A stretch of DNA of 64,000 nt from Pseudobdellovibrionaceae bacterium. GTDB taxonomy: Bacteria > Bdellovibrionota > Bdellovibrionia > Bdellovibrionales > Bdellovibrionaceae. The stretch covers positions 1 to 64,000 of the forward strand of contig JAEUWH010000087.1 in NCBI GenBank assembly GCA_016785955.1, read 5' to 3'. Within the stretch, counting starts at the first letter, position 1, and each line of letters opens with the position of its first letter. The translations under genes and the position numbers were made by a program. Shown piece after piece: positions 1-64,000 of this stretch. The notes below the pieces were generated by a model, which searched no databases, had not been told where the DNA came from, and saw nothing but the letters and a program-made list of their open reading frames with translations.

Positions 1-354
1 CCCATCGGGTTTCCTTCGAACTGGACCTTTATTCTCGTTGAATCATATTATTCACACTGAAAATCTCTCAAATCCATTACGTCAAAGATACTTTCCCTAT
101 AGCGCACTCTTTCGGTGTCATTTAATTAGACTCAATTCGCCTGTAGACTTTTAGACGAAGTGACCATTTAGGTAATCTCCATGCTCTATTTGCGTTAAAT
201 TCGAGATGAGCTATTTAACTCGAATTTAACAGGGACCTGAGTCTAAAGACCCAACCGAATTAACGGGGACGACTTTCATTTAACCCTGACGGTTGCATCG
301 GTCCCCGAGGATTAGGTCAACAAAACGGACCTTTTGTTCACTTTACGCATAAAA
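1..354. other. Left-edge noncoding stretch
   Basis: I see no convincing gene here: no open frame has a plausible start with a ribosome binding site. It holds one clear 12-bp inverted repeat (listed separately), a weaker 7-bp inverted repeat (264-270 with 301-307, CGGGGAC/GTCCCCG), and the A-rich flank of the recombinase terminator. It could be the downstream flank of an integrated element, but the other side lies outside the window. Confidence 0.4.
194..230. repeat. 12-bp perfect inverted repeat
   Basis: GTTAAATTCGAG (194-205) and its exact complement (219-230) flank a 13-nt spacer. No T-run follows, so it does not look like a terminator. It lies downstream of the serine recombinase gene and could be a protein-binding or recombination site; that is inference from position only. 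Confidence 0.5.
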
Positions 355-388
355 AAAGGGAGCCGTCTTTTTCAAGACGACTCCCTTT
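355..388 (-). terminator. Terminator of the recombinase gene
   Basis: A 15-bp stem (355-369 with 374-388) with a single mismatch and a 4-nt loop is followed, in the leftward direction, by a run of T residues (the A-run from 351). It sits about 35 bp after the recombinase stop codon. An A/T-rich right flank means it might also stop rightward transcripts. Confidence 0.8.
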
Positions 389-424
389 TAAAAGATCGCT
401 AATTTTTTTACCCGATAATTCTGA

Positions 425-1207
425 TTAGTCGAAAGTTTCGTATCCCGCATGACCCATGACCGACTGAACACTTTCTCGCGCTTCATTTTCGATTTTCTGC
501 CGCACTTGTTTTACAACGTCTTCAGATACGTTCATTGATTTCATTGTTTCAAATGTTTCTGTGGAACTATTTTGCTTGATTTGATTTTGTAATTCTAGAA
601 TTTTATCTTTTTCAAGCTTTGCTTTTTTTGCAAGAAGCTCTTTTTTAGAAGCTGACACAGAACCATGACTACACTTTGCTATGCGCGCCACTTCGCGAAA
701 CGATAAACCAGCTTCAAGTAAACTGTGTATGAGTGAATCGTTTCTTTTACGCTGACGCCCTATGATTTTTCCCTTTAATTTCGCGTTTCGCATCCCAGCC
801 TTCACGCGCTCTTGTATCATGGATCTTTCTAACTGGGCCAAACAAGAAATTATCGTGAACATCGCGACCCCCATGCTGGATTCCGTATCAATCTGCTCTG
901 TCACGGAAATAAAACGGGTCTGATGGGACTTGAAAAGCTCTAAGCTTTTGAGCAGATGCATTGTCGATCTTGCGAACCGACTGAACGCGAAAACGATCAC
1001 TTGTTCGGCTTCATGATTTTTTACTCGCTCCATCATTTTGTCAAGGGCTGGACGGCTTTCTTTGGCCCCTGAAATCCCATGATCGGTGAAAGTTTCATAA
1101 TCGGTTATATTGTTTCTTACGCACCACTCGTTAAGAGCGCGGGCCTGGCTTTCTACGCCCTGATCAAGCGTACTGACTCTGAGGTACAAAAATGTTTTCT
1201 TCGACAT
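425..1207 (-). CDS. Small serine recombinase (resolvase/invertase family)
   Basis: This is a 260-residue site-specific recombinase of the serine family, which cuts DNA through a 5'-phosphoserine link. The catalytic domain is complete: YLRVST near the start places the nucleophile at Ser12, followed by the GISGAKESRP loop, the SRFARS motif and the long E-helix region ending with RSMIQERVKAGM. A helix-turn-helix (around residues 165-190, SFREVARIAKCSHGSVSAS) should bind DNA. The last 65 residues form a charged, K/E/Q-rich tail longer than in Hin or Tn3 resolvase. The ATG has a good AAAGGACG ribosome binding site. It is a single gene between two terminators, and no transposase partner is visible. 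It could be a remnant of a mobile element or a chromosomal resolvase; the target site is not known. Confidence 0.9.
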   Translation of the reverse strand: MSKKTFLYLRVSTLDQGVESQARALNEWCVRNNITDYETFTDHGISGAKESRPALDKMMERVKNHEAEQVIVFAFSRFARSTMHLLKSLELFKSHQTRFISVTEQIDTESSMGVAMFTIISCLAQLERSMIQERVKAGMRNAKLKGKIIGRQRKRNDSLIHSLLEAGLSFREVARIAKCSHGSVSASKKELLAKKAKLEKDKILELQNQIKQNSSTETFETMKSMNVSEDVVKQVRQKIENEARESVQSVMGHAGYETFD

Positions 1208-1256
1208 GGGTTACGTCCTTTATGAAATATTTTAATGTTTGAAATAAAAAGAAAAA

Positions 1257-1279
1257 ACCCACGAAGATCATTCGTGGGT
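1257..1279 (-). terminator. Terminator hairpin between the 55-aa ORF and the recombinase
   Basis: A perfect 9-bp stem ACCCACGAA/TTCGTGGGT with a 5-nt loop; read leftward it is followed by TTTTTTC. It separates the small ORF from the recombinase gene, so the recombinase probably has its own promoter in the remaining 50 bp. Confidence 0.75.
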
Positions 1280-1338
1280 GAAAATAATTTTTATTTTTTT
1301 GATTCAGTTTTTTTAAAACTGTAAAAATCGTTACACAA

Positions 1339-1506
1339 CTATTTGGCTAAAAGTGCTTTAGTATATTTGGAATACGAGATCATGCCTTTTTGAGTTTTCT
1401 CGCTAGCCTTACCGAGCATCACAAGCGTACAGAACTTGAGCTGGCCACAAACCGCTAGAATTAACCCCAGCCTTACCACAAGAGATACAAATTTTACGAC
1501 TTCCAT
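1339..1506 (-). CDS. Small membrane-like protein, 55 aa
   Basis: I do not recognise this protein. The start is placed at the ATG preceded by GGAAGGAGTCCT, a near-perfect ribosome binding site at ideal spacing, rather than at an in-frame codon 15 residues upstream. The product begins MEVVKFVSLVVRLGLILAV, one hydrophobic helix of about 20 residues, with a second moderately hydrophobic stretch and a basic tail ending KYTKALLAK. It is followed by a terminator and precedes the recombinase gene on the same strand. Its size, strong ribosome binding site and location suggest a small membrane protein of an accessory element, but function is unknown. Confidence 0.5.
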   Translation of the reverse strand: MEVVKFVSLVVRLGLILAVCGQLKFCTLVMLGKASEKTQKGMISYSKYTKALLAK

Positions 1507-1807
1507 AGGACTCCTTCCAAAAAAAATTATTTTTTGTTTCAGAATCCGCACCGAACGGGTTCAAATTCACAAGCGACGCAGCATCTGTGTCCCCGTGAAA
1601 TCAAACTCCGCCCGAATGCGGTTCCGTGTTAGTTTTCCGTCCCCGAAAATTGCGTGTAGCAAAAGTTGTAGCAAAATGTAGTAAAGTTTTGAAATACCCA
1701 GAAATACTCTGAAATATTCTCCGCAGATTTGTGCAGCGTCGTTCGTGTTGTTAAGTACTTAATGCGATTGATAATTTTGAAATTTGCGATTTTTTCGAGA
1801 GAGTAAT

Positions 1808-1898
1808 TGGCGGAGACGGTGAGATTTGAACTCACGGTAGTCTTTTGGACTACGAGCCTTTAGCAAAGGCTTGGTTTCAGCCACTCACCCACGTCTCC
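1808..1898 (-). tRNA. tRNA-Ser(GCU)
   Basis: The minus strand folds as a class II tRNA: acceptor GGAGACG pairs with CGTCTCC, anticodon loop CTTTGCTAA gives anticodon GCT, a long variable arm (GTAGTCC...GGACTAC type pairing) and the T-loop GTTCAAATC. The CCA end is encoded (1808-1810). It lies next to the recombinase region, but I see no duplicated tRNA 3' end to mark an attachment site. Confidence 0.95.
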
Positions 1899-1932
1899 GT
1901 TAGCTAAGGTTCACTTAAGTTCGCCTCAACTT

Positions 1933-1963
1933 TGATGAATTATGAATAGGTCATAATTCATCA
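1933..1963. repeat. 13-bp perfect inverted repeat between two tRNA genes
   Basis: TGATGAATTATGA (1933-1945) is repeated as its exact complement at 1951-1963 with a 5-nt spacer. It lies about 35 bp upstream of the tRNA-Ser 5' end, in its promoter region, and 160 bp before tRNA-Arg. No T-run follows in either direction. A dimeric regulator's operator is one possibility. Confidence 0.55.
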
Positions 1964-2124
1964 GTGGTTAAAATACAGATGTAAAATCTTGATTTTATGG
2001 CCGTTTTTGAAAGTGCCATATGGTTTTAGGTAAAGCAAGTCAAAATTTCAGCCCAATAATAGGCATAGGAACAAAACTATTGATTTTAACGCAAAATAAC
2101 GTTACTTCAATTCCTCTCTGTCGT

Positions 2125-2201
2125 GCGGTCGTAGCTCAGCTGGATAGAGTACCTGACTACGAATCAGGTGGTCGGAGGTTCGAATCCTCCCGTCCGCACC
2201 A
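2125..2201 (+). tRNA. tRNA-Arg(ACG)
   Basis: Acceptor stem GCGGTCG pairs with CGTCCGC (one mismatch), D arm AGCTCAGCTGGATAGAGT, anticodon stem-loop CTGACTACGAATCAG with anticodon ACG (read as ICG), T arm GGAGGTTCGAATCCTCC, and an encoded CCA end. A T-run follows directly. Confidence 0.95.
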
Positions 2202-2337
2202 ATTTTTTCCTATTTTAAATCGATCATTCGATTAAGTTCTCTTGCTAAACCCTCGCTCCCATTACTATTGTTTGGTTCTATGGTTCATCGTGTTTGACCT
2301 TGCCAGCTGTTGTCTTTACCGATCTATCGAGGTGATT

Positions 2338-2970
2338 ATGATTTTAGTTATTGGAAATAAACGTCTTTCGAGTTGGTCTTTGCGACCTTGGTTAATGCTA
2401 AAACAATTCGAGATTCCTTTTGAAGAAAAATTAATTCCTTTAGATCAACCCTCGACCCGCTCTGAAATATTGCAGTATACAGAATCAGGAAAAGTTCCGG
2501 TGTTGGTCGACGGCGACCTGACTGTTTGGGATTCTCTGGCAATTGCAGAATATTTGAACGAAAAATTTCCGCAAAAACAGATGTGGCCTAAAGATTTAAA
2601 GTGGCGAGCATTGGCACGAGCGGTGTCCTGTGAAATGCATTCGGGATTTCAAGTCATGCGTATGCATATGTCACATGATTTGCAAAAACAGTTAACAAAT
2701 TTTGACTATTCAAAAGCTCAAGCGGATATCGATCGAGTTAAAGAAATTTGGACCAATTGTTTGGCCCTTTCTGGAGGTCCATTTTTATTTGGAGCATTTT
2801 CGATTGCGGATGCGATGTATGCACCTGTTGTAAATCGATTTGTGTCCTATGGAGTTCCTAGTGTCAGTGTATGCTCAGAATATATAAAAACAATTCGTGA
2901 CCTATCGTCGCATGCAGACTGGATTAGCGCTGGTATGAAGGAAACATACGAAGCTCCGCTGCATTCTTAA
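2338..2970 (+). CDS. Glutathione S-transferase family protein
   Basis: The 210-residue product starts MILVIGNKRLSSWSLRPW, the N-terminal thioredoxin-fold strand and active-site loop of a bacterial GST-like group (a serine in SSWS is the likely glutathione-contacting residue). ESGKVPVLVDG carries the cis-proline loop, and WDSLAIAEYL is the conserved ES/DS-type glutathione-binding segment. The rest is the all-helical C-terminal domain, with the SIADAMYAPV capping box. The start is set at the ATG after GAGGTG; an upstream in-frame start would add 32 residues without a ribosome binding site. It is probably cytosolic and used in detoxification or thiol-dependent reduction; the substrate is unknown. 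Confidence 0.85.
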   Translation: MILVIGNKRLSSWSLRPWLMLKQFEIPFEEKLIPLDQPSTRSEILQYTESGKVPVLVDGDLTVWDSLAIAEYLNEKFPQKQMWPKDLKWRALARAVSCEMHSGFQVMRMHMSHDLQKQLTNFDYSKAQADIDRVKEIWTNCLALSGGPFLFGAFSIADAMYAPVVNRFVSYGVPSVSVCSEYIKTIRDLSSHADWISAGMKETYEAPLHS

Positions 2971-3050
2971 ATTGTCTTAACCGCAATGAAATATCTAAAA
3001 TCTTTAGTTCTTTTGCAAATACTGTTTGAGTTGCCTTTTTATTTCGAAGA

Positions 3051-3086
3051 CAATCGCTCTCGTTCGGAAAGAAACGAGGGCGATTG
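3051..3086 (+). terminator. Hairpin downstream of the GST gene
   Basis: CAATCGCTCTCGTT pairs with AACGAGGGCGATTG (14 bp with one G-U) around an 8-nt loop; a T-rich stretch (TTATTTTTT) follows about 10 nt later. It probably ends the GST transcript. Confidence 0.6.
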
Positions 3087-3189
3087 TGCCATCATTATTT
3101 TTTGGTTTGTAAATCTTAACTTGATTCTAATTCGACAGGCAATATCACTGATTGATATCGCTTAGTTCATACAAAATACGGAGGGAACT

Positions 3190-4086
3190 GTGTCCAAAAA
3201 TTTTTTTGCTGTATTAGCAGCCTTCACGGCAATTACAATCGGTGCATCGGCGGTTACATTCAATTTGAAGAACCCGCGTGATATAAAAAACTGGGAAAGT
3301 TTTGCGATTGTCGGCGATGCCGGAATGAAAAACTCGACCACTCAATCGCTGAGACAAACCTTGGCGGCCAATAAAATGTTTAATCTAATTATGCCTGGAG
3401 ATAACCTATATATCCCGACCACTACCTACGCATCTGTATGGGATATATGGAAAAAAGAGGGATTTCAATTCCCAATAGTGGCCATCGGAAATCACAACAG
3501 CGGATATGACAAAGAAGTCGCCTATTTTCAAATGCCGGGTGAGTACTATGCTAAAGAAAGCAAAGGTGCCTTATTTATAGTTTTAAATTCGGACAATAAA
3601 ATTAATTATAATGAGCAACTGGCTTGGATGGACTTAACATTAAGTAAGTCTCAATATCCATTGAATTTTATTATCTATCATCATCCTACAATCACGGTTT
3701 CAGGCGCTCACGACTGGGAGGAGCGAAAAGGATTTCAAACAGGAATGCGAGCGCTTATTAAAAAACACGCACAGAAAATTACTTCATTGATTGTTGGTCA
3801 TGATCATTCTGCTGGTCTTTATACGATCAATGACACACCCATGATTTTAAGTGGTGCCAGCTGGGAAAGTCGTAAGATAAAATTGCCAGTAGCGAAGGAC
3901 CCTCAGGTCAATGCGATAGGTTACTGGGCAACTGTGAATGGTGGATTCTGGTGGACGAAACTGGATTACAACGCTTTGACCAAAGAGGTGTATGTACATT
4001 ATATCCGCTTTGATAAGCAACAAGAGGTTTGTACATTCCGAATTTCTCCGAAGCCAATTGCTAAAACCAACGGCTGCAATCTGTAG
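3190..4086 (+). CDS. Exported metallophosphoesterase (purple acid phosphatase-like)
   Basis: A 298-residue calcineurin-like phosphoesterase. An N-terminal signal segment (residues 1-22, ending GASA) suggests export to the periplasm. The metal-binding motifs appear in order: GDAG (about residue 43), PGDN, GNHN, YHH and GHDH. This combination fits the tartrate-resistant acid phosphatase branch, which hydrolyses phosphomonoesters using two metal ions. The start is GTG, supported by CGGAGGG at good spacing. It appears monocistronic, closed by a palindromic hairpin. A role in phosphate scavenging, for example from prey material, is inference. Confidence 0.8.
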   Translation: MSKNFFAVLAAFTAITIGASAVTFNLKNPRDIKNWESFAIVGDAGMKNSTTQSLRQTLAANKMFNLIMPGDNLYIPTTTYASVWDIWKKEGFQFPIVAIGNHNSGYDKEVAYFQMPGEYYAKESKGALFIVLNSDNKINYNEQLAWMDLTLSKSQYPLNFIIYHHPTITVSGAHDWEERKGFQTGMRALIKKHAQKITSLIVGHDHSAGLYTINDTPMILSGASWESRKIKLPVAKDPQVNAIGYWATVNGGFWWTKLDYNALTKEVYVHYIRFDKQQEVCTFRISPKPIAKTNGCNL

Positions 4087-4098
4087 TAGTCGACTCGT

Positions 4099-4126
4099 TA
4101 TAAAGAGGGGTATACCCCTCTTTATA
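4099..4126. terminator. 28-nt perfect palindrome between convergent genes
   Basis: TATAAAGAGGGGTA is followed directly by its exact complement, giving a fully symmetrical 28-nt element. It is placed between the phosphatase stop and the stop of the lysine-rich gene on the other strand. The A-rich left and T-rich right ends of the stem can act as U-tracts in both directions, so a bidirectional terminator is the simplest reading. The complete absence of a spacer loop is unusual. Confidence 0.65.
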
Positions 4127-4141
4127 GGTGGCCCTAATTAG

Positions 4142-4402
4142 TTACGCTTTTACGGATTTTTTTTTCTTTTTACTTTTTGATTTCTTTTTTTCACTAGCAA
4201 TAGATCTGTCCTTTTTCTTTTGCGTCGCTACTACTTTCTTTGTTTTTTTCTTTTTATCCTTTTTAACTACTTTTTTCTTTTTACTTTCAGATTTAGAGAT
4301 ACCAGCTCTTTTGCCACTTTTCTTTTTGGCTGCTTCAGCCATGTTTGAAAAAGCAAAGGTGAAAACAAGCATAACGGCTAAGACGACATTTTTTATATTC
4401 AT
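4142..4402 (-). CDS. Lysine-rich exported protein, 86 aa
   Basis: The product has a clear signal peptide (about residues 1-25, MNIKNVVLAVMLVFTFAF then NMAEAA) followed by about 60 residues of which about half are lysine, in runs such as KKKK and KKKKK separated by S, V, D and E. The ribosome binding site TAGGAGG is excellent, which argues that this is a real gene despite the low complexity. It resembles histone-tail or polycationic proteins only in composition. Possible roles are binding of nucleic acid, peptidoglycan or lipopolysaccharide in the periplasm or outside; none can be shown here. No neighbour shares its strand as a close operon partner. Confidence 0.75.
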   Translation of the reverse strand: MNIKNVVLAVMLVFTFAFSNMAEAAKKKSGKRAGISKSESKKKKVVKKDKKKKTKKVVATQKKKDRSIASEKKKSKSKKKKKSVKA

Positions 4403-4549
4403 AGGGCCTCCTATAGACTCGATATCGGTCTAAGTCGGTGGGACTTAAGTCTTTTCTAAAATTACAAGTTGGAGCTTCATGTCATGGGTGATTTGCACCA
4501 CATTTTGAAAGATAAAACCAAATTAATGTCTCAGATCGAGATAAAAATG

Positions 4550-5584
4550 TTACTCGAAAACTGAAACCGTGTCGCCCAGCACTTCAATCAAATCTTGTAA
4601 ATAAAAGTGTGTAGGAAAATGACAGACGACTTTCCACTGCTCGTTAAACGAGGTGTGTGAAAATGCGAATCGATTTTTATTTACGGTGGCGATGTCAACT
4701 TTATATATTTCATTTTTCAGTTCTCCCGCAAAACGCAGGGTTTCGCTTTCAAAGAAACAATAGCTTTGGCTGGAAGAAATGCCAGAGAAACTAAGACTAA
4801 GTCCTTCAACGATATATGTGTCTTTTATCTTCACCTTGCTGGAGAAAAAACGCAAGAGTGGGTTTTGGAAATGAAATTTCAAATTTAAACCTGTCAGTGG
4901 TTTTAATTCTTCCGGCGAGAATTTTTTTGGATTTTTTTTGCGTAGATTGTGAAGAACTGTCTGGAACTCGTCGCAGTAGGGCTTCAAATCATGAAACGAA
5001 TACTTTATATCGTTGCGAGAGCATATCGAGTATTTGTAATTATGAAAGTACTGATTACATATTTTCTTACTATTTAAGGCTGTAGCAAAAGAATTTTCAT
5101 CAGTATATTTATTTGCTTCGAAAGACATTAATTTGGACTCAAAATCTTTCTGCTTATCAACAACAAATTGAGCGAGTTCAGGACTGCATAAACCTTGGGT
5201 GCGCGATGATGTTCCTGAAGAGTCAGCCGTTTTCTCGCCAGTCCTTTTGGATTTATCCGAAGGTTTTCTGCCACAAGCCTCATCAAAATCAGATGTATGA
5301 ATTCTAAGTTCGGCTCCATCCACATGAGAAAAGCATTTTACATTTGGGTATCTTGTATAGAAATCGTCACAGACAGCCTTGTTATCAGAATCAGTTGGCC
5401 AGTTTAGCAATTGTTCGTATTCTTTAGAATACTCTTGGCTGCAGGCACCGCCATATTGAACAGGCCGCGATTTTGGAGACTCAACCTGCGTGCAGCTTCC
5501 CAAGATGAAGATGGTCAAAGCCGCGACTGCAGCACCCAAAATACGTGTGCTAGGCAATGCTAAAATACCTTTTTGTAAACCCAT
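4550..5584 (-). CDS. Putative lipoprotein, 344 aa, unknown function
   Basis: I do not recognise the family. Residues 13-31 are hydrophobic and end in LGSC, a lipobox that would give a lipid-anchored cysteine at about residue 31. The mature part holds several cysteines (for example GACSQEY, KAVCDDFY, VKCFS, EACGRK, GLCSPE, KICNQYF, SICSRN), suggesting disulfides in the periplasm. The segments GACSQEYSKEYEQLLNW and GLCSPELAQFVVDKQ look like the starts of two related cysteine-containing repeats. The C-terminal third is rich in F and aromatic residues. The gene is divergent from the next one and shares a 260-bp intergenic region with it. Confidence 0.65.
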   Translation of the reverse strand: MGLQKGILALPSTRILGAAVAALTIFILGSCTQVESPKSRPVQYGGACSQEYSKEYEQLLNWPTDSDNKAVCDDFYTRYPNVKCFSHVDGAELRIHTSDFDEACGRKPSDKSKRTGEKTADSSGTSSRTQGLCSPELAQFVVDKQKDFESKLMSFEANKYTDENSFATALNSKKICNQYFHNYKYSICSRNDIKYSFHDLKPYCDEFQTVLHNLRKKNPKKFSPEELKPLTGLNLKFHFQNPLLRFFSSKVKIKDTYIVEGLSLSFSGISSSQSYCFFESETLRFAGELKNEIYKVDIATVNKNRFAFSHTSFNEQWKVVCHFPTHFYLQDLIEVLGDTVSVFE

Positions 5585-5847
5585 TCTGGGCGTTGTAACT
5601 AGGTCAACCTACCGGGTCAAGATAGGACTCGAGATCGTACTAAAAAGCCAAAATATGTCCTACTTTCTTATATTTATTTCAATGTTTGCTCGCCTTAAAT
5701 GTAACCGATGGTCGCAAATTTGGCATCTTGCTCGAGCCCATGATCGTCTTCTCTGTTTTAGGTTTAGGCCGTTGAAGTTTTATACTGGCACAATGTTTGT
5801 TAAATACTCTTAATAGGACCGGCGGGGTCTAAAATAGGTAAGGCGAT

Positions 5848-6456
5848 ATGATCAAATTTTTTACAGGTGTTTTTTTGGTAACTTCATATGCGTTCGCGCA
5901 AAACATGCCTATTCGACCTGTGGCTTTGCATCCTGTCGTTCCTTCACAGCCCTCACAGACCATTTTGCCCGCATCGGTTCGAGCCTCGACATTGTCGGTC
6001 GCCGCAACGGCGCCTCAAGCCGCAGGTGCAAACCAATATACTGTACGAAGCTATAAAGAGTGGAAAAACGAAAAAGTACAAATGGCCATTAAACGTGTCA
6101 CGATCACGCGTGCTCAAATCGAATATCGCCGACTCAACAAGCAATTTCTCCAAAAGGCTGAACATTCAGGGGCAAAAGATATAGAACTAGAACGGCTTGA
6201 AGCGACTCTTAAAAACGATTTATACTCATTGGAAGTGGCTCAAGAGCTTTCCGTGACCGATTATTTTGCCATATATTTAACCAAACAAGAAAATAAAACT
6301 GAGGCTTATAAAGAGGCCGCCGAGAAAATGACTGCCGATGAAGTGAGTCAGTTGATTAAAGCTTATGCGGACTCAATGTTCGTGCCCAATGGTATCCCAG
6401 CAGCGGCCACCAAAGTCGGTCCAACGGCTATGGATAAATCTGATAGATTAAAATAG
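5848..6456 (+). CDS. Secreted protein of unknown function, 202 aa
   Basis: A signal peptide (about residues 1-17, ending AFA) is followed by a proline/alanine-rich disordered region up to about residue 65 and then an amphipathic helical part (about residues 66-180) with many charged residues. The start has AAGGCG upstream. It ends about 150 bp before groES and is followed by a separate promoter-like sequence, so it is probably not in the groE operon. No domain recognised. Confidence 0.65.
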   Translation: MIKFFTGVFLVTSYAFAQNMPIRPVALHPVVPSQPSQTILPASVRASTLSVAATAPQAAGANQYTVRSYKEWKNEKVQMAIKRVTITRAQIEYRRLNKQFLQKAEHSGAKDIELERLEATLKNDLYSLEVAQELSVTDYFAIYLTKQENKTEAYKEAAEKMTADEVSQLIKAYADSMFVPNGIPAAATKVGPTAMDKSDRLK

Positions 6457-6503
6457 ATCGACAACCTCTTTTTCGATGCTTTCAAATTCACTAATGCATC
6501 ACA

Positions 6504-6520
6504 ACATGAATAGTTCATGT
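6504..6520. promoter_or_regulatory. Short inverted repeat upstream of groES
   Basis: ACATGAA-TAG-TTCATGT lies about 30 bp upstream of the likely groE -35 element. The classical CIRCE element (TTAGCACTC-N9-GAGTGCTAA) is not present. A repressor or activator site is possible but unproven. Confidence 0.25.
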
Positions 6521-6551
6521 GATTTCCATAATTTCTTTTTATTCCTTTACC

Positions 6552-6580
6552 TTGACACGTTTTGCGGGCAAATCATATTA
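6552..6580 (+). promoter_or_regulatory. Likely groESL promoter
   Basis: A consensus -35 TTGACA (6552-6557) is followed after 17 bp by ATATTA (6575-6580) as a -10. Start of transcription would fall about 25 nt before the groES ribosome binding site AGGAGG. This looks like a housekeeping-sigma promoter. Confidence 0.45.
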
Positions 6581-6611
6581 CGTTCAAATTGACTAAATTT
6601 TAGGAGGACTT

Positions 6612-6911
6612 ATGAGTAAAGAAGTTGGTGTACGACCTTTACACGACCGTATTTTGGTAAAACGTGTAGCTGAAGAAGAAAAAACTGCGGGTGGATTGTT
6701 TATTCCCGATACAGCAAAAGAAAAACCTCAACGTGGCCAAATCGTTGCCACTGGAAAAGGCCGAGTGACTGAAGATGGAAAAATTTTGCCTCTAGAAGTT
6801 AAAGCGGGCGACAAAATTCTTTTCAGCAAATACGCAGGTACAGAATTGAAATTTGATGGAACCGAGTATTTGATGATGCGTGAAGAAGACATTCTTGGAA
6901 TTATTAATTAA
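6612..6911 (+). CDS. groES: Co-chaperonin GroES
   Basis: A full-length 99-residue GroES. The start [19 protein letters not shown] is the family's first strand, [19 protein letters not shown] contains the mobile loop that docks on GroEL, and the C-terminal part [17 protein letters not shown]...[10 protein letters not shown] matches the rest of the beta-barrel. GroES heptamers cap GroEL so that substrate proteins can fold in the closed cavity. An AGGAGG ribosome binding site precedes ATG. groEL follows after 62 bp in the same operon. Confidence 0.98.
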
Positions 6912-6952
6912 TGTAGTGCCAACGGTACTACAAAAAAATTAGAAAATATTGA

Positions 6953-8608
<1,656 letters not shown>

Positions 8609-8639
8609 TTCTTTCGAACTACTTTATTTTGGTCCTTAC

Positions 8640-8670
8640 AAAGGGTCGGTCAAAAGCCGGCCCTTTTTAT
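8640..8670 (+). terminator. Terminator of groESL
   Basis: AAAGGGTCGG pairs with CCGGCCCTTT (one G-U) around a 7-nt loop, followed by TTTTTAT. A smaller hairpin (GTAGTTC/GAACTAC with TTTATTTT) at 8605-8622 precedes it. Confidence 0.8.
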
Positions 8671-8904
8671 TTCCCTAGGTCTTTTTGTGTCGTTACCAAC
8701 CTATCTATGTCTTTTTGTAGTGGAAGAAAACTGAAACTTCCTTGTTCGGGGCCTGTTCCAAAAGCTCTTTTTTGAAGAAGCTATTTTGAAAAGGCTTCTT
8801 AAATTATAAATGGTGGGACCTCTGGAAAAAAATAGCCGGCTTTTGAAGAGCATTTGGGAAAAGCAAATAGTCTTTGACAGTCCATTGAGTTAATTTATTG
8901 GATT

Positions 8905-9450
8905 TCAGTTATTTCTTTTGATTGTTTTTTCTAGAACGTAGTCAGTGTCCTCGTATTTCGTGGCTTCGATTTGGAATTTGATTTTGTCTATGATTTGGAA
9001 ACCGTTTTTTTTGTAGAAGATGAGAGAGTTTGTATGGTCTTCCCAGCAGTGGAGTTTGATTTTGGTTTTGTTTTCTGATTGGGCGATTTCTAGGACGTGT
9101 TCTAAAATTTCTTTTCCGATTCCCTTTCCCTGAATGTCTTTGTCTAAATAAATTCTGTCCAGCATAAGTGTTGTTATCATTGGGTTTTGAAAGCCTGTTA
9201 GCTTGCAGTAGCCTTTTGTGGTCTGATCTTGTTTTAGGATATAAAATTTTGCATTTGGGTCGGCGTATTCGGATTTTATTTTTTGCATTGAGAATGCATG
9301 GTTTAAGTAACTTTCTAGTGCGGTTTCACTGAAGTTTTTTTTGAAATGTTCTTGATAAGTTTCCTTGAACGTTTTTCGTGCGATTTCTACGATGGACTCG
9401 ATGTCGTTGTAGTAGGCTTGTCTAAAATGATAATTGTTTATTTTTGTCAT
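8905..9450 (-). CDS. GNAT family N-acetyltransferase
   Basis: A 181-residue acetyltransferase of the Gcn5 fold, expected to transfer an acetyl group from acetyl-CoA to an amine. The N-terminal FRQAYYNDIESIVEIARKTF is the usual first helix, and DRIYLDKDIQGKGIGKEIL carries the Q/RxxGxG/A acetyl-CoA pyrophosphate loop (QGKGIGK), followed by NKTKIKLHCWEDHTNSLIF and FYKKNGF, the motif B helix. The GGGAGATC ribosome binding site supports the start. The substrate is not predictable. About 300 bp of A/T-rich, gene-free sequence lies between it and groEL; there I see only a weak 7-bp inverted repeat (8775-8800). Confidence 0.85.
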   Translation of the reverse strand: MTKINNYHFRQAYYNDIESIVEIARKTFKETYQEHFKKNFSETALESYLNHAFSMQKIKSEYADPNAKFYILKQDQTTKGYCKLTGFQNPMITTLMLDRIYLDKDIQGKGIGKEILEHVLEIAQSENKTKIKLHCWEDHTNSLIFYKKNGFQIIDKIKFQIEATKYEDTDYVLEKTIKRNN

Positions 9451-9549
9451 GTGATCTCCCGTTTCTGGAAACGGACAATCGCTGTTTTTTTATCATCTAT
9501 CAAATTAATAGATTAGATCGTATTATTATAAATTTTAATTTAATAGTCG

Positions 9550-11034
9550 CTAAAACGAGTATTCAAGACCAATCAACGTTGTTGTTAGCTTGTTGCTGAC
9601 GCTGTTGGATGGATCTGGTCTTATTCCGGTTAACATATCGAAATCCGCGCTGTAAGACTCGAAGGACAGCTCAAATGTGTATGCCAAGTTTTGTGATTTC
9701 AAATATCTTAGGATCATTCCAAAGTCGCTGATCTGCACCCCTGATGGAGTGGCGTCAGAAGTGTCCTTCAATGTTTTTGACAGGAAATAGTTGAAGTAAA
9801 GACCTAAATCAATCGGGCTTTCTTCTGAGACTGCAAATATACCTTTAAAGCCAATCAGCACACCACCATAACTTTGGCTCGCTAAACTTAGTGGTGTGGA
9901 CTTGTCAGCTAGGGCCTGGAACGAGCCAATCCCCAACGCCGCTTGAAATTGTGGCGAGCGAGCCGAGCTGTCTAGTTCGTAGTTATACTTGGCCTTAATT
10001 TGGTATTGGCTGAGACTCATGTTCAGCGAACCTGGCTCGGAACCTTCGATTGGATTTCCAATTTTGAACGTCGATTGACGGATAAAAAGTTCTAAGTGAA
10101 ACTCCGGGTTTAACCACAATTCGGCCAAACCCTTGATCGTTGGCGTCAGCCATTGTGATACCGTTTTATTTCCCGCAGTTTGAAAATTTAAATTTTGTGT
10201 GTACTGAATGAGACCACCACTGATCCCAAATTTTCCATATTGAGGTGGTTTTCTGGGAATCCACTCGCCTTGCGGAGTCGGTGAGATCTGGTTGCCGATG
10301 GGTACTAGCGAGCGGTCCGCTAGGCTGGGCTTGTCGATTCTGGAATACTCCAGTTTCGTTTCTTTTTTCAGTAACTGGGGTTCGCGCTCAAACGAGATCG
10401 TACCAAAACTCAGAAACTCGTCCACTTTTGTTAGTAAGATCTTTCCAATGATGACCTTTTCCGAAGATATATAGGCCCGTGTTTTAGGATGCAAATTCAA
10501 TTTCACAATATGGATTGCTAAGACTTCTTGATTTGGCGTCACTCCGTGGGCGGTGCCTAGATTGATTGTCACTTGATCTTGAGTGCGACTCAGAATAATT
10601 CCCTGATAAGGAATTCTGGCTTTTAAATTAAGAAACAACGATTCGTAATGCCCTAGAATTTTTTCGGTTTCGAAAATGTTGTCGATTTCTTTACTGTCTT
10701 GAAGCACTACTTGGCTTTTGAACAGTAGATTCATTTTAAGAGTATATGATTTTGGGTTCTTTGTCAGACGAGACTCGATGACTAAGTCGGCTTCCTTTTT
10801 GTTAGCCGTAATATCCCACTGATTGTCAGATTCAACTAATGCCCTGATTTTAGTTTCTGCCTTGGTGGCATAAATTTGGTTTACGTTATCCGAGAAAGGC
10901 TCGAAAAAGACAGTTTTAACTTTGAGCGCAGCATCTTCATCATTCCTATACGCCGGAGTTTTGGCCGCTAGTTGGAAACAAAAGAACAAGGTCAGGAATA
11001 AACTCGACCAATGGGAAAATGGTTTTGCACTCAT
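9550..11034 (-). CDS. Outer-membrane barrel protein with periplasmic N-terminal domain
   Basis: A 494-residue exported protein I cannot assign to a named family. A signal peptide (about residues 1-24) precedes a periplasmic part (25-230) where TVFFEPFSDNVNQ and a ligand-like beta segment GIILSRTQDQVTINLGTAHG resemble FlgT or curli-type assembly modules. The segment from about 265 to the end alternates polar and hydrophobic residues as in transmembrane strands and ends TTLIGLEYSF, a terminal phenylalanine typical of outer-membrane proteins. It is divergent from the response regulator gene. Function unknown; the FlgT resemblance is only by eye. Confidence 0.6.
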   Translation of the reverse strand: MSAKPFSHWSSLFLTLFFCFQLAAKTPAYRNDEDAALKVKTVFFEPFSDNVNQIYATKAETKIRALVESDNQWDITANKKEADLVIESRLTKNPKSYTLKMNLLFKSQVVLQDSKEIDNIFETEKILGHYESLFLNLKARIPYQGIILSRTQDQVTINLGTAHGVTPNQEVLAIHIVKLNLHPKTRAYISSEKVIIGKILLTKVDEFLSFGTISFEREPQLLKKETKLEYSRIDKPSLADRSLVPIGNQISPTPQGEWIPRKPPQYGKFGISGGLIQYTQNLNFQTAGNKTVSQWLTPTIKGLAELWLNPEFHLELFIRQSTFKIGNPIEGSEPGSLNMSLSQYQIKAKYNYELDSSARSPQFQAALGIGSFQALADKSTPLSLASQSYGGVLIGFKGIFAVSEESPIDLGLYFNYFLSKTLKDTSDATPSGVQISDFGMILRYLKSQNLAYTFELSFESYSADFDMLTGIRPDPSNSVSNKLTTTLIGLEYSF

Positions 11035-11153
11035 TGGTTAATGTTCGTATTTAAGCGTTTTCACGTCAATTCTACAAGTTAGCCTGTACTGCTTTTGTCT
11101 AGATTAATATAGAACAAATAGGAATCTGGAACGTACTAGGACAAAATATAAGT

Positions 11154-11549
11154 ATGGTTAGATACATCATCGCCGACGACGCTCCTTTTATTCACGAGAT
11201 TATCAAGAACGTCTTGCCCGAAGATCAATTCGAACATGTAGGGTCTGGATACAACGGCAACGAAGCCGTCGAGTTGGTTAAACGAACACTCCCCGATCTT
11301 GTTTTCTTGGATTTCGTTATGCCTTCAAAATCAGGCGTCGAAGCCCTTGGTGAAATCAAACAAGTTTGGCCCGATCTCAAAGTTATTGGTGTCTCGACTG
11401 TTGATAATACCGGTATCCTGCAAGTTGCTCGAAGAAACGGGATGGATGTGTTCATGGAGAAGCCATTTACCAAAGATACTTTGTTTCAAGCGTTGAACGA
11501 TGTTGGTTACAACGTGGAGGCTCACCAAAAAATGAAGGAATCAATATGA
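11154..11549 (+). CDS. Single-domain response regulator (CheY-like)
   Basis: A 131-residue stand-alone receiver domain. Acidic pocket residues D8 and D9, phospho-acceptor D53 (in FLDFVMP), switch residue S81 (GVST) and K103 (EKPF) are all present, so it should be phosphorylated by a histidine kinase. There is no output domain, as in CheY and other diffusible regulators. No kinase is nearby. Its stop codon overlaps the start of the next gene (ATGA), so the two are translationally coupled. Confidence 0.92.
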   Translation: MVRYIIADDAPFIHEIIKNVLPEDQFEHVGSGYNGNEAVELVKRTLPDLVFLDFVMPSKSGVEALGEIKQVWPDLKVIGVSTVDNTGILQVARRNGMDVFMEKPFTKDTLFQALNDVGYNVEAHQKMKESI

Positions 11550-11800
11550 TTGGGGATCTATTTACAGTGGCTCGGTATTTCTTATTTTCGATTCTATTTG
11601 TAGGTGCTTTGCAGGTCGAGATTAAAGGCAAGAGTCTGGAATCGCATACGACCGAGTGGTTTTACACGTCGTCCGTGCCCCAGCATATTCGGACAGCTTC
11701 TAAGGGTGGAGCGTTGTTGGTTGAAAACGGTGTTCACACGACTAAACGATTTTTTAACGGTCTGTTTGGCTCATCCGGAGTCGCCGGTGCCAGTCGTTAG
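11546..11800 (+). CDS. Small single-pass membrane protein coupled to the response regulator
   Basis: An 84-residue protein with one hydrophobic segment (about residues 5-23, FTVARYFLFSILFVGALQV), followed by a soluble tail containing GGALLVENGVHTTKRFFNGLFG. It starts in a 4-base overlap with the response regulator gene and is followed by a strong terminator, so the two form a dicistronic unit. I do not recognise the family. Being co-translated with a diffusible receiver suggests a docking or target protein, which is inference. Confidence 0.65.
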   Translation: MIGDLFTVARYFLFSILFVGALQVEIKGKSLESHTTEWFYTSSVPQHIRTASKGGALLVENGVHTTKRFFNGLFGSSGVAGASR

Positions 11801-11823
11801 TTTCAAACGCTCATTTCAAAAAT

Positions 11824-11853
11824 CTTCTGGGCGATGTTGTTATCGCCCAGAAG
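11824..11853. terminator. Strong hairpin between convergent genes
   Basis: A perfect 12-bp stem CTTCTGGGCGAT/ATCGCCCAGAAG with a 6-nt loop ends the response-regulator pair; A/T-rich flanks allow it to act on the convergent small secreted-protein gene too. Confidence 0.7.
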
Positions 11854-11870
11854 CTTGAAATTACATGTTA

Positions 11871-12074
11871 TTAGTTTTTATCCGCGTTGGCAGCAACAGC
11901 AGGATTGTTTGAACCTGTCTGAGCCACGCTTGTCTCTAGAATATTACCCTTTCTTGGTGCTGCCTTGTGATCGCCTTCGTGATCAACAAATGATGAGCCA
12001 CCTACTAGAGCGCAAGTTGCAGATGCAAATGAGCCAGAAAATGCGATAAATAATGCCAATACGATTGCTTTCAT
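11871..12074 (-). CDS. Small secreted protein, 67 aa
   Basis: The product has a clean signal peptide (MKAIVLALFIAFSGSFASA) and a mature part of about 48 residues with one cysteine, GGSSFVDHEGDHKAAPR, and a disordered alanine/asparagine-rich end. A CAAGGAG ribosome binding site precedes ATG. Family unknown. It has a long (about 295 bp) upstream region carrying a tandem 15-bp repeat. Confidence 0.6.
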   Translation of the reverse strand: MKAIVLALFIAFSGSFASATCALVGGSSFVDHEGDHKAAPRKGNILETSVAQTGSNNPAVAANADKN

Positions 12075-12242
12075 AAATACTCCTTGTAAACTTACTTTCT
12101 TGCTTTTTTATCATTGCGATACGTGTGCCAGAGACATTCATTTTGAGATGAAAATTTTTGCAGGATTTCAATAAGTTAGTCGTGACTCAGAATGAGACAC
12201 TGTCTAAAGTCTGGACATGTGTAGGATTGAAATAGTCAAAAC

Positions 12243-12274
12243 GAGATAGTCACTGTGTAGAGATAGTCACTGTG
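12243..12274. repeat. Tandem 15-bp direct repeat
   Basis: GAGATAGTCACTGTG occurs twice with a 17-bp period (12243-12257 and 12260-12274), and the core ATAGTCA is found again at 12232-12238. The region between mltG and the small secreted-protein gene contains no gene. The spacing would put the copies roughly 1.6 helical turns apart. They may be regulator-binding sites for the downstream small gene, which lies on the minus strand. Confidence 0.45.
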
Positions 12275-12369
12275 AGATTCATGATCGAAATCGAAAGGTT
12301 GTGACGTTTGAGTCCATCTTTATATTATATAGATGAACCCCATCCCCTAAAAAAACCTTTGAGACATAT

Positions 12370-13449
12370 TTATTGTTTTAAATCTCGCCATGATTTGCCC
12401 TGACGAGCTTTCGGATCTAACTGAGTTTCCTGGACATTTCGATTATGCTCTAGCAAGGACTCGGTAAATCGAGTGGTGCCGTCGTTTTGACTGACAAAGA
12501 ATAAAAACGGGGTTTGTGCCGGCTCGATGGCCGCCATCAATGAATCCCTGCCGGGATTTGAGATCGGCCCAGGAGGCAGAAACGGAATCATGTACGTATT
12601 ATAGATATTATCTTTAGCTGTCAGATCCGCGCGGGTAATGTTGTTTTCTAGTTTCTTTGAAAGCATCGATTTTCCGTACAAGGTAGTCGGATCGGTTTGT
12701 AGTTTCATCTTTTTTGCAATTCGGTTGTGAAATACAGATGAAATCAATGGTCGTTCTTTAGCATTGCCAGTTTCTTTTTCAATGATACTCGCCAAAATTA
12801 GAATTTGGCTCGCATCTAGATATGAAATTTTATTCTGTCTAATGATGTCATCGAAATTTCGTCGAAACAGTCTCACTTGTGTACGGATTATGTCTTTTAA
12901 ACCCATATATTTTGTCACTTGATATGTTTCAGGGTACAGATAGCCCTCTAAACTTAAAATATCGGCAGACAAGATCAGCTTGTCCGCGTAAAGCTCGTTG
13001 ATAAATTGTTTATCAAAAACCAATCGAAGAAATTCGTCCTTTGTGCCGAGCTTATATTTCTCTACAAGTTCGGCAATTTCGAACAGGTTATATCCTTCAG
13101 GAATTGTGAAAGGGCGAAACATACTTTTTCCAGAAACTAGGACATTTAATATCTCACTAGGTCGCATATCCGTACTTAATTGGTACTCGCCGACCTTGAT
13201 TTTGGATCTAAGGCCAATCACTCGCGCATAAACATTGAAAAACTGGGCGTTCTTAATCAGATTTTTTTCTTCCAATTCTTTCGCGATCGTCATGAACGTT
13301 TTTTGCGGGGTTACTTCGTATACAACATCGCTTTTGTCATTCGTCGCTTTAGAAAAAATGAAATTCCAATATAGGAAGCCGACGAAAAAGCAGACCGCAA
13401 ATACCAAAGAAAAAAGGCCTAAAAATAAAACGCGTTTAGGTTTGCTCAA
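12370..13449 (-). CDS. mltG: Endolytic murein transglycosylase MltG
   Basis: A 359-residue YceG/MltG family protein that cuts glycan strands during peptidoglycan synthesis and leaves 1,6-anhydro ends. One N-terminal membrane helix (about residues 7-30) anchors it to the inner membrane. A LysM-like segment follows (VTPQKTFMTIAKELEEK to KVGEYQL). The YceG domain has EGYLYPETYQV, the catalytic glutamate E224 (SIIEKETG), SSVFHNRI, LQTDPTTLYG and the C-terminal LPPGPISNPG. The start codon is TTG with an AGGAC ribosome binding site. It follows astD closely, so it may be co-transcribed with unrelated catabolic genes. Confidence 0.95.
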   Translation of the reverse strand: MSKPKRVLFLGLFSLVFAVCFFVGFLYWNFIFSKATNDKSDVVYEVTPQKTFMTIAKELEEKNLIKNAQFFNVYARVIGLRSKIKVGEYQLSTDMRPSEILNVLVSGKSMFRPFTIPEGYNLFEIAELVEKYKLGTKDEFLRLVFDKQFINELYADKLILSADILSLEGYLYPETYQVTKYMGLKDIIRTQVRLFRRNFDDIIRQNKISYLDASQILILASIIEKETGNAKERPLISSVFHNRIAKKMKLQTDPTTLYGKSMLSKKLENNITRADLTAKDNIYNTYMIPFLPPGPISNPGRDSLMAAIEPAQTPFLFFVSQNDGTTRFTESLLEHNRNVQETQLDPKARQGKSWRDLKQ

Positions 13450-13460
13450 AATAAATAGTC

Positions 13461-14954
13461 CTATTTAACCAGTGTTAGGCCTGGCAGATTTTTGGTTTCG
13501 TCGTACGCTGTGAAGTCTTCCAAGCTGGCGATCGGCGTTGTGCAATACTGAATCGCATAGTGTGCGGACGGTCGATCATTTCCCGACTTGCCCAACCCAC
13601 CAAATGGCAACTTCGAACTGGCACCATTGGTCGTGCGATTCCAATTCAATAATCCAACTTTGGCATCGATCAGCGCTTGTTGATATAAAGCCTTATTCTT
13701 TGTAAAGAGGGCCATAACCAAACCATACCCGGTTGAGTTCACAATATTCAATGTCTCATCGAAATCATTAACGGTGTAAATGGCAACATTAGGACCAAAG
13801 ATTTCGCTCTTTTGGTAGATCGATTTCGGATCAAATTTCTTCACTAAATGAATCGACGGTGTCACATAGTAGCCTTTAGTTTTTAAATCTAAAGATTTTC
13901 CACGCATCATCGATTCGCAATTCTCGCGATTCGCAATTTCTTGAAAGCGAATATATTTTTCAACCGCGGCGGCGTTAATCAAAGGCCCCATAAACGGGTT
14001 TTCTGACCAGTGACCAATTGTTAGTTTTTTAGCTGACTGGTAAAAACGCTCGATAAAATTATCAGCGATTTTTTGATGAACAAAAATACGGCTTGTGCCT
14101 GAACAACGTTGGCCCGAAGACAAATACGCTCCGGTCAATGTTTCGTAAATGGCTTTATCCATGTCGGCGTCATCCCAAATCACCGTGGAATTTTTTCCGC
14201 CCATTTCGAGCGCTAAAATTTTCCAGTAGTGAGTCATCGTCTCTTGTTTGATTTTTAAACCCACTTCGTATGATCCCGTGAACAAAATTCCGTCGACATT
14301 TTCATGAGAAACTAATCGTCGTCCGGATTCGCCATCGCCTTGAACCATATTGAATACGCCCTCAGGAAATTGCGCTTTTTCAAAAATTTCTGCGTACAAT
14401 TGTCCAACGTACGGTGTTTGCTCTGAAGGTTTGAATACAATGGTGTTGCCAGCGTACAGAGCAGGAATAATATGGCCGTTTGGTAAATGGGCCGGAAAAT
14501 TAAACGGACCAATCACCGACATCACGCCGCGAGATTTATGACGAATAACACCATCTACCTGAGGCAGCGCTTGTGGGATAACTTCCTCTTGAATCAGCTT
14601 GCTGGAAAAATTCATGGTGATATCGATTTTTCCGACCAAAGCTTTTGCCTCGGTTGTCGAATCCCATAATGGCTTTCCCGTATCGCGCGCGATGGCTTTG
14701 GCGATCTCGGCTTCATGAGAAATAAATAATTCTTTTAAGCGGGAAAGGTACTCTTTGCGAGTCTCAATCGGTGTATGCGCCCATTTCTTGTAGGCTTTTT
14801 GAGCGGACATGACAGCTTCGTCTATGTGATCATGGCGAAACGGAACCGTCATCACCAGATCTGATAAATCAGCGGGAGAAATGTCTTTGAACTCGCCATC
14901 TTTTTTTTCTGCTTTAACGAATCGACCATTGATAAAGTCGCCTTTGTAGCTCAT
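13461..14954 (-). CDS. astD: Succinylglutamate semialdehyde dehydrogenase-like (AstD)
   Basis: A 497-residue NAD(P)-dependent aldehyde dehydrogenase. The family-specific segment GPFNFPAHLPNGHIIPAL (about 149-166) matches AstD, which oxidises N-succinylglutamate semialdehyde to N-succinylglutamate. Catalytic residues are in place: E250 (ALEMGGKN) and C284 (GQRCSGTSR). AAAGGACAG precedes the ATG. It is fourth in a leftward run after the aminotransferase, M20 peptidase and astA, which supports the same pathway. Confidence 0.88.
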   Translation of the reverse strand: MSYKGDFINGRFVKAEKKDGEFKDISPADLSDLVMTVPFRHDHIDEAVMSAQKAYKKWAHTPIETRKEYLSRLKELFISHEAEIAKAIARDTGKPLWDSTTEAKALVGKIDITMNFSSKLIQEEVIPQALPQVDGVIRHKSRGVMSVIGPFNFPAHLPNGHIIPALYAGNTIVFKPSEQTPYVGQLYAEIFEKAQFPEGVFNMVQGDGESGRRLVSHENVDGILFTGSYEVGLKIKQETMTHYWKILALEMGGKNSTVIWDDADMDKAIYETLTGAYLSSGQRCSGTSRIFVHQKIADNFIERFYQSAKKLTIGHWSENPFMGPLINAAAVEKYIRFQEIANRENCESMMRGKSLDLKTKGYYVTPSIHLVKKFDPKSIYQKSEIFGPNVAIYTVNDFDETLNIVNSTGYGLVMALFTKNKALYQQALIDAKVGLLNWNRTTNGASSKLPFGGLGKSGNDRPSAHYAIQYCTTPIASLEDFTAYDETKNLPGLTLVK

Positions 14955-14967
14955 ATCTGTCCTTTCG

Positions 14968-15990
14968 CTATTTTTCTAAATCAAAAGGTGCGACGAACAC
15001 CTCTTGATCTGTGTCTATCTCTAAAAGATCTCGTACTTTCGGTGGAATGGCAATTTCGTCTTGCCTTTGGTCGCAGGCGACGACCATAGCACGAAAATTA
15101 GTACCGGGTGTGCCAATAAATTTTCTACCTTGAAACTTGGGGTCTTTAAACTCAGCTAACCGCGCAAACTTACCTTTTTTAATAGGCAAAATATCTGTGG
15201 TTTTGCAGCCATAGTGAGGGCCACCATCAAAAGGATCGACTTCGTCAAGATATGTAAAGCCAATTGATTCTAGCAGATGCTGAGCTGGCTTGGTGGCTTC
15301 GCCCACTCGACCAAGTACCAAACGTGCCTTTGCATCAAGTAAACACAAATAAATATCGTCTTCGGGAAACAAGCTCTGTATAAATTCTTTGTGCGTTTGG
15401 CTCAGCATATCGGCTTCTTGATAGGGAAGACCAGTGAATCGACGTCCCAGCGCTTCCCAGAACTCGCTGCGGCCTTCCTCTGTTAATGGTGGCGTAAGTT
15501 CACAAAGAACACGATCTTGGAAGCGGTCTTGATTTAATCCCATATAAATAAACCGGGCTAGACTGATTTGTTTTCCTAGTTTTTCCGGACGACGACGGTA
15601 ACCTTTATCCACCAATAAACCTCCAATTTCAGTTGGTCCATCGGTGTCTAATTGAAAACGGAGAACTTGGTGGATAAACCCAGTTCCTAAATCTTCAGAG
15701 AAATGATTACGCTTTAGGATTTTGAAAAAATAATGAGGAATGTCATCGCTACCATGTTTGGCCAAAATCAACGAGCTTCCCATAACAGCTTGTTCTTCTA
15801 AATCTTCTAAAACAAATAAATATTCGGATTTATGTTTCGGCAGCTGCCCGCTGAAGGACTGCAAGCTGGTTTCCACTTTTTGAGTCATGACTTTTTTGTC
15901 GCCGGGCAGATTTAATAAATTGAATTGTTTCGCTAAATCCACCAATTGGTTGATATCGGTGGTTTTCGCTGGTCGTACTATAAAACTCAT
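14968..15990 (-). CDS. astA: Arginine/ornithine N-succinyltransferase (AstA-like)
   Basis: A 340-residue AstA-family acyltransferase that transfers a succinyl group from succinyl-CoA to the alpha-amine of arginine (or ornithine in some members). Family features include IVRPAKTTDINQLVDLA at the start, the central IGGLLVDKGYRRRPEKLGK acyl-CoA loop, and the C-terminal PFDGGPHYGCKT. The ATG used has AAAGG eight bases upstream and overlaps the stop of the M20 gene as ATGA, showing coupled translation. No astB (succinylarginine dihydrolase) is visible nearby. Confidence 0.88.
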   Translation of the reverse strand: MSFIVRPAKTTDINQLVDLAKQFNLLNLPGDKKVMTQKVETSLQSFSGQLPKHKSEYLFVLEDLEEQAVMGSSLILAKHGSDDIPHYFFKILKRNHFSEDLGTGFIHQVLRFQLDTDGPTEIGGLLVDKGYRRRPEKLGKQISLARFIYMGLNQDRFQDRVLCELTPPLTEEGRSEFWEALGRRFTGLPYQEADMLSQTHKEFIQSLFPEDDIYLCLLDAKARLVLGRVGEATKPAQHLLESIGFTYLDEVDPFDGGPHYGCKTTDILPIKKGKFARLAEFKDPKFQGRKFIGTPGTNFRAMVVACDQRQDEIAIPPKVRDLLEIDTDQEVFVAPFDLEK

Positions 15991-17333
15991 AAACAAAACC
16001 TTTCTATGACTTTAGTGTAAAATACCGTGGCTTTTTCTAGGTCATCTACGGAAACGTGTTCATTCGGTGTGTGGATATTATTTTCGCGTAAACCAGGCCC
16101 AAAGCAAAGACAATCCACTTTCAATCGAGCAATCAAGCTGGATTCATTGGTGGATGACAAAGATGTTAAATTGCTGGGTAGATTCATATCGTTTAAAATA
16201 TCACGACAGCCCTTGGTAAATATTGAACTCTCTGACGAGCTAAACGGTTTTTTATAATCGGTAATACGAAACTGACTTCCATTCTGAGAGCACGATTGTC
16301 GCAGAAAATCCATCCACTTTTCAAAAACTTCTTGTGTTATCGAAGGAAGAATGCGGCAGCTACCACTCATCAAGATGTGATCGGCGTGTGTACGAATTAA
16401 CCCAATGTTCAGCGTGGGGTACTCGGGCGAGTACCCAGTATCGGTATGATTTCTAAACTCACTTTCTAGTTGCTTGATCGCTTTGTAGATAGACTTAATT
16501 TTTGAATTCACAGGGTTTTCCACCGAGGTGAAATCAAGCTCTAGAAAGGCGTGACTAGGAACTGTATTGTAGTTGGTCCCACCGTCGATTTCCATGATTG
16601 CAACACTTTCGGGAACCATTTCTAAATACGAAAGCATTTTTAAAATGGCGCTGTCCCCCAAGTGTGGGTGCGACGAATGCGCTGAAACGCCATGGAACAC
16701 TTTACTTTGTGTGGATGTACTTTCGCGTAAATTGTGATCGTTGCGATATTTTATTTCTTCCTGCGCAAAAGGAATAATAATTTCGACACTGACAAAGCCT
16801 TTTGCGGCGTTCGCAAGACGGAGATTAGTTGGCTCGCCTATTAAGGCAAACTTGGGGTTTATTCTATTTTTACGAATTAATTTTAAACATCCGGTCATCC
16901 CCGTTTCCTCACCGAACGTGCCCACCAAAACAGGCGCCAGCTTAAATTTAGATTTATGACCAGCTACCGCAGCCATCGCCCGTGCTTTACATAAGAAATC
17001 CAGTTTTACGTCTGCGGCTCCAAGGCCATAAATTTTATTGTCGACAATGGTGGCATCAAAAGGATTATTTCCAGTGACTGACCACAAATGAAATGGGCCG
17101 GGATCCACAGTATCTAAATGATTTTGTAAAAGCAGTTCTAAATCCTGACGCTCGGCCTGATGGCGCACAATAATATTAGCTTCTTCCCCCAGCGGAGAGG
17201 ATTCAATCTGTTCCTCGACATGAAGACCTAGCGAGCGACAGAACTTGGCCGCAAATTCGGCGGCCTTACGAGAGCCTTGAGTAGGAGTGCTATCAATCGA
17301 GATAAATTCCCTGCAGGATTGAACAAATTCCAT
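15987..17333 (-). CDS. M20 family metallopeptidase (deacylase)
   Basis: A 448-residue M20/ArgE-DapE type zinc hydrolase. Metal ligands are visible: the NHLDTVD motif (H and D), GAADVK, GEE (catalytic and metal-binding glutamates) and GEPTN. The dimerisation domain with GVSAHSSHPHLG follows. In this setting it probably removes the succinyl group from N-succinylglutamate or a related intermediate, replacing the unrelated M14-type AstE; that is inferred from position. Alternative activities are acetylornithine or succinyl-diaminopimelate deacylation. The ATG lies just after the aminotransferase stop; an in-frame TTG would add three residues. Confidence 0.8.
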   Translation of the reverse strand: MEFVQSCREFISIDSTPTQGSRKAAEFAAKFCRSLGLHVEEQIESSPLGEEANIIVRHQAERQDLELLLQNHLDTVDPGPFHLWSVTGNNPFDATIVDNKIYGLGAADVKLDFLCKARAMAAVAGHKSKFKLAPVLVGTFGEETGMTGCLKLIRKNRINPKFALIGEPTNLRLANAAKGFVSVEIIIPFAQEEIKYRNDHNLRESTSTQSKVFHGVSAHSSHPHLGDSAILKMLSYLEMVPESVAIMEIDGGTNYNTVPSHAFLELDFTSVENPVNSKIKSIYKAIKQLESEFRNHTDTGYSPEYPTLNIGLIRTHADHILMSGSCRILPSITQEVFEKWMDFLRQSCSQNGSQFRITDYKKPFSSSESSIFTKGCRDILNDMNLPSNLTSLSSTNESSLIARLKVDCLCFGPGLRENNIHTPNEHVSVDDLEKATVFYTKVIERFCL

Positions 17334-17342
17334 AGACGACAA

Positions 17343-18722
17343 TTAAGCCACACCTTCTTGTAATGTTTTTTCAATTACACTGAGGGCGACTTGGATATCT
17401 GCATCTTGAATACACGCCGGAACCAAAAAGCGCGCGCGCACGGGATCTTTTCCACAAGGAAATCCAATGACACCATTGTTGTATAATTTTTTTAGGAATA
17501 CGTCGACCTGCTCTTTTTTTCCTTCAAACGGAGTGAAGGCTAGCATTAAACCCATTCCACAAGCATCTGAAACTTTTCCTTGGCATGTCGTCGCGCCTAG
17601 TTTTTCGAGCCCACTGATAAATTGACTGTGAATTTGCATAATACGACCATCTTTTCCCAGATAGCCCTCGTTCACCAACATATCTAACATTTCCATCCCC
17701 GTATGCATAGATACAGTGGATCCCGAAAATGTGCCCGCAATCAAACCTGGTTTGGGATTGTATTCTTCGGTGTAAAGAGTCGCACCTAACTGGGCCGTTT
17801 TGGCGATAGTAACCAAATCAATGTACTTGCCGATGTCTAAAGTCTCGAACGCGAATAGCTCGCCCGTGCGAGTAAAGGTTTGCACTTCGTCTGCCCAGAT
17901 CGCAATACCTTGAGATTTACAAAACTCTAAAAGAGGAACAAAAAACTCACGATTAGCCGGCATGTAGCCACCCTCGCCCAGCATCGGTTCGAAGCCAAAC
18001 ACGCTGATGTTTTTTGCGTGCTTCTCGACATGTTCTTTTAAGGCGCGTAAAGATTTATCGGTTGATTGTGGGTCTTTGCGATCAAAAAATGGAATGCGTA
18101 GAACTTCGTTGTAATCGGGTAGACCTTGTTTGTAGGCGGGATTATCGGTGACTTCAGCCATCATTGTTGATCGACCTGCAAATGCATTTTTGAATCCCAA
18201 AATCATTCGTGCTGGCGATTTTTTCTGACGAGACAGTTTTAAGGCATTTTCATTAGCCATCGTCCCGCATGTGGCAAGCCATGCGTATTTGATGTTGCTT
18301 TTTTTAGAAGCTAATTCGACCAGCTTTTTTGTGTATGCAACATATTCTTTGTTTGGTTCAAGATTACCTTGAATCACTACGTCCATAATCGCCCCCTTGA
18401 GGGCCGCTTTGATTACGCGTGGATGAGAATGGCCAAACAAATGAATGCCTATGCCATTAATCAAATCTAATTTTATGCTACCATCTTCTAATTCAACATA
18501 AGGTCCGCGACCAGCGCCACTGCCCATGTACGGGTAATGAAGGGGGCGACCTCGAAACTGACCCGCAAGGTCCATCCACTTTTTTCCATTTTCTTGAAAT
18601 TCATTGGCCGGGGCTTTAATACCGGTCAATTGCTGGTTTGTTTTTTCAACCTCGGTTGTTAAATCTTGAATAAGCTGATTGATTTTTTGTGAGGAAAGTA
18701 ATTGTTGTCCGATTAATGGCAT
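17343..18722 (-). CDS. Class III aminotransferase (succinylornithine transaminase role likely)
   Basis: A 459-residue fold-type I PLP enzyme. The phosphate-contacting turn around TCGTMANENALKLSR, D278 (IWADEVQT) and the PLP lysine K308 (TIAKTAQLGAT) are visible. The overall sequence is closer to lysine 6-aminotransferase or ornithine-type class III enzymes than to canonical AstC. With astA and astD downstream it probably transaminates N-succinylornithine to the semialdehyde. AAGGAATC precedes the ATG. First gene of the leftward run; 170 bp separates it from a divergent gene. Confidence 0.85.
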   Translation of the reverse strand: MPLIGQQLLSSQKINQLIQDLTTEVEKTNQQLTGIKAPANEFQENGKKWMDLAGQFRGRPLHYPYMGSGAGRGPYVELEDGSIKLDLINGIGIHLFGHSHPRVIKAALKGAIMDVVIQGNLEPNKEYVAYTKKLVELASKKSNIKYAWLATCGTMANENALKLSRQKKSPARMILGFKNAFAGRSTMMAEVTDNPAYKQGLPDYNEVLRIPFFDRKDPQSTDKSLRALKEHVEKHAKNISVFGFEPMLGEGGYMPANREFFVPLLEFCKSQGIAIWADEVQTFTRTGELFAFETLDIGKYIDLVTIAKTAQLGATLYTEEYNPKPGLIAGTFSGSTVSMHTGMEMLDMLVNEGYLGKDGRIMQIHSQFISGLEKLGATTCQGKVSDACGMGLMLAFTPFEGKKEQVDVFLKKLYNNGVIGFPCGKDPVRARFLVPACIQDADIQVALSVIEKTLQEGVA

Positions 18723-18894
18723 AAATGATTCCTTTGTGTGGGACCAGTATAGTGTGAAACGAAATGGAATTCACGCTGAAACACCTATCCTGACTTTTGC
18801 CGTCGACTGGTCGAGATGTTTTTTTAACACCTAGTTCAAAGTCGAGACAGAACTCTGGCCATTCAATCTAAAAGCGGTTACATTCTTAAATTAC

Positions 18895-19662
18895 ATGAAA
18901 TTAGTTATATCGATTCTTGTATTTTTTTTGATGATCACGGCAACTAACGGTTGGGCTCAATCTAATTTTGAAAAAGGTATTACTGCCTATAACGCAAAAA
19001 ACTTTGTTGAGGCGAATTCTGCTTTAAGTGCGGCTCTTGAGGAAGCACCGAATAATTTAGCGGTGTTGAACAACCTGGCGTTGACCCAATATGAATTGAA
19101 TCAAAAAGGTAGGGCTTTGGCATCGTGGCTGAAAGCTTTAAAATTGGATCCCAGTTTTGAGGAGGCTCAAAAAGGTGTGGCTTTCGTGAAAACTAAGCTG
19201 AGCCCAAATGCATTTTCTGTGAAAGACACTGATTTTGAAAGTTTACGTAAATCTTTATTGACCGGACTGTCTTTGAATTTGTTATTTGGCTTGGCGGCAT
19301 TGACATTTTTGGTATCGGGTATTCAATGGATTCGCCATTTAAGTGGGCTTAAAAAAGCTGTTCAAGACGAGGTTGCTCCGCCACCAGTCACCTTATTGTC
19401 CATCACATTTAGCTTTCTTTTTGTCTGCTGTACAGTGTTGTTGTCCTTGAAGGTGTGGGACCATCTTACTCCACGTGCTATTGTTGTGAAAGAGAAAGTG
19501 GAGCTGAAAATCGCTCCTGGCGCAGACCAAAGCAAAATCGTGGAATTGAACGAGGGAACCGAGCTTGAAATTGGTATCGTTCGAGACTCTTGGGTTCAAG
19601 TCAAGATACCGGGTAATTATTCCGGCTGGCTAAACAAAGAAGAAATACAAATAATTTTGTAA
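18895..19662 (+). CDS. TPR and SH3-domain membrane protein (BatE-like)
   Basis: A 255-residue protein with signal peptide (about 1-22), two to three TPR units (about 26-100, NFEKGITAYNAKNFVEANS), two membrane helices (about 125-145 and 165-190), and a C-terminal bacterial SH3 domain (about 200-255, VELKIAPGADQSKIVELNEG to SGWLNKEEIQII). This is the arrangement of BatE proteins of Bacteroides-aerotolerance operons, although no BatA-D gene is near. It probably sits in the inner membrane with the SH3 part in the periplasm. Followed by bamD after about 90 bp. Confidence 0.75.
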   Translation: MKLVISILVFFLMITATNGWAQSNFEKGITAYNAKNFVEANSALSAALEEAPNNLAVLNNLALTQYELNQKGRALASWLKALKLDPSFEEAQKGVAFVKTKLSPNAFSVKDTDFESLRKSLLTGLSLNLLFGLAALTFLVSGIQWIRHLSGLKKAVQDEVAPPPVTLLSITFSFLFVCCTVLLSLKVWDHLTPRAIVVKEKVELKIAPGADQSKIVELNEGTELEIGIVRDSWVQVKIPGNYSGWLNKEEIQIIL

Positions 19663-19749
19663 AGGAGATGGGGCTTTATCTTTAAAGATTTGCCATCACC
19701 AGCAAACTAGTCCTTGACAGAAAAGAGACCCCCCTAATAAATTCTGTTT

Positions 19750-20526
19750 ATGCTGCGCAAAACGACGTTTCCGATTCTGAAAGTTTCGATCTTAGTTATC
19801 TCAATGCTTTTGGCGATGTTGCTTTCATCGTGCGCTTCGGACGAAAAAAAAACAGACACGGCAGAGGCCACCTTTAACTTGGCTCAAGAATACGAAAAAG
19901 ATGAACGTTATGAGGAAGCCATAAAAAAATATTCAGAAGTTAAGAATAAATATCCGTATTCACAATTTGCGACACGTGCGGAGCTGGCGATTGCCGATGT
20001 ATATTTTAAACAAGAGTCCTACGGAGAAGCGCAAATCAATTATCAAACCTTTCGTGAGCTGCACCCAACTCATGCCCAAATTGATTATGTAGTTTTCAGA
20101 ACGGGTCTCAGTTTTTATCAGCAATTACCTGAAACAATTGATCGTGATTTGTCTTTGGCGACGGATGCGATTAATTTGTTTGACGAGTTAAACCAAAAAT
20201 ATCCTCAATCAGCACACTTGAAAGAGGCTCAGGAAAAGAAAGCCGAAGCTTTAAAAAAATTAGCAGAAAAAGAAGATTATGTCGGCGACTTTTATTTTAA
20301 ACGCAAAATATATGACAGTGCTTTGCTTAGATATGAGTTTTTAGTAACCAATTATCCTAAACTGGGACTAGACGAAAAAGCCATCGCACGGGCATATTAT
20401 GCAGCAACTAAGGTGAACGACACGGTTAAGGCTAAGAAATATCGAGATATGTTGAAGGCTCAGTTTCCGAATTCAAAAGAACTTTCCTCGATCAAAGCGA
20501 TCGTGGAAGATAAAGTGCAGGATTAA
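19750..20526 (+). CDS. bamD: Outer membrane assembly lipoprotein BamD
   Basis: A 258-residue BamD/YfiO protein, the essential TPR lipoprotein of the BAM complex that inserts beta-barrels in the outer membrane. The signal ends in LLSSCAS, a lipobox giving the lipidated cysteine. Family features follow: FNLAQEYEKDERYEEAIKKY, KNKYPYSQFATRAELAIAD, YFKQESYGEAQINYQTF, and the YVVFRTGLSFYQQLP segment, then two further TPR-type helical pairs. It ends one base before the next gene. Confidence 0.92.
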   Translation: MLRKTTFPILKVSILVISMLLAMLLSSCASDEKKTDTAEATFNLAQEYEKDERYEEAIKKYSEVKNKYPYSQFATRAELAIADVYFKQESYGEAQINYQTFRELHPTHAQIDYVVFRTGLSFYQQLPETIDRDLSLATDAINLFDELNQKYPQSAHLKEAQEKKAEALKKLAEKEDYVGDFYFKRKIYDSALLRYEFLVTNYPKLGLDEKAIARAYYAATKVNDTVKAKKYRDMLKAQFPNSKELSSIKAIVEDKVQD

Positions 20527-21252
20527 ATGGAATATTCAACCGAGGCTTTATTTCAGGAAGCAAAACAAAATTTTATCGATGGTAATTATAAAATGGCCGA
20601 GTCAATGTTGGCGCAATTGCTGCTGAAGCCGCAAAGAAACCCCGAAATCCATCAGATGCTGGGTACAATTTATTACGATCAGGGAAAATTCAATAAAGCG
20701 ATTAAATCGTTTCAACGAGCCTTGGAATTAGATCCTACCTACACGGATGCCAGCGTTGGTTTGTCTATTATTTTGAACGATATCGGTCGTTATGAAGAAG
20801 GTAAAAAAGTTTTTAACGATGCTAAAAAACTTTTAGAACTTCGTTCTAACCGACCAGATCCTTATATAGACGAAAAAATTGCAAATAAGCATGAAGAATT
20901 GGCCGATTTATATTTCCAATACAAAAAATTTCCTGAAGCGCTAGAGCAATTGTTGAAAGCACAAAAACTTTCTGCACGTCGAGCCGAGATAACGATGAGA
21001 ATATCTGAAGTTTTAGTGCAAATGGGAAATTCTGAACGAGCTATTAAAGATTTGAAAAATCTAGTGATCGAGTATCCTCAATTTATTCCAGCAAAAAATA
21101 AACTAGGTGTGATTTTATATAATGAAGGTCGTATGCGTGAGGCTGCTGATCAATGGGAAAGCGTATTGATGCGCGATCCACAAAATCCAGAAGCAGTACG
21201 CTATTTAAAACAAATTGGCTCCTTGAGATCCTCTGGACATTTAAACTTGTGA
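20527..21252 (+). CDS. TPR-repeat protein
   Basis: A 241-residue protein made of TPR helical hairpins (for example IHQMLGTIYYDQGKFNKAI, YTDASVGLSIILNDIGRYEE, HEELADLYFQYKKFPEALEQ). No signal peptide, so probably cytosolic or membrane-associated through a partner. It starts immediately after the bamD stop with the ribosome binding site inside bamD. Likely works in protein assembly or signalling scaffolds; partner unknown. Confidence 0.8.
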   Translation: MEYSTEALFQEAKQNFIDGNYKMAESMLAQLLLKPQRNPEIHQMLGTIYYDQGKFNKAIKSFQRALELDPTYTDASVGLSIILNDIGRYEEGKKVFNDAKKLLELRSNRPDPYIDEKIANKHEELADLYFQYKKFPEALEQLLKAQKLSARRAEITMRISEVLVQMGNSERAIKDLKNLVIEYPQFIPAKNKLGVILYNEGRMREAADQWESVLMRDPQNPEAVRYLKQIGSLRSSGHLNL

Positions 21253-21253
21253 G

Positions 21254-21778
21254 ATGACAATGAAGTTAAACAAAGAAGACATGATTCCATTTTTAACACC
21301 GAAAGAAATTGACGAGTTAGTCGCAAAACTGGCTAGGAAAATTCAAGACGAATACTATGGAAAAGAACTTATTATGATCTGTCCCCTTAAAGGCTCGGTA
21401 CACTTCTTGGCTGATTTGATGAGAAAGCTAGAGCTAAAAGTCATCGTAGATTTTGTTTATCTGACGTCGTCGGGAAAAGGTTCTGTCATCAAGATTTCAA
21501 AAGACATCTCGGAAAATATCGTCAATAAGCATGTCTTAGTTGTCGAAGAAATTATCGATTCTGGCAGGAAATTAAGTTTTCTAAAGAATAGACTCTTGAA
21601 TGCTAATCCCGCCACTTTAAAAATCGCCTGTTTGTTGGATAAACCTGCTCGTCGGGAGTTGCCAATCAAACCAGATTTTATTGGTAAAACAATCGATGAT
21701 CGCTATGTAGTCGGTTATGGAATGGATCAAGAAGAGCTTGGTCGAAATTATTCCAGCATCTATCATTTCAAAAACTAA
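21254..21778 (+). CDS. hpt: Hypoxanthine phosphoribosyltransferase
   Basis: A 174-residue purine salvage phosphoribosyltransferase converting hypoxanthine (and perhaps guanine) plus PRPP to the nucleotide. The PRPP loop reads VVEEIIDSGRKL, where most relatives have EDIIDTG; the second acidic residue is Glu and the threonine is Ser. CPLKGSVHFLADL (PPi loop), the flexible-loop region SSGKGSVIKISKD and DDRYVVGYGMD at the C-terminal end fit the family. Starts one base after the TPR gene stop; an alternative start is the second methionine. Last gene of this run. Confidence 0.85.
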   Translation: MTMKLNKEDMIPFLTPKEIDELVAKLARKIQDEYYGKELIMICPLKGSVHFLADLMRKLELKVIVDFVYLTSSGKGSVIKISKDISENIVNKHVLVVEEIIDSGRKLSFLKNRLLNANPATLKIACLLDKPARRELPIKPDFIGKTIDDRYVVGYGMDQEELGRNYSSIYHFKN

Positions 21779-21797
21779 AAAAAATTTCGCAAAAAAT

Positions 21798-21842
21798 CCT
21801 GGCCGAGTCTACGGCTAGGAACCCAGTCCTGGAGTTTTTTTT
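21798..21842 (+). terminator. Terminator of the bamD-hpt run
   Basis: CCTGGCCG pairs with CGGCTAGG (one G-U), followed 15 bases later by a run of eight T. A second short hairpin CCAG-TC-CTGG sits directly before the T-run. Confidence 0.5.
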
Positions 21843-21861
21843 AGAAATTTAAGTGAGCTAG

Positions 21862-21936
21862 CTAGCTAACAACAACATTAACAATGAACAAAACGACGAC
21901 ACAAACTACGTACAGGGTGATGAGCTGCTTTTGCAT
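21862..21936 (-). CDS. Candidate 24-aa single-helix membrane protein
   Basis: A very short ORF encodes MQKQLITLYVV followed by a valine-rich hydrophobic stretch (CVVVLFIVNVVVS), one transmembrane helix. TAAGGAATTCC gives a Shine-Dalgarno AAGGA six bases before the ATG. Composition and ribosome binding site are what make it credible; there is no other evidence. It lies antisense to nothing, in the gap before the pilin operon, on the opposite strand. Confidence 0.35.
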   Translation of the reverse strand: MQKQLITLYVVCVVVLFIVNVVVS

Positions 21937-22134
21937 GGAATTCCTTATATTTTCAGGTTCTGTATGTAAAAATATCAGTCAGTAGAATAATCGGTCAACG
22001 AGGTTCGACATTGGTCTGGCTTGGTTTTTTCAGATAACTGTCTCAGTGTGAGAACTTTCTTTTTTACGCTCATGTTCTAATAAAAAATGTTCGATAATAA
22101 ATTCAAGCACAATAATAAATGCGCTGGAGGATTT

Positions 22135-22323
22135 ATGAAGCTTACTAAAAAGAACAAAAATAAATTTTTAAAAAATGAAAAAGGGCAAGGAATGGTCGAG
22201 TACATTTTGTTACTTGTCGTGATCATCGGCCTGGTACTTGCGTTCAAACCAAAAGTTGAGGCTTATTTCACTAAGGCAACAGATAAAGTTGGCTCTGGTA
22301 TGGACGGAGTTATCGGTAACTAA
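22135..22323 (+). CDS. flp: Flp-family type IVb pilin
   Basis: A 62-residue pilin. The basic leader KLTKKNKNKFLKNEKGQG ends at a class III cleavage site, after which MVEYILLLVVIIGLVLAF provides the N-terminal helix with Glu at position +4/+5 and tyrosine next to it, a hallmark of Flp pilins. Mature length of about 45 residues is typical. The start is the ATG after GGAGG; a longer in-frame start lacks a ribosome binding site. It opens the Tad operon and should be the major pilus subunit, exported and assembled by the genes downstream. Confidence 0.92.
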   Translation: MKLTKKNKNKFLKNEKGQGMVEYILLLVVIIGLVLAFKPKVEAYFTKATDKVGSGMDGVIGN

Positions 22324-22338
22324 TTTTTGGAAATATAA

Positions 22339-22530
22339 ATGACTATAGAATACGTCCTGCTTATTTTTTGTATGTTCATGATCGGTCTGAAGTTTTTCTT
22401 TTCAGCTCCTATGGAGGCATTTCGAGACTATGGTCCGGTGCTGGGTGCTCGGGTAGAAAAGCATTTGACGACTGGTCATGGGTTTAAAATGCAGGACGGA
22501 TCGGCTCATCAGTGGACTACCGCCCGGTAG
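22339..22530 (+). CDS. Small pseudopilin-like protein, 63 aa
   Basis: Begins MTIEYVLLIFCMFMIGLKF, an N-terminal pilin-type helix with Glu near position 4, but without the basic leader needed for prepilin peptidase; a stop codon directly upstream rules out a longer start. The remainder is a short polar tail. It lies between the pilin and a TadE-like gene with 15 bp and overlapping spacing, so it belongs to the Tad operon. It may be a minor pilin or a pilus-base component. Confidence 0.6.
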   Translation: MTIEYVLLIFCMFMIGLKFFFSAPMEAFRDYGPVLGARVEKHLTTGHGFKMQDGSAHQWTTAR

Positions 22531-22796
22531 GGTCGAATCAGACCCGATTTAGTAAAAGAAAATCCAAAGGACAATTTGTAATTGAAGCTGTTTTACTTTT
22601 AGTGATTAGCACAATGTTGCTTTTGGCCTTGAAGAATTGGGCCGCTGAAAAACAATTTTTTGCTAATATATTTACTAAGCCATGGATGAAAATTGCCGGA
22701 ATGATAGAAAATGGAGTTTGGGGTACACCTGCTAGCACCAGGTCCAAGCATCCCCATAATCCTGACTCTGTGGCGACTTTACAGGAACTTCCCTGA
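22512..22796 (+). CDS. TadE-like minor pseudopilin, 94 aa
   Basis: Frame contains KRKSKGQFVIEAVLLLVIS, a basic leader, glycine and Glu at +5, followed by a single hydrophobic helix; this is the pseudopilin pattern of TadE-type proteins. The C-terminal part is short and proline-rich. The start GTG overlaps the previous gene by 19 bases and has only a weak ribosome binding site, so its exact start is uncertain. Confidence 0.55.
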   Translation: MDYRPVGSNQTRFSKRKSKGQFVIEAVLLLVISTMLLLALKNWAAEKQFFANIFTKPWMKIAGMIENGVWGTPASTRSKHPHNPDSVATLQELP

Positions 22797-22938
22797 TAGA
22801 AATGCCTCTCATTTCTAATGACACTTTCTGAGTGACACAAGAGATCTATGACGTCTCAGTAACCGCAGACCTAGACCAATAACGAGTTATCGAATTCAGT
22901 GAACTGTCCGAGAATGAGATCAGGAGTTTAGCAGTAAA

Positions 22939-23574
22939 ATGACGATACAAAAAAACCTGAAAAATAGAAGCGGCTTTTTGACTATCGAATTTGCGATGGC
23001 TTTGTTGATGTCTGTGGGACTAAGTGTAATATTTTTCGTTCTGGCATTCAGTCTGTCGTCGGCATTTGTGGCTCAATACATCGGCTATTCGGTGGGTCAT
23101 ATATATGCTGGAGGTAATATCAATGTTCAAGAACAGGAAAAATTAGCAAGCCAGAAATTTAGAAAAATTATGGCGACGCCGGGAATAGGAAAGTTATTTT
23201 CTCAGGGATGGTTTACGTTGGTTCTGGATTCTAATGCATTTCGCAGTGGTCAGAACGGGCAGATATTCGAGGAATATGGTGGCAGTAGGGATGGGCAAAG
23301 ACTGGCAGCGACAGGCGTACGCTTGGTTTATACGACAAAGTTATTTAACCTAAATTTAGGTCCCTTGGGCAGCACGAACCCAGATGACGAGGCGTTTTCT
23401 GCCAAAATCACGGGGTTTATGATTCGCAATCCCACGCAAAAAGAATGCGAAGATTACATGAAAGTAGAGACTCGTCATCAGGCACTGATTCAGATCGATA
23501 GTCGTTTTAGTCAGTATGATTCAACTCCGGGAAGTAATCAAAAATACTTTCCAATGGAGGATAACGGATGTTGA
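22939..23574 (+). CDS. TadE/TadF-like pseudopilin, 211 aa
   Basis: Leader MTIQKNLKNRSGFLTIEFAMALL has the GFxxxE cleavage motif; one hydrophobic helix (about 10-38) is followed by a periplasmic domain of about 170 residues. TadE and TadF pseudopilins are processed like the pilin and are needed for pilus assembly and surface adhesion. It ends overlapping the next gene by 7 bases. The sequence beyond the helix is not recognisable to me. Confidence 0.7.
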   Translation: MTIQKNLKNRSGFLTIEFAMALLMSVGLSVIFFVLAFSLSSAFVAQYIGYSVGHIYAGGNINVQEQEKLASQKFRKIMATPGIGKLFSQGWFTLVLDSNAFRSGQNGQIFEEYGGSRDGQRLAATGVRLVYTTKLFNLNLGPLGSTNPDDEAFSAKITGFMIRNPTQKECEDYMKVETRHQALIQIDSRFSQYDSTPGSNQKYFPMEDNGC

Positions 23575-24095
23575 AAAACAATCGCGGTATGGCCGCACTA
23601 GAAGTCGTAGGTATTTTTGCAGTCATCATGATTTTGTTTAATTTTAGTCTTGGGTTTTATGGAGTCATCCAGACAGGAATTTTAAAAAGTATGGCCGCAC
23701 GCAATTATGCATTTGAAACCTACCGCTTTCGCAGCAATTTAGATTTCTTCTGGCGTAATGGTTCGGATACGACCGGATTGTCGCGATATCGTTTATTTGG
23801 AAATCGTTTCCATGGCGTGACCTCGGAAAACTCTGTCGCTAGCGATCATTGGGCCGCTACGGCCCGTCCGATATCGTTTGTCAGTTCCTTTGGTGGCATG
23901 GGTGAGGACGGTGTTGACTACAGTCGAACTCCAGGCAGCGATGGAAACGCGCAATTACATAACAAACTTGTCTATGAAATCCGTGATGATGGAAAACCAT
24001 TGCTAGATGAAAAAGATAAATACAAAGCGTTTCCAGTATGGATTAAATCTGTCTACGGAATTTGTATCAACGCGAAGTGTGCTCCGATAAAGTAA
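23568..24095 (+). CDS. Second TadE/TadF-like pseudopilin, 175 aa
   Basis: Starts in an overlap with the previous gene, with GGAGG seven bases before the ATG. NNRGMAALEVVGIFAVIMILF is a pseudopilin leader and helix with Glu at +5; the periplasmic part follows, with two cysteines near the end (GICINAKCAP) that may form a disulfide. Part of the Tad operon. About 235 bp separates it from cpaB, in which I see only a short inverted repeat (24186-24200). Confidence 0.7.
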   Translation: MLKNNRGMAALEVVGIFAVIMILFNFSLGFYGVIQTGILKSMAARNYAFETYRFRSNLDFFWRNGSDTTGLSRYRLFGNRFHGVTSENSVASDHWAATARPISFVSSFGGMGEDGVDYSRTPGSDGNAQLHNKLVYEIRDDGKPLLDEKDKYKAFPVWIKSVYGICINAKCAPIK

Positions 24096-24330
24096 CTGTC
24101 GAATTTTTATTCAAATGCCAAATTGAAAGCTAAAAAATGGTGTTGGTAACAAAGTACCTAAATCCAATGTTCTTTCTTTAACTTAGTTTTGTCCCAAAAC
24201 AAGACATCCATCTGAACTATCTGAACTTTTAACACGTAAAACAGTAAAATGGACCAAAGACCTGGGGTGATGTCTAAAAAATATACCGATAGAAGGTTGA
24301 ATAACTTGAATATTTTTTCACGAGGCTGTC

Positions 24331-25218
24331 ATGGGAAATGAATCAAAAAATCTGTGGATTTCAATTTTTGCCGGTGCGTTTGCCGCCTTCATGATTTACA
24401 GCTATGCACAAGAACAGAGGAAAGCAATTAAAGAGCAGCTGGGTGCTCGTAAAGTCGTTGTCGTCGCGAAGGAAGACATTCCTGAAATGACAACGATCTA
24501 TGATTCTATGTTGGAAACCAAATCGGTACCGATTGATTTCGTACCGGATGGATTTTATTCTAATGTTCAGGAAATTGTTGGAAATGTTTCGGCAGTTCCG
24601 TTCAAAAAAGGCCAACCTGTTCTGAGGAATCACTTGTATTCGCCTGGCGCTGATACGGGAATTGCCTTGCAAGTCGCACCTTCTAAACGCGCGCTTGCGA
24701 TTCCAATTGATGAAGTGCGTGGTGTTGCTAAACTTATACGTCCGGGTGACCGTGTCGATATTTTTGTCGCTTTGGATGTGGGTAAAGGGGCTAACTTAAG
24801 ACGCGAAAGTTTTTTATTGATGCAAAATGTAGTGGTTCTGGCGGCGGGTGTCTCGGTTCAAAACAACATTCCTCGTCTAATTGAATACGATTCAACTGGA
24901 AAAAATGCTATACAAACCTCTCTCACCGGCGACACAAAATATAGTACAATCACAATTGAGGCTGAGATTAAAGAAGCTCAGGATTTGGTGTATATTCTAT
25001 CCACGTCGCCAGGAAATATTTATCTGACTTTAAGAAATCCTACCGATGGAACTCTGAAAGCCAGGTTGCCTAGTTCTACAGCCGAATCAATCTTAGCGCG
25101 GGCTACCGAGGGTAGTACAGCCGTTGCACCTGTTCCACAGCCACAGTCGAATCCTTTTACGGGAGGAATTCTTCCGCCCAGTGGAAACAGACCCAGCGGA
25201 ACCGGTGGAGGTCGTTAA
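24331..25218 (+). CDS. cpaB: Flp pilus assembly protein CpaB/RcpC
   Basis: A 295-residue periplasmic protein with an N-terminal membrane anchor (about 8-25), an SAF domain (about 40-110, VVVVAKEDIPEMTTIYDSM), and the RcpC region with GVAKLIRPGDRVDIFVALDVG. The C-terminus is proline-rich and disordered. CpaB joins the secretin to the inner-membrane machinery and is thought to bind peptidoglycan. Three bases before the secretin-gene region; preceded by CACGAGG. Confidence 0.88.
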   Translation: MGNESKNLWISIFAGAFAAFMIYSYAQEQRKAIKEQLGARKVVVVAKEDIPEMTTIYDSMLETKSVPIDFVPDGFYSNVQEIVGNVSAVPFKKGQPVLRNHLYSPGADTGIALQVAPSKRALAIPIDEVRGVAKLIRPGDRVDIFVALDVGKGANLRRESFLLMQNVVVLAAGVSVQNNIPRLIEYDSTGKNAIQTSLTGDTKYSTITIEAEIKEAQDLVYILSTSPGNIYLTLRNPTDGTLKARLPSSTAESILARATEGSTAVAPVPQPQSNPFTGGILPPSGNRPSGTGGGR

Positions 25219-25241
25219 AAGTGCTTAAGGGGGATACTCAA

Positions 25242-26834
25242 ATGGCGATTCTTAAAAATCTTATAGTTGTAACTCTTCTACTTTCGTCGCAAGTCGCTTT
25301 GACCCAAGAGCCTGGTGTCGAGGGCGGTGATGCTCCGGCGGCTGATGAAGCTAACACTGAAAATGAAGACAAATTAGCGGCGGATCAATCGACTAATGAT
25401 GTGTTTACCACCGATGGTAATGATTTGGCGGTTTCGTATCGACAAGCAGAGTACATCAACTTAACATTTGGTATTGAAGAGGATAAAAAACTTCCTCCCC
25501 TGCCAAAGAAAATTCGTTATGATGGCACCTATAAGAAATACGTAAAAATTGAATTTAATAAAAAACTAAATCTTTTTCGTTTTAAACCTACAGGTGAAGG
25601 ATTTGGGACACTGGTGATTTACGATGCTAAAAACAACAAAAAGGTTGTCGAGTATCGCATTAACGTCAGAAAAAATTCGTTGGACAAAGTAGTCATCGAA
25701 TTAAAAGGCATGCTGGCGGATATCGACGGCATCGCGATTAAAATTATTAATAACAAAGTAGTGATTGACGGTCAGGTATTGACGCCAAAAGATTTAATGC
25801 GCATTAAAAATGTGATTCGTCAATTTGGTGACAAAGTCGACAGTATCGTCAGCGTGAATCCAATGGCTTACAGCAAGATCTGCCAGTTCATCATGAGTGA
25901 TATTAATAATCCAGAAATTGAATGTCGCGCACGCCACGAGAAAATTATTCTTCAAGGCCAAGTCAACTCGGGCGAAGAAAAAGTCCAAGCGGAAATCATT
26001 GCAAAAATTTACATGCCGCCCGTGTATGTGGATCCAGCGTGCTCAGAGGGCTCAATTCGTTGTCCCAAGCCTGTGAACGACGGGGTCATTAATATGATCA
26101 CTGTCAAAGAGGGCGCTCCACCGCCACCAAAGAAGTTAGTGCAGATGAATATTCACTATGTGGAATTGAAAAAAGACTATTCAAAATCATTTCGGTTTGA
26201 ATGGGCGCCGGTGATCTCGGATCAATCGGGTGTTCAAGCTTCGGCCGGTGATCAAAATGGTGGAATTGTAACTTCACTGACGGCCGTGGTAAGAAATTTA
26301 TTGCCAAAGTTGAATCATGCCAAGACTCATGGTCATGCACGCGTACTAGAGAGCACTTCGTTCATGGTTCGTGATGGTGAAAAAGGTTCGATTTCTCAGA
26401 CCATCGACGAACCATACTCGGTTATTGGGCAAAACGGCAATCAAGGAACGGCATTCACGCCCACGGGCCTGAAAGCGTCGATCACGCCGACGATCAGTGG
26501 GGACAAGTCTGGGACTGTCGAGATGAAACTGGAATTTCAAGTCAGCCAAAAAGTGGGCGTGGTCGGTGGAAGCCCAGTGGTTTCAAAGAACGAACTGATC
26601 ACTGTCATCGCCGTTCGTGACCGTCAAAGCGCGGCTGTGGGTGGATTAATCAAGAACTCTACGGATACAAATTATAATCGTGATCCTGCTAAGGAAGCCT
26701 TGTTCAACGCTTTAGCGGCCAAGGGTACATCCCGAAATCAAAATCAATTCGTGGTGTTTGTCACACCCAAGATCATTACCTCGGCCAGCGCGGATTCGGA
26801 AAAAATCAGATCCAAGTTCAAAATGCCTTACTAA
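25242..26834 (+). CDS. cpaC: Tad pilus secretin CpaC/RcpA
   Basis: A 530-residue outer-membrane secretin. Signal peptide (about 1-22) is followed by an acidic disordered stretch, an N-terminal periplasmic domain (about 60-150), a BON-like domain (about 155-200) and the secretin core: GEKGSISQTIDEPYSVIG, ASITPTISGDKSGTVEMKLEFQV and the C-terminal VRDRQSAAVGGLIKNSTDTNYNRDP and FVVFVTPKIIT. The ring forms the exit pore for the pilus. The ATG after AGGGGG is preferred to an upstream GTG. Confidence 0.9.
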   Translation: MAILKNLIVVTLLLSSQVALTQEPGVEGGDAPAADEANTENEDKLAADQSTNDVFTTDGNDLAVSYRQAEYINLTFGIEEDKKLPPLPKKIRYDGTYKKYVKIEFNKKLNLFRFKPTGEGFGTLVIYDAKNNKKVVEYRINVRKNSLDKVVIELKGMLADIDGIAIKIINNKVVIDGQVLTPKDLMRIKNVIRQFGDKVDSIVSVNPMAYSKICQFIMSDINNPEIECRARHEKIILQGQVNSGEEKVQAEIIAKIYMPPVYVDPACSEGSIRCPKPVNDGVINMITVKEGAPPPPKKLVQMNIHYVELKKDYSKSFRFEWAPVISDQSGVQASAGDQNGGIVTSLTAVVRNLLPKLNHAKTHGHARVLESTSFMVRDGEKGSISQTIDEPYSVIGQNGNQGTAFTPTGLKASITPTISGDKSGTVEMKLEFQVSQKVGVVGGSPVVSKNELITVIAVRDRQSAAVGGLIKNSTDTNYNRDPAKEALFNALAAKGTSRNQNQFVVFVTPKIITSASADSEKIRSKFKMPY

Positions 26835-26844
26835 TACTAAGTCG

Positions 26845-26895
26845 TGCTCAGAGAATACTATACTCTGATATTCTAACACTCTAGAACTCTGAGCA
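26845..26895 (+). repeat. Nested inverted repeats after the secretin gene
   Basis: TGCTCAGAG (26845-26853) pairs with CTCTGAGCA (26887-26895), enclosing AGAATA/TATTCT. The result is a two-tier hairpin that could end or pause transcription or be an RNA-processing site between cpaC and the ATPase gene. Confidence 0.4.
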
Positions 26896-26986
26896 TAGGG
26901 CCTGTCGCGTATGGGGGCCGGTGTGCGTGCCGCCCGCCCCTGGATGTCTGGAGCACAAACTACGCCAGCAGAACGTTTTTTTAATG

Positions 26987-27016
26987 GGCCTAGCAAAAAG
27001 CTGGGCCTTTGCTTTT
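26987..27016 (+). terminator. Hairpin upstream of the fusion ATPase gene
   Basis: GGCCTAGC pairs with GCTGGGCC (one G-U) around AAAAA, followed by TTTGCTTTT. It would partly separate the pilin-to-secretin genes from the ATPase-TadB part of the operon. Confidence 0.5.
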
Positions 27017-27105
27017 GTGTAATATGTAAACCAAACTTTGGGCGGGTTGTCTGATTTTGAAAATTGACCGATATGGTAGGTGGAGAATTTTATGAGGAAC
27101 ATACC

Positions 27106-29304
27106 GTGGCTTTAAATCCAAATTGTACTTTAATAGGTGTCATTGGCGGAAAAGGTGGAGTGGGTAAAAGTATTTTTGCGGCCAATTTTTCATTGGCTTT
27201 GATGAATGAACTTCGAACCCAGGTGTTGCTGATAGACGGAGACTCGAAATCCATCGGTGATCAAAATTTTTTGCTGGGACAAAAGCCAGTTAAGACGTTG
27301 CGGGAAATTGCAAATTTGAATACGGGTTTGTCATCGACGCCATTGAATCAATTGGTCAACACGCACCCGTCTGGTTTAGCCTATCTGGGCGCGGTTCGAG
27401 GTCCTGAGGAAAAGTTGGATGTGAACCCGGAAGCCTTGATGCGACAGATTGAGTTCTTCAGCCGTCAATTTAAATTTATTGTGGTCGACTTGGGGAATGA
27501 CATCGGTCCTTTGCAAAACGCATTTCTTTTAGAAGCGACGGCGTGTTATATCATCACCACACCAGAAGTTTTAGTCGTGGCGCAGACTCAGCGTTTAGTG
27601 AACGATATGTTATCGGCGACGTTTCCTCGAGACATGTTTCAATTGGTGATTAATAAAGTCAGTCCTTCGGGAATTTCTCCTCAAGATATTAGCAATTCAT
27701 TGCGATTGCCACCGATGGGTTTGATACCGCAAGATGAAATCACGTCGCAGGCCTCGATTCAAAAACAGACACCGTTTGTGATTTCTCAGCCCAAAGCGCC
27801 CATTACAAACAGCTATTATGATATTGTTCGTCGTATCACGGGCGGAACTTTGCAAAGGCTGAAAGGATTGGCCAAGCCCAAACCAGTGGCCGCCAGTGTG
27901 GAATCCAGCGGCGGTGCCGGTGCGGGTTTATCGGCGGCAGCGTTGCAAGGCTTGGATCCGCAAGTGCAAATGCGTCTGCGCGTGCATTCGGAACTGCTGC
28001 GCTTGCCCGAGTTATCGCGAATGATGAAAGACTTCACCGCGGATGAGTCTAAACAAAATGAAATCAAAGACCGTATTAAGCGCGAGATCACGCAAATTGT
28101 GGATCGCGAAGCTCCCGAGTTGGCGCGAGACAAGCGACAAGTGCTGATCGAAGATGTTTTAAAAGAAGCGCTGGGGTTAGGTCCATTAGAGGATTTGCTG
28201 GCGGATAAAGATATTTCCGAGATCATGATTAACGGTTACAAAAAAATATTTGTTGAAAAAGGTGGTAAGCTGACCTGGGCAAAAGAAATGCAATTCACGT
28301 CGAACGATCATCTTCGTCGTATTATCGAACGAATTGTGACGCCACTGGGTCGTCAGATCAACAATGCGAGTCCGATGGTGGATGCACGTTTGAAAGACGG
28401 CAGCCGGGTGAACGCGATTATTGAGCCTTGCTCGATTGATGGTCCGGCAGTGACAATTCGAAAATTTAAAAAAGGTGGCGTCAGTCCAGAAAAGTACGTC
28501 GATTATGGATCGATGACCAAAAACATGATCGATTTTCTGCGCATTTGTGTTGAGAACGGCATGAACGTGGTTATCTCGGGTGGTACCGGCTCGGGTAAAA
28601 CGACATTGCTCAATATGCTCTCGTCATTTATCCCCGTTTCAGATCGTATCGTCACGGTCGAGGATGCGGCCGAGTTACAAATGCAACAAGATCATGTGGT
28701 TCGATTAGAAACGCGTCCGACGTCGATGGAGGGATCCCATGCCATCACGATTCGTGATTTGATTAAGAATGCGTTACGTATGCGTCCTGATCGAATTGTG
28801 GTTGGGGAATGTCGTGATGGCGCGGCTTTGGATATGTTGCAGGCGATGAATACGGGTCATGATGGTTCGATGACGACGACCCATGCGAATAACGCAAAAG
28901 AATGTATCTCCCGCTTAGAAACTTTATGTATGATGGCCGGTATGGATCTTCCCGTGCGCGCGATTCGTGAACAGATCGCCAGTGCGGTACATATTATCGT
29001 TCAGGTTTCCCGTTTATCTGATGGCTCTAGGAAAATCATGTCGATCACGGAAGTCGATGGCATTCAAGGCGAAGCCGTGACGTTGGCGCCGATTTTTATT
29101 TTTAAAGAAACCGGTTATGATGCTAAGAAGAAAATTTTGGGACAATTCCAACCTACCGGTTACATTCCCAAGCTGATCCAAAAACTAGCTGCGAAAAATG
29201 TTATTGTTCCGAAGGAGTTATTTTTAGCGGACTCGGTGAAAGCCGCTGCGTCCACAACTGGTCCATCGGCCAATCCACAAACTCCGGCGAAAAAGATAGG
29301 ATAG
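27106..29304 (+). CDS. TadZ-TadA (CpaE-CpaF) fusion ATPase
   Basis: A 732-residue protein joins two Tad components. Residues 1-270 form a ParA/MinD-type ATPase with deviant Walker A GGKGGVGKS (signature lysines K16 and K21), DGDSKSIGDQN and a VDLGNDIG segment, like CpaE/TadZ but without an N-terminal receiver-like domain. A linker rich in alanine/glycine follows. From about 310 to the end is the secretion ATPase CpaF/TadA, with Walker A GGTGSGKTT near residue 490, Asp-box and GECRDGAALDMLQAMNTGHDGSM. TadA powers pilus extension; TadZ localises the complex. The GTG with GAGGA seven bases upstream is the best start. Confidence 0.85.
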   Translation: MALNPNCTLIGVIGGKGGVGKSIFAANFSLALMNELRTQVLLIDGDSKSIGDQNFLLGQKPVKTLREIANLNTGLSSTPLNQLVNTHPSGLAYLGAVRGPEEKLDVNPEALMRQIEFFSRQFKFIVVDLGNDIGPLQNAFLLEATACYIITTPEVLVVAQTQRLVNDMLSATFPRDMFQLVINKVSPSGISPQDISNSLRLPPMGLIPQDEITSQASIQKQTPFVISQPKAPITNSYYDIVRRITGGTLQRLKGLAKPKPVAASVESSGGAGAGLSAAALQGLDPQVQMRLRVHSELLRLPELSRMMKDFTADESKQNEIKDRIKREITQIVDREAPELARDKRQVLIEDVLKEALGLGPLEDLLADKDISEIMINGYKKIFVEKGGKLTWAKEMQFTSNDHLRRIIERIVTPLGRQINNASPMVDARLKDGSRVNAIIEPCSIDGPAVTIRKFKKGGVSPEKYVDYGSMTKNMIDFLRICVENGMNVVISGGTGSGKTTLLNMLSSFIPVSDRIVTVEDAAELQMQQDHVVRLETRPTSMEGSHAITIRDLIKNALRMRPDRIVVGECRDGAALDMLQAMNTGHDGSMTTTHANNAKECISRLETLCMMAGMDLPVRAIREQIASAVHIIVQVSRLSDGSRKIMSITEVDGIQGEAVTLAPIFIFKETGYDAKKKILGQFQPTGYIPKLIQKLAAKNVIVPKELFLADSVKAAASTTGPSANPQTPAKKIG

Positions 29305-29310
29305 ATCGTA

Positions 29311-30186
29311 ATGGATTTTTTGTTCAAACCAGTTCCTTTCATTATTCTAACGACACTGGCCATTGCGGTGTGCATTTATGGTTTGAGCGGACTGCTGTTC
29401 CCATTTTTTGAAAAGAAGTCGGCCTCTAATCGGAATATCATTTTACGTTACTATGAATTAATGGGTGTTCAAACCAACCCCAAAAAAGTAACTTACTTGT
29501 TGTTTGGATTAAGCTTTGGTTTGGGTGGCGTGTTTTTTTTCCTGTTTTGGCCGGACGTGATTGCGGGCTTGATGTTTGGGTGTTGTGTCGGCATCGCCGG
29601 TTGGAACTTGCCGGTGTTGTTAGTGAAATCAACGTATGAAAGTCGATGCAACCGATTTGTCGAACAAATGGTGGACTCGTTGACGATCATGGCTAATGGA
29701 ATCAAGACCGGATCAAACCCTGTGCAATCGATGCAGCGAGTGACCGAGATCATGAACAACCCGATTCGCCAAGAATTTGAAAAAGTCATTGGGGATACGC
29801 AACTGGGGTCCAGTTTTGAAGAGGCGCTGAACAAACTGGGCGAGCGAGTGCCTAGACCCGACGTGCAAATGTTCGTGACCGCGATTAATATTTTAAAAGA
29901 AACCGGTGGTAACCTGGCCGAGACCTTCGAGACTATTGTCTTTGTTATCCGTGAGAGGCAAAAGATTGAAAAAAAAATCGAAGCCATCACATCCAAAGGG
30001 GTCATGCAAGGTATTATCGTGATGCTGGTCCCGTTTCTGATATTCGTTGTTTTTCTTTTTATGGATCCTGCGTTTATCCGACCAATGTACACTACGACGA
30101 TGGGCTATATTTTGCTCTTTGTGATGCTGGTCTTGCAGGTAATTGGTGGAATTTGGATCAAAAAAATTGTTACAATAAAGGTATAA
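29311..30186 (+). CDS. tadB: Tad secretion platform protein TadB
   Basis: A 291-residue inner-membrane protein of the type II/IV secretion F (GspF-like) family. Membrane helices at about 10-30, 62-100 and two more at about 225-290 bracket a cytoplasmic part holding FVEQMVDSLTIMANGIKTG and EKVIGDTQLGSSFEEAL. TadB with TadC forms the platform on which TadA acts. No TadC follows directly; the next gene is a YD-repeat protein, so TadC may be elsewhere or fused functionally. Six bases after the ATPase stop. Confidence 0.88.
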   Translation: MDFLFKPVPFIILTTLAIAVCIYGLSGLLFPFFEKKSASNRNIILRYYELMGVQTNPKKVTYLLFGLSFGLGGVFFFLFWPDVIAGLMFGCCVGIAGWNLPVLLVKSTYESRCNRFVEQMVDSLTIMANGIKTGSNPVQSMQRVTEIMNNPIRQEFEKVIGDTQLGSSFEEALNKLGERVPRPDVQMFVTAINILKETGGNLAETFETIVFVIRERQKIEKKIEAITSKGVMQGIIVMLVPFLIFVVFLFMDPAFIRPMYTTTMGYILLFVMLVLQVIGGIWIKKIVTIKV

Positions 30187-30207
30187 TCAAGGAAGGATTT
30201 TTAGATT

Positions 30208-31869
30208 ATGAAAAGCTCTCTCATCCTCACTTTCCTAGCGTTGGTATCGTTTCAGGCGCATGCCATTGTCGACATGAAAAATGCGAATTATTCTAATACG
30301 TGGGTTGATTTTGAACTGGATGGCACCGGGTATGATTTGAAATTGGAAAGAACATATAACAGTCGTACACTGTTCAATGGCATTTTCGGTTTTGGGTGGT
30401 GTACAAATTTTGAAACCAAGTTGCAAATCACTTCGGAAGGTAATTTAAAGGTTCGCGAGTGCGGCGCAGGGGCCGAAGTCGTGTTTTCTCCGCGTGAAGT
30501 GGGAAAACAGGAAGTTGAAAAAGTTGTGGATTTCATTATCGGGAAAATGAAGGCCGAGAAAATTGCGGGTCGTAACGAAGATTTTTATAAACGCAAAAAG
30601 GAAGAATTATTTGAGTACGATGACACGCGAACAAACGTGGCCCGACAGTATGGATGGGCTCCTAAAGTCGTTGATGGTACCAAGTTCATGGCTAATGGAA
30701 AAGAAGTCGAAAACATCATTTTTAAGACAACCTATTACGAGCGCACCCTACCCGACGGCTCAAAACAGCGCTTTAATCCGCAAGGTCAAATGACTTACAT
30801 GTATGATAAAAACGGCAATATGCTGAAATTGGATTATGATAAGGCCGGCTTATTGAAGGAAGTGGCCGATACGAATTCACGCAAGCTGACCTTTAAATAC
30901 TATTCTGCCAATAAAAAAGTGCAGCAAATTTTCGGTCCTAATGGGTTGACCGCGGAATATCAGTACATAAATACGGATGATCTTCACTTTTCGAAAGATT
31001 CAAAAAAATACGCGACAAAATATCTTTATGATGATCTTCATAATTTAACGAAAGTCGTTTTTACGGATAACTCGGTTATAAATATAAAATATGATCAGAA
31101 CAACGATTGGGTCATTGGGTTTACGGATCGTGATAAATGCGTCGAGAATTACACGTATGAGGTCGACAAGAAAGATCCTAAAGGTCATTTCTGGTCGACG
31201 GTCAAAAAAACCTGCGGCAAAGAAGTGGTGGCGCAAAGCCGATATGAATTCTGGCACAAGCAAAAACCTAATGGAGAGTACGTACTATCGCGAGTGTACT
31301 CTAAGGAAAACGACAACGAGACGGATATTTCTTATCATGAAACATTTGGTCGTCCATTATCCATCAAGAAAAATGGCGATAAATTTTCGTATGAGTATAC
31401 GCCCGATGGTTTGGTGAAAACCAAACTGACGGCCAATAACAAACTTATTTTCGAGTACAATAATTCTTTAAAAAAGCCATCTAAGGTGACGGTGGAAATA
31501 ATGAATGAAAAGGGCCGAAAAGTTTCTACCAAATACACGGTTTTCCAGTACGACAACAAGGGAAATCTGAACTTTGCGGAAAATTCTGATGGACAGAAAA
31601 TCGAACTTTCGTATGACAATCGCGGACGTATTACAAAGATTGTAGATCAGGCTAAGAAAGTGGTTAAGCTAGAGTACGAAGAAAAATATAATAAACCAGT
31701 GACGATTTCACGGCCAGGTTTGGGCTCAGTGAAGGTTTCCTATAAAACAAATGGTGATATCAATAAAGTCGACAGTAAAGAGGGACCCAGCGTTGCTATG
31801 CAGGTGGCCAGTACGTTTAACACGTTACTAGATATTATCGCGCCCGCTACTCAGGAATTATTTTTATAG
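30208..31869 (+). CDS. Secreted YD-repeat (RHS-like) protein, hit-locus Bd0109-like
   Basis: A 553-residue exported protein with signal peptide (about 1-19) and a segment typical of RHS N-termini (SNTWVDFELDGTGYDLKLERTYNSR, DUF6531-like). It then carries multiple YD repeats, for example YDKNGNMLKLDYDKAG, YDDLHNLTKVVFTDN, YEYTPDGLVKTKLTA and YDNRGRITKIVDQAKK. The repeats should form a beta-shell. There is no C-terminal toxin domain. It follows tadB directly and precedes a small secreted protein, the order I recall for the Bdellovibrio hit locus where Bd0109 is the partner of Bd0108. Likely envelope-associated and linked to pilus function. Confidence 0.75.
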   Translation: MKSSLILTFLALVSFQAHAIVDMKNANYSNTWVDFELDGTGYDLKLERTYNSRTLFNGIFGFGWCTNFETKLQITSEGNLKVRECGAGAEVVFSPREVGKQEVEKVVDFIIGKMKAEKIAGRNEDFYKRKKEELFEYDDTRTNVARQYGWAPKVVDGTKFMANGKEVENIIFKTTYYERTLPDGSKQRFNPQGQMTYMYDKNGNMLKLDYDKAGLLKEVADTNSRKLTFKYYSANKKVQQIFGPNGLTAEYQYINTDDLHFSKDSKKYATKYLYDDLHNLTKVVFTDNSVINIKYDQNNDWVIGFTDRDKCVENYTYEVDKKDPKGHFWSTVKKTCGKEVVAQSRYEFWHKQKPNGEYVLSRVYSKENDNETDISYHETFGRPLSIKKNGDKFSYEYTPDGLVKTKLTANNKLIFEYNNSLKKPSKVTVEIMNEKGRKVSTKYTVFQYDNKGNLNFAENSDGQKIELSYDNRGRITKIVDQAKKVVKLEYEEKYNKPVTISRPGLGSVKVSYKTNGDINKVDSKEGPSVAMQVASTFNTLLDIIAPATQELFL

Positions 31870-31880
31870 GAGTTATGAAA

Positions 31881-32255
31881 ATGAAATATTTAATTTCAAT
31901 CATCTTGGTTTTGGCAGTATTTAACAGCTTTGCGCAGACGGAAAAGGAAGAGACGTCAACTCCGGCACCAGAATCAGCAACAGCAAAGGGCGGTATCAAA
32001 ATTGAGGATATCAAAAGAACCGCAACTCCAGGACAAGGTGGAGTACCTAAATCAAAACCTCGTACTGAGCCACAAGGAACACTCGATGATTGTATTACGC
32101 GAGATGCGAAAGGGCGTTGTTTACAAAGCACTCAAGGACGCGCCACCTCACATGCTGAGAATTTTACTCCAGCCAACGCTCCGGCCGTACCACCGACAAC
32201 ACCTGCGGGTTCGACGGACGGTGGAAATGCCGAAAGAAAACCTAAAGAAAGATAA
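31881..32255 (+). CDS. Small secreted disordered protein, hit (Bd0108-like)
   Basis: A 124-residue exported protein: signal peptide MKYLISIILVLAVFNSFAQ, then a low-complexity region rich in T, P, A, S, G and K with a single pair of cysteines in DDCITRDAKGRCLQ. The mature part should be disordered, as reported for Bd0108. The ATG with GGAG eight bases upstream is preferred to an ATG two codons earlier. In B. bacteriovorus, mutations in this gene permit prey-independent growth. Assignment rests on position after TadB and the YD-repeat gene, on size and on composition, not on sequence search. Confidence 0.6.
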   Translation: MKYLISIILVLAVFNSFAQTEKEETSTPAPESATAKGGIKIEDIKRTATPGQGGVPKSKPRTEPQGTLDDCITRDAKGRCLQSTQGRATSHAENFTPANAPAVPPTTPAGSTDGGNAERKPKER

Positions 32256-32269
32256 AAGTAATAAATAAA

Positions 32270-32560
32270 TTAAATATGGATTTTGCCAGACACCAGATTG
32301 TCAATGGTGTCGGCATGCTGACGACGTAAGGCATTTTTGATCGCCATTTCCGTGCGTGCTGCAAATTCGTTCATTAAATTTGCATAGGGTGTCTTGATCG
32401 TGGCTTTCACTGCACCACCCGCAAAGACTCGTGTTACGATAAAAGGATTCTTGGCTCCCCAATCTTCGGTTTGAATATGCAGGCTCATGCCTTTGACTAC
32501 GATATCAGAATTAAAACCCTTCTGCATGGGGTCTAAATGTAGTGTAAATTTCTTTTCCAA
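32270..32560 (-). CDS. Conserved-looking 96-aa protein of unknown function
   Basis: A compact protein of mixed beta/alpha character (FTLHLDPMQKGFNSDIVV, then TEDWGAKNPFIVTRVFAGG). No signal peptide or helix is visible. The open frame begins at TTG with no strong ribosome binding site, and a later ATG is possible. It lies convergent with the hit-like gene, only 14 bp apart. I do not recognise it; function unknown. Confidence 0.5.
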   Translation of the reverse strand: MEKKFTLHLDPMQKGFNSDIVVKGMSLHIQTEDWGAKNPFIVTRVFAGGAVKATIKTPYANLMNEFAARTEMAIKNALRRQHADTIDNLVSGKIHI

Positions 32561-32803
32561 TCAATAAAGATATCACGCTTATTTAATAATCACTTTTTAA
32601 GCCGTCGAACTTCTGGCCAACTGGATGAATGTCTAAAAGAAAGATTATGCTCGGTAAGTATTCAAAACATGAAACGATTAAGCTGAGGTCTCAAGTTGAT
32701 ACGTAAAAAATCTAGACTAAACGAAGCCGCGAGCTTCATTTACCATGATTAGAGATGGAGCCGTTATTGCTCTCTAAACATACTATCACTGGGGGTCGGT
32801 TCA

Positions 32804-34492
32804 ATGAAATCGTCTTTTATAATCGCCACATTTTTCGCTACCATATTCGGCCTCAGTCAATGGTGTTTCGGTGCAGAGGGCGATGCATCTACAAAAGAAA
32901 CACAATGGGAAAAGGATTATGGCGCCATTTTCGCAAGTTATGAAACGTGTCTTGACGGCATAAAGGACACTACTGCTGCTGCAACAACAGTAGGAACTGC
33001 CATCGTCAGCAACAGTCGATTAGAGAGTCGTTCAAAGAGTTGTGCGTTAAAAGAAAAGGTCAATATGGAGATAAAAAGAAAGAACTGTGCAAAAATTACG
33101 GAGTGCAAAGACTATTGGGACGATCAGATTGCGCAGTTTAGTGCTGTTAGCAACATCGTAGATCGGAAAGAAGAGAGGCGCCAAACGCGATGTGAAAATA
33201 GGTATAACGATGACCAGGAGATCTATACCGATTGTAAGGGTGGTGCGGCGGCGAGAGCGAAAAGTTGTACTAAATTTAATAAAAATGAGGATACGGGATT
33301 TTTGGATAGTGATAATATGAAAAGTATGGCTCCTATGTTAGGGATGGTGAATGGGGCCAATGTGTTGCTGGATATGTATAGCACGATGAACAGTAATCCC
33401 AGTTGTTCGATGAGCAAAGAAGATTTTTTAAATCAAAAAGACAAATTAGAAACAAAAGCCAGTGAAATAGAAGACAAAATTCGTGATTTGCGACAGCAAT
33501 CGGAAGAAGCACAGGCGGACTACACAAAGCAGCTTGAAGAGTGGGCGGATCGTGAACGCGAGATTGCGGATCGTTTGACCGAACTTCCCCAGGAGCTGAG
33601 TGAAAAAGAGCGAGAATTGATTAAAGAGCGAACGAAAGTTAAAATGGAGGCCGATCAAAAATACCAGGAGGTCTCAGCCAGGATTGCGGAAACAAGCCGA
33701 AAAATAAATGAGGTTATTGATGCGCGAAAGGTCGCCGTTGCCGGTAAATCCATGTTTTCCATCCATGATTTATGCGCCGAAAAAGCCGTTGGTGGCGATC
33801 CTGAAAAAAATAAAAGTCGACCGCAAGCCTCGACGGCGGTGCAATCTAGTTTTGCTAATGCGTATGCTCAAGGTAAAGCACTGAAAGAGAATATTCAGTC
33901 GCGTTACAATAACTGTGTAAAGTCAGAAAATGCGGTCCTATCGCAGACCACGAATGCCTATGAGCGCGCCTTGTCTACGTTGAAAGACGACGTCTTAAAA
34001 TTACAAAGTAGTTATGGAGACATTGCGAAAAGAAAAGAGATGGCGGATAAAGATCTCGAGGATGCCATCCGCAGCCTTAAGCTTAAGGGTGAAACGGAAG
34101 CTGCCAAATTGCGTAACGAATATCTGGTGATTCAACAAAAGAAACAGGCGGCCCAAGCAAATTTAAAAACCAAGTTAGAGCGTTTGAGTTCAGACTCGCA
34201 AAAACAGACTCAAAAATTAGCCGTGTTAGAAATGCAGATTAGACAGTATCAAGGAAAACCACCAGCCGCCAATTCGAAGGGTCTTTCGATGGGCGATCTA
34301 GCGGCGCAATGTGGTGAGTCCTATCAGAGCCTGCTTACTGATTTCAAAAAAACGTGTTGTGATGTTGAAGGATTTGAATTTACCGGAACGGGGAATTCAG
34401 TCTGTCGTATCAAAACCGAAGCCGAGAACAAAGCCGCTGCTGATGCCGCAGCCGAAGCTAAAAAGAAAAAGAAATCTAGTACGACCAAATAG
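32804..34492 (+). CDS. Large secreted coiled-coil protein, 562 aa
   Basis: Signal peptide (about 1-23) is followed by a cysteine-rich region (about 50-200, e.g. YETCLDGIKD, RSKSCALKEK, KNCAKITECKD), then a long heptad-rich coiled coil (about 210-305, KLETKASEIEDKIRDLRQQ to QKYQEVSARIAETSRKINE) and a second one (about 370-470). It ends with a cysteine-containing motif (KKTCCDVEGFEF) and a lysine-rich tail. Probably periplasmic or exported. Preceded by a long upstream region without other genes. No family recognised. Confidence 0.65.
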   Translation: MKSSFIIATFFATIFGLSQWCFGAEGDASTKETQWEKDYGAIFASYETCLDGIKDTTAAATTVGTAIVSNSRLESRSKSCALKEKVNMEIKRKNCAKITECKDYWDDQIAQFSAVSNIVDRKEERRQTRCENRYNDDQEIYTDCKGGAAARAKSCTKFNKNEDTGFLDSDNMKSMAPMLGMVNGANVLLDMYSTMNSNPSCSMSKEDFLNQKDKLETKASEIEDKIRDLRQQSEEAQADYTKQLEEWADREREIADRLTELPQELSEKERELIKERTKVKMEADQKYQEVSARIAETSRKINEVIDARKVAVAGKSMFSIHDLCAEKAVGGDPEKNKSRPQASTAVQSSFANAYAQGKALKENIQSRYNNCVKSENAVLSQTTNAYERALSTLKDDVLKLQSSYGDIAKRKEMADKDLEDAIRSLKLKGETEAAKLRNEYLVIQQKKQAAQANLKTKLERLSSDSQKQTQKLAVLEMQIRQYQGKPPAANSKGLSMGDLAAQCGESYQSLLTDFKKTCCDVEGFEFTGTGNSVCRIKTEAENKAAADAAAEAKKKKKSSTTK

Positions 34493-34578
34493 CGGAGGCC
34501 TGCTAAAAAAACCGGCCCTACTTTGGTCCTTATATGAGTCTTCTAATCCTACTCGGATCTTGGATTCTTTGTCATAAT

Positions 34579-34610
34579 GGTAGTGTCCGACAACTTTTGG
34601 AGACACTACC
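34579..34610 (+). promoter_or_regulatory. Hairpin enclosing the PBP ribosome binding site
   Basis: GGTAGTGTC (34579-34587) and its exact complement GACACTACC (34602-34610) flank a 14-nt loop. The right arm ends directly at the GTG start codon of the penicillin-binding protein. The Shine-Dalgarno TGGAG lies in the loop and stem edge. A -10-like CATAAT is immediately upstream, so the hairpin could be an operator or an mRNA structure controlling initiation. Confidence 0.45.
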
Positions 34611-37343
34611 GTGCGCAAGCGTATTATCATTATCGTGGCGGCTTTTTTCACCCTCATTATTTTGGCTGCCGTTACTTGGATCATTTCGATTAAATCCTCA
34701 CTGCCGCAAATTTTGCAAATCAAAGATTACAAACCGTTGCTGGTCAGCCCGGTGTACGATCGCAAAAATAAAAAAATTGGTGAGTTTTTTCGTGAGCGTC
34801 GAACATTGGTGTCCTACGAGCGCATTCCCGAAAAGGTGATTCAAGCATTTCTGGCTTCCGAAGATGATCAATTTTTTTCGCACTCGGGGATTAACTATTT
34901 TGCGATCATGCGCGCGATGTTGGCGAATATGCGCGCGGGCCGCAATGTTCAGGGCGGATCGACGATCACGCAGCAGGTGGCGAAAACATTTTTCTTGTCC
35001 CGAGAGAAAACGTTTGATCGCAAAATTCGTGAAGCCATGTTGGCCTACCAATTAGAAGACAATCTGAAAAAAGAAGAAATTCTGTATTTGTATTTGAATC
35101 AAATTAATTTCGGTCATGGTTGCTATGGAATTGAAAATGCCTCGCAAACCTATTTTAAGAAATCCGTCAGCGATATCACTGTCGCCGAAGCCGCTATCTT
35201 GGCCGGCTTACCCCAAGCCCCCAGTCGCTATTCGCCGGTGTTAAATCCGCAAAAAGCGAAAGACCGGCAAAAGTACGTTCTGCATCGTATGGCGACCGTG
35301 GGTTTTATCACTCACGAGGAAGCGGAAAAATGGATCAAGACGCCGGTGAAAGTATACGTGCGTGATGATTTCGAAGAATTAGCGCCTTACTATCAAGAAA
35401 CGATTCGGCAAATTCTGGTGCAGCAATTAGGCGAAGATATGGTTTTAGATAAAGGGATTCGAATTAATACCTCACTGGATTTGGAAAAACAGTTAGCCGC
35501 TCAGGCCTCTGTGCGTGAGGGTTTGAAATCCTTGGACAAGCGTCAGGGTTTTCGTGGACCCTTGCAAAATATCGTGGATGCAAAAGAAATTGAAATATTT
35601 TTGGAAAAACAAAAGAAAGAGTTGATCCTGGAAACAACACCCGAGCGAACCATCAACGTCGAAGGAAATTTCGACGAGATTCAGGCTAAAAAACAAGCCA
35701 AGAATCAGGGTTCTCAGCCAGGCCAGAATCAAGCTAAAAATCTGGATAAGAATCAAAGCAAAGACGCCAAAATTCCTTCGTATTTGGAATTAACAAAAAC
35801 ATACCGTGCGGTGGTAAGTGAAGTGAACGATGCGGACGGATTGACCTATGTCGACTTGCCCGAAGTAAAAGGTGTCATTGATATGGATTCGATGAAGTGG
35901 GCGCGGCAACCCGATAGCAGTAAGAAACACGAACAGGCGCAAATCAGTAAGCCTTCCGATGCTTTGAAAAAGGGCGATGTTATATTGGTCAAACTTGTAA
36001 ATGAAAATGTTTTGATTTCTCGTTTGAAAAAACCAATGGATTTTAGCCACTATATCGCCGTGGAATTAGATCAAGAACCCGAGGTCGAAGGCGCCCTGAT
36101 TTCGTTTGATCAAGACACTCAAGAAATTTTGGCGATGGTGGGTGGGTATCAATTTATTCGTAACAAAAATGAATTTAATCGCACCGTTCAAGCCGTCCGG
36201 CAAACAGGATCGGCTTTTAAGGCGATCGTTTTCGCATCGGCCTTAGATAAAAACTATGATCCTTCCTCGGAACTGATGGATGCGCCGTTGGTTTACGAAG
36301 AAGCCATCAAGGACCAAGAAGGTCAGCAGGACACGAAAATTTGGAAGCCAACCAATCATGGAAAATCGTTCGGGGGACAGCTGACGTTCCGAAACGCTTT
36401 AGTGCAGTCATTGAATATTCCGGCCGTGCGCCTGATCGAAGACGTCGGCGTTCCCTGGGCCATGGATTATTCCAAACGCTTGGGAATTTTCAGTCCGCTG
36501 AACAATGATTTTACCTTGGCGCTGGGTTCCTCGTCGTTGACGTTGTACGAAATGACAAAAGTATTTGCTCAATTTGGTCGTTTGGGTAAACGCATCCGCC
36601 CCTTGATCATCAAGTCAGTGATTGGGCAAAATGGCGAAAAACTTTTGGAAAATGTCTCTTTAGACATCCGCTTTAAAAATGAAATCGAAAATCTAGACAA
36701 GGATTTTGATGAACGCCGAAAAAACTATGTCGCCAAGAAATCAGCAGAAACCAATGTTGATCCAAACCATCCCCAAGCAATGGCAACGGAATCGGAAACC
36801 CCCGATACAAAAAATACAAAAACAAAACGACCTGACGAGTTTTTCTTTTTTGATGACGAAGAACAATTGATTCGTCCCCAAACAGCCTACGTGATGACCA
36901 GTTTGCTGAAGGGCGTGGTCGAGGATGAAAACGGCACGGCCGCCCGTGCGCGATCCTTGGGGCGAGAAGTTGCCGGTAAAACGGGAACAACAAACGGATA
37001 CGTTGATGCCTGGTTTGTGGGGTACACGCCGCAAATCGCGACCGGCGTTTGGGTGGGGTACGACAAAGAAAAAACAATTGGTAAAGGCGAGGTCGGTGGG
37101 CGCGCTGCTTTGCCTTTGTGGCTCGAATACATGAAGTCGGCACATAATACCATGCCACAGGCTTCGTTCACCGTGCCTTCGGGAATTGTGTTTGCGAACG
37201 TCGATGCCGAGACGGGAAAGCTGGCGACGGCGGCCTCGAAAAATGTGATAAAGCAAGCATATATTGAGGGGACTGAGCCCACGCTGTCTACCAACAAAGG
37301 CGATGAAGCCATCGATTTCTTAAAGCAAGAAGTCAACGAATAA
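34611..37343 (+). CDS. Class A penicillin-binding protein (PBP1A type)
   Basis: A 910-residue bifunctional peptidoglycan synthase. One N-terminal membrane helix; GT51 glycosyltransferase with SEDDQFFSHSGINYF and GGSTITQQVAKTFFLS; then an OB/linker region containing a low-complexity K/N/Q insert (about 360-390). The transpeptidase domain has SAFK (nucleophile serine), SLN (VQSLNIPAV) and KTGTT (GKTGTTNGYVD). A second low-complexity charged stretch lies near residue 720-750. It polymerises glycan strands and cross-links stems. The GTG start follows the hairpin described above. Confidence 0.92.
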   Translation: MRKRIIIIVAAFFTLIILAAVTWIISIKSSLPQILQIKDYKPLLVSPVYDRKNKKIGEFFRERRTLVSYERIPEKVIQAFLASEDDQFFSHSGINYFAIMRAMLANMRAGRNVQGGSTITQQVAKTFFLSREKTFDRKIREAMLAYQLEDNLKKEEILYLYLNQINFGHGCYGIENASQTYFKKSVSDITVAEAAILAGLPQAPSRYSPVLNPQKAKDRQKYVLHRMATVGFITHEEAEKWIKTPVKVYVRDDFEELAPYYQETIRQILVQQLGEDMVLDKGIRINTSLDLEKQLAAQASVREGLKSLDKRQGFRGPLQNIVDAKEIEIFLEKQKKELILETTPERTINVEGNFDEIQAKKQAKNQGSQPGQNQAKNLDKNQSKDAKIPSYLELTKTYRAVVSEVNDADGLTYVDLPEVKGVIDMDSMKWARQPDSSKKHEQAQISKPSDALKKGDVILVKLVNENVLISRLKKPMDFSHYIAVELDQEPEVEGALISFDQDTQEILAMVGGYQFIRNKNEFNRTVQAVRQTGSAFKAIVFASALDKNYDPSSELMDAPLVYEEAIKDQEGQQDTKIWKPTNHGKSFGGQLTFRNALVQSLNIPAVRLIEDVGVPWAMDYSKRLGIFSPLNNDFTLALGSSSLTLYEMTKVFAQFGRLGKRIRPLIIKSVIGQNGEKLLENVSLDIRFKNEIENLDKDFDERRKNYVAKKSAETNVDPNHPQAMATESETPDTKNTKTKRPDEFFFFDDEEQLIRPQTAYVMTSLLKGVVEDENGTAARARSLGREVAGKTGTTNGYVDAWFVGYTPQIATGVWVGYDKEKTIGKGEVGGRAALPLWLEYMKSAHNTMPQASFTVPSGIVFANVDAETGKLATAASKNVIKQAYIEGTEPTLSTNKGDEAIDFLKQEVNE

Positions 37344-37382
37344 GACTAGACGAGGATTCGCAAATATTTTAAAACCTAGGTG

Positions 37383-40187
37383 ATGAAAGAGATTCACATT
37401 TGGGGTATCAAACAAAACAATCTTAAAAATATTGACGTCAAGATACCCCTAGGTCAAATGACCGTGATTTGCGGACCTTCGGGTTCAGGTAAAAGTTCAT
37501 TGGCTTTTGAAACGTTGTTTGCGGAAGGGCAGCGGCGTTTTATCGAAAGCATGTCCAACTACACCAAGCAATTTTTAAATAAGGCTCCTAAGCCAGACAT
37601 CGAAGGTGTCAGCAATATTCCTCCGGCCGTCTGTTTGGAACAGAAAAATTCGGTTAAATCCAGTCGGTCAAATGTGGGGACAACAACCGAGCTGGTGGAT
37701 TATCTTCGCTTGCTGTATGAAAAACTGGGCGTGCCATATTGTCCGGTTCATCATGTTCCTGCCGAAAAACATTCCGTCACGGAAGCGACTAAAAAAGCGT
37801 TGAAAGTTTTAAACGGTAAGCGGGGTTATATCCTGACCGAAATCTCGCAAAAAAATCGGGTGTTTGAAAACAAAGCGTTACTTGGCGAAATTTTGAAAGA
37901 TGGCTATCAACGTATTTTTATTCCTGGCAAAAATGAAATCATCGAAATTTCGGACCCCAAGCTGACCAAAAAAGGGGCGCCGAAACAGGCATTTTACATA
38001 GTCATTGATCGGCTGGCTTTTAATGAAAGTGATGAAGGTCGTTTGGCTGATTCCATTAACCAGGCCTATGAAGCTCATATTCGTTACAACACAAATGTGA
38101 GCGCGCGCGCGTGTGTGATTCGGACCACTGATGATGTGGTATTGCGATTTTCTGAAGAGCTTCGTTGCCCGGAATGCGATTACCAACCGCCGCCATTGAA
38201 TTCTCGGTTATTTAGTTTCAATAGTCCTTTGGGGGCGTGCCCCACATGTAAAGGCTTTGGCAATATATTGGGTTTGGATCGCGCCAAGGTGATACCAAAT
38301 CCCAAACTGAGTCTTGGCGGAAACGCCTTGCATCCGTTCAGCATGCCCAGCGCGGCGGAAGATAAAAAGGATCTGCTTGCCTACTGCAAAAAAGCAAAGA
38401 TTCCCACGGATATTCCTTGGGAAGATCTGTCGAAAGAGCAACAGAATATGCTATGGGAAGGAAGCGCCCAGTTTATGGGTGTAAAGGGATTGTTTGATTA
38501 CCTTGAAACGAAAAAGTATAAAATGCATGTACGTGTTTTTATTTCTCGGTACCGCAGCCCTTCGATTTGTCCTGATTGTGCGGGCTCGCGCTTAAGAAAA
38601 GACGTGAATACCATTTTATTTCGAAAAAAAAATATCAATGATTTGGCTCAGCAGACGATCGAAGATCTAAAAAAATTTTTTGATGCCATCGAGGTGACCT
38701 CACACGAGAAAAACATTGCCGGGGAAGTTTTTTCACAAATTCGCTCGCGATTGGATTTTTTGATGCGTGTGGGAGTCGGCTATTTAACATTAAGTCGCGA
38801 GACTCGTACATTATCGGGAGGCGAGTATCAACGCTTGAACTTGGCGAATCAGTTGGGCATGGGATTGACTCAGACCTTGTATGTATTGGACGAACCGACC
38901 GTGGGGTTGCATCCACGGGACAACGATCGATTGATCTCGATCTTAAAAGACCTGCGTGATTTGGGAAATACGGTTGTTTTAGTTGAGCATGATTATGATG
39001 TTATTCGTAATGCCGAGAACGTGATCGAGATGGGGCCGGGATCAGGCTATCGCGGGGGCGAAGTTATTTTTTCGGGTGGACAGCAAGAGTTTCTTGCCAG
39101 CACGAAATCGGTGACGGCACCGTTTGTTAATCCCAATGTGCGTAAGGCGATGCCAAAGACGCGTCCGGTAGAGCGAGAGATTTACAAATATAAATTGAAA
39201 ATAGACGGGGCGACCGGGCACAATTTGAAAAATTTGAGTGTCGAAATTCCTTTGCATCGAATGGTGGTCGTGACCGGTGTCAGCGGTTCGGGTAAATCGA
39301 CGTTGATTGCTAAGACATTGTACCCGATGTTGGCGCGTGATTTAGATGTCGAGTTTTTAAAATCTGAACCCTGCAAACAGCTGAAAGGTTCAGAGTTTGT
39401 TAAAAACGTCTTATTGGTGGATCAATCTCCGATTGGTAAGTCGGCGCGTAGTTCGCCGATTACTTATATCAAAGCCTATGATATAATTCGAAGTTTGATG
39501 GCGCAATTGCCAGAAGCCAAAGCGCGTGGATACACGCCCGGGACATTCAGCTTGAACGTGGATGGTGGTCGTTGTCCTGCCTGCAAAGGAACGGGCGTTG
39601 AAGAGATTGATATGCAGTTCATGGATAACGTGATTATTCCATGTGATGTTTGTGACGGAAAAAAATTTCGTAATGAAATTTTGGAAATTGTCTACAAAGG
39701 TAAGAATATTCATCAGATTTTATTGATGACCGTAGCTGAAGCCATGGATTTTTTTGTGGCTCATCCCCCTATTCGCAAGGCATTGTCCGTTTTAAAAGAA
39801 GTTGGTTTGGATTATCTGCAAATTGGGCAACCATCCAGCACCTTAAGTGGTGGAGAGTCACAGCGTTTGAAGCTGGCAAAGGAATTAATCGAAGTCAGTC
39901 ACAAATCGACATTGTACATTTTAGATGAGCCCACGACAGGATTGCATTTTCGAGAGATCGAGCTTTTAATTAAAGTCTTGAATCAGCTTATCGATGCTGG
40001 CGGCAGTGTCATCATTGTTGAGCACAACCTGGAAGTCATCAGTGCCGCTGATTACGTGATCGATTTAGGTCCCGAAGCGGGCGTTCGCGGGGGCGATATT
40101 GTCGCCAAGGGTACTCCTCAGGACATTATGGCAGAGCCACGGAGCCTGACCGGACAATATTTGAAAAAATATTATGGGCTTGAATAG
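37383..40187 (+). CDS. uvrA: Excinuclease ABC subunit A
   Basis: A full-length UvrA (934 residues) with two ABC ATPase modules. Features: Walker A GPSGSGKSSLAFET, zinc motifs CPECDYQPPP...CPTCKG and CPACKGTGVEE...CDVCDGKKF, signature LSGGEYQRLNLAN, second Walker A GVSGSGKSTLIAK and second signature LSGGESQRLKLAKEL. UvrA finds damaged DNA in nucleotide excision repair and loads UvrB. Start at the ATG two bases after AGGTG. Adjacent to an ABC exporter gene. Confidence 0.94.
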   Translation: MKEIHIWGIKQNNLKNIDVKIPLGQMTVICGPSGSGKSSLAFETLFAEGQRRFIESMSNYTKQFLNKAPKPDIEGVSNIPPAVCLEQKNSVKSSRSNVGTTTELVDYLRLLYEKLGVPYCPVHHVPAEKHSVTEATKKALKVLNGKRGYILTEISQKNRVFENKALLGEILKDGYQRIFIPGKNEIIEISDPKLTKKGAPKQAFYIVIDRLAFNESDEGRLADSINQAYEAHIRYNTNVSARACVIRTTDDVVLRFSEELRCPECDYQPPPLNSRLFSFNSPLGACPTCKGFGNILGLDRAKVIPNPKLSLGGNALHPFSMPSAAEDKKDLLAYCKKAKIPTDIPWEDLSKEQQNMLWEGSAQFMGVKGLFDYLETKKYKMHVRVFISRYRSPSICPDCAGSRLRKDVNTILFRKKNINDLAQQTIEDLKKFFDAIEVTSHEKNIAGEVFSQIRSRLDFLMRVGVGYLTLSRETRTLSGGEYQRLNLANQLGMGLTQTLYVLDEPTVGLHPRDNDRLISILKDLRDLGNTVVLVEHDYDVIRNAENVIEMGPGSGYRGGEVIFSGGQQEFLASTKSVTAPFVNPNVRKAMPKTRPVEREIYKYKLKIDGATGHNLKNLSVEIPLHRMVVVTGVSGSGKSTLIAKTLYPMLARDLDVEFLKSEPCKQLKGSEFVKNVLLVDQSPIGKSARSSPITYIKAYDIIRSLMAQLPEAKARGYTPGTFSLNVDGGRCPACKGTGVEEIDMQFMDNVIIPCDVCDGKKFRNEILEIVYKGKNIHQILLMTVAEAMDFFVAHPPIRKALSVLKEVGLDYLQIGQPSSTLSGGESQRLKLAKELIEVSHKSTLYILDEPTTGLHFREIELLIKVLNQLIDAGGSVIIVEHNLEVISAADYVIDLGPEAGVRGGDIVAKGTPQDIMAEPRSLTGQYLKKYYGLE

Positions 40188-40226
40188 CCGGTAGACTTTG
40201 TTGAGTAAAATCATTAGATTGGACCT

Positions 40227-41954
40227 GTGAATAAAATCCTTATACGTATTTTGGGCGAAGTGAAGCGATACAAATCGCAATTGGTGATTATTGCGGCATC
40301 CGGTATTTTATACTCGGCCGTATACGCGCGGTTGGCGCTTATTTTAAAAGACATCAACGACAGTTTTCAATCAGGTGATCAAAACAAAGTTGCCCAGGTT
40401 GGAATGATTGCCTTGTTGATGGCCGTGGTTGTGGCGTTTTGTCGGTATTTGCATATCTATACCATGAACGTGGTTGCGGAAATGATCACGAATAACTATC
40501 GCCTGCAATTGCAAAAAAAGTTCATGGATTTGAATTTGAAATTTCATGGGCAATATGTTTCCGGTTCGGGTGGGCTGCTGAGCCGTATTATCAACGACAT
40601 TAAAGTCATTCAAGATGGCTTGCGCATGATTGCTGATTTGTTTCGGGAGCCCTTGCTGGCAATGTTGTTATTAGGAAATTTGTTTTATTTAAATTGGCGT
40701 CTGACTTCGGTAATATTGGTTTTATTGCCGATTATTTTAGTGTTTTTGAAACAGATTTCCAGAAGCTTGCGTAAGTACGTTCTTTTCGGACAAGAAAATC
40801 TGGAGCGCATTACCTCGGTGATCAAAGAGTCCATTGATGGAGTTCGCATCATCCAAAGTTTCAATCTTGAAAAACTGATGCAACAAAAGCTCAGACAGCA
40901 AACCGATGATTACTTGGAAATTCGCAAAAAAGTCCACTCGCGCATTGAAATCATGGGTCCGGTCACAGAGTTGGTGGCTACGGCGGTCATTCTAGCGATA
41001 TTCTTTTATTTTAGTGTGGAAGTGGCCAAAGGTCATACCACGACGGGTGCGGTTTTGGCATACATCACCTCGATGCTGATGATTAATCAGCCGATTAAAA
41101 AACTGCAAGAAAGTTACGTGCGTATTCAAGAAACCATCGTGGCGGCCGAGCGCGTGTACCAGATCTTGGATAACAACGAAGTGGTCCGGGAACCTGAGAA
41201 TCCCAAATCGTTTCCGATAAACTGGAAAAATATTCATTTCAAAAATGTAAGTTTCAGTTATGGACAAGAGAAAATCCTGGACAACATCAATTTTTCCATT
41301 CAGCGAGGTCAATCGATCGCGTTGGTTGGCGAAAGTGGCAGTGGCAAATCGACGATCGTTAATTTACTTCAGCGTTTTTACGAGCCTAATACGGGCGAAG
41401 TTTTATTCGACCACACAAATATCTTGGATTGTTCATTGAAAGAATTGCGATCGCAAGTGGCGCTGGTGTCTCAAGATGTGTTTCTATTCAGTGATTCAGT
41501 AAAAAATAACATCAAAGCCGGCAACCCCGACGTGCAGGATGATATTGTTTTTGAAAAGTCCAAGCGCGCCAATGCTCATGATTTTATTGGACGACTTTCC
41601 CGTGGGTATGACAGCCAGGTGGGTGATCGCGGATCGTTGCTTTCGGGCGGCGAGAAACAACGAATCAGTTTGGCCCGGGCCTTTGTAAAAGACGCTCCGT
41701 TGCTGATACTGGATGAGGCCACCAGCGCGTTGGATTCGTCCAGCGAGCGCGAGGTGCAGGCGGGAATCGAAGCCTTGATGCAAAATCGTACCAGTTTGAT
41801 TATCGCCCATCGTCTTTCCACAATTCAAAATTGTGATTGCATCTATGTACTTAAAAAAGGCAAAATATCAGAGTTTGGCACTCATCAAGAATTATTGTCC
41901 AAGCGGGGCGACTATTTTCGATTTTACCAAATTCAAAGTCAGGGCGATCTGTAA
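40227..41954 (+). CDS. ABC transporter, permease-ATPase fusion (MsbA-like)
   Basis: A 575-residue half-transporter: six membrane helices (about 20-305) followed by a nucleotide-binding domain with Walker A GESGSGKST, signature LLSGGEKQRISLARA and Walker B LLILDEATSALD. This is the MsbA/lipid A exporter arrangement, which flips lipids or drugs across the inner membrane as a homodimer. The start is GTG. It lies 40 bp after uvrA. Lipid export, such as of lipid A precursors, is the best guess. Confidence 0.88.
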   Translation: MNKILIRILGEVKRYKSQLVIIAASGILYSAVYARLALILKDINDSFQSGDQNKVAQVGMIALLMAVVVAFCRYLHIYTMNVVAEMITNNYRLQLQKKFMDLNLKFHGQYVSGSGGLLSRIINDIKVIQDGLRMIADLFREPLLAMLLLGNLFYLNWRLTSVILVLLPIILVFLKQISRSLRKYVLFGQENLERITSVIKESIDGVRIIQSFNLEKLMQQKLRQQTDDYLEIRKKVHSRIEIMGPVTELVATAVILAIFFYFSVEVAKGHTTTGAVLAYITSMLMINQPIKKLQESYVRIQETIVAAERVYQILDNNEVVREPENPKSFPINWKNIHFKNVSFSYGQEKILDNINFSIQRGQSIALVGESGSGKSTIVNLLQRFYEPNTGEVLFDHTNILDCSLKELRSQVALVSQDVFLFSDSVKNNIKAGNPDVQDDIVFEKSKRANAHDFIGRLSRGYDSQVGDRGSLLSGGEKQRISLARAFVKDAPLLILDEATSALDSSSEREVQAGIEALMQNRTSLIIAHRLSTIQNCDCIYVLKKGKISEFGTHQELLSKRGDYFRFYQIQSQGDL

Positions 41955-42018
41955 AGATCCCAATTTGAGACACTTTATATATCGTTAAGCTTGTCTGATT
42001 TTTGCCGAAAAAATAGAT

Positions 42019-42726
42019 ATGAAAGATAATCAACTTTTATTGCTTGGTTTATTGGAAGTCATGGAGTCGTCTGTTTTGGAAAATAACCGAGAGGTTTTTT
42101 TCAATAAGTTTTATCAAGTCAGAAATATTAAACCCGATTCGGTTTCAGAAAAATTGGTGGCTGTATACAAGAGCCTTTTGCAGACATCGATAAATGAATT
42201 TAAAAAAAATAATGGGGCGAATACATTGGTTTCGTCGGTTATTTCTTTGAGCTACAGTTTGATTCCTTCGGACAAGTTGGACAACGAGTTGCTTAATATA
42301 TTAATTGATTGCATTGATCTGCAAGACACGCGCATCAAAGCCAATGCGCTGACCGCAATTGGCGAGTTTGATCCTTATTCCGAGTTATTTAAAGAGCATA
42401 TTGATTCAAAATTCAATCGAATCGCCGCCGAGGCGTTGATAGCCGAAGGTAAAAAGGGATTAAATTCAAAAATATTTGAAAAACTAAGGGCTTTTTTCAC
42501 GTCATCCAATCCTTTCTTTGTGGCCTCTGGTATATATGCCGTGGGACAGTTGATGGGATACTATTATGAATCCTTCAAGCGCTCTGAGAACCTGTTTCAA
42601 TCTGATTTTGATTTTTTCCTGAAAAAGATCAACGTATTTTCGAATCATCCCCATGAAATGGTCAGAAAACGCGCTTTGCAAACAAAGGTGTTAATCGAAG
42701 AAACTCATCGTCGGCATTCGGCTTAG
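42019..42726 (+). CDS. Helical-repeat protein, 235 aa
   Basis: Composed of repeated helix pairs of HEAT/ARM-like length (for example LDNELLNILIDCIDLQDTR, IKANALTAIGEFDPYSELF, FNRIAAEALIAEGKKGLN, FFVASGIYAVGQLMG). No signal peptide, so cytosolic. Its stop overlaps motB's stop by 4 bases in convergent orientation. Probably an interaction scaffold; partner unknown. Confidence 0.65.
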   Translation: MKDNQLLLLGLLEVMESSVLENNREVFFNKFYQVRNIKPDSVSEKLVAVYKSLLQTSINEFKKNNGANTLVSSVISLSYSLIPSDKLDNELLNILIDCIDLQDTRIKANALTAIGEFDPYSELFKEHIDSKFNRIAAEALIAEGKKGLNSKIFEKLRAFFTSSNPFFVASGIYAVGQLMGYYYESFKRSENLFQSDFDFFLKKINVFSNHPHEMVRKRALQTKVLIEETHRRHSA

Positions 42727-43493
42727 AGTCCTTCCTGATTTATCTTTTCATCCGAGATAATTAGGATATCGATGCGGCGATTTTTTTGTTTGTTTTGTTC
42801 TGTATCATTGTGTACCAGGGGTTTGGTGTCGGCATAGGCGGCCGCGGTGACCATGCCTTCACGGAAATTATGGTACTTGATCAAATAGCGAACAACACTG
42901 GTGGCGCGCAGACTGGATAGTTCCCAATTGCTTTCAATTTTTCCATTTTTGATCGGAGTGTTGTCTGTATGGCCTTCGACAATGATACGACTGTCACGCT
43001 TTTTGAATTCGCTAAAGAAAGTATCCAAAGCCTCTAGTGAACTGAGTTTCAATTTGTACGAGCCCGGATCAAAAAATGTAGATGCCGCCAAGCTGACGCG
43101 CACACCGAACCATTCGTGTTTCACATCGGTGACAGAATCTTTGAACGATTTTAACGAGCCCATTGCCATTTTACGATCGACAAAATCCTTAAGCTCTCGC
43201 GGGCTAGGATTTTTTGGCAATTCGGCAATGGGTTGACGAAGCTCTTGCAACGTTTCGGTCAACGGGTTGGCCACTGCGCCACTGTTGGCACCTTCGCTAG
43301 TCGAAGACGTTAAAGACAGATGCAACTTGGAGCGCACGGATTCTTCGAACGATTTTTGCTTTTCTAGGTTGTTGGTCGATGTCGCGTACATAACAACAAA
43401 AAATGCAAACAACAACGTGATGAAATCAGCATAGGACACCAACCATCGTTCCGTATTCTCGTGAGCATGAGCTTTGTTTTTCTTTTTAATCAT
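42723..43493 (-). CDS. motB: Flagellar motor stator protein MotB
   Basis: A 256-residue stator subunit. RWLVSYADFITLLFAFFVV is the single membrane helix with the proton-carrying Asp (D23), followed by a plug-linker region and the C-terminal OmpA-like peptidoglycan-binding domain (IIVEGHTDNTPI, NWELSSLRATSVVRYL). MotB holds the stator to the cell wall. Its start overlaps motA's stop in ATGA. Bdellovibrio cells typically carry several mot pairs; this is one. Confidence 0.92.
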   Translation of the reverse strand: MIKKKNKAHAHENTERWLVSYADFITLLFAFFVVMYATSTNNLEKQKSFEESVRSKLHLSLTSSTSEGANSGAVANPLTETLQELRQPIAELPKNPSPRELKDFVDRKMAMGSLKSFKDSVTDVKHEWFGVRVSLAASTFFDPGSYKLKLSSLEALDTFFSEFKKRDSRIIVEGHTDNTPIKNGKIESNWELSSLRATSVVRYLIKYHNFREGMVTAAAYADTKPLVHNDTEQNKQKNRRIDILIISDEKINQEGL

Positions 43494-44260
43494 GAGGCTT
43501 TGTTGATTCCGCCATGAACAAATGCTTGCAGCCGTTGATCCACTACGTTCGAGCTTAATCCCGAATTGACAAGCAGAGCCCCTTCAAGAAGCACTTTTTT
43601 TCGATACGCATTTTTTTCGACTGATTTTTTTATTTTATTGCTAAAGGGAAGAAACAATAAATTTGCAAGACCAACCCCATAGACGGTGGCCACAAAGGCA
43701 ACCGCGATACCGGCTCCCAGCTTGGTGGTGTCACTCAGGTTTCCCATGACGTGGATCAGTCCCAGCACGGCCCCTAAAATTCCTATTGTTGGAGCAAATC
43801 CTCCGGCATCGGCCCACACCTTGGCTCCCGACAGGAGAGTTTCTTCTTCCGCTTCGATTTCGGCCTCGAACGTCTCTCGAGTGATGGCGGGATCAATACC
43901 GTCCACCACGTTTCTAAGAACACTTTTTAGAAAAGGGTCTTTCATCTTTGGCAGACGACTTTCAATAGATACCAGGGACTCGCGTTTAACCAACTTCGTG
44001 CAGTCAACGATTTCACGTATCGAGGCCTGCAGGTCTTCCTCTTTATGATCTTGATCGACAAAAATGTCGGCAAGAAGTTTGAACCCGAGGCTGACTGATT
44101 CCTTGGAGTTCGAGACCAACGTTGCCCCAACGGTTCCCGTAAGAACGATAAATCCCGCTGTAAATTGCAACAAAGAACTGGTGTGTCCGCCTTCAAGTAA
44201 ATTCCCAACAAACAGACCACCGATACCTAGAAGAAGACCGGCTAATGTGGTGATATCCAT
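43490..44260 (-). CDS. motA: Flagellar motor stator protein MotA
   Basis: A 256-residue MotA with four membrane helices: MDITTLAGLLLGIGGLFVG, LLQFTAGFIVLTGTVG, then the large cytoplasmic part with torque-generating charged residues, then GGFAPTIGILGAVLGLIHV and GAGIAVAFVATVYGVGLAN. The proline before helix 3 and the GG pair fit. Start set at ATG 71 residues into the longer open frame, since the extension lacks MotA similarity. Convergent with the helical-repeat gene and divergent from the PAP2 gene. Confidence 0.92.
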   Translation of the reverse strand: MDITTLAGLLLGIGGLFVGNLLEGGHTSSLLQFTAGFIVLTGTVGATLVSNSKESVSLGFKLLADIFVDQDHKEEDLQASIREIVDCTKLVKRESLVSIESRLPKMKDPFLKSVLRNVVDGIDPAITRETFEAEIEAEEETLLSGAKVWADAGGFAPTIGILGAVLGLIHVMGNLSDTTKLGAGIAVAFVATVYGVGLANLLFLPFSNKIKKSVEKNAYRKKVLLEGALLVNSGLSSNVVDQRLQAFVHGGINKAS

Positions 44261-44368
44261 AGTGTAATTTTGCCATAGCCGGTGTCTGAAAACACCGTGG
44301 CGAACGACAATCTGGACTACGTTCCGGCCATGGACTTTTGGACAAAATTCCTTTATCTTACAGGCACT

Positions 44369-44938
44369 ATGCAATGGATAATTGAAATGGACCAAAGTCT
44401 CTTTTTTCTGATTAATACTCAACTGACGAACGCATGGTTCGATGTGTTTTTTCCATTTATCACAGATCTTCATAAAAATATTTACTTTGTTGCGATCGTG
44501 TATCCTTTGATTATTTTTATGTTGATAAAAAAATACGCCTTAAAAAAGGGACTTCTTATATTTCTTTTTTGCGTTTTGAACTTGGCCACGATTGATCTAG
44601 TGGGAAACTATCTTTTTAAAAAACAGTTTGAAAGGCTTCGACCGGGTGACAATCCCGCCGTTCATGCGATTGTTCGTTCGCCCTATGGAGGATTTAGTTT
44701 TATTTCGAATCACTCGGCGAATATTTTTGGTTTTGCTTTGTATATGGGATTTTTTTTGGTGAATCTGAGGATTTTATTTTTTTTGATCGCCGTTTTGATT
44801 GGCTTTAGTCGAGTTTACAACGGGGTTCATTTTCCTACCGATATTTTAGTCGGTGGATTGGTGGGACTAATCATCGCTTATGGCTATGTAAAACTTTATT
44901 TTAGAGTCTGTGAACATAAGAAAGCGGTGGCAGAATGA
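44369..44938 (+). CDS. PAP2-family membrane phosphatase
   Basis: A phosphatidic acid phosphatase type 2 protein with six membrane helices. The catalytic triad motifs are KKQFERLRPGD, SFISNHSANIFGFAL (PSGH-like, here SNHS) and RVYNGVHFPTDILVG. Such enzymes dephosphorylate undecaprenyl pyrophosphate or lipid phosphates. An in-frame GTG 29 codons upstream is possible, but the ATG fits the usual family N-terminus (MQWIIEMDQSLFFLIN). It overlaps the next gene as ATGA, so it belongs to an envelope operon. Confidence 0.85.
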   Translation: MQWIIEMDQSLFFLINTQLTNAWFDVFFPFITDLHKNIYFVAIVYPLIIFMLIKKYALKKGLLIFLFCVLNLATIDLVGNYLFKKQFERLRPGDNPAVHAIVRSPYGGFSFISNHSANIFGFALYMGFFLVNLRILFFLIAVLIGFSRVYNGVHFPTDILVGGLVGLIIAYGYVKLYFRVCEHKKAVAE

Positions 44939-45927
44939 GAGCCTTAGTTACGGGTGGCAATGGATTTTTAGGTGTGCATTTGATGCAAAAGCTTTTAGAC
45001 GAAGGTTTGGACTTGATTGGGTTTGTTCGCAAAAACAGCCAATTAAGCGATATAAAATCGTCTGATCGGATTGAATTTGCATACGGGGATATTACAGATA
45101 AAGAATCATTGATTGCCGCGTTTAGAAAAACCAAACCTGATGTTGTATTTCATTTAGCGGGATTTGTCGGCTATAAGAAATCAGAGCGTCCTTTGATGGA
45201 TCAAATTAATGTTCAGGGAACACGCAATGTTATCGAGGCGATGGTGGCCGTCAAAGTTCCCAAGCTTGTTCACATGTCCTCGGTGGTGGCCGTGGGCGCG
45301 GGTTATCGGAAAACAGAAATTTTGGACGAAACATCGCCGTTTAATCTGGGCCCATTAAATTTAGGTTATTTTGAAACAAAACGGCAGGCCGAGCAGCTGG
45401 TTCTGCAAGCGACTAAACAGGGCCATATACAAAGTGTAATTTTGAATCCGTCTACTATTTATGGGCCTGGCGATGCAAAAAAGGGAAGCCGCAAGACACA
45501 ATTGAAAGTCGCCGGGGGAAAATTTAAATTTTATACTTCCGGCGGAGTCAGTGTCGTCAGCGTCGAGGACGTAATCGAAGGTATATATCGTGGTTTTAAA
45601 GCGGGCCGAAATGGCGAGCGTTATATTTTGTCCGGCGAGAATATATTAATTAAAGAGCTATTTCAAAAAATTGCAGGTTTCGCGGGCGTACCCGCGCCCA
45701 GTATTTATCTTCCCGATGTGGCTCTTCATATGATCGGTAAGGCGGGTGATCTGGCAACGTCTTTGGGATATCCTATGTCACTAAGCCAGGAGAACGCATG
45801 GACCGCGACATTGTTTCACTGGTTCAAGAATGACAAAGCTAAAAATGAATTGGGACTTAATTTTAAACCCGCTGATTACAGTATTCGTCAAAGTGTCGAA
45901 TGGATGCGAGAGAACAAATTAATATGA
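44935..45927 (+). CDS. NAD-dependent epimerase/dehydratase
   Basis: A 330-residue extended short-chain dehydrogenase. GGNGFLGVHLMQKLLD is the NAD-binding glycine motif, D/E-rich GDITDKESL and VVFHLAGFVG follow, with a catalytic YFETKRQAEQ (YxxxK) and SSVVAVG. Family resembles dihydroflavonol reductase/NAD-epimerase proteins acting on sugars or sterol-like carbonyls. Overlaps both neighbours (ATGA on each side), so translationally coupled to the phosphatase and the glycosyltransferase. Substrate unknown. Confidence 0.85.
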   Translation: MRALVTGGNGFLGVHLMQKLLDEGLDLIGFVRKNSQLSDIKSSDRIEFAYGDITDKESLIAAFRKTKPDVVFHLAGFVGYKKSERPLMDQINVQGTRNVIEAMVAVKVPKLVHMSSVVAVGAGYRKTEILDETSPFNLGPLNLGYFETKRQAEQLVLQATKQGHIQSVILNPSTIYGPGDAKKGSRKTQLKVAGGKFKFYTSGGVSVVSVEDVIEGIYRGFKAGRNGERYILSGENILIKELFQKIAGFAGVPAPSIYLPDVALHMIGKAGDLATSLGYPMSLSQENAWTATLFHWFKNDKAKNELGLNFKPADYSIRQSVEWMRENKLI

Positions 45928-46778
45928 ACTGGGCACGTTGGACTTTATTCGCTTTTGCATTGGTATTTTTTTTGATTTTCGGTTTTGCGATTCGTTTGTA
46001 TCTGCTTATTCCTGATCGTAAGGAACTGATGTCATGTTTTACTACGAAGATGTACGAAGTCTATCTTTGCCCGGGTGGAAAAAACTATGTTCCGCTCAAT
46101 CAAATTTCCAAAGTCATGCAAAAAACGGTGGTACTAACCGAAGATTCTTTATTTTACGAGCATAAAGGATTTGATTGGGAATCAATTGAAAAGTCCGCCA
46201 AAGAAAATATAGATGGTGGTAAATACAAGCGCGGGGGATCGACCATCACTCAGCAGTTGGCAAAGAATTTATATTTAACTAAGGACAAGACGTTAGCTAG
46301 AAAAATCAGCGAAGCCTTCATCACGTTGCAAATCGAGAAACATTTAACAAAACGTGAAATTTTAGAAAAGTATTTGAATGTAATCGAGTTTGGCAAAAAT
46401 ATCTATGGCATCAAGCCAGCGGCTTGGCACTATTTTAAGAAAGCGCCATCACAATTAGATGTGGTGGAAAGCGCGTTCTTGGCGATGCTGCTGCCGAATC
46501 CAAAAAAATACTCGGGGTCGTTCTATGCTAAGAAGTTAACTCCATTTGCATTTCGTCGAATTAAAAGGATCATCAGCGATATGTACCAATACGAGCGCAT
46601 CAATGGTGATCAGTACTATGAAGCAAAAGAAAAATTGAAATCATTTTTCAGCACGCCAGAACAAATAGCCGAAGTCGATGCCATGGATGCCGACATTGAA
46701 TCTTCGGAAGACGAACCCGCTGTCGAGGAAAGCACCGACGATGCCGCCCCAGGTTCGGGTGAAGAAACCGAGGGGTAA
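45924..46778 (+). CDS. Monofunctional peptidoglycan glycosyltransferase (MtgA-like)
   Basis: A 284-residue GT51 protein: N-terminal membrane helix (about 7-26), then EDSLFYEHKGFDWESI, RGGSTITQQLAKNLYLT and EFGKNIYGIKPAAWHYFKK, the conserved boxes of lipid II polymerases. No transpeptidase domain; the C-terminal tail (about 255-284) is acidic and disordered. The ATG overlaps the epimerase stop (ATGA), the preferred start over one eight codons upstream. Likely extends glycan strands. Confidence 0.88.
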   Translation: MNWARWTLFAFALVFFLIFGFAIRLYLLIPDRKELMSCFTTKMYEVYLCPGGKNYVPLNQISKVMQKTVVLTEDSLFYEHKGFDWESIEKSAKENIDGGKYKRGGSTITQQLAKNLYLTKDKTLARKISEAFITLQIEKHLTKREILEKYLNVIEFGKNIYGIKPAAWHYFKKAPSQLDVVESAFLAMLLPNPKKYSGSFYAKKLTPFAFRRIKRIISDMYQYERINGDQYYEAKEKLKSFFSTPEQIAEVDAMDADIESSEDEPAVEESTDDAAPGSGEETEG

Positions 46779-46794
46779 TTCATTGGCCCCTCGG
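46768..46794 (+). terminator. Hairpin over the glycosyltransferase stop
   Basis: CCGAGGGG pairs with CCCCTCGG around an 11-nt loop that includes the stop codon region; it lies between convergent genes. There is no strong T-run. Confidence 0.5.
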
Positions 46795-46815
46795 GTTCAC
46801 GTAGGTAAAATAACC

Positions 46816-48033
46816 CTAGCTTTTATACAGATTTTGCAGCTTAAACGCTTTTTTGAAAACGTTGGGCGAACGGTCAGTGATTTTTCCATTCACATCCAGT
46901 AAGCTTGCGAAAACCACCGAAGGCGTCAGCATCACGGTATTTTCGTTTCTTAAAATCGGTGAGTACGTCGTTGTGTCGACCGGCATCGCTACGAGTGTGG
47001 ATACGCCGATAGGGCTGAATTTTGCGTCCATGAGGCGGCTTTGGCCAACAATAATTTCTGATTTCATTTTTGGTGACATGACGATCATCGAGTTAGAAAA
47101 CGGGTTGTGGTCTTTTCCACCACTGACGTTCAGTGCGGGAGTACGTGTGAAGTCTGACGAAATCACTACGGTCGTCAAATCCAGCAATGATTTTCCCGAG
47201 TTTTTCCAAGGAACAGCACTGAGCCCGTTCAAGTACTTGCCAATATCTTTGAAGTTTTCTGTCAAATTGGTTTTGTGGGTATTCACGTGATCACCATGAG
47301 TATCCAAGTTTCGGCTCATGTTGATGAACGCCGCAGGATACATCCCACTGAGAAATCCTTTGACTAGTAATTTCACTTCGTCATCAGTGATTTTATCGAT
47401 CGATTCTTGGTTATTTTCACTGGCTTCAGAAAGCTTTTTAGAAATATCGCCAAGGTCTCGATAAGAGCGGGCGATCAATTGGCCAGAACCCCCGGGCTTT
47501 TGCTGTTGCGAAACAGAACCGCCAAATCCATTGATACTGCGTAAACCTTCAATCGTGGAAACTTTGTATGCACGGCCAGCCATGTTTACGGTCGTGTTAG
47601 ATATTATCGAGGCGCTTTGGTTCTGATAAAATAAATCCATGAACTGGCAGACAAAGCTGGGTTCAGATCCATCGGACGCTCCGGAGGCGGCGAATATAGC
47701 GGGACTTGGGTGTCCAACCTCGACAGGACTCATGATGACGCCGTTAAAAATTGTCATACGCGAGAAATATTTTTTTAGCGGTGCCATGGTTGGTCCCACA
47801 AAACGACCACCAAAGGCCAGCGTATCATTTTCTGAATACTCGATAAATATTTTCGCGGGATCTGGTTTAGTTTGAAAATTCCAAGCTTCAGTCATTAGTG
47901 TCGTATCCCAACCCGCGTCCATATAGAATTGCAACAGAAACTGGGGTTCGTTTTCCTGCGAAAACGCCCATCCTGGTAGTAAACTTAAGGACGTCAATGC
48001 GATACCATTTTGTATAAAATTTCGTCTCTTCAT
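46816..48033 (-). CDS. DUF1501-type secreted protein
   Basis: A 405-residue protein with a Tat-like signal (MKRRNFIQNGIALTSLSLLPG). The core resembles DUF1501 sulfatase-like proteins: NVSGGKDHNPFSNSMIVMSP, DTHGDHVNTHKTNL and VVISSDFTRTPA. Such proteins are exported and usually encoded beside cytochrome or DUF1800 partners; their activity is not established. AAGG precedes the ATG; an in-frame GTG adds two residues. Last gene of a leftward run of four. Confidence 0.75.
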   Translation of the reverse strand: MKRRNFIQNGIALTSLSLLPGWAFSQENEPQFLLQFYMDAGWDTTLMTEAWNFQTKPDPAKIFIEYSENDTLAFGGRFVGPTMAPLKKYFSRMTIFNGVIMSPVEVGHPSPAIFAASGASDGSEPSFVCQFMDLFYQNQSASIISNTTVNMAGRAYKVSTIEGLRSINGFGGSVSQQQKPGGSGQLIARSYRDLGDISKKLSEASENNQESIDKITDDEVKLLVKGFLSGMYPAAFINMSRNLDTHGDHVNTHKTNLTENFKDIGKYLNGLSAVPWKNSGKSLLDLTTVVISSDFTRTPALNVSGGKDHNPFSNSMIVMSPKMKSEIIVGQSRLMDAKFSPIGVSTLVAMPVDTTTYSPILRNENTVMLTPSVVFASLLDVNGKITDRSPNVFKKAFKLQNLYKS

Positions 48034-48040
48034 GGGCACC

Positions 48041-48790
48041 TTAGTATTTCAATAAATAGTCGTTAATGATCGCCTTTTTATAGACGGCGCCTATAAACTG
48101 AACGATTGTTATTTTTGATTTTTCCGATTCTTTTAGCAATCCAGTTTTTTCTGTCGCCATATATTCTTGAGGAATTAATGCCGGTGAACGAAAAACATCG
48201 AGAAATATTTTATCTATTATTTTCCCGCGCAGTTCGACTGGCAGAAGACTGATTTCCACGTACCTCAGAAAGGGTGAACTCATTTCGTAAAACAGTGCTC
48301 CATAGGCGATCTCATTTCCGAATTCATCTTTAATTTTCTTATTTAGGTACTCTGGAGTTTTGAGCAAGTCGTCATTGGTTTTAGCACGCCAATGGTCTAA
48401 TTCATCATACAGGCTCTGGCCTAGAAATTTTTTACTTTCTTCCTTTTGATACATCTGAGAGAGCTTAGATTTTAAAATTTCATTCACGCATAAATCTAAA
48501 TGTAAAACATAGCTGGAGTCTGGTTCCATGGCCATTCTTTCGCCGGTCTCCAAATTAGGAAAACCAAGTTCAAAATACGGTTTCTGAGTGGACGAATCTT
48601 GCTTGTAAACAGAGCAGCCGTCTATCTCGTTATTGGTAATGCCTTCGTTGCTGTCCCCGTAAAAAATTTCCTTCAGCAGAATCATTATATCTTGTTGTGA
48701 AATGTAAGTACCCGAACTTGTATCAAACGCCAACGCACTCGTGCTGAATAGCAGATTTCCAAATACTAAAAATATAAATAGCTTTTTCAT
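48041..48790 (-). CDS. Secreted protein of unknown function, 249 aa
   Basis: Signal peptide (about 1-21, ending ALA), then a mixed helical protein with two cysteines close together in the first half (GCSVYKQ, LDLCVNE). No recognised domain. It lies 8 bp or less from both neighbours in the operon with the haem protein and the DUF1501 protein, so it probably works with them. Confidence 0.6.
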   Translation of the reverse strand: MKKLFIFLVFGNLLFSTSALAFDTSSGTYISQQDIMILLKEIFYGDSNEGITNNEIDGCSVYKQDSSTQKPYFELGFPNLETGERMAMEPDSSYVLHLDLCVNEILKSKLSQMYQKEESKKFLGQSLYDELDHWRAKTNDDLLKTPEYLNKKIKDEFGNEIAYGALFYEMSSPFLRYVEISLLPVELRGKIIDKIFLDVFRSPALIPQEYMATEKTGLLKESEKSKITIVQFIGAVYKKAIINDYLLKY

Positions 48791-50314
48791 TTATTTACCC
48801 TCAAAGTCTGGTGCGCCAGAGCTGATCCATTTTTTTAGTCGTTCAAGTTCTTGATCGGTGAAGTCTTTTCGCGCCTCTCGAGGTGGCATTTTGTCTTTAC
48901 GCAATTGTGAAGCTATACGCTTGATCCAATCGTCGCGGTCTTGATTCTTTTTATCACCAATGATTTCATACCAATTCAGATTTTGAACTTCGTCATCTTC
49001 CACTTGTTGATTGTGGCAGCTTTGGCATTTTTTTAATGTTTTAAACGCGCCGATAGTCGATATTTGTGCTTCGGTGTATTGTTTAGGAGAATAAAACTCT
49101 TTTTCCGAAACTAAATAGCGAACAAAGTCTTTTGGCTTTTGATTCACGGATTTGAATTTTTCAACCAAAGCCAGCTCCTTCTGTGGATCTAGAAGGCTGT
49201 TTTCACCATGGATCCATTTCCAGAAATGCTTTACTTGGCAGCTGTAATAATCTTTCTCGGATGTGATCACCTGGCCTAGCTGGCCAATACCGTCGATATC
49301 TTTGCGTACAAACTCGCCGGCTTCGTTGTAATAGTGAAGGCCGCCACTAGCCGAATTTTGTGACACTGTCATGGGCATGTAGTTAAACAAATTTCCCATT
49401 GGATCCAGTTGTTTGTGGCATTGATTGCAATCTATATTTTGTCCATGCACTTGAGCCATCTTCGTATGCGTGGTGATGTCGTTTTCTGTATATTGACCCT
49501 CGCCCAGCAGCGCTAGCTTTTTATTCTCGTCGACACCATCTTTAGGTACGGGAATAGAGGCGACCATGTCTTTGCAAAGAAATGTTCTGAAAATAGCGGC
49601 CGCACGTTTTCGGTTTTTGTTCACCCCGGTCGTCACGTAACGGGACATGAATGAAGGTGTCGTCAATACACCGCCCAGTCGTTTATCGTTCTTAGGAAAA
49701 TTTAGCTTTATGGCGGTGTATCTATTTAAGTCGTAGGTTTCCAAATCTGTACTGATAATTTTTTCGACCGGGTAAACAGTGTACTTCTGGATTGAAGGCG
49801 CTAACGGCGCATAAAATGGGATCACATCAAAAGGAGTGTCGAGGTCATATTGACTGAAAATGACGTAGTAGCTTTTTTTATTTAATAGCTCGGTCCAGGA
49901 TTGGTTCTGCTCGAATATCTCTCGCACAAAAAGGTGAAACGTTGCGGGATCAAATTTATATTTACCCGAGGGGTTCGTCACTGCGTCGTCATTGAATGAA
50001 TCAAACTTTAAAATATCACCAAAGTTAAATGCTAGCTGGTTGATTCGAAATAAGTCAGCAGTTTTATTTGTGAATTTTATGCTGAAAGCGGTTGTGTTGA
50101 CATATTCGGCAGCTTTAGCCTGCAACACGATATCGGCAGACGTTGTTTTCGCCTTTTCCGCAATATCCGCATACTCTTGGGCCGTTGGGTTTTTTCCTCG
50201 TAAAACAAAGCTGAGTTTTTTCAATTTTTCTTCGATTTTCAATTCGCGCATGTCTTGAGCCCGCGCAAATTGCGCACAAATAAAGATCGAGAATATAGAA
50301 ATTAAAATTTTCAT
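48791..50314 (-). CDS. Secreted multidomain c-type haem protein (DUF1588/DUF1592-like)
   Basis: A 507-residue exported protein with signal peptide and two CxxCH haem-attachment sites: CNQCHKQLDPMGNLFNYM (around 297) and CQSCHNQQVED (around 435). The first matches the DUF1588 motif of planctomycete-type cytochrome proteins, and the N-terminal helical part resembles DUF1592-related segments. The haem would be attached in the periplasm. It starts one base overlapping the upstream gene's stop. Electron-transfer partner unknown. Confidence 0.7.
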   Translation of the reverse strand: MKILISIFSIFICAQFARAQDMRELKIEEKLKKLSFVLRGKNPTAQEYADIAEKAKTTSADIVLQAKAAEYVNTTAFSIKFTNKTADLFRINQLAFNFGDILKFDSFNDDAVTNPSGKYKFDPATFHLFVREIFEQNQSWTELLNKKSYYVIFSQYDLDTPFDVIPFYAPLAPSIQKYTVYPVEKIISTDLETYDLNRYTAIKLNFPKNDKRLGGVLTTPSFMSRYVTTGVNKNRKRAAAIFRTFLCKDMVASIPVPKDGVDENKKLALLGEGQYTENDITTHTKMAQVHGQNIDCNQCHKQLDPMGNLFNYMPMTVSQNSASGGLHYYNEAGEFVRKDIDGIGQLGQVITSEKDYYSCQVKHFWKWIHGENSLLDPQKELALVEKFKSVNQKPKDFVRYLVSEKEFYSPKQYTEAQISTIGAFKTLKKCQSCHNQQVEDDEVQNLNWYEIIGDKKNQDRDDWIKRIASQLRKDKMPPREARKDFTDQELERLKKWISSGAPDFEGK

Positions 50315-51237
50315 TATTCAACTCCTATCTTATTTTGATTATTTTTTGCTTGCTCGCGAGTAATGGTGTTTAGATAGAAAAACAGGGGGTTGCTTCTAAT
50401 AGATTTCGATATTCCCCGACCTAATGGATACGAGTAAGTTTGCTCCACAGGCTGGGATCCCGCCGCAGTAATGACACCAACCAAAGATTTTTCAATGCGG
50501 AATTGAAGTGAACATTGGTTCTGATCTTTTTGATAGTAAGCCGTGTTGGGATCGACCATGGGAATAAGACGCGTAAATTCATGGGTACCTTCAGGGGCCA
50601 TGGCTTCCCACTTGTTTTTCCCGATGGGCTTAAGCTCGAGGTTATCAGATTGAAACACAGACAGGTTTTCGTTTTTACCGGTGATTCTATTTTCCGAATT
50701 AAACTCGGCTGCCCACGCGGGAACTAGAATATTTTTTGTCGCCGTTTTGGGAAGATTGCTGGTCCAGTTATCGTTATCACATTCTAAAACCGGCGCTTTT
50801 TTAGTGACGCCGCCCATAGGCTTTTCAATCCCATTGATGTCGGCATCAGTAAAATCTAGAGATAGTCTTTCTTTTCTTTGGTAGCGTTCGACCTTCAAAA
50901 CGGTTTTCAATTTTGATGCATCCGGGTGCTTGCTCCAGACAAAGCTCAGTGTGTAAGCGCCAAATTCATAATTCCATTTGCAATTTTGAGGAAGTAATTC
51001 TGGAAAACACGAGTTTTCGATAATGATGGCTTTAGTTTCATGCTTTACTTTCTTTTTAACTTGTAAAATCAAACTGGCTTCGCGACCATCGTCGAAAGTC
51101 AATTTCGTTTCAGTATCTGAAAGTAGCCATTTTGCAATAGGTGGATCATTTTTGTTTTCGGACGCCTGGGCCCAAGCCGTTTCATGCAGAAAACAAACGA
51201 CTAGCACTGCAAATAAAATAAAAAATAAATGTTTCAT
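50314..51237 (-). CDS. Secreted protein of unknown function, 307 aa
   Basis: Signal peptide MKHLFFILFAVLVVCFLHETAWA, then a beta-rich mature part with three or four cysteines (SCFPELLPQNCKW, VLECDND, NQCSLQF) likely in disulfides. The internal ATG is preferred over a start eight codons upstream because the signal begins there. First gene of the leftward operon whose next gene is the haem protein. No family recognised. Confidence 0.6.
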   Translation of the reverse strand: MKHLFFILFAVLVVCFLHETAWAQASENKNDPPIAKWLLSDTETKLTFDDGREASLILQVKKKVKHETKAIIIENSCFPELLPQNCKWNYEFGAYTLSFVWSKHPDASKLKTVLKVERYQRKERLSLDFTDADINGIEKPMGGVTKKAPVLECDNDNWTSNLPKTATKNILVPAWAAEFNSENRITGKNENLSVFQSDNLELKPIGKNKWEAMAPEGTHEFTRLIPMVDPNTAYYQKDQNQCSLQFRIEKSLVGVITAAGSQPVEQTYSYPLGRGISKSIRSNPLFFYLNTITREQAKNNQNKIGVE

Positions 51238-51400
51238 AGGAATAAAATCTAACACACTCATTTAACAAACAAAATATTCTCTGCGAAATATAGTGTTTAC
51301 ATTGAAATTAATGTCTGTGTGTCGTCAAAAATGACAGTAAACAGTGTCTATTTTTAGAACAGGTTCGAAGGTCTATTATATGCTTATATGCCGGAGGGTT

Positions 51401-52189
51401 CTAATTAATCAGTTTTTTTGTGATTCGCATTAATGCAAGTGCGAAAAATACGTAGGCAGCGATCAGCAGATACAGTAAGTGAAAGTATCCAACCCAATGC
51501 CATTGTTCGGTCAGAATCATTCGGCAGAGTTCAATTGTATGGGCCAATGGAAATATATAAGTTGTGATTTGCAACAACACAGGCATTTGACTGATCGGGA
51601 AATAAATCCCCGAAATCAAGGTCAGTGGAATTAGAAACCCACTGGTTGCGTAGATAAACGAGTCATAGTTTTTTGCCCACGAGGTTATCGACATGGCAAT
51701 ACCACTGAATATCCAGCTGTTCAGTGTCAGCAGCAAGATCACCAAGATAATTTCCCATCCAGACACCAGCCCAAAAAAGCTGGCAATAAAGACCAGACCG
51801 ACAATTCCAAAAAAACCTTTAAACGTAGACCACAGTAATTCGCCGGTGATGATTTCATACGTGTCCAGACGGGTGAGCATCATATGATTATAAATTTTTT
51901 GAAAGGTGAGCTTGGTGTAGTTGTTGTACGTGCTTTCAAAAAAAGGGACCATCATCGATGTCGAGGCTAACAGTCCGGGAAAAAAGAAATCTACATAGCT
52001 TTGACCATTGATGGTTTGAATGTACGAACCCAAGCCATAGCCAATGGCACCAAGGTACATCAGCGGCTCTAAAATAACCCAAAAAAAACTGACCAGGAAT
52101 GTTTTCTTGAAATGTAAAAAATTACGCAGCCATATGTTTTTATAACCATCACGTATTTTTGGCAGTTTTAAAAATGTTAAATCAGACAT
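51401..52189 (-). CDS. ABC-2 type exporter permease (NodJ-like)
   Basis: A 262-residue ABC-2 membrane protein with six helices, including LVSFFWVILEPLMYLGAIGYGLG, SGWEIILVILLLTLNSWIFSG and IPLTLISGIYFPISQMPVLLQ (a typical ABC-2 signature). It overlaps the ATPase gene by 8 bases. Together they form an exporter of polysaccharide, lipid or drug type; the substrate is not known. Confidence 0.85.
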   Translation of the reverse strand: MSDLTFLKLPKIRDGYKNIWLRNFLHFKKTFLVSFFWVILEPLMYLGAIGYGLGSYIQTINGQSYVDFFFPGLLASTSMMVPFFESTYNNYTKLTFQKIYNHMMLTRLDTYEIITGELLWSTFKGFFGIVGLVFIASFFGLVSGWEIILVILLLTLNSWIFSGIAMSITSWAKNYDSFIYATSGFLIPLTLISGIYFPISQMPVLLQITTYIFPLAHTIELCRMILTEQWHWVGYFHLLYLLIAAYVFFALALMRITKKLIN

Positions 52190-53108
52190 CTCTTAAATTG
52201 TATCCAGCTAGTTTTAAAAAGACATCATTTAATGTTGGTTTTCGAAGAGTCACTTTTTCGCTTTTGATGATTTCTAATAAAACCCGAGAGTCTTGATTTG
52301 GTTTAATAAATACGAGAACCATGTTGTGATAAACTTGGTAGTCAAACTTGTTGTCTTTAAGGCGATTGATATAGTAGTTCAAATCCACGGAATTCGAGTG
52401 AAACTCGACGACCTCGTTACCGATCTGGCTATTGATCAAATTATGCGGACTATCGATCGACAGTATCTTTCCGTGATCGATGATGGCCACCCGATCACAC
52501 AATTCCTCGGCCTCTTCTATATAATGAGTCGTCATTAATATCGTCCCGGCCATTTCTTTCATCTGCTTAACAAAATTCCAAAGCCATAGGCGTGATTGCG
52601 GGTCTAAGCCCGTCGTCGGCTCATCTAAAAATAACAGATCAGGACTGTGGATCAATGCGCGCGCGATACATAAGCGACGTTGAGTGCCGCCACTGAGTTG
52701 GCCTATTTGATGGTTGGCAAATTCCTCGAGTTTAAACAGTCGTAAAAGATAAAAAATCTTTTCCTCGATGGTCGCTGGATCCATTTGCTGATAACGGGCG
52801 AACAGTTTCAAGTTTTCAAGCAAGGTGAATTCTTCATCCAGCATGTTTTCTTGTGGAACGACTCCAATTTTAGATTTAATTTCACGAAAGTTTTTTTTAA
52901 CATTCAGGCCCAGAACATACAGCTCGCCCTCGGTAAGAAGCGATTGGCAATACATCAATTTCATAAGAGTCGATTTGCCGGCCTCGTTGGGTCCAAGCAA
53001 CCCAACACATTCCCCTTTTTTTATCTCTAGGCTGACGCCATTTAGGGCGGTAAAATCGTTGTATTTTTTAACGACATTTTTGGCTTCAATGGCCGTATCT
53101 AAACTCAT
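52182..53108 (-). CDS. ABC exporter ATP-binding protein (NodI-like)
   Basis: A 308-residue ATPase. Walker A reads GPNEAGKST (the fourth residue of GPNGAGKST is Glu, which stays within GxxxxGKS/T), followed by the Q-loop VVPQENMLDEEF, signature LSGGTQRRLCIARAL and Walker B LLFLDEPTTGLDPQ, H-loop MTTHYIEEAEEL. A C-terminal regulatory extension of about 80 residues follows. The ATG after GGGAG is preferred; 18 residues of upstream open frame lack a ribosome binding site. Confidence 0.88.
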   Translation of the reverse strand: MSLDTAIEAKNVVKKYNDFTALNGVSLEIKKGECVGLLGPNEAGKSTLMKLMYCQSLLTEGELYVLGLNVKKNFREIKSKIGVVPQENMLDEEFTLLENLKLFARYQQMDPATIEEKIFYLLRLFKLEEFANHQIGQLSGGTQRRLCIARALIHSPDLLFLDEPTTGLDPQSRLWLWNFVKQMKEMAGTILMTTHYIEEAEELCDRVAIIDHGKILSIDSPHNLINSQIGNEVVEFHSNSVDLNYYINRLKDNKFDYQVYHNMVLVFIKPNQDSRVLLEIIKSEKVTLRKPTLNDVFLKLAGYNLRDV

Positions 53109-53162
53109 GAAACTCCCGAAAAAGTGCCCGGCCCGCCAGAGTTCGCGCCAGAGTTTTTCCAA

Positions 53163-53202
53163 AAAATAAAACCCAAGATGTTTTCACCTTGGGTTTTATT
53201 TT
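53163..53202 (-). terminator. Terminator of typA
   Basis: A perfect 15-bp stem AAAATAAAACCCAAG/CTTGGGTTTTATTTT around a 10-nt loop, with A/T flanks giving a U-run in the leftward direction. It lies 28 bp after the typA stop and upstream of the ABC ATPase gene. Confidence 0.85.
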
Positions 53203-53229
53203 CTAGGCATTCCTTTTAAGATTCAAGGA

Positions 53230-55041
53230 CTATTCTTTGGATGCTTTACCACGTTTGTGCGGATCCAGTTCGCGGCAACGAATACGAATGTGCTTTGGCG
53301 TGACTTCAATCAACTCGTCGTCGGTGATCCATTCCATCGCTTTTTCCAAAGTCACTGGACGCACCGGAACCAGGCGAATAGCTTCGTCCGAACCGCTGGC
53401 ACGAACGTTTGTTAATTTCTTCTCGCGCGTGATGTTCACTTCTAAATTGTTTTCCTTAGCATGCTCGCCAACGATCATACCTTCATAAACTTGGGTTTGC
53501 GGAGTCACAATCATCACGCCCCGCTCTTGTAAATTCCAAATGGCATAGGCCGTAGTCACGCCGCCGCGATCGGAAATCATAGAACCGTTTTTACGAGAAA
53601 TGATTTCACCTTTGAACGCTTCCCAGCCTTCAAACTGAGTATTTAATAACCCGGTACCACGAGTATCTGTTAAGAACTCTGAACGATAACCGATTAATCC
53701 ACGTGAAGGGATTTTAAACTCAAGACGTGTACGACCTGATCCTTTTTGGACCATGTTCATCATGACACCTTTTCGTGTTCCCATTTTCTCTGTAACAACC
53801 CCAACGTAGGCATCTTCAACGTCGATAACGGCGGATTCCATTGGCTCCAACTTCGTAGCGCCGTCTTGTTTATAGATAACTTGAGGCTTGGATACGCAAA
53901 GCTCGAAACCTTCACGTCGCATTTGTTCAATCAATACACCTAACTGCAATTCACCACGACCAATTACTTTGAATGAGTCTGTGTTTTCAGTTTTTTCTAC
54001 GCGAATTGCAACGTTGTGAAGTAATTCTTTATCTAAACGCTCCAAAATTTTTCGAGATGTAACACTCTTGCCATCTTGTCCCGCGAAAGGACCGTTGTTT
54101 ACTGAAAAAATCATTCCCACGGTCGGCTCTTCAACTGCGATACGAGGAAGAGGTTTAGGATCTGATGCCGATGTAATAGTGTCACCAATTGTGAAATCTT
54201 CCATACCCGCAACGATCGCAATATCACCAGCACCGATTTCATTTACTGGAACTTGGCTGTTTACATGATAACTAAAAAGCGCCGAAACTTTTAATTTCTT
54301 CTGACCTTTTTCCTGCATAACGACAACTTCATCGTTTACTTTGATTGTACCCGCGCGCACACGACCGATCGCTAAACGGCCTACGTAGTCATTGTAGGAA
54401 ATATTCGAGACCATGATTTGCAACGAGTTACCTTCATTGATTTTTGGTGGAGGAACTAGATTGATAATCGCATCGTACAAACAAACCAAGTTGTCTGTTT
54501 TCACGTTGGGATCCAGGGTGGCCATACCTTCACGTGCGATCGCATAGACAGTATGGAAATCACATTGTTCTTCAGTCGCATCTAAATCAATGAATAAATC
54601 AAATACTTCGTTTAAGACTTCTTGGATACGTGCATCCGAACGATCGATTTTGTTGATACAAACCATGACTTTGATGTTTTGTTCTAGGGCTTTTTTCAAA
54701 ACGAAACGTGTTTGCGGCAATGGTCCTTCCGACGCATCCACCAGCAGAATCGCACCATCCACCATGTTCAAGATACGCTCGACCTCGCCACCGAAATCAC
54801 TATGCCCCGGTGTATCGACGATATTGATTTTATAGTCTTTGTATTGAAAAGACGCGTTCTTGGCCGCGATGGTGATCCCACGCTCTTTTTCCAGATCCAT
54901 CGAGTCCATCAAGCGCTCGGCGACTTGTTGGTTTTCACGGAATGTTCCGGCTTGTTTAATCAAGTGATCAACAAGAGTTGTTTTGCCGTGATCGACGTGC
55001 GCGATGATGGCGATATTTCTAATGTGCTTATTATCAATCAT
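53230..55041 (-). CDS. typA: GTP-binding ribosome-associated protein TypA/BipA
   Basis: A 603-residue translational GTPase. G1 AHVDHGKTTLVD, G2 region RGITIAAKNASF, G3 DTPGHSDFGGE and G4 NKIDRSDA are intact; domains II, III, V and the TypA-specific C-terminal domain follow (SRGLIGYRSEFLTDTRG, MIVGEHAKENNLEVNI). It binds ribosomes and helps assembly or stress adaptation. AGGAAG precedes the ATG. Confidence 0.95.
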   Translation of the reverse strand: MIDNKHIRNIAIIAHVDHGKTTLVDHLIKQAGTFRENQQVAERLMDSMDLEKERGITIAAKNASFQYKDYKINIVDTPGHSDFGGEVERILNMVDGAILLVDASEGPLPQTRFVLKKALEQNIKVMVCINKIDRSDARIQEVLNEVFDLFIDLDATEEQCDFHTVYAIAREGMATLDPNVKTDNLVCLYDAIINLVPPPKINEGNSLQIMVSNISYNDYVGRLAIGRVRAGTIKVNDEVVVMQEKGQKKLKVSALFSYHVNSQVPVNEIGAGDIAIVAGMEDFTIGDTITSASDPKPLPRIAVEEPTVGMIFSVNNGPFAGQDGKSVTSRKILERLDKELLHNVAIRVEKTENTDSFKVIGRGELQLGVLIEQMRREGFELCVSKPQVIYKQDGATKLEPMESAVIDVEDAYVGVVTEKMGTRKGVMMNMVQKGSGRTRLEFKIPSRGLIGYRSEFLTDTRGTGLLNTQFEGWEAFKGEIISRKNGSMISDRGGVTTAYAIWNLQERGVMIVTPQTQVYEGMIVGEHAKENNLEVNITREKKLTNVRASGSDEAIRLVPVRPVTLEKAMEWITDDELIEVTPKHIRIRCRELDPHKRGKASKE

Positions 55042-55171
55042 GTATACTTCCTAGTTCTACTATTAAAGTTTATATTTTTATTTAATTTAAAGATTCGATC
55101 CATTCAGGTTTTTATAAAGATCCTGAAGCTTTTTTATTCCTTTCGACAAAAACATTCTCTGCGTGTTTTTG

Positions 55172-56206
55172 TTAACCGTGTCCACCCATTAAAAATTTTT
55201 CTTCTTCATGGCTTTTTAAATTTGTTCCATTTTCATTTTCTATTGTTGTGCTAAATAAACTAGAAAAATAAATTTTTGATTCGGCCAAAATGCTGGTGGC
55301 ATCGGGCGACTGAAAAAGCTTTTTCCTAAATTGAGCCGAATCAGGATACCCTGTCGAGAACCAAGCGGCAAACTTTCTTAATTGGATCTCTCTTAAGCGG
55401 TCACTACATCGCAGTGCATACAGTTCATTCAGGGACAGAAGTAATTGATAGAAATCTTTTTCGATGGTCTCTGCCCGACCTTGATACAGAGCTAAAGATT
55501 CCTTGAAGATGTATGGGTTTCTGAGGGCTCCTCGGCCAATCAAAATCCCGTCTAAACCATAAGTTTTCAACCGATCGTTTGCTTCGACCGCAGTTAAAAC
55601 ATCGCCGTTGCCCAAAACTGGGATTTTTACTTTAGCTTTTACATTTCCGATGTAGTCCCAATCGGCCCGGCCTTCATAGTTTTGCGAGCGAGTGCGGCCA
55701 TGAATGGCCATCCATGTGATGCCTTCATTGTAAGCGATATGCCCGACTTCGTCGGCATTCAGCATTTCATGATTCCAACCAGTGCGTACCTTGATGGTAA
55801 CGGGAATTTTTACGGCTTTCACCACGGCACTGAGTACTTTTTGCATCAGTACGAGGTCCTTAAGCATGGCGGAACCCGCCCCTTTTTTAGTCACCTTGGG
55901 GACTGGGCAACCAAAGTTAAGGTCCACAAAATCGACTCCTTTAGATTCCATGATTTGGGCCGAGCGCGCGATAATTTCAGGATCTTCTCCAAAAATTTGC
56001 AATCCCACAGGTCTTTGTTCTTCATCATAACCCATCATTTCGAATGTTCTTTGGTTGTCGTATTCTAAACCATTAGCACTGATCAGTTCGCTGACGACGA
56101 CACTGCTGTCTAAACGGCGAATGAAGGTTCGAAAGGAATGATCTGTAATGCCGGCCATTGGGGCAATTACAAAGGGATTCACTTTTAAAAAATCTGTCAA
56201 TTTCAT
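55172..56206 (-). CDS. tRNA-dihydrouridine synthase (Dus, DusB-like)
   Basis: A 344-residue flavoprotein that reduces uridine to dihydrouridine in the tRNA D-loop using NADPH. Visible are the FMN-binding APMAGITDHSFR, SELISANGL, the catalytic cysteine C100 in DLNFGCPV, IKVRTGW, AIHGRTRSQ and GNGDV plus GRGALRNPYIF. The C-terminal part is typical except for a polar tail of about 30 residues. Preceded by a divergence to the nitroreductase gene on the same strand about 115 bp away. Confidence 0.9.
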   Translation of the reverse strand: MKLTDFLKVNPFVIAPMAGITDHSFRTFIRRLDSSVVVSELISANGLEYDNQRTFEMMGYDEEQRPVGLQIFGEDPEIIARSAQIMESKGVDFVDLNFGCPVPKVTKKGAGSAMLKDLVLMQKVLSAVVKAVKIPVTIKVRTGWNHEMLNADEVGHIAYNEGITWMAIHGRTRSQNYEGRADWDYIGNVKAKVKIPVLGNGDVLTAVEANDRLKTYGLDGILIGRGALRNPYIFKESLALYQGRAETIEKDFYQLLLSLNELYALRCSDRLREIQLRKFAAWFSTGYPDSAQFRKKLFQSPDATSILAESKIYFSSLFSTTIENENGTNLKSHEEEKFLMGGHG

Positions 56207-56321
56207 ATTGCCTTAATTCAGAAAATTGCGCTGAACAAAGTAAGTATTGGGTTTATTTGCTAATGACAATAAATATCGGTGGTACCTAGAGAATTTAAAG
56301 AATTCAAGAATTTTTTACCTC

Positions 56322-56921
56322 TTATTCTAGCCAGTGGATGCGACCCTCGATCTGTCTGGGAGCCTTCGGTGGATTATGATCGGGATAGCCGACAACGACT
56401 CCGCATAAAAGTTCCAGTTCTTTTGATTTGATTTCAGGATCCCCGGTAAGATCTAAAAACTTAATGACGTCATCTTTAATCTCAAGCGGCGCACCCATCG
56501 TGCAACAGCCAAGACCCTCTACCGTGCAGGCCAAATTTAAGTTTTCGACAGCCATATATACGCTGCCGATACTTGTTAAATATTTTTCTTCCGAGGAGTT
56601 ATGAGAAAACGCAAAAATTAAAACAGGTGCGTCGCCGAGCGTGAAAAAAAACCGTTCTGTAAAGTCATAAAGTGAAGGTTTCAGGCGTGCCTTTAGAACA
56701 TCTTTAATGCCCAGCCATGATTTTTGTGAGTGCTTTAAATACTCATCACGTTTTTTTCCTTGCACAATATAGAACCGCCAGTTTTGACGATTTTTGCCGG
56801 AAGGTGCTTGCATAGCCGCCGCCAGAATTCGTTCTAAAGAATCTTTTGGCACGGGATCTTTTTTGAATTTACGTATTGATTTACGATTCTCAACAAGTTG
56901 ATAGAAATCTTTTTTATCCAT
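56322..56921 (-). CDS. Nitroreductase family protein
   Basis: A 199-residue FMN-dependent nitroreductase-fold protein. VENRKSIRKFKKDPVP at the start and AMQAPSGKNRQNWRFYIV match the FMN-binding segments, with GCCTMGAPLEIKDDVIKFL near residue 145 as the second conserved patch. It probably reduces nitro or quinone compounds using NAD(P)H; physiological substrate unknown. Divergent from tag with about 160 bp between them. Confidence 0.85.
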   Translation of the reverse strand: MDKKDFYQLVENRKSIRKFKKDPVPKDSLERILAAAMQAPSGKNRQNWRFYIVQGKKRDEYLKHSQKSWLGIKDVLKARLKPSLYDFTERFFFTLGDAPVLIFAFSHNSSEEKYLTSIGSVYMAVENLNLACTVEGLGCCTMGAPLEIKDDVIKFLDLTGDPEIKSKELELLCGVVVGYPDHNPPKAPRQIEGRIHWLE

Positions 56922-57080
56922 ATCGGCAGTATGCCTCTGTGTTTATAGAGCAGTCAAAATGGATCCGATTTGGCCAGTCATATAAAGCAAATTTTCATAG
57001 TATGTTTCGTAAGGCAGACAATTGACTGTTTTTAGCTGATCTTTTAAATCAAAAGAATTCTGAAACCAAAGCGAGGCCTT

Positions 57081-57662
57081 ATGAAGAAAAGTAAAGAATT
57101 GAAACGTTGCCACTGGGCGAACAGCTCAGAAATGATGGCGGAATACCACGATTCAGAATGGGGCGTACCCGTTCGAAATGATCGAAAACATTTTGAGTTT
57201 TTGATTTTGGAAGGTGCGCAGGCTGGATTGAGCTGGGCCACGATTTTAAAACGTAGAAAAGGTTACGCCAAGGCGTTTGCAAATTTTGATCCTAAAAAGG
57301 TTTCTAAATTTACGAAAGTAAAAATAAATTCCCTTTTGAAAGATCCTGGAATTATTCGAAATCGCTTGAAAATCGAATCGGCGGTTCACAATGCAAAGTT
57401 ATTTTTGGATGTGCAAAAGGAATTTGGCAGCTTTGATGCATACGCGTGGCAATTCGTTGGTGGTAAGCAAGTTAGAAACAAGAATCGCGATCTAGGGGAC
57501 TTTCGCGCTACATCTGTCCAATCGGATGCGTTCTCAAAGGATCTCAAAAAGCGAGGTTTTAAATTTGTTGGGTCAACAGTGATTTATGCGCACATGCAAG
57601 CCGTCGGCATGGTGAACGACCACTTGATCTCGTGCTTTCGCTATAAACAGTGCTCATTTTAA
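57081..57662 (+). CDS. tag: DNA-3-methyladenine glycosylase I
   Basis: A 193-residue Tag protein that removes 3-methyladenine from alkylated DNA. Zinc-snap ligands are visible: Cys in KRCHWAN, His in YHDSEWG, and the C-terminal NDHLISC (His and Cys). EFLILEGAQAGLSWATIL and the FVGSTVIYAHMQAVGMVNDH segment complete the fold. A hairpin follows the stop. Confidence 0.93.
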   Translation: MKKSKELKRCHWANSSEMMAEYHDSEWGVPVRNDRKHFEFLILEGAQAGLSWATILKRRKGYAKAFANFDPKKVSKFTKVKINSLLKDPGIIRNRLKIESAVHNAKLFLDVQKEFGSFDAYAWQFVGGKQVRNKNRDLGDFRATSVQSDAFSKDLKKRGFKFVGSTVIYAHMQAVGMVNDHLISCFRYKQCSF

Positions 57663-57686
57663 TGCTGACAGTGGTGTGTCAGCATT
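57661..57686 (+). terminator. Hairpin between tag and the urate oxidase gene
   Basis: AATGCTGACA pairs perfectly with TGTCAGCATT around a 6-nt loop, starting at the tag stop codon; only a weak T-stretch follows. It may act as a terminator or attenuator ahead of the next gene. Confidence 0.5.
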
Positions 57687-57700
57687 GTTAGTACTACCTA

Positions 57701-58876
57701 ATGGCATCTTCATTAGATTTATGGATTGAATATATATTAAGATTTTCACATTTAGTGGCTGGGATTTCCTGGATCGGTAGCTCTTTTTATTTTATCTGGC
57801 TTGACAGCAGTTTTTTGCCGCCAGAAAAATCTCGTCGGAATGTAGAGGGCGAAGTTTTCATGGTGCATGGTGGTTTTTACTATCAAGTAGACAAAAAGAA
57901 AATTTTTCCGGGGGAAATTCCTAAAATACTTCATTGGTTCAAATGGGAAGCCACTCTTACTTGGATAACGGGATTTTTTCTTTTTGCGTTTTTATATTAT
58001 TTAAAAGGCGCCAGTCTTTTGATTGACCAACAAAAGGTAGCACTGTCGCAAGGGCAAGCGATTGGCTTAAGTATAGGTTTGGTGATTGGTTGTTGGTTAT
58101 TATATGATTTAATTTGGAATGCGAGCATCGTAAAATCCAAAATTACCAGTGTGATTTTATCGCTGCTGGGGTTTGTGGGTCTGGTGTACAGCTCGGTTCA
58201 AATTTTTAGTGGGCGTGGTGCATTCATATTGGTTGGCGTAATCATGGGCAGTTTAATGCTGTTAAATGTGTGGGTACGTATCCTGCCTGGTCAGGCGAAG
58301 ATGCTACGTGAGGCAACGGCGGGACAGATCCCTGATTATTCGGTGAGTTTAAAATCCAAGATTAGATCAGTCCACAATACATATTTTATTTTTCCAGTAC
58401 TGTTTATCATGCTTAGCAATCATTATCCTTTAATATACAATCATCACTGGAATTGGATACTGCTGATTATCCTCAGCGTTTCCGGAGCACTGGTTCGTCA
58501 TGCAATGGTCACTAAAAGCGCGAACGAGCGTTGGACTTTATTGCCGGCCAGTGTAGGCTTGATGGCGTTAGTGTTTGTGACGGCCCATGCCCCGGCTGTC
58601 GAAAAACTGAATCATACAGCTGTAACCGCTCTCGACTCTGCACAGGTGCGCGTGATTATTGATACCCGATGTGTTCGTTGCCATGCCACCCATAATACGG
58701 ACGAAAATTTTAAAGTGGCTGGTAAAAATGTTATTCTGGAAACTGAAGAGCAAATTAGACAGCATAAAGATATGATGATTAAACAAGTCGAGTCCAAAGT
58801 AATGCCGTTGGGAAACCTGACTCAGATGACCGACGAAGAGCGAGCCAGTCTATTAGACTATCTTCGAAAGCTATAG
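57701..58876 (+). CDS. puuD: PuuD-type membrane urate oxidase with cytochrome c domain
   Basis: A 391-residue integral membrane protein with about eight helices in the urate hydroxylase PuuD fold. Characteristic segments are RFSHLVAGISWIGSSFYFIW, MVHGGFYYQVDKKK and LHWFKWEATLTWITGF. The C-terminal part (about 310-391) is a cytochrome c domain with a haem site CVRCH and distal MPLGN methionine. PuuD oxidises urate to 5-hydroxyisourate and passes electrons to cytochrome c. Full domain set suggests activity. It lies upstream of a fusion protein carrying further urate-degradation domains, supporting a purine-catabolic role. Confidence 0.85.
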   Translation: MASSLDLWIEYILRFSHLVAGISWIGSSFYFIWLDSSFLPPEKSRRNVEGEVFMVHGGFYYQVDKKKIFPGEIPKILHWFKWEATLTWITGFFLFAFLYYLKGASLLIDQQKVALSQGQAIGLSIGLVIGCWLLYDLIWNASIVKSKITSVILSLLGFVGLVYSSVQIFSGRGAFILVGVIMGSLMLLNVWVRILPGQAKMLREATAGQIPDYSVSLKSKIRSVHNTYFIFPVLFIMLSNHYPLIYNHHWNWILLIILSVSGALVRHAMVTKSANERWTLLPASVGLMALVFVTAHAPAVEKLNHTAVTALDSAQVRVIIDTRCVRCHATHNTDENFKVAGKNVILETEEQIRQHKDMMIKQVESKVMPLGNLTQMTDEERASLLDYLRKL

Positions 58877-58936
58877 AGGCGAGTCTGGGTTAATTTCGTG
58901 TGACAGGGCTTACCGACGATCTTAACCTAACTTTAA

Positions 58937-60532
58937 GTGCGAACATTATTTTTAGTAATTGTTTTATTTTTAAATGCTAGATCCCATTCTGAGGAAATTA
59001 AACTGCTTCGCATGGGTATGGTTGGCGAGCCGGCGACGTTGAACCCAGTTTTTCGCTCGTCCAGTGAAGAAGGGCTCATCAATGCGCTGGCCCTGCGTAG
59101 TTTATCTCACTTTAATGCGCACAGCGAACTAGTTCCCCATATCGCGATCAAAGAACCCAAATTTGTAGGCAATGAGTTAATTTTTGAAATCAAAAAAGAA
59201 GCCAGGTGGGGCGACGGTGTACCCATGACGTGTGAAGATTTCAATACCGGAAACTCGGCGGCGCTAAAGTTCCACGTTGAATCAGAGACAAAGATTGTGC
59301 GTATTGCTTCGTTTCCGGGATTTCCACAACAATGCCGAGTGATGTTTAGGATAAAAAAACCAATCTACACTTTGTATTTGGCACAGCCGTTGCCATCGCA
59401 TATCGAGAGTCGAATCGTAAATCAATCAAAGGATATAGAAGAATATCTGAAAAGAACGATGTATTCGACTAAACCCATGACGCCAGGATTATATAACGGT
59501 CCGTATATTTTGTCTTTGTATATGCCCGGTTCCCACCTGGAATATACTCGCAACCCGTTGTTCTATGGTCACACTTCACGAATCGAAAAAATTCAAGTTC
59601 GCATATTTAAAGATTTTCAAGGTATGCTGAATGCATTCCGCACACAAGAAATCGATATGATGATGCAAGGAGTTCCGTCTTCTCGAGTCAAAGAAATTCA
59701 AAAAATAATTGATGAAAAAAATTGGCCTTATCGGGTGGTTTCACGTGATATTACGAAATTAACTCATTTAGTATTCAATTTGGAAAGTCCGAACGTAAAG
59801 GATGTACGTGTTCGTCGTGCTTTAAGTATGATGATTGATGTGAAAGAATTCAAAGATGTGGTAAATGGAAACGGAACGTTGACTGGCAGTTTGGCGCATC
59901 CTTTAGATCCTATTTTCTTGAAGCAATACACGAGGCCTTTATACAAGTTAGACCGCAAGAAAGCCATGTCGCTACTGAAGGAAGCGGGGTTTACTAGAAA
60001 TTCTGAAAACAAACTGGTAGGCAGCAGTGGGAAACAGCTAGAGATCCGGTTACACTTCAATTCAGAGAATCCCGATCGCGAAGATGTCGCCATGTACTTG
60101 GAAAATAAGTGGAGCTCCCTGGGAATTAATGTTTCCATTAAAAAGAGTCTAAAGCGTGTATTAATGGGCGAATATTTAAAGAAGGGTAATTATGATGTCG
60201 CCGTTTTTGGTTGGTCACAACCGAAACTACAAATCAATTTAGATTTTTTTACATCTCAGGCCATTCCCACGGAGGCCAACAAATGGATTGGCTATAACTA
60301 TGCACGTTGGAACAATCTAAAAGTAGATCAGGAAATGACCAAAGCGGATGCCGAGTTTGAAATCAGCGGGATAAAAAAACATATGGATGCTTTTCAAAAA
60401 GAGTTTCGTGAGGATCTTCCGTGGTTGCCACTGTATTTTCAAGATCGTATCGTCGTTGTTCCCAAATACTTGAAAAGTTTTGAAATTTTTCCCGACTGGG
60501 AAGCTGAAACTTATTCTATCGAGAATTGGTAA
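58937..60532 (+). CDS. Orphan solute-binding protein (family 5, peptide-type)
   Basis: A 531-residue extracytoplasmic solute-binding protein. Signal peptide (about 1-18) leads into MVGEPATLNPVFR, the SBP_bac_5 signature region, with YNGPYILSLYMPGSHLEYTRNPLF and VFNLESPNVKDVRVRRALSM in the middle. Such proteins bind peptides, nickel or other oligo-substrates for ABC importers. No permease or ATPase gene is next to it. It lies between PuuD and the urate-degradation fusion; a transport role for that pathway would be inference. Start is GTG. Confidence 0.8.
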   Translation: MRTLFLVIVLFLNARSHSEEIKLLRMGMVGEPATLNPVFRSSSEEGLINALALRSLSHFNAHSELVPHIAIKEPKFVGNELIFEIKKEARWGDGVPMTCEDFNTGNSAALKFHVESETKIVRIASFPGFPQQCRVMFRIKKPIYTLYLAQPLPSHIESRIVNQSKDIEEYLKRTMYSTKPMTPGLYNGPYILSLYMPGSHLEYTRNPLFYGHTSRIEKIQVRIFKDFQGMLNAFRTQEIDMMMQGVPSSRVKEIQKIIDEKNWPYRVVSRDITKLTHLVFNLESPNVKDVRVRRALSMMIDVKEFKDVVNGNGTLTGSLAHPLDPIFLKQYTRPLYKLDRKKAMSLLKEAGFTRNSENKLVGSSGKQLEIRLHFNSENPDREDVAMYLENKWSSLGINVSIKKSLKRVLMGEYLKKGNYDVAVFGWSQPKLQINLDFFTSQAIPTEANKWIGYNYARWNNLKVDQEMTKADAEFEISGIKKHMDAFQKEFREDLPWLPLYFQDRIVVVPKYLKSFEIFPDWEAETYSIENW

Positions 60533-60548
60533 TGGCAAAACTGCTAGT

Positions 60549-63500
60549 CTAGTAGACAAGTACGCGATGAATGCCACCGTCAGGGTATACTTTCACCCGG
60601 ATTTGATCAAATTTGTGTTTTGTTTGTATGCGAAATTCTTTCCTATTTCCGGCGAAAGCTTTTACTGCTGTTTTCGGCGCCAATTCGAGCCACTGTCCAT
60701 CTTTCAAAGCATCGATACTGATTGCCGAGGGGTTGTTATTAACGAAATATTTGAAGTCAAAAATCACAGATTGAATTGGCAAAGCTTGACCTAATTTTAG
60801 TACGATTTCTTCGAAGTGCCCAGGTGTGCGGCTGCGGGCGGATTCAAATCCGTCAAACATGTGAATAGGCGGGAATGGAGAAATCACTTGAGCCACGGGT
60901 CCGTAGTGCTGATTGCTGACGCTGACAACAGAGCCGCCAAATGCCGCAGAGGCTTGATTAATTGGTTTTCCATTTTGATTCAGGCGTGCAATGTTTTTTG
61001 TAATTTCCGTTGGGGTAGGATTGTACGTGATTGTAAGTGGCTTATGTGATTTTGGGATGACTTCATTAAAACGAATGCTGCAGGCTTCGTCCCATTTCTT
61101 AAAATGGACCGAGGTGTTTGCGGGTAGTTCCGAATACAGCCCTAACCTGGATAAACCGCCATCAGGAAATACGTGTACTTTAATTTTTTTATACGATTTT
61201 TCACTGAGGAGCGCGTCTTGTTTAACTTGCAATAGACCATGGCCCACAAGTGTTTTTTTAGGTAGTAGCAAATCCCAAATATTTTTTTGCGAGTCGTAAC
61301 CAAATATTTCAATACTCTCGACCTGGTTTCCATCATGATACTTAGTCGATACTTGAATATAACGAATGGGACCGGCTTTACGCATCTCAAATTCCATAGT
61401 GTGTAAAAGTGCCTCGTTATGGCGTTCGGATTCCCAGCTGTCCATCACCTTACCTTGAGCGCAAAATAGTTGTGGATCAAAAACTGGTTCAAAGGAACTG
61501 AGCAGGTTTTCGGCTCGTGCAAAACGTTCAGCAGTGACACTCAATATTTTTGCATCCACAGCTAAATTAAATGGGGCGAGTGGATCTTTAGGTCCCTTTT
61601 CAAAAATTGGATCGGGCCGGCATGGTTGAAAGGCATCAAAAATTAAATTTTTGTAACCACGATTTACGATCTGTTCCTGAGCAACTTGCTGGAAGTCAAA
61701 CTGAGAACGAAACATTTCAGTGCGTACACCGCTGAAGCCCAGTGTTTTAAGCAGCATTTGTGCGATTTCAGCAATAAATGCTATGGCCGCGTTATCCCCA
61801 TTTGCAAAAATAACAAAGCCTTTACCTTGATCCGGACCTACAAAGCAGTGCAAGAATAGCGCGCGAAAACCTTCGTTAGCGCCTTGGTGAACGGCAATTT
61901 TATTCTCGCCCGCTTCGGCAATGAAAACACCAAGCCCCATGCGCGTACCCATGAACTCGACACTGCCCTTATCTTTTCCATGCAGCATAGTCATTGCTGT
62001 GTCGTGGGAAATCGGACCGCATCCTTGAATGTCTTGATAAGCGCGCGTGAGGCTATTTAGAAACATTGCCATGTCCTGGGCAGAGCCCATTGCACCAGCC
62101 GCAAACGCGGGAAAAATCAATCGGCTTGAAGGTACTTCCTTTTGCTCATCAAAGTATCCAGTTGCATAGTGTTTACCAGGAATATTTTTTTGTTGAAACG
62201 TCAAATTAGAAAGGCCGAGTTTCTTAAAAAACGTTGTGGTGATATCAGAAATTGATTTTTTCTCGAGGCATTCAATTAGATACTCCAACACTAAAAATCC
62301 GCCACCGGAATAGCTAAACTGAGTGCCCGGCTTATTAATTACCGAGATATCTTTTAGAATCTGCGGCCATTCAGGAATCGATTGGTCCAGCGGGTAACCA
62401 TTTACATAGTGCCCACTTAAAGCTGTGTGATTAAGCAAGTGTTCAATTTGCACGGCATCTGAACTTAAACGAAATGAGGAGCCGGCTTTTGCCAACAATG
62501 AATTCACGGAGGTTTCGAGTGGAATATTTTTGTCTTTGAAATATTCCAAACAAAATGCACTGGCAATGGGTTTACTTAACGAAGCAATTTCAAATAATGT
62601 ATTGTCTTGAACGACATCTTGCCCCAGGCAGGCATGTCCAAAAGATAAAGCTTGTGTTTCATTGTCAGAATTAATTGCTATGCTGGCGCCGGTGATCTTG
62701 TGTCCAGTCAAAAGTTGCGTGACTGCATTTTTGAAATTGTCTGATGGATTTCCAGTAAGGCGTTTGTGAGTTATGTCCCACAGGGCTTCCCGCGCAGCGG
62801 TCATTTCTTGGTCGCGACTTTGCTGTAAACGATTTTTAAGTATTGTCAGCAGTTCCTGTGCGGTTTTATTTTTTGCAGAAACTAAAAATTTAAAACCAAA
62901 TTTTTTTTTGTATTGGTTCCCCAGATCCAAAAGTTCTTGGCGTGTGACTTCATCGCTGCCGAAGACGTTTTGTTGTTCAGAAGCGGCTTGGGCATCCAGG
63001 GTTTTCTTGGCCTCGCCAATATCGCCGTGAAAAGACGCTGACTCTAGAAGTTCGTCTAAAGAGAATCCAAGTATAGTCTTTTTGGCCAAGTCCAAATCTA
63101 AAATCGGACCGCGGGCCATTGTTTTTGCAAAATTTAAACTGCCGCAGGCTTCGAAATAATAATTTAGTCGTTCGACGTGCTTAGGCAGCTGATAGTGCCG
63201 AGGCGTTAGTTCATTGACCGTTTTCCAAGGATCTTCAGATTTTCGAATAGATTCAATGGTAAATGGTAATAACAATTCGGACGCAAACTCCACGGGATTC
63301 TTGTCGGTCATTAATTGCAGCATGATTTTCAGGGCGATAGGATACCATTTGGCCGTGTCGTTCGTATATTTAACTTGAACAAGTTTATCCGGCCTAGACA
63401 AATCTTTTCTGATAAAATGCATTTCTTGATGTACGATCTTGATAAACTCGTCGATTGGAAATCTGCCATGATATAGCTCGTGCCACACTTCCCACCTCGA

Positions 63501-64000
63501 ACGCTCTGCCGTTGCGAGATCGTCCATTACTCTAACGGAAACGCCGTTAACATGTGCGGGCAGAGCGACACAGCCATTTCCGCAAAGCCAATCTGTCAAA
63601 TATTGGAGTGATTGAAATACATTGTATCTAATTTCCTCAGGATGATTGTTCGCGATAAAATCTGATTCTTTGATATCTGCGACAATGAGCGAGCGGACAA
63701 AATTTTTATCAGTGCTTTTTAAACCTTCAATATCAGGTCCATGAATAAAGTTTAAGATAGCAGAGTGATGCTCGGGCAAAAGAAGCTGTTTTACAAGTTC
63801 TTCTAGGCCACCAGATTGACCGTTTCTATGTTGTCTCCAGCCTTCAACCAGAGCGATACCTAGACGTACAAAATCGGGGTGGGCGACCCAAAATCCAGAC
63901 AGATCACGCTTCATTTGCGTGATGACATCTTTGAAAAAACCAACCAAAGTCATCTGAAATGAAGGCGAGTATGGATCGGAATCTAGTGGCAGAATACCGT
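60549..64000 (-). CDS. Malate synthase - UraD - serine hydrolase - allantoicase fusion (partial, N-terminus off window)
   Basis: The frame is open to the right edge, so the N-terminus is missing. Numbering from the first visible ATG (63953): residues 1-245 match the C-terminal part of malate synthase A (GFWVAHPDFV; DWLCGNGCVALP; MDDLATAERSR with the likely catalytic Asp145). Residues about 246-400 match OHCU decarboxylase UraD (His309, SEQ 325-327, YKKKFGFKF). Residues about 401-745 are a beta-lactamase-fold serine hydrolase (SLSK with Ser458/Lys461, YSG at 548, HQG at 689). Residues about 765-1134 are an allantoicase with two repeats (VMDSWESERHN; PDGG at 930; FGGSVVSVSNQHYGP; FDGFESARSRTPGH; PDGG at 1124). 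Malate synthase condenses glyoxylate and acetyl-CoA; allantoicase yields ureidoglycolate and urea. Confidence 0.8.
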   Translation of the reverse strand, partial: GILPLDSDPYSPSFQMTLVGFFKDVITQMKRDLSGFWVAHPDFVRLGIALVEGWRQHRNGQSGGLEELVKQLLLPEHHSAILNFIHGPDIEGLKSTDKNFVRSLIVADIKESDFIANNHPEEIRYNVFQSLQYLTDWLCGNGCVALPAHVNGVSVRVMDDLATAERSRWEVWHELYHGRFPIDEFIKIVHQEMHFIRKDLSRPDKLVQVKYTNDTAKWYPIALKIMLQLMTDKNPVEFASELLLPFTIESIRKSEDPWKTVNELTPRHYQLPKHVERLNYYFEACGSLNFAKTMARGPILDLDLAKKTILGFSLDELLESASFHGDIGEAKKTLDAQAASEQQNVFGSDEVTRQELLDLGNQYKKKFGFKFLVSAKNKTAQELLTILKNRLQQSRDQEMTAAREALWDITHKRLTGNPSDNFKNAVTQLLTGHKITGASIAINSDNETQALSFGHACLGQDVVQDNTLFEIASLSKPIASAFCLEYFKDKNIPLETSVNSLLAKAGSSFRLSSDAVQIEHLLNHTALSGHYVNGYPLDQSIPEWPQILKDISVINKPGTQFSYSGGGFLVLEYLIECLEKKSISDITTTFFKKLGLSNLTFQQKNIPGKHYATGYFDEQKEVPSSRLIFPAFAAGAMGSAQDMAMFLNSLTRAYQDIQGCGPISHDTAMTMLHGKDKGSVEFMGTRMGLGVFIAEAGENKIAVHQGANEGFRALFLHCFVGPDQGKGFVIFANGDNAAIAFIAEIAQMLLKTLGFSGVRTEMFRSQFDFQQVAQEQIVNRGYKNLIFDAFQPCRPDPIFEKGPKDPLAPFNLAVDAKILSVTAERFARAENLLSSFEPVFDPQLFCAQGKVMDSWESERHNEALLHTMEFEMRKAGPIRYIQVSTKYHDGNQVESIEIFGYDSQKNIWDLLLPKKTLVGHGLLQVKQDALLSEKSYKKIKVHVFPDGGLSRLGLYSELPANTSVHFKKWDEACSIRFNEVIPKSHKPLTITYNPTPTEITKNIARLNQNGKPINQASAAFGGSVVSVSNQHYGPVAQVISPFPPIHMFDGFESARSRTPGHFEEIVLKLGQALPIQSVIFDFKYFVNNNPSAISIDALKDGQWLELAPKTAVKAFAGNRKEFRIQTKHKFDQIRVKVYPDGGIHRVLVY

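Follow-up and report, generated by a model that had tools for sequence, protein, structure and literature searches.

The gene at 27106-29304 (+) of the window (the whole 64,000-nucleotide stretch of Pseudobdellovibrionaceae DNA analysed here) raises the question of whether a Tad positioner (TadZ) and a Tad secretion motor (TadA) are made as one polypeptide, and what this would imply for the placement of the motor. Inspection of the locus indicated a single intact open reading frame encoding a ParA domain, a linker and a TadA/CpaF motor. The open frame spans 27064-29304 and would give 746 aa if counted from a TTG codon. The GTG at 27106 is the likelier start, as a GAGGA lies upstream and the conserved block of the protein begins there. 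The features of the gene are:

27094..27098 (+), Shine-Dalgarno-like GAGGA, 7 bases before the GTG at 27106 (direct reading)
27106..29304 (+), fused TadZ-TadA ATPase, 732 aa, GTG start (Pfam, NCBIfam, AlphaFold and relatives)
27106..27870 (+), TadZ/CpaE-type ParA/MinD domain, residues 1-255, no receiver domain ahead
27145..27171 (+), deviant Walker A GGKGGVGKS, residues 14-22, both lysines present
27880..27954 (+), disordered linker, residues 259-283, Ala/Gly/Ser/Pro-rich, pLDDT below 50 at residues 260-278
27955..29235 (+), TadA/CpaF motor, residues 284-710, beginning with the three-helix NTD1
28579..28602 (+), motor Walker A GGTGSGKT, residues 492-499 (sequence)

A preliminary description of this DNA had proposed a fusion of the TadZ and TadA ATPases, with a deviant Walker A at the start, a second Walker A near residue 490, an alanine/glycine linker between the domains and no CpaE receiver-like domain. 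The single ORF, the Pfam matches (CbiA at residues 11-221 and T2SSE at 356-642) and fold matches to both partners bear out the fusion. Both Walker motifs were located, at residues 14-22 and 492-499, the stretch between the domains is indeed rich in Ala and Gly, together with Ser and Pro, and disordered, and nothing receiver-like precedes the ParA domain by sequence or Pfam. NCBIfam MinD/CpaE-type models matched residues 8-249 under their curated cut-offs. TIGR03819 (TadA family) matched residues 325-648 with 305.8 bits, under its 373-bit curated cut-off; this is a hypothetical-equivalog model with a tight cut-off, and the placement in TadA relies instead on the CpaF profile, the fold and the tree. 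A profile search of the PDB returned CpaF (4.8e-167) and the ParA-family structure 3ea0 (1.4e-33), and the protein is 68% identical to that of B. bacteriovorus kdesi (L032).

We used an AlphaFold model based on an alignment of 36 rows, separate CpaE and TadA proteins among them (mean pLDDT 85.7, pTM 0.54); an earlier model based on 15 close relatives (mean pLDDT 51.5) was set aside. The model displayed two folded parts, with disorder in the linker at residues 260-278 and in the tail from residue 712. Residues 284-710 superposed on CpaF structures 9e24 (Z 38, rmsd 4.4, 419 aligned residues) and 8rjf (Z 38, rmsd 3.4, 417 aligned residues), and residues 4-245 on 3ea0 (Z 29.2), followed by MinD and FleN at about Z 28. 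The relative placement of TadZ and TadA is undefined in the model (pTM 0.54), with no inter-domain interface visible. Between profile matches, the linker has a median length of 34 residues (range 0-53 in 65 ORFs, the value of 0 belonging to G1362). Hydrophobic moments downstream of the ParA domain spoke neither for nor against a membrane helix of the amphipathic, MinD-like kind, their means being alike in 63 fused proteins (0.45) and 26 others (0.44).

The TadA part has the full NTD1-NTD2-motor architecture. It resembles Caulobacter crescentus CpaF (9e24, 8rjf, 8rkd) in the three-helix NTD1, NTD2, the motor and the catalytic residues, with 43% identity over 417-420 aligned residues. K498, E519, D520, E568 and H593 do not vary among 25 rows picked from across the phylum, none of them from the small-genome lineage f15; we take these residues to be the Walker A, the Asp/Glu box, the Walker B glutamate and the His box. 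The alignment with CpaF begins at CpaF residue 80, so that the TadZ domain and the linker occupy the place of NTD0. In CpaF, this place is filled by residues 1-79, which are predicted to be disordered in the available text of PMC11300603, whereas the fused protein has a whole TadZ domain plus linker there. Three more TadA-like ATPases are encoded in the same genome (L107:8050-9300, L108:5256-6371 and L109:7129-8217); no TadZ was found around them in the fetched stretches of 13-16 kb.

NCBIfam MinD and CpaE-like models scored alike, and under their cut-offs, for the window protein and for separate CpaE. A profile built from 25 fused N-terminal domains gave 68-142 bits with the separate CpaE proteins examined and at most 56 bits with the ParA-like proteins of the same genome (FlhG-like 56, Soj-like 50). 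In a TadZ-domain tree of 58 rows, which did not include MinD proper, all 37 fused rows were on one side of a branch with an SH-aLRT of 96; the other side held separate CpaE together with three ParA-like proteins of the same genome (FlhG-like, Soj-like and one more). Since the family models are ambiguous, it is from the profile scores and the domain tree that we call the N-terminal domain a receiver-less TadZ domain, with CpaE as its nearest kin, and not a canonical CpaE. It shares with TadZ/CpaE the ParA/MinD fold, this position in the tree and a gene place next to cpaC and tadA, but it differs in having no receiver, in keeping both Walker A lysines and in being a covalent part of the motor. 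The ParA domain of separate CpaE begins about 135-250 residues into the open frame, and 2 of the 3 that were scanned gave a Response_reg match. The fused TadZ domain sits in a Tad gene cluster beside the secretin, with tadA in the same chain. No second stand-alone TadZ was found in the genome, where the next best TadZ-like match had an E value of 6e-4; the other ParA-like ORFs look like Mrp, FlhG, Soj and others.

The deviant Walker A announced in the preliminary description is present, with one correction: both of its lysines are kept, unlike in most separate CpaE. Of 64 unique fused domains, 61 have the motif K..xGK[ST] with both lysines; it is missing from one f15 row (L110) and from an RGGVGRT pair of another phylum (G1159 and G1223). 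Four further f15 rows (L111-L113 and L172), which scored below the limit of the motif-count search, have a plain GK[ST] loop and lack the signature lysine motif, bringing the count to 61/68. Among separate CpaE, the motif with its P-loop lysine was kept in 3/25, all from Dietzia; the raw count was 4/27 before L058 (a fragment) and L118 (a fused gene truncated at a contig end) were dropped, and the 3/25 leaves out CpaE from a later examination of 38 matches. K16, K21, D46 and D128 of the ParA part are invariant in the same 25-row alignment.

In lineage f15 (L110-L113, L172), the fusion is retained although the ParA domain is shortened and the deviant Walker A signature is gone. Judged from these alignments, the fusion outlives the ParA motif in some lines. 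As f15 lost the motif yet kept the fusion, and two other proteins carry RGGVGRT, ATP-driven pairing is not essential everywhere. In one f15 genome, a long frame seemed to add TadB as a third partner; it crosses undetermined bases and was not counted as evidence.

The fused gene is part of a locus with an Flp pilin (identified by motif only), CpaB, secretin, TadA and TadB:

22087..22323 (+), Flp-type pilin, 78 aa, with the motif GQGMVEYILLLV (by motif, as in PMC5430801)
22939..24095 (+), two minor-pilin candidates (22939-23574 and 23568-24095) with an N-terminal hydrophobic segment and no Pfam or NCBIfam match
24331..25218 (+), cpaB/RcpC (TIGR03177 above its cut-off)
25221..26834 (+), cpaC/RcpA-type secretin (Secretin PF00263; NCBIfam secretin models below cut-off)
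29311..30186 (+), tadB-type platform protein (T2SSF PF00482)
30208..31869 (+), RHS/YD-repeat protein, positional counterpart of Bd0109 (gene order)
31875..32255 (+), small protein with a signal-like N-terminus, positional counterpart of the hit protein Bd0108 (position, not family)

TadC and TadV were not found among the ORFs scanned in 18.9-34.5 kb, where small ORFs were scanned in part. The order cpaB-cpaC-TadZA-tadB-RHS was found in 19/20 Bdellovibrionota loci; the remaining one (L121) lies on a contig that stops shortly after tadB. As far as the accessible parts of PMC3818213 and PMC5430801 describe the locus, gene order makes the fused gene the counterpart of HD100 bd0111. In PMC3818213, which also describes Bd0109, the series from cpaB to RHS is bd0113-bd0109, followed by hit bd0108, and RT-PCR linked bd0108-bd0109, bd0109-bd0110 and bd0110-bd0111. 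In strain 109J, insertions in the counterparts of bd0112 and bd0115 impair predation (PMC2277423), and the Bd0111 protein has been detected by mass spectrometry (PMC5430801). Bd0111 is named TadA in PMC3818213, PMC2277423, PMC4267844 and PMC5430801. We found no mention of its TadZ part in the accessible text of the first three, and the words TadZ and CpaE are absent from the main text of the fourth. The same gene and locus thus carry the label TadA alone in these sources. No published description of a TadZ-TadA fusion was found in a search that did not reach the E. rectale TadZ structure paper or the papers on TadZ of A. actinomycetemcomitans.

A frameshift or an artificial merge of two genes was considered and is ruled out. 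The gene was full length and without internal stop in 39/39 genomes of the order sample, its own included, and matches extend over the class and the phylum. Within the class, 134/143 genomes match at E<=1e-100, and 126 full, uninterrupted spans were counted from the listing. The other 8 are cut at contig ends (G087, G070, G099, G115, G108 and G082) or have frame breaks, within the TadA part in G131 and within the ParA part in G084, neither of them at the domain border. Within the phylum, 340/368 genomes match at E<=1e-100 (230/234 of those of good quality), a level that the TadA part alone may reach, as in G290 and G300. Spans were seen for 225 of the 340 matched genomes, including 71 representatives outside the class and 20 further rows of the phylum listing, and the other 115 were scored by E value only. 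The full span was present in 54 of the 71 chosen representatives. Eight of the remaining 17 are cut at contig edges (G298, G342, G305, G360, G332, G223, G322 and G207), six belong to f15 (G287, G288, G289, G291, G292 and G290), and the rest are G356, with a break inside TadA, G293 and G300. G290, G293 and G300 gave TadA-type matches only.

Twenty-eight genomes gave no match at 1e-100; a related ATPase of some kind is present in 25, and several show fragments of the fused gene ending at contig ends; in G261, which is of good quality, the two parts lie on two contigs. In G102, G121 and G359 (at least 90% completeness), no fused gene was found, only paralogues. An intact TadZ beside an intact TadA in place of the fusion was found in none of the 225 matched genomes with spans and 28 unmatched genomes. 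The nearest to a border split is G341, a decayed copy in an incomplete genome, which has lost the linker and the last part of the ParA domain through a deletion and a frame change. The fusion is therefore supported as a general trait of Bdellovibrionota and not a merge artefact. B. bacteriovorus kdesi has a TadZ segment at a second place (L058:7521-8462), 66% identical to residues 116-255; no TadA was found at that locus, and default blastn gave no match to the main fused locus.

The preliminary description had asked whether the fusion is clade-specific. It is general in Bdellovibrionota, but not confined to them, because five clear cases were found elsewhere. In 20 further loci (L038-L057) from Acidobacteriota, Actinomycetota, Planctomycetota, Pseudomonadota, Myxococcota, Nitrospinota and a Desulfuromonadaceae assembly, cpaE and cpaF are separate or cpaF stands alone; Acidobacteriota, Planctomycetota and Actinomycetota were sampled through these loci only. 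In L038, L039, L040 and L042, cpaE and cpaF are in one frame, parted only by a stop. Phylum-level searches, with spans read from the listing, gave no uninterrupted full span in the phylum of a Myxococcota assembly (195 genomes, 135 matched, E limit 1e-120) or in that of a Parvularculaceae assembly of the Pseudomonadota group (378 genomes, 106 matched, 1e-165); every full span listed in either is interrupted by a stop. Among 375 genomes of the Desulfuromonadaceae assembly's phylum, 3 have an uninterrupted fusion (G1035, G1159 and G1223; 66 matched, 1e-165). In the class of G1035 (63 genomes, 1e-190), both domains are in one ORF in G1035, G1357 and G1362, the last being listed as TadA-only though its ORF has both domains. 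Pfam confirmed the two domains in G1357 and G1362, and G1363 is cut by a contig start. One other phylum thus holds five clear fusions and a cut one, and outside Bdellovibrionota the fusion is sporadic.

Examination of 38 more listed matches with long open frames (28 from the Myxococcota group, 6 from the Parvularculaceae phylum and 4 from the Desulfuromonadaceae phylum) revealed no two-domain ORF; ten of these matches lie outside the Myxococcota group, and nine of the ten have TadZ as an ORF of its own. The fusions of G1035, G1159 and G1223 are accompanied by cpaB-, cpaC- and tadB-like tblastn matches in the usual order. For G1035, Pfam confirmed RcpC, a secretin and two T2SSF genes, and for G1159 a secretin; G1035 and G1223 additionally carry a separate CpaE-TadA pair. 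Among the best 5000 plasmid records, 4 cover 80% of the query, and the one inspected holds two separate genes.

In a TadA tree of 84 rows, retained from 112 after dropping near copies, the 37 fused rows of Bdellovibrionota formed one clade (SH-aLRT 99). Its sister is the FHA-TadA of the Myxococcota group (80), and a wider group (88) adds the fusions from the other phylum together with a Bdellovibrionota paralogue on a long branch. When long branches, paralogues and further copies were removed, leaving 54 rows, the fused Bdellovibrionota clade (98) and the wider group (95) were recovered again, the inner order of the latter being unresolved. Holding all fused TadA rows together was not rejected (p-AU 0.65), the constrained tree being 6 log units above the free one. 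The TadA and TadZ trees therefore favour, without proving it, a single fusion, which was probably ancient and followed by transfer or loss.

The sister proteins carry another control domain in the same N-terminal slot. Pfam detected FHA at the TadA N-terminus in 6/6 Myxococcota-group ORFs and in the one Nitrospinota ORF scanned; FHA-TadA loci are L101-L106 and L149-L153. No TadZ was found near the Myxococcota-group FHA-TadA in 19-kb stretches (4/4 loci) or in stretches of 4-9 kb (28/28 more). KilF of the Kil system also has an N-terminal FHA domain, according to the accessible text of PMC8460266. These proteins and the Bdellovibrionota fusion are alike in bearing an extra control domain on the TadA N-terminus and are near neighbours in the TadA trees; the domain is FHA in the former and TadZ in the latter.

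We propose, with a probability of roughly 0.6, that the fused protein is a Tad motor bearing a TadZ/CpaE positioner on its N-terminus, with six TadZ domains per ring and a covalent tie replacing the receivers. In the Caulobacter model, as given in the accessible text of PMC13170226, six CpaE dimers surround a CpaF hexamer, CpaE shifts to the CpaF base on piliation, and the receiver (REC) domains are thought to link neighbouring CpaE dimers. The TadA part of the fusion is predicted to assemble as a hexamer; since TadA would do so, each ring would bear six built-in TadZ domains, which could form three ATP-bound pairs of the ParA type, in contrast to the six dimers modelled in Caulobacter. The pairs would bind the membrane or a polar landmark, and the ring would be held or released at the pilus base, the motor arriving already attached to its positioner. 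The receiver would be dispensable here because the covalent tie would do its work in ring formation. What the analysis establishes is the architecture, its distribution, the retained motifs and the gene order; the coupling of positioning to motor action, and the co-location at the pole expected in the preliminary description, are inferred. A fixed 1:1 TadZ:TadA ratio would follow from the sequence only if the protein is neither cut nor internally started.

The ParA domain might instead be mainly a switch on the motor, ATP pairing ring neighbours and gating extension or retraction, for example on prey contact. This appears unlikely, although several observations are in its favour. The retention of both Walker A lysines in most fused domains, in contrast to the few separate CpaE that keep them, points to genuine ATP turnover; FlhG/FleN regulators are, besides MinD, among the close structural relatives, and the Myxococcota group has a regulatory FHA domain on the TadA N-terminus. 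However, the domain tree puts the ParA domain with CpaE/TadZ and away from the genome's own FlhG-like protein, no partner or sensor is known, and f15 has done without the motif while keeping the fusion. Somewhat less probable still is an essentially neutral operon fusion, in which the stop between adjacent tadZ and tadA was lost and the product works like separate proteins. The frequent adjacency of cpaE and cpaF in other phyla, sometimes in the same frame with a single stop between them, agrees with such an origin, as does the poorly conserved linker, with a mean majority-residue share of 0.28 compared with 0.52 for TadZ and 0.77 for the TadA core. Against it, the absence of the receiver and the retention of the P-loop lysine go together with the fusion, and the border-split survey described above yielded no intact pair.

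It is very improbable that the fusion exists at the gene level only, with two proteins produced in vivo by linker proteolysis or an internal start. The linker is disordered, and ATG and GTG codons lie just before or in the start of the TadA part, but no good ribosome-binding site was seen by eye before them. A broader version of the positioner-bearing motor is considerably more tentative than the proposal itself. It would see the TadA N-terminus as a socket for swappable control domains. The Bdellovibrionota ancestor would have received TadZ with a working ParA switch, its receiver shed, giving a self-positioning motor in which three ATP-gated ParA pairs couple prey-pole anchoring to extension and retraction; the Myxococcota group would have received FHA, and the separate Caulobacter-type CpaE ring would be gone in both.

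In Bdellovibrio, the locus of Bd0111 connects pili with predation and with the change to growth independent of prey. Should the protein be one chain throughout the phylum, the ratio of positioner to motor would be 1:1, compared with the 2:1 modelled in Caulobacter, and a receiver ring would be unneeded. The role of TadZ for the motor could then be tested via point changes in a single gene. Natural variants exist, with intact, Walker-altered and shortened TadZ domains and with FHA in the place of TadZ.

The positional counterpart of Bd0108 matched only L023 among the loci compared, and weakly (37%, E 3e-6), so that this type of regulator of prey independence seems to be fast-evolving. The RHS/YD protein lies beside tadB in 19/20 Bdellovibrionota loci, including distant families, and was unmatched in three fused loci of the other phylum; it may be a phylum-specific Tad component.

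Follow-up and report, generated by a model that had tools for sequence, protein, structure and literature searches.

Gene content of the operon end and collinearity with HD100

The stretch of DNA analysed here (64,000 nucleotides, hereafter the window) is part of a 4.34-Mb genome in 124 contigs, which belongs to the family of Bdellovibrio and to a different genus. A Tad pilus operon occupies positions 22087-32255 on the plus strand. It opens with a Flp pilin gene (22087-22323), which together with four small pilin-like or Tad-accessory genes fills 22087-24095, and continues with RcpC/CpaB (24331-25218; Pfam RcpC, E 3e-18), a secretin of the RcpA/CpaC type (25242-26834; Pfam Secretin, E 2e-17), a fused ParA/CpaE-like and TadA (CpaF) ATPase (27064-29304; Pfam T2SSE and CbiA, with a match to the TadA family TIGR03819 below its cut-off) and TadB (29311-30186; Pfam T2SSF, E 3e-18). 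An earlier note on this DNA had read two further open reading frames behind TadB; both are present, on the same strand, and close the operon. The first, 22 bases downstream of the end of TadB at 30186, encodes a secreted DUF6531 and YD/RHS-repeat protein of 553 amino acids (30208-31869; the YD protein), and the second, 5 nt after its stop, encodes a secreted protein of 126 amino acids that is predicted to be disordered (31875-32255; the small protein). An Rfam scan of 20-36 kb gave no match, and a promoter scan returned fewer hits than in shuffled sequence and a terminator scan only marginally more; neither scan was therefore used further.

The operon was compared with that of B. bacteriovorus HD100, which we take to be represented by the one-contig genome G003 (3,782,950 bases) in view of the cysteines and repeats of its Bd0108 gene and of the published RNA next to it (see below), and proved collinear gene by gene with bd0119-bd0109 (HD100 97.2-111.4 kb). 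Order and direction are shared for TPR, hpt, Flp, the four small genes, CpaB, the secretin, CpaE-F, TadB and the YD gene, and every window gene compared between 18895 and the YD gene, the latter included, has its HD100 counterpart in the same order, at 36-58% for the pilin gene and the four small genes, 58% for CpaB, 53% for the secretin, 68% for the fused ATPase (HD100 99861-101984), 56% for TadB (98880-99752, the HD100 gene between bd0109 and tadA) and 60% identity for the YD protein (97197-98846). The block of TadB, YD gene and small gene is collinear with bd0110-bd0109-bd0108, as are the genes upstream of it, and the gene order proposed in the earlier note holds. Synteny of bd0109-bd0113 had been reported earlier (PMC5430801).

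Two genes beyond the operon were also recorded. A 96-aa ORF on the minus strand (32270-32560) converges on the small gene, is 63-90% conserved within the genus and was not found at the other loci compared. Further on, 32804-34492 encodes a 562-aa exported coiled-coil protein with a cysteine-rich N-terminus, which changes fast (39% to its counterpart at locus L009, vs 84-94% for its neighbours).

The YD-repeat protein

The signal peptide of the YD protein ends in AHA, and Pfam places DUF6531 (PF20148, E 4e-11) and RHS repeats (PF05593, E 1e-15) in the protein, as expected of the secreted YD-repeat protein described in the earlier note. Pairwise comparison with Bd0109 gave 59.7% identity over the full 553 aa (E 0), and the gene is the only full-length copy in genome G000; it is clearly the Bd0109 orthologue, as had been proposed. 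Of the 66 genomes of the family, 64 have an orthologue, as do 100 of 104 in the order; with a profile, homologues were recovered from 153 of 157 phylum genomes. Among the 79 loci read, 77 have TadB directly upstream, and so does each of 40 further order loci, a set that overlaps in part with the 79. The YD gene is also kept in four genomes of the same order of 1.2-1.5 Mb and at least 90% completeness (G085, G086, G104 and G106), beside TadB in G085, G086 and G106.

In the AlphaFold model (pLDDT 86), the YD protein forms a beta-spiral, with a helical insert in its N-terminal part and a helix at its C-terminus, and VIA-align superimposes it on the Rhs cores of type VI secretion system (T6SS) effectors (8qjd/8qjb) with a Z of 27 over 396 of 1036 residues; the model therefore corresponds to about half a shell. 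The C-terminal part, ending in ...IIAPATQELFL, is among the most conserved stretches of the protein across the order, and behind the C-terminal helix, which only 3 residues follow, we found no toxin region, autoprotease or added domain. These features bear on whether the two genes could encode an Rhs toxin and its immunity protein, a pairing suggested by the DUF6531 and RHS repeats, by the small ORF right behind them and by the best structural matches being T6SS Rhs effectors. We rejected this pairing as very improbable, because the toxin part is absent and the small protein is exported; moreover, the conserved end stands 3 residues after the helix, the model covers only about 400 of the roughly 1040 Rhs-core residues, and the small protein, besides its signal peptide, lacks a stable predicted fold and is dispensable for viability in HD100.

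The small exported protein and its relation to Bd0108

In the small protein, a signal peptide is followed by a T/P/A/G-rich tail. The cysteine pair noted earlier is present, with a spacing of C73-x(8)-C82 in place of the C-x(7)-C first given. AlphaFold predicts no stable fold (pLDDT 53, pTM 0.18, from an alignment of only 5 rows), NCBIfam holds no family for the protein, and its composition resembles that of its counterparts at other loci. With a strict picker, a short secreted ORF was found right behind the YD gene at 65 of 75 loci, compared to 7 of 485 control gene ends (1.4%), and the same arrangement recurred in the 76 loci read. Such an ORF follows the YD gene at every locus of the family and the order with enough sequence, with few exceptions, being missing at two or three of 40 order loci (L131, L132 and perhaps L130). 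Conservation in relatives, which the earlier note had made decisive, is thus split: presence is kept almost without exception and sequence is not. Among the 76 mature small proteins, 69 have an even number of cysteines, 70 have a cysteine pair within 10 residues (27 in shuffles) and 46 have a CxxC motif (3.7 expected in shuffles); the pair probably forms a disulfide.

The divergence of the small gene far exceeds that of its neighbours. Between the window and L009, the YD protein is 89% identical and the mature small protein 25%, against a shuffled baseline of 19 ± 4%, and between L009 and L010 the values are 98% and 59%, the latter well below every other gene of the operon. In closely related pairs, dN/dS is 0.02-0.2 for the small ORF and 0.003-0.044 for the YD gene. 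Because change in close pairs is mostly synonymous, the small ORF is a real gene, under purifying selection, yet far faster-evolving than its neighbours. Two other explanations were considered and set aside: a chance ORF is ruled out by dN/dS and by the gene-end control, and positive selection behind the divergence is unsupported because dN/dS lies below 1 in all computable pairs (the highest, 0.71, in one distant pair).

Bd0108 of G003 has 101 aa with C56 and C59, matching PMC4267844. Against this protein, phmmer gave no match for the small protein, and a profile of the Bdellovibrio Bd0108 set gave E 3.7, within the range of decoys. The CxxC motif of Bd0108 (C56-C59) is absent from the window protein and is not conserved in its genus. 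In HD100, residues 24-66 of Bd0108, with the core NPGEDPNEA, bind Bd0109; this segment occurs in the Bdellovibrio set and is absent from the window protein, and the same binding mode therefore cannot be assumed. The common bd0108 deletion of HD100 is surrounded by 10-bp repeats 42 bp apart (PMC3818213), and G003 indeed carries CAAAGGCTCC repeats at 207 and 249 of bd0108, 42 bp apart. No such deletion hot spot exists in the window, where the longest repeat is 8 nt. The HD100-type repeats are also absent at L083, in a genome that we take to be Tiberius, and are therefore not a defining feature of Bd0108. The proposed identity with Bd0108 is backed by where the gene lies, by its signal peptide and cysteine pair, by its length and by the disorder tentatively predicted for its product, and not by sequence: the small ORF is the positional counterpart of Bd0108, an assignment that rests on synteny and architecture.

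A rival view is that this counterpart is no homologue of Bd0108. Unrelated short secreted ORFs might have filled the slot behind the YD gene repeatedly, as would fit the missing link between the mature sequences of the window and HD100 and the 54-55 separate groups into which 97 of these proteins fall. We consider this improbable, though less so than a toxin-immunity pair. The cysteine stretch aligns within the genus (C-ITRDAKGR-C / C-EITDANGK-C), no decoy is among the 15 best profile matches outside the set from the genus Bdellovibrio, with three times as many decoys as real proteins searched, and similarity decays smoothly with YD divergence, as for one fast-evolving gene.

The pair also behaves as a unit: where a duplicate YD gene lies away from Tad (L165 and L183), the small ORF has been kept beside it. 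One genome of 2,657,893 bp, presumably B. exovorus JSS, has two YD genes, a Tad-linked one (L097), whose small exported neighbour of 124 aa has no mature cysteine, and one distant from Tad (L165), followed by an 85-aa CxxC neighbour. The L165 pair is evidently A11Q_2207/2208 of PMC4267844, where the passage on this pair makes no mention of the small neighbour at L097.

Several variants of the arrangement were observed. Two short exported ORFs stand in a row behind the YD gene at L166, L167, L169, L170 and L184, and also at L179 and L181; these loci lie outside the order (the first five also outside the class), in the same class or phylum and probably in part in the Bacteriovoracia, and they agree with the two neighbours given for strain SJ in PMC4267844. 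The Bd0108 counterpart at L072 is frameshifted after ...ARTGSPLRQ, with CPECIARMKHTRLGDDTTYR following in another frame. This locus lies in a genome of 3,006,992 bp (G004) that we take to be strain W, and the frameshift would account for the C-terminus that the strain W protein is reported to lack. In HD100, bd0108 adjoins a published RNA (96436-96822), and a non-coding sRNA has been described behind the gene at 96455-96716 (PMC3818213). Within the latter, a 66-aa ORF lies on the minus strand at 96483-96683 (L124/L084); it has a signal peptide and a GGAGAG resembling a Shine-Dalgarno sequence. Between HD100 and Tiberius, 13 of its codons change synonymously and 3 non-synonymously, and relatives of about 41% exist in other Bdellovibrio. 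Rather than acting as a regulatory RNA, the transcript may serve as the message for a small exported protein.

Proposed role and comparison with known systems

Taken together, we read the locus as the counterpart of the hit (host-interaction) locus at the end of a Tad operon, in a genus of Bdellovibrionaceae other than Bdellovibrio, with the mechanism outlined below, and put the probability of this reading at roughly 0.7. In B. bacteriovorus, this gene pair contributes to the choice between life inside prey and life on its own. In HD100, loss or change of bd0108 alters pili and frees growth from prey, deletion of bd0109 was unsuccessful, and Bd0108 binds Bd0109 weakly, with a Kd of 45 μM at about 3:1 (PMC4267844). 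By analogy, the YD protein of the window organism, predicted to be exported by Sec and to fold as roughly half an Rhs beta-shell closed by its conserved C-terminal helix, would be a weak binding partner, at the periplasmic site of the pilus, of the putatively disordered small protein encoded right behind it. Binding would tune pilus extension and retraction, and the state of the pilus would feed into a growth decision. Such binding may rely less on exact sequence than on export, flexibility, composition and the cysteine pair, and a loose dependence on sequence would explain how fast drift coexists with continued presence and purifying selection.

Several observations speak against this reading: the small protein has no sequence link to Bd0108; it lacks the Bd0109-binding segment, and its genus does not conserve CxxC; the HD100 pili affected were, according to PMC3818213, type IVa and not Tad; and near-universal presence in the phylum, genomes of 1.2-1.5 Mb included, suggests a structural Tad function and not a special predation switch. 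The last of these leads to the most serious competing explanation, namely that both proteins belong to the ordinary structure or assembly apparatus of the Bdellovibrionota Tad machine, for instance as a scaffold in the periplasm at the secretin or as part of the tip, and do no signalling of their own, so that the lifestyle effects in HD100 would be indirect. The linkage to TadB at almost every locus, the homologues in 153 of 157 genomes and the failure to delete bd0109 all favour this possibility. Against it stand the viable bd0108 mutants of HD100, which specifically lose prey dependence and regain it on complementation (PMC3818213, PMC11323537), and YD-small pairs away from Tad genes, as at L165; we regard it as possible and as the less probable account. 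A further proposal, which we consider unlikely, is that the YD half-shell is a general Bdellovibrionota carrier which, in the manner of Rhs shells with their cargo, houses a fast-changing, disordered exported protein, and that this protein is a lineage-specific ligand displayed or delivered at the Tad pilus; change in the small protein would then track prey or pilin changes and not loose constraint.

The survey also bears on earlier accounts of Bd0108, which was called unique to Bdellovibrio (PMC3818213), was reported missing in one soil isolate (PMC5941755) and had no match in Bacteriovorax marinus, a marine species (PMC4267844). For activated-sludge genomes, short genes for exported products had already been listed close to homologues of Bd0109, with E-values up to 10 (PMC10469934). 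Our data suggest that, throughout the order, Bd0109 is rarely without a Bd0108-like ORF behind it, and that this ORF escapes similarity searches on account of a pace of change many times that of the neighbouring genes. Newly added here are a phylum-wide survey with controls, rate measurements and cysteine statistics. With them come dozens of naturally occurring variants of Bd0108, from which one could learn whether the switch protein needs its sequence, its cysteine pair or mere disorder, and they call into question which of two things the locus is, a switch for predation or a general component of Tad.

Among known systems, the hit locus of HD100 (bd0108-bd0109 with the Tad operon bd0110-bd0119) is alike in gene order, direction and operon context, in a YD protein that is 60% identical and in a small, exported partner with a cysteine pair, for which disorder is tentatively predicted in the window. 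It differs in that the two small proteins have no detectable sequence kinship (C-x8-C in the window, CxxC in HD100), in the NPGEDPNEA segment and the 10-bp repeats 42 bp apart, both present in HD100 and lacking in the window, and in the 66-aa ORF inside the HD100 sRNA, which has no counterpart in the window. Bdellovibrio exovorus JSS (A11Q_2207/A11Q_2208 and A11Q_2375) shares a YD gene followed by a small exported ORF in both copies, but has two YD genes, and the small ORF of its Tad-linked copy lacks a mature cysteine. The Rhs cores of T6SS effectors and the TcB/TcC shells (8qjd, 7q97, 4igl) share DUF6531 and the YD-repeat beta-spiral fold (Z up to 27), whereas the YD protein has about half their length, carries a Sec signal peptide and no autoprotease or toxin part, and is encoded beside Tad genes and not beside T6SS or Tc genes.

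Follow-up and report, generated by a model that had tools for sequence, protein, structure and literature searches.

Does a single gene in a member of the Bdellovibrionota really join four enzymes of uric-acid breakdown and, if so, which part of it carries out the allantoinase step for which no known enzyme is apparent? We examined a 64,000-nt window, comprising the first 64 kb of a 178-kb contig (Pseudobdellovibrionaceae bacterium, JAEUWH010000087.1), in which a sequence-only reading had described malate synthase, UraD, a serine beta-lactamase-type hydrolase and allantoicase in one open frame. The frame runs without a stop beyond the window end, and on the contig it is a complete ORF of 1554 codons starting with ATG, the N-terminal ~405 residues of its product being encoded outside the window (Table 1).

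A Pfam search of the full protein detected, in this order and all above their gathering scores, the malate synthase (MS) TIM barrel (PF01274; 1.1e-18, 67.6 bits vs a cut-off of 26.4) and MS C-terminal domain (2.1e-8), OHCU decarboxylase (UraD; PF09349, residues 710-819; 2.1e-20, 74.2 bits vs 24), a serine beta-lactamase-fold domain (BLA; PF00144, residues 827-1141; 2e-27, 96.7 bits vs 27) and two stretches of allantoicase (ALC; PF03561; 1e-42, 146 bits). The UraD match covers profile positions 41-154, so that the first ~40 positions are unmatched, and the ALC repeats align with yeast allantoicase (1sg3/1o59; 5e-43). NCBIfam models agreed, but with scores below the equivalog cut-offs for malate synthase A (MSA; TIGR01344, 124 vs 594.5 bits), UraD and allantoicase (TIGR02961, 157.7 vs 277.9 bits), so all are diverged members of their families. 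The BLA domain falls far below the cut-off for class C beta-lactamases (50.7 vs 415 bits), which led us to reject a true antibiotic-resistance enzyme of this class. The four domain assignments of the sequence-only reading, the single-gene fusion and its proposed route from urate to the TCA cycle are supported; that reading left the BLA domain unassigned and noted that one allantoinase step was missing.

Table 1. Coordinates of the fusion gene, its domains and other features (contig and window numbering coincide; loci designated L are regions retrieved from other genomes).
Sequence	Position	Strand	Feature	Details
Contig	60549-65213	-	Complete fusion gene	1554 aa; ATG at 65213
Window	60549-64000	-	Fusion gene, part inside the window	Residues ~406-1554
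Window	63858-64000	-	MS TIM barrel, part inside the window	Residues 240-452; catalytic R239, E324 and D352 lie beyond the window
Window	63285-63638	-	MS C-terminal domain	Residues 526-643; catalytic-base Asp D565 in MDDLATAE
Window	62751-63146	-	UraD (OHCU decarboxylase) domain	Residues ~690-821; H729, E746, R795
Window	61734-62744	-	Serine beta-lactamase-fold domain (proposed allantoinase)	Residues ~824-1160; S878-x-x-K881, Y968-S-G, H1109-x-G1111
Window	61128-61553	-	Allantoicase repeat 1	
Window	60549-60938	-	Allantoicase repeat 2 and gene end	
Window	58937-60532		Family-5 solute-binding protein (peptide/nickel type)	Between PuuD and the fusion; convergent to the fusion
Window	57701-58876	+	PuuD-type membrane urate oxidase	Urate_ox_N, 391 aa; C-terminal CxxCH haem motif; convergent to the fusion
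Window	13461-18722		Cluster resembling the arginine succinyltransferase pathway	astD-like, astA-like, an M20 peptidase and an aminotransferase; by eye from translations only
L040	12824-14410		PuuD, for comparison with the PuuD of the window	
L226	10651-12036	+	DUF6986 protein (PF22484)	Last gene of a classical urate operon
L044	5682-7025	-	DUF6986 protein (PF22484)	Last gene of a classical urate operon
L046	3350-6367	+	Malate synthase-isocitrate lyase fusion (MS then ICL)	1005 aa; relative of the same family
L218 (with L219, L221)	6874-8727	+	Genus g114: separate AllB-UraD fusion, single-repeat allantoicase-like protein, class-V aminotransferase next to BLA-ALC	In L221 also an AllA-type ureidoglycolate lyase

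The fusion gene lies in a tight operon, downstream of xdhA, xdhB, xdhC and a transthyretin-family HIU hydrolase gene that ends 9 bases before the fusion starts; a cytidine-deaminase-family gene, which by sequence resemblance looks like guanine deaminase, precedes xdhA. Together with the neighbouring PuuD, whose product makes the HIU of the pathway, hypoxanthine/xanthine to urate to HIU to OHCU is covered by separate genes (functions inferred from family), and the fusion takes over at OHCU. PuuD comes in a short (~390 aa) and a long (~530-570 aa) form in fusion loci, the window having the short one. In the two closest relatives the spot of the solute-binding protein gene holds an unrelated short gene.

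To ask whether the frame could be an assembly or frameshift artefact joining separate genes, we searched for orthologues in independent assemblies. Among 141 genomes of the order, seven relatives carry the fusion at 55-73% identity, six of them at full length and one cut at a contig end. A scan of 84,980 species genomes with the BLA domain gave 80 loci, in 67 of which all four domains occur in the order MS-UraD-BLA-ALC in one frame of at least 1,400 codons; ten are cut by contig ends and three are interrupted, one by a frameshift (L079) and two by an in-frame stop (L118 and L135). Despite these three interrupted relatives, the conservation of the four-domain frame excludes an artefact. Most of the loci also carry HIU hydrolase and PuuD, and many carry Xdh genes. 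In a tree of these sequences, 14, of which 12 are labelled Planctomycetota, form one fully supported group, with Bdellovibrionota and a few others making up the rest, although labels of metagenome-assembled genomes may be wrong (for example, a 'Chitinophaga' falls inside the planctomycete group).

The presumed catalytic residues of MS, UraD and BLA are invariant in all full-length proteins (68/68). These include R239, E324, D352 and D565 of MS, mapped by alignment to the established catalytic residues Arg166, Glu250, Asp278 and Asp447 of E. coli MSA (AceB; 3cuz/3cv2), and H729, E746 and R795 of UraD, aligned with solved UraD. S878, K881, Y968, H1109 and G1111 of the BLA domain are invariant in these 68 fusions and in 77 BLA domains. 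The YSG and HQG motifs were partly used to retrieve the 80 loci, which biases the invariance of those two motifs; 18 fusions chosen from an allantoicase search also keep them, but 15 of these are the same genomes.

An allantoinase is required between UraD, which makes allantoin, and allantoicase, which uses allantoate. Using the models for the two known kinds, AllB (TIGR03178) and PuuE (TIGR03212), we found no AllB over cut-off and no PuuE in the genome carrying the window, the only AllB homologue being a PRK09060-type dihydroorotase (649 bits vs a cut-off of 482). Across the phylum, 96 of 369 genomes have allantoicase. In all genomes with stand-alone allantoicase only (25/25), a recognised allantoinase was found: AllB over cut-off in 22, a truncated AllB in two (G335 and G407) and PuuE in one (G302). 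In contrast, none of the genomes of the fused class (0/61; 8 in the own order and 53 elsewhere, a few of the latter being assigned by allantoicase score or cut by contig ends) has either enzyme (p = 3e-22, Fisher, ignoring phylogeny), and neither do 50 named carriers, an overlapping set that reaches Planctomycetota. Many of these genomes are metagenome-assembled, so the absences rest on many independent bins rather than on closed genomes. The two states are interleaved, with both occurring within single genera (g146 and g158).

The operons show a corresponding substitution. In classical genomes the genes run PuuD-AllB-allantoicase-UraD-HIUH-DUF6986, whereas the fused version keeps PuuD and HIUH and supplies MS, UraD, BLA and ALC, so that AllB corresponds to BLA and DUF6986 to MS. 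DUF6986 (572-587 bits in the two proteins scanned; also in L209, L210 and L212-L216) weakly resembles malate synthase/HpcH TIM barrels and is a candidate glyoxylate-consuming enzyme; we found no mention of it in the open-access papers searched. Stand-alone copies of the BLA domain next to unfused UraD or ALC genes were looked for and not found outside genus g114 and contig-end fragments.

Interestingly, genus g114 is an exception that provides a natural experiment. Of its three genomes, G311 has an AllB-UraD fusion protein (508 bits to AllB) and G312 a contig-edge AllB fragment, while AllB was not found in G313, which is 68% complete. These genomes carry a BLA-ALC protein and, in G311 and G312, a separate MS. 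The catalytic Tyr of the BLA domain is Phe (FSGGG) in G312 and G313, and HQG has become HHA in all three, while SxxK remains where the sequence covers it. Loss of the catalytic Tyr in a genus that has AllB is what an allantoinase function of BLA predicts, although this is a single lineage, with only two genomes for the Tyr.

An alternative is that a dihydroorotase or D-hydantoinase encoded elsewhere opens allantoin, and that BLA is a structural module or an unrelated esterase or peptidase. Fused genomes indeed encode dihydroorotases and some (e.g., G076) a D-hydantoinase, which are homologous to AllB and could supply the activity. However, at least 25 fused-class genomes have nothing above ~140 bits to the allantoinase model, and the three examined are dihydroorotase-like; classical genomes keep AllB in addition to such enzymes, and the invariance of SxxK, Tyr and HxG argues for catalysis. 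We therefore regard this alternative as unlikely. It is similarly doubtful that BLA acts instead on ureidoglycolate, as a serine hydrolase or lyase giving glyoxylate, with allantoin opened by another enzyme. No AllA-type ureidoglycolate lyase was found in the genome carrying the window or in any fused-class genome examined, so that step also lacks a known enzyme, but AllA is missing as well from 22 of the 25 classical genomes, which keep AllB or PuuE, so AllA seems dispensable while allantoinase is not. In addition, ureidoglycolate is itself described as a substrate of allantoicase (title of Gravenmade 1970, cited in PMC4016543), and the decay of BLA tracks AllB.

We next asked whether the MS domain might have been repurposed, for example as a ureidoglycolate lyase or another acyl-CoA/glyoxylate condensing enzyme that does not make malate. 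It is far from canonical MSA, the family model not certifying its activity, and it is an extra copy, since the genome has a separate MS next to isocitrate lyase (in a relative of the same family these two are fused, and similar ~1000-codon frames occur in the genomes G006, G028 and G081). Yet the invariance of the four residues aligned with those of E. coli MSA, and the presence of another malate-synthase-like TIM-barrel protein, DUF6986, in the classical cluster of the same phylum, make such repurposing improbable.

The structure predicted by AlphaFold2 for the BLA domain (mean pLDDT 95.4) matches IS11 esterase (7spn), DD-peptidases including R61, D-amino acid amidase (2efu), LACTB and class C beta-lactamases at ~20% identity (Z 33-36), matches that show fold kinship only and not substrate. 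These enzymes share the SxxK, Tyr and HxG machinery, but here the domain is fused inside a catabolic polypeptide and the proposed substrate is a hydantoin. UraD-BLA-ALC modelled together gave a pLDDT of 92.6 and a pTM of 0.90, suggesting a defined arrangement.

Taken together, these results make it likely that BLA is a serine-nucleophile allantoinase, a strong inference that rests on comparative evidence without a biochemical test, and that the protein carries OHCU to glyoxylate and on to malate. In the mechanism we infer, UraD decarboxylates OHCU to (S)-allantoin; Ser878, with Lys881 and Tyr968 as general base and acid, attacks the C4 carbonyl of the hydantoin, ring opening leaving a tethered ureide as a beta-lactam nitrogen stays tethered; and the diureidoacetyl-enzyme is hydrolysed to allantoate. 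The ALC repeats would then release urea and ureidoglycolate, which breaks down to glyoxylate and a second urea spontaneously or by allantoicase side activity, and MS would condense glyoxylate with acetyl-CoA to malate. AllB/DAL1 is a metal-dependent TIM-barrel enzyme of the amidohydrolase superfamily, and no amidohydrolase family occurred among the Pfam and NCBIfam hits of the fusion; only functional equivalence is proposed; the polysaccharide-deacetylase-like PuuE, of a different fold, is a precedent for a non-orthologous allantoinase next to UraD. BLA would probably be a third, metal-independent class of allantoinase using acyl-serine chemistry, embedded in a single polypeptide with intermediates passed between domains and spread between Bdellovibrionota and Planctomycetota. 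The pathway is known, and PuuD itself was found by similar gene-association logic (PMC4562309), but the architecture and the proposed enzyme class appear new: we found neither such a fusion nor a beta-lactamase-fold allantoinase in the open-access literature, although a prior description in subscription journals or preprints cannot be excluded, and chemistry on allantoin is not established for this fold.

If correct, this assignment would propose a new enzyme class for a textbook step, would show the serine beta-lactamase fold opening a natural non-lactam cyclic amide in primary metabolism, and would supply a natural multi-enzyme chain, with at least four activities on one chain, for studying substrate channelling. 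Automated annotation could label such proteins as beta-lactamase or malate synthase. For the Bdellovibrionota, a phylum rich in predators of other bacteria whose prey nucleic acids are a likely purine source, it would close a gap in purine catabolism.

Follow-up and report, generated by a model that had tools for sequence, protein, structure and literature searches.

The enzymes closest in proposed function to the one considered here are the AllB/DAL1 and PuuE allantoinases, the reference for the latter reportedly being Ramazzina 2008. AllB/DAL1-type allantoinase is a cyclic amidohydrolase with a binuclear metal centre, as described in an excerpt of PMC9863593. PuuE has a polysaccharide-deacetylase (NodB) fold and is non-metal-dependent according to an excerpt of PMC10967932, which makes it a precedent for a recruited, unrelated allantoinase that does not depend on metal. 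Adjacent enzymes of urate breakdown are fused in Cryptococcus DAL2,3,3 and in the plant UraD-5-hydroxyisourate (HIU) hydrolase, and the yeast malate synthase DAL7 disposes of the glyoxylate from allantoin breakdown (both from an excerpt of PMC3646786).

Here we describe a multidomain protein containing a beta-lactamase-fold serine hydrolase module that, judging from its distribution and genomic context, is very probably a non-orthologous allantoinase. The proposed reaction and place in the pathway are those of AllB/DAL1 (TIGR03178), which fills the module's slot in sister genomes; unlike that cyclic amidohydrolase, with its two metals in the excerpted account, the module has no profile match to the family. 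The fusion protein does not belong to the AllB family, and no amidohydrolase family is among its Pfam matches. The module also differs from the NodB-fold PuuE in belonging to PF00144, the superfamily of class C beta-lactamases, DD-peptidases and EstB, with which it has the fold, the SxxK motif and the tyrosine in common but only ∼20% identity, and from which it is set apart by HQG in place of KTG and by being part of a multidomain metabolic enzyme. The Cryptococcus and plant proteins join adjacent enzymes in like manner, but the excerpt of PMC3646786 describes neither a beta-lactamase-fold part nor a malate synthase in them. Our search of the open-access literature found no beta-lactamase-fold or serine allantoinase and no fusion of allantoicase with malate synthase. 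To our knowledge, covalent serine catalysis of allantoin opening has no earlier case.

Domain Organization and Gene Neighbourhood

The fusion open reading frame (ORF) occupies positions 60549-63998 on the minus strand of the window (the whole stretch of DNA analysed, 64,000 nucleotides) and is open at the window edge; the full gene spans 60549-65213 of the contig (G000 C46) and encodes 1554 aa. Pfam matches, all above cut-offs, give the order MS_TIM-barrel, MS_C, OHCU_decarbox (UraD), Beta-lactamase (PF00144) and two Allantoicase repeats from N to C terminus. The ORF as cut by the window matches MS_C, OHCU_decarbox, Beta-lactamase (residues 422-736 of this truncated frame, E 1.3e-27) and Allantoicase, and the sequence beyond adds MS_TIM-barrel. 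The principal features are as follows.

57701..58876, plus strand: PuuD, membrane cytochrome c urate oxidase, divergent partner gene (PF06181, E 1.7e-92)
60552..61676, minus strand: allantoicase domain, residues 1180-1554 (PF03561, two repeats, E 1e-42; yeast allantoicase 1sg3, E 2.7e-25)
61719..62738, minus strand: beta-lactamase-fold serine hydrolase module, proposed allantoinase, residues 826-1165 of 1554 (PF00144, E 2e-27; pLDDT 96; nearest PDB structure at Z 36)
62757..63086, minus strand: UraD (OHCU decarboxylase) domain, residues 710-819 (PF09349, E 2.1e-20; phmmer matches to solved UraD chains)
63174..64000, minus strand: malate synthase part within the window (PF01274 and PF20659; malate synthase A 3cuz, E 5.3e-26)

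Domain assignments are above the family cut-offs for the malate synthase TIM barrel (67.6 bits vs 26.4) and C-terminal domain (35.0 vs 23.1), for UraD (74.2 vs the Pfam cut-off of 24) and for allantoicase (146 vs 27). The malate synthase domain continues on the contig to 65213, outside the window. UraD, the module and allantoicase were modelled as one body with a pLDDT of 91.2 and a pTM of 0.87.

A separate gene for HIU hydrolase (PF00576) lies outside the window, its end 3 bp upstream of the fusion, and this transthyretin-type family is absent from the Pfam matches of the fusion itself. ORFs beyond it read as XdhC, XdhB, XdhA and a nucleoside deaminase, putative names taken from their translations. 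The pathway around the module is complete but for allantoinase and ureidoglycolate lyase. Between PuuD and the fusion lies a gene for a solute-binding protein of the peptide/nickel type (PF00496, window 58937-60532), the place of which is taken in two relatives (G004 and G005) by a shorter, different-looking ORF.

The presence of malate synthase in the chain would be explained by the role of DAL7, which in the excerpted yeast account removes allantoin-derived glyoxylate. Elsewhere in the same genome (L006:193-1809, G000 C58) another malate synthase, of ordinary appearance, adjoins an isocitrate-lyase-like gene, and the fused one is therefore probably dedicated to glyoxylate from purines.

The Beta-Lactamase-Fold Module

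The original prediction had placed a serine hydrolase with three intact active-site motifs at 61719-62753, between UraD and allantoicase. An intact PF00144 domain (96.7 bits vs a curated cut-off of 27) does lie there, its extent of 61719-62738 fits that placement, and all three motifs are present in the fold. The malate synthase part and the adjoining HIU hydrolase gene, which fall mostly or entirely beyond the window, had escaped the original prediction.

62571..62582, minus strand: SxxK motif S878-L-S-K881, nucleophile and base (49/49 fusion modules having that stretch)
62304..62312, minus strand: Y968-S-G motif, YxN position (50/50 fusion modules)
61881..61889, minus strand: H1109-Q-G motif, KTG/HxG position (50/50 fusion modules; HHA in G334)

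These counts come from 50 modules, many of them from the same species, that were found by whole-domain similarity and not chosen by motif; invariance was recounted on this set because search patterns had partly forced the motifs in a first alignment. HYVxG (49/49), N1113 and R1117 (each 50/50) are likewise invariant among them. Among six fusions, conservation of the module is similar to that of UraD and allantoicase. We gave no weight to dN/dS, since synonymous changes are saturated, several values are undefined and one pair is usable (0.04 for the module at dS 1.5).

The predicted structure (pLDDT 96.1, pTM 0.94) is nearest to the IS11 esterase 7spn (Z 36.0; 318 residues aligned at rmsd 2.5); a Pyrococcus PBP homologue, LACTB, a D-amino-acid amidase and the R61 DD-peptidase are also among the nearest solved folds. 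It is not a class C beta-lactamase by the NCBIfam model NF033085 (51.6 bits vs a curated cut-off of 415). YSGGG, a histidine at the HYV place and HxGxN are common to some of 15 nearby serine hydrolases compared, several of which aligned only in part; FMG and HYV occur in none of the 15. Plasmid-borne serine hydrolases of Spirosoma, Asticcacaulis, Vibrio and Xanthomonas (L287, L288, L289 and L290) have YSGGG and HxGxN like the module, and may represent the stock that gave rise to it. A quick tree that raised long-branch warnings unites 75 fusion modules in a single long-stemmed clade, apart from eight outgroup rows.

Distribution of the Fusion

The end-to-end fusion is present in 6 of 79 genomes, comprising the genome of origin and 78 relatives (G000, G004, G005, G017, G048 and G050), and the five other full proteins are 55-73% identical to the first; such recurrence of the architecture is far beyond chance. 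In a further relative (G001), 82 residues of the N terminus stand where a contig ends. A scan with the module alignment, one genome per species, found 106 relatives, and the best 80 of them were taken further. In every one of these best 80 loci of 106, a single ORF joins allantoicase to the module or to the C-terminal part of the module; all four domains are full-length in one ORF in 63 and at least partly present in 72, the remaining eight being interrupted by contig ends or frame breaks. In single assemblies the frame is broken within the module (L132:7544-12154) or within UraD (L075, L118), by error or decay.

The loci are labelled as Bdellovibrionota (including assemblies named Bacteriovorax and Oligoflexus) or Planctomycetota, apart from a few assemblies with odd labels. 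In two Planctomycetota loci (L091:6110-7114 and L117:5960-6847) the Uricase PF01014 replaces PuuD and the four-domain fusion is kept, which we count in favour of an allantoinase function. In both, genes for HIU hydrolase and xanthine dehydrogenase lie alongside in divergent orientation.

The original prediction had allowed for a recruited allantoinase or for a recruited 5-hydroxyisourate hydrolase. The former is favoured by the searches for AllB and PuuE and by the alternation of AllB with the module within one phylum, described below. The latter is extremely unlikely: HIU hydrolysis is likewise a ring opening, but a dedicated transthyretin-type enzyme is encoded 3 bp upstream, the ground on which we reject this function, and such an enzyme is present in 7 of the 7 fusion genomes examined and in the fetched stretch of 66 of the best 80 loci of 106 (PuuD in 48).

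It is also very unlikely that the module is a peptidase or esterase of the usual beta-lactamase-fold kind, acting on an unrelated substrate and attached by chance or serving as a scaffold. In favour of this reading, esterases, DD-peptidases, a D-amino-acid amidase and beta-lactamases are its nearest solved structures, and predatory bacteria apply such folds to the cell walls of their prey. Against it stand the lack of any module outside the purine fusion in the best 80 of 106 loci, its single long-stemmed clade in the quick tree, its invariant motifs, the occurrence of the fusion alongside different urate oxidases in two phyla and the lack of a detectable module in AllB clusters. A separate conserved protein in relatives without the pathway, which the original prediction had named as evidence against itself, was found neither in the 79 genomes (no stand-alone orthologue at E 1e-10), nor in these 80 loci, nor in a scan of the phylum, where stand-alone matches were weak paralogues of ∼20-31% identity.

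Known Allantoinases in Fusion Genomes

No AllB or PuuE match above cut-off was found in the genome of origin or in the fusion genomes searched, a genome-wide check that the original prediction had proposed. For AllB (TIGR03178) the counts are 0/7 fusion genomes in a first set, 0/50 in a named collection and 0/27 in the phylum, with species overlap between sets, and most genomes compared are metagenome-assembled. PuuE (TIGR03212) gave no match in the genome of origin and a single match among 12 genomes, at 20.7 bits vs a cut-off of 424.6, and was found in 0/51 genomes, 50 of them fusion-bearing; among the 50 genomes of the phylum comparison below, the PuuE search covered G024. Control genomes matched above cut-off (TIGR03178 in 2/14, TIGR03212 in 1/14), and the searches are therefore able to find both families.

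The sole AllB-like gene of the genome of origin is a dihydroorotase, present too in relatives without the pathway. Ten sub-cut-off TIGR03178 matches scanned from the first set comprise nine dihydroorotases and one dihydropyrimidinase. Sub-cut-off amidohydrolases occur in 35/50 fusion genomes of the collection, where 20 of 46 rows were typed (8 dihydroorotases and 12 dihydropyrimidinases), and in 15/27 of those in the phylum, where very few rows were typed. An allantoinase of another kind might be encoded elsewhere in the genome, for example among promiscuous members of this sub-cut-off group. A second allantoinase-like gene near the cluster of G050 was rejected as an allantoinase; it is a dihydropyrimidinase (TIGR02033, 608 bits), and its neighbours, named from ORF starts, read as pyrimidine-breakdown-like.

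Alternation of AllB and the Module

A UraD-module-allantoicase query matched 85 of 290 genomes of the phylum, which row reading sorted into 51 with all or part of the fusion, 23 with unfused UraD and/or allantoicase and 11 with a weak paralogue of the module only. AllB exceeds the curated cut-off in 21 of the 23 unfused genomes, and the other two (G188 and G282) have a partial AllB ending at a contig edge, with TIGR03178 as best family. The AllB gene or piece lies beside allantoicase in 22 of the 23 stretches, typically as PuuD-AllB-Alc-UraD-HIU hydrolase; in the exception, G282, the stretch ends at a contig edge and the AllB piece is on another contig. Neither the module nor a fusion-type malate synthase was found in these 23 stretches at an HMM limit of 1e-4. 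In one unfused-type cluster (L219:1287-3962, G279) PuuD and AllB share a single 892-aa ORF.

The genome-wide AllB search covered 31 of the 51 fused genomes (27 + 4). None of the 27, which are 91-100% complete, has AllB above cut-off, and 12 have no match at 1e-40; Fisher's test of AllB against fusion gives p 4e-12, counting only 21/23 and with kinship of genomes left in. Families f1, f17 and f18 each hold both forms, and the alternation is therefore not the result of one split.

AllB and a piece of the module were found together in a single genome, G334 (85% complete; loci L262 and L263, on C134 and C105), whose AllB was located through its UraD. It encodes a 617-aa AllB-UraD fusion (AllB above cut-off at 507 bits) with HIU hydrolase alongside and, on another contig, a module-allantoicase piece and a separate, stand-alone fusion-type malate synthase. 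The third motif is HHA in this piece and HQG in 50/50 other modules; the SxxK half is off the contig. We take this to be decay of the module in the presence of AllB, on the thin evidence of one assembled genome, and an intermediate or decayed state is possible. The altered motif and dismantled fusion count in favour of an allantoinase function, and the co-occurrence of AllB with the piece counts against it. Two ORFs reading as class V aminotransferases lie by the module-allantoicase piece and the malate synthase.

Ureidoglycolate lyase (PF04115) follows another pattern, occurring in 3/23 unfused AllB-type genomes vs 0/27 fusion genomes (p 0.09, not significant) and in 0/50 fusion genomes of the named collection. 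It is rare in both forms, and the swap therefore concerns allantoinase, with AllB alternating with the module. The absence of PF04115 matches from fusion genomes could instead be taken to mean that the module acts on ureidoglycolate, by releasing urea or hydrolysing an amide, and that an unrecognised enzyme opens allantoin; the module does share its chain with allantoicase, the maker of ureidoglycolate, and with malate synthase, the user of its product. We regard this as unlikely, however, because 20 of the 23 AllB genomes without the module also have no PF04115 match, so that AllB tracks the module and PF04115 does not. In addition, ureidoglycolate decays spontaneously to glyoxylate and urea according to an excerpt of PMC3793230, and a cyclic amide would better suit a serine acyl-transfer enzyme.

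Proposed Function

We favour allantoinase as the function of the module because the pathway is otherwise nearly complete, AllB alternates with the module, no AllB or PuuE was found and the motifs are invariant. The module would open the cyclic amide of (S)-allantoin, presumably supplied by the neighbouring UraD domain, and may pass allantoate directly to the neighbouring allantoicase domain. By analogy with the fold, Lys881 and Tyr968 would activate Ser878 to attack the ring amide carbonyl, the ring would open as the amide nitrogen departs, and hydrolysis of the acyl-enzyme would free allantoate, the course taken by serine beta-lactamases. Ureidoglycolate would then decay spontaneously or via the allantoicase domain, and the malate synthase at the other end would take away glyoxylate. 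With PuuD and HIU hydrolase adjoining, the cluster is predicted to run from urate to malate.

We think it likely that the module represents a third, independently evolved class of allantoinase, a metal-free serine acyl-enzyme recruited once from beta-lactamase-fold hydrolases into a single chain leading from OHCU through allantoin, allantoate and glyoxylate to malate, in Bdellovibrionota and Planctomycetota. The swap of AllB and module within one phylum makes the claim of an allantoinase testable. If true, it would mean that a widespread step of purine breakdown has a new solution, would provide a small enzyme for opening hydantoins that is expected to work without metal and would show a fold of cell-wall and antibiotic enzymes turned to metabolism. 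It would also close a gap in the pathway of many genomes of predatory-type bacteria and planctomycetes, in which a plain beta-lactamase annotation would mislead.
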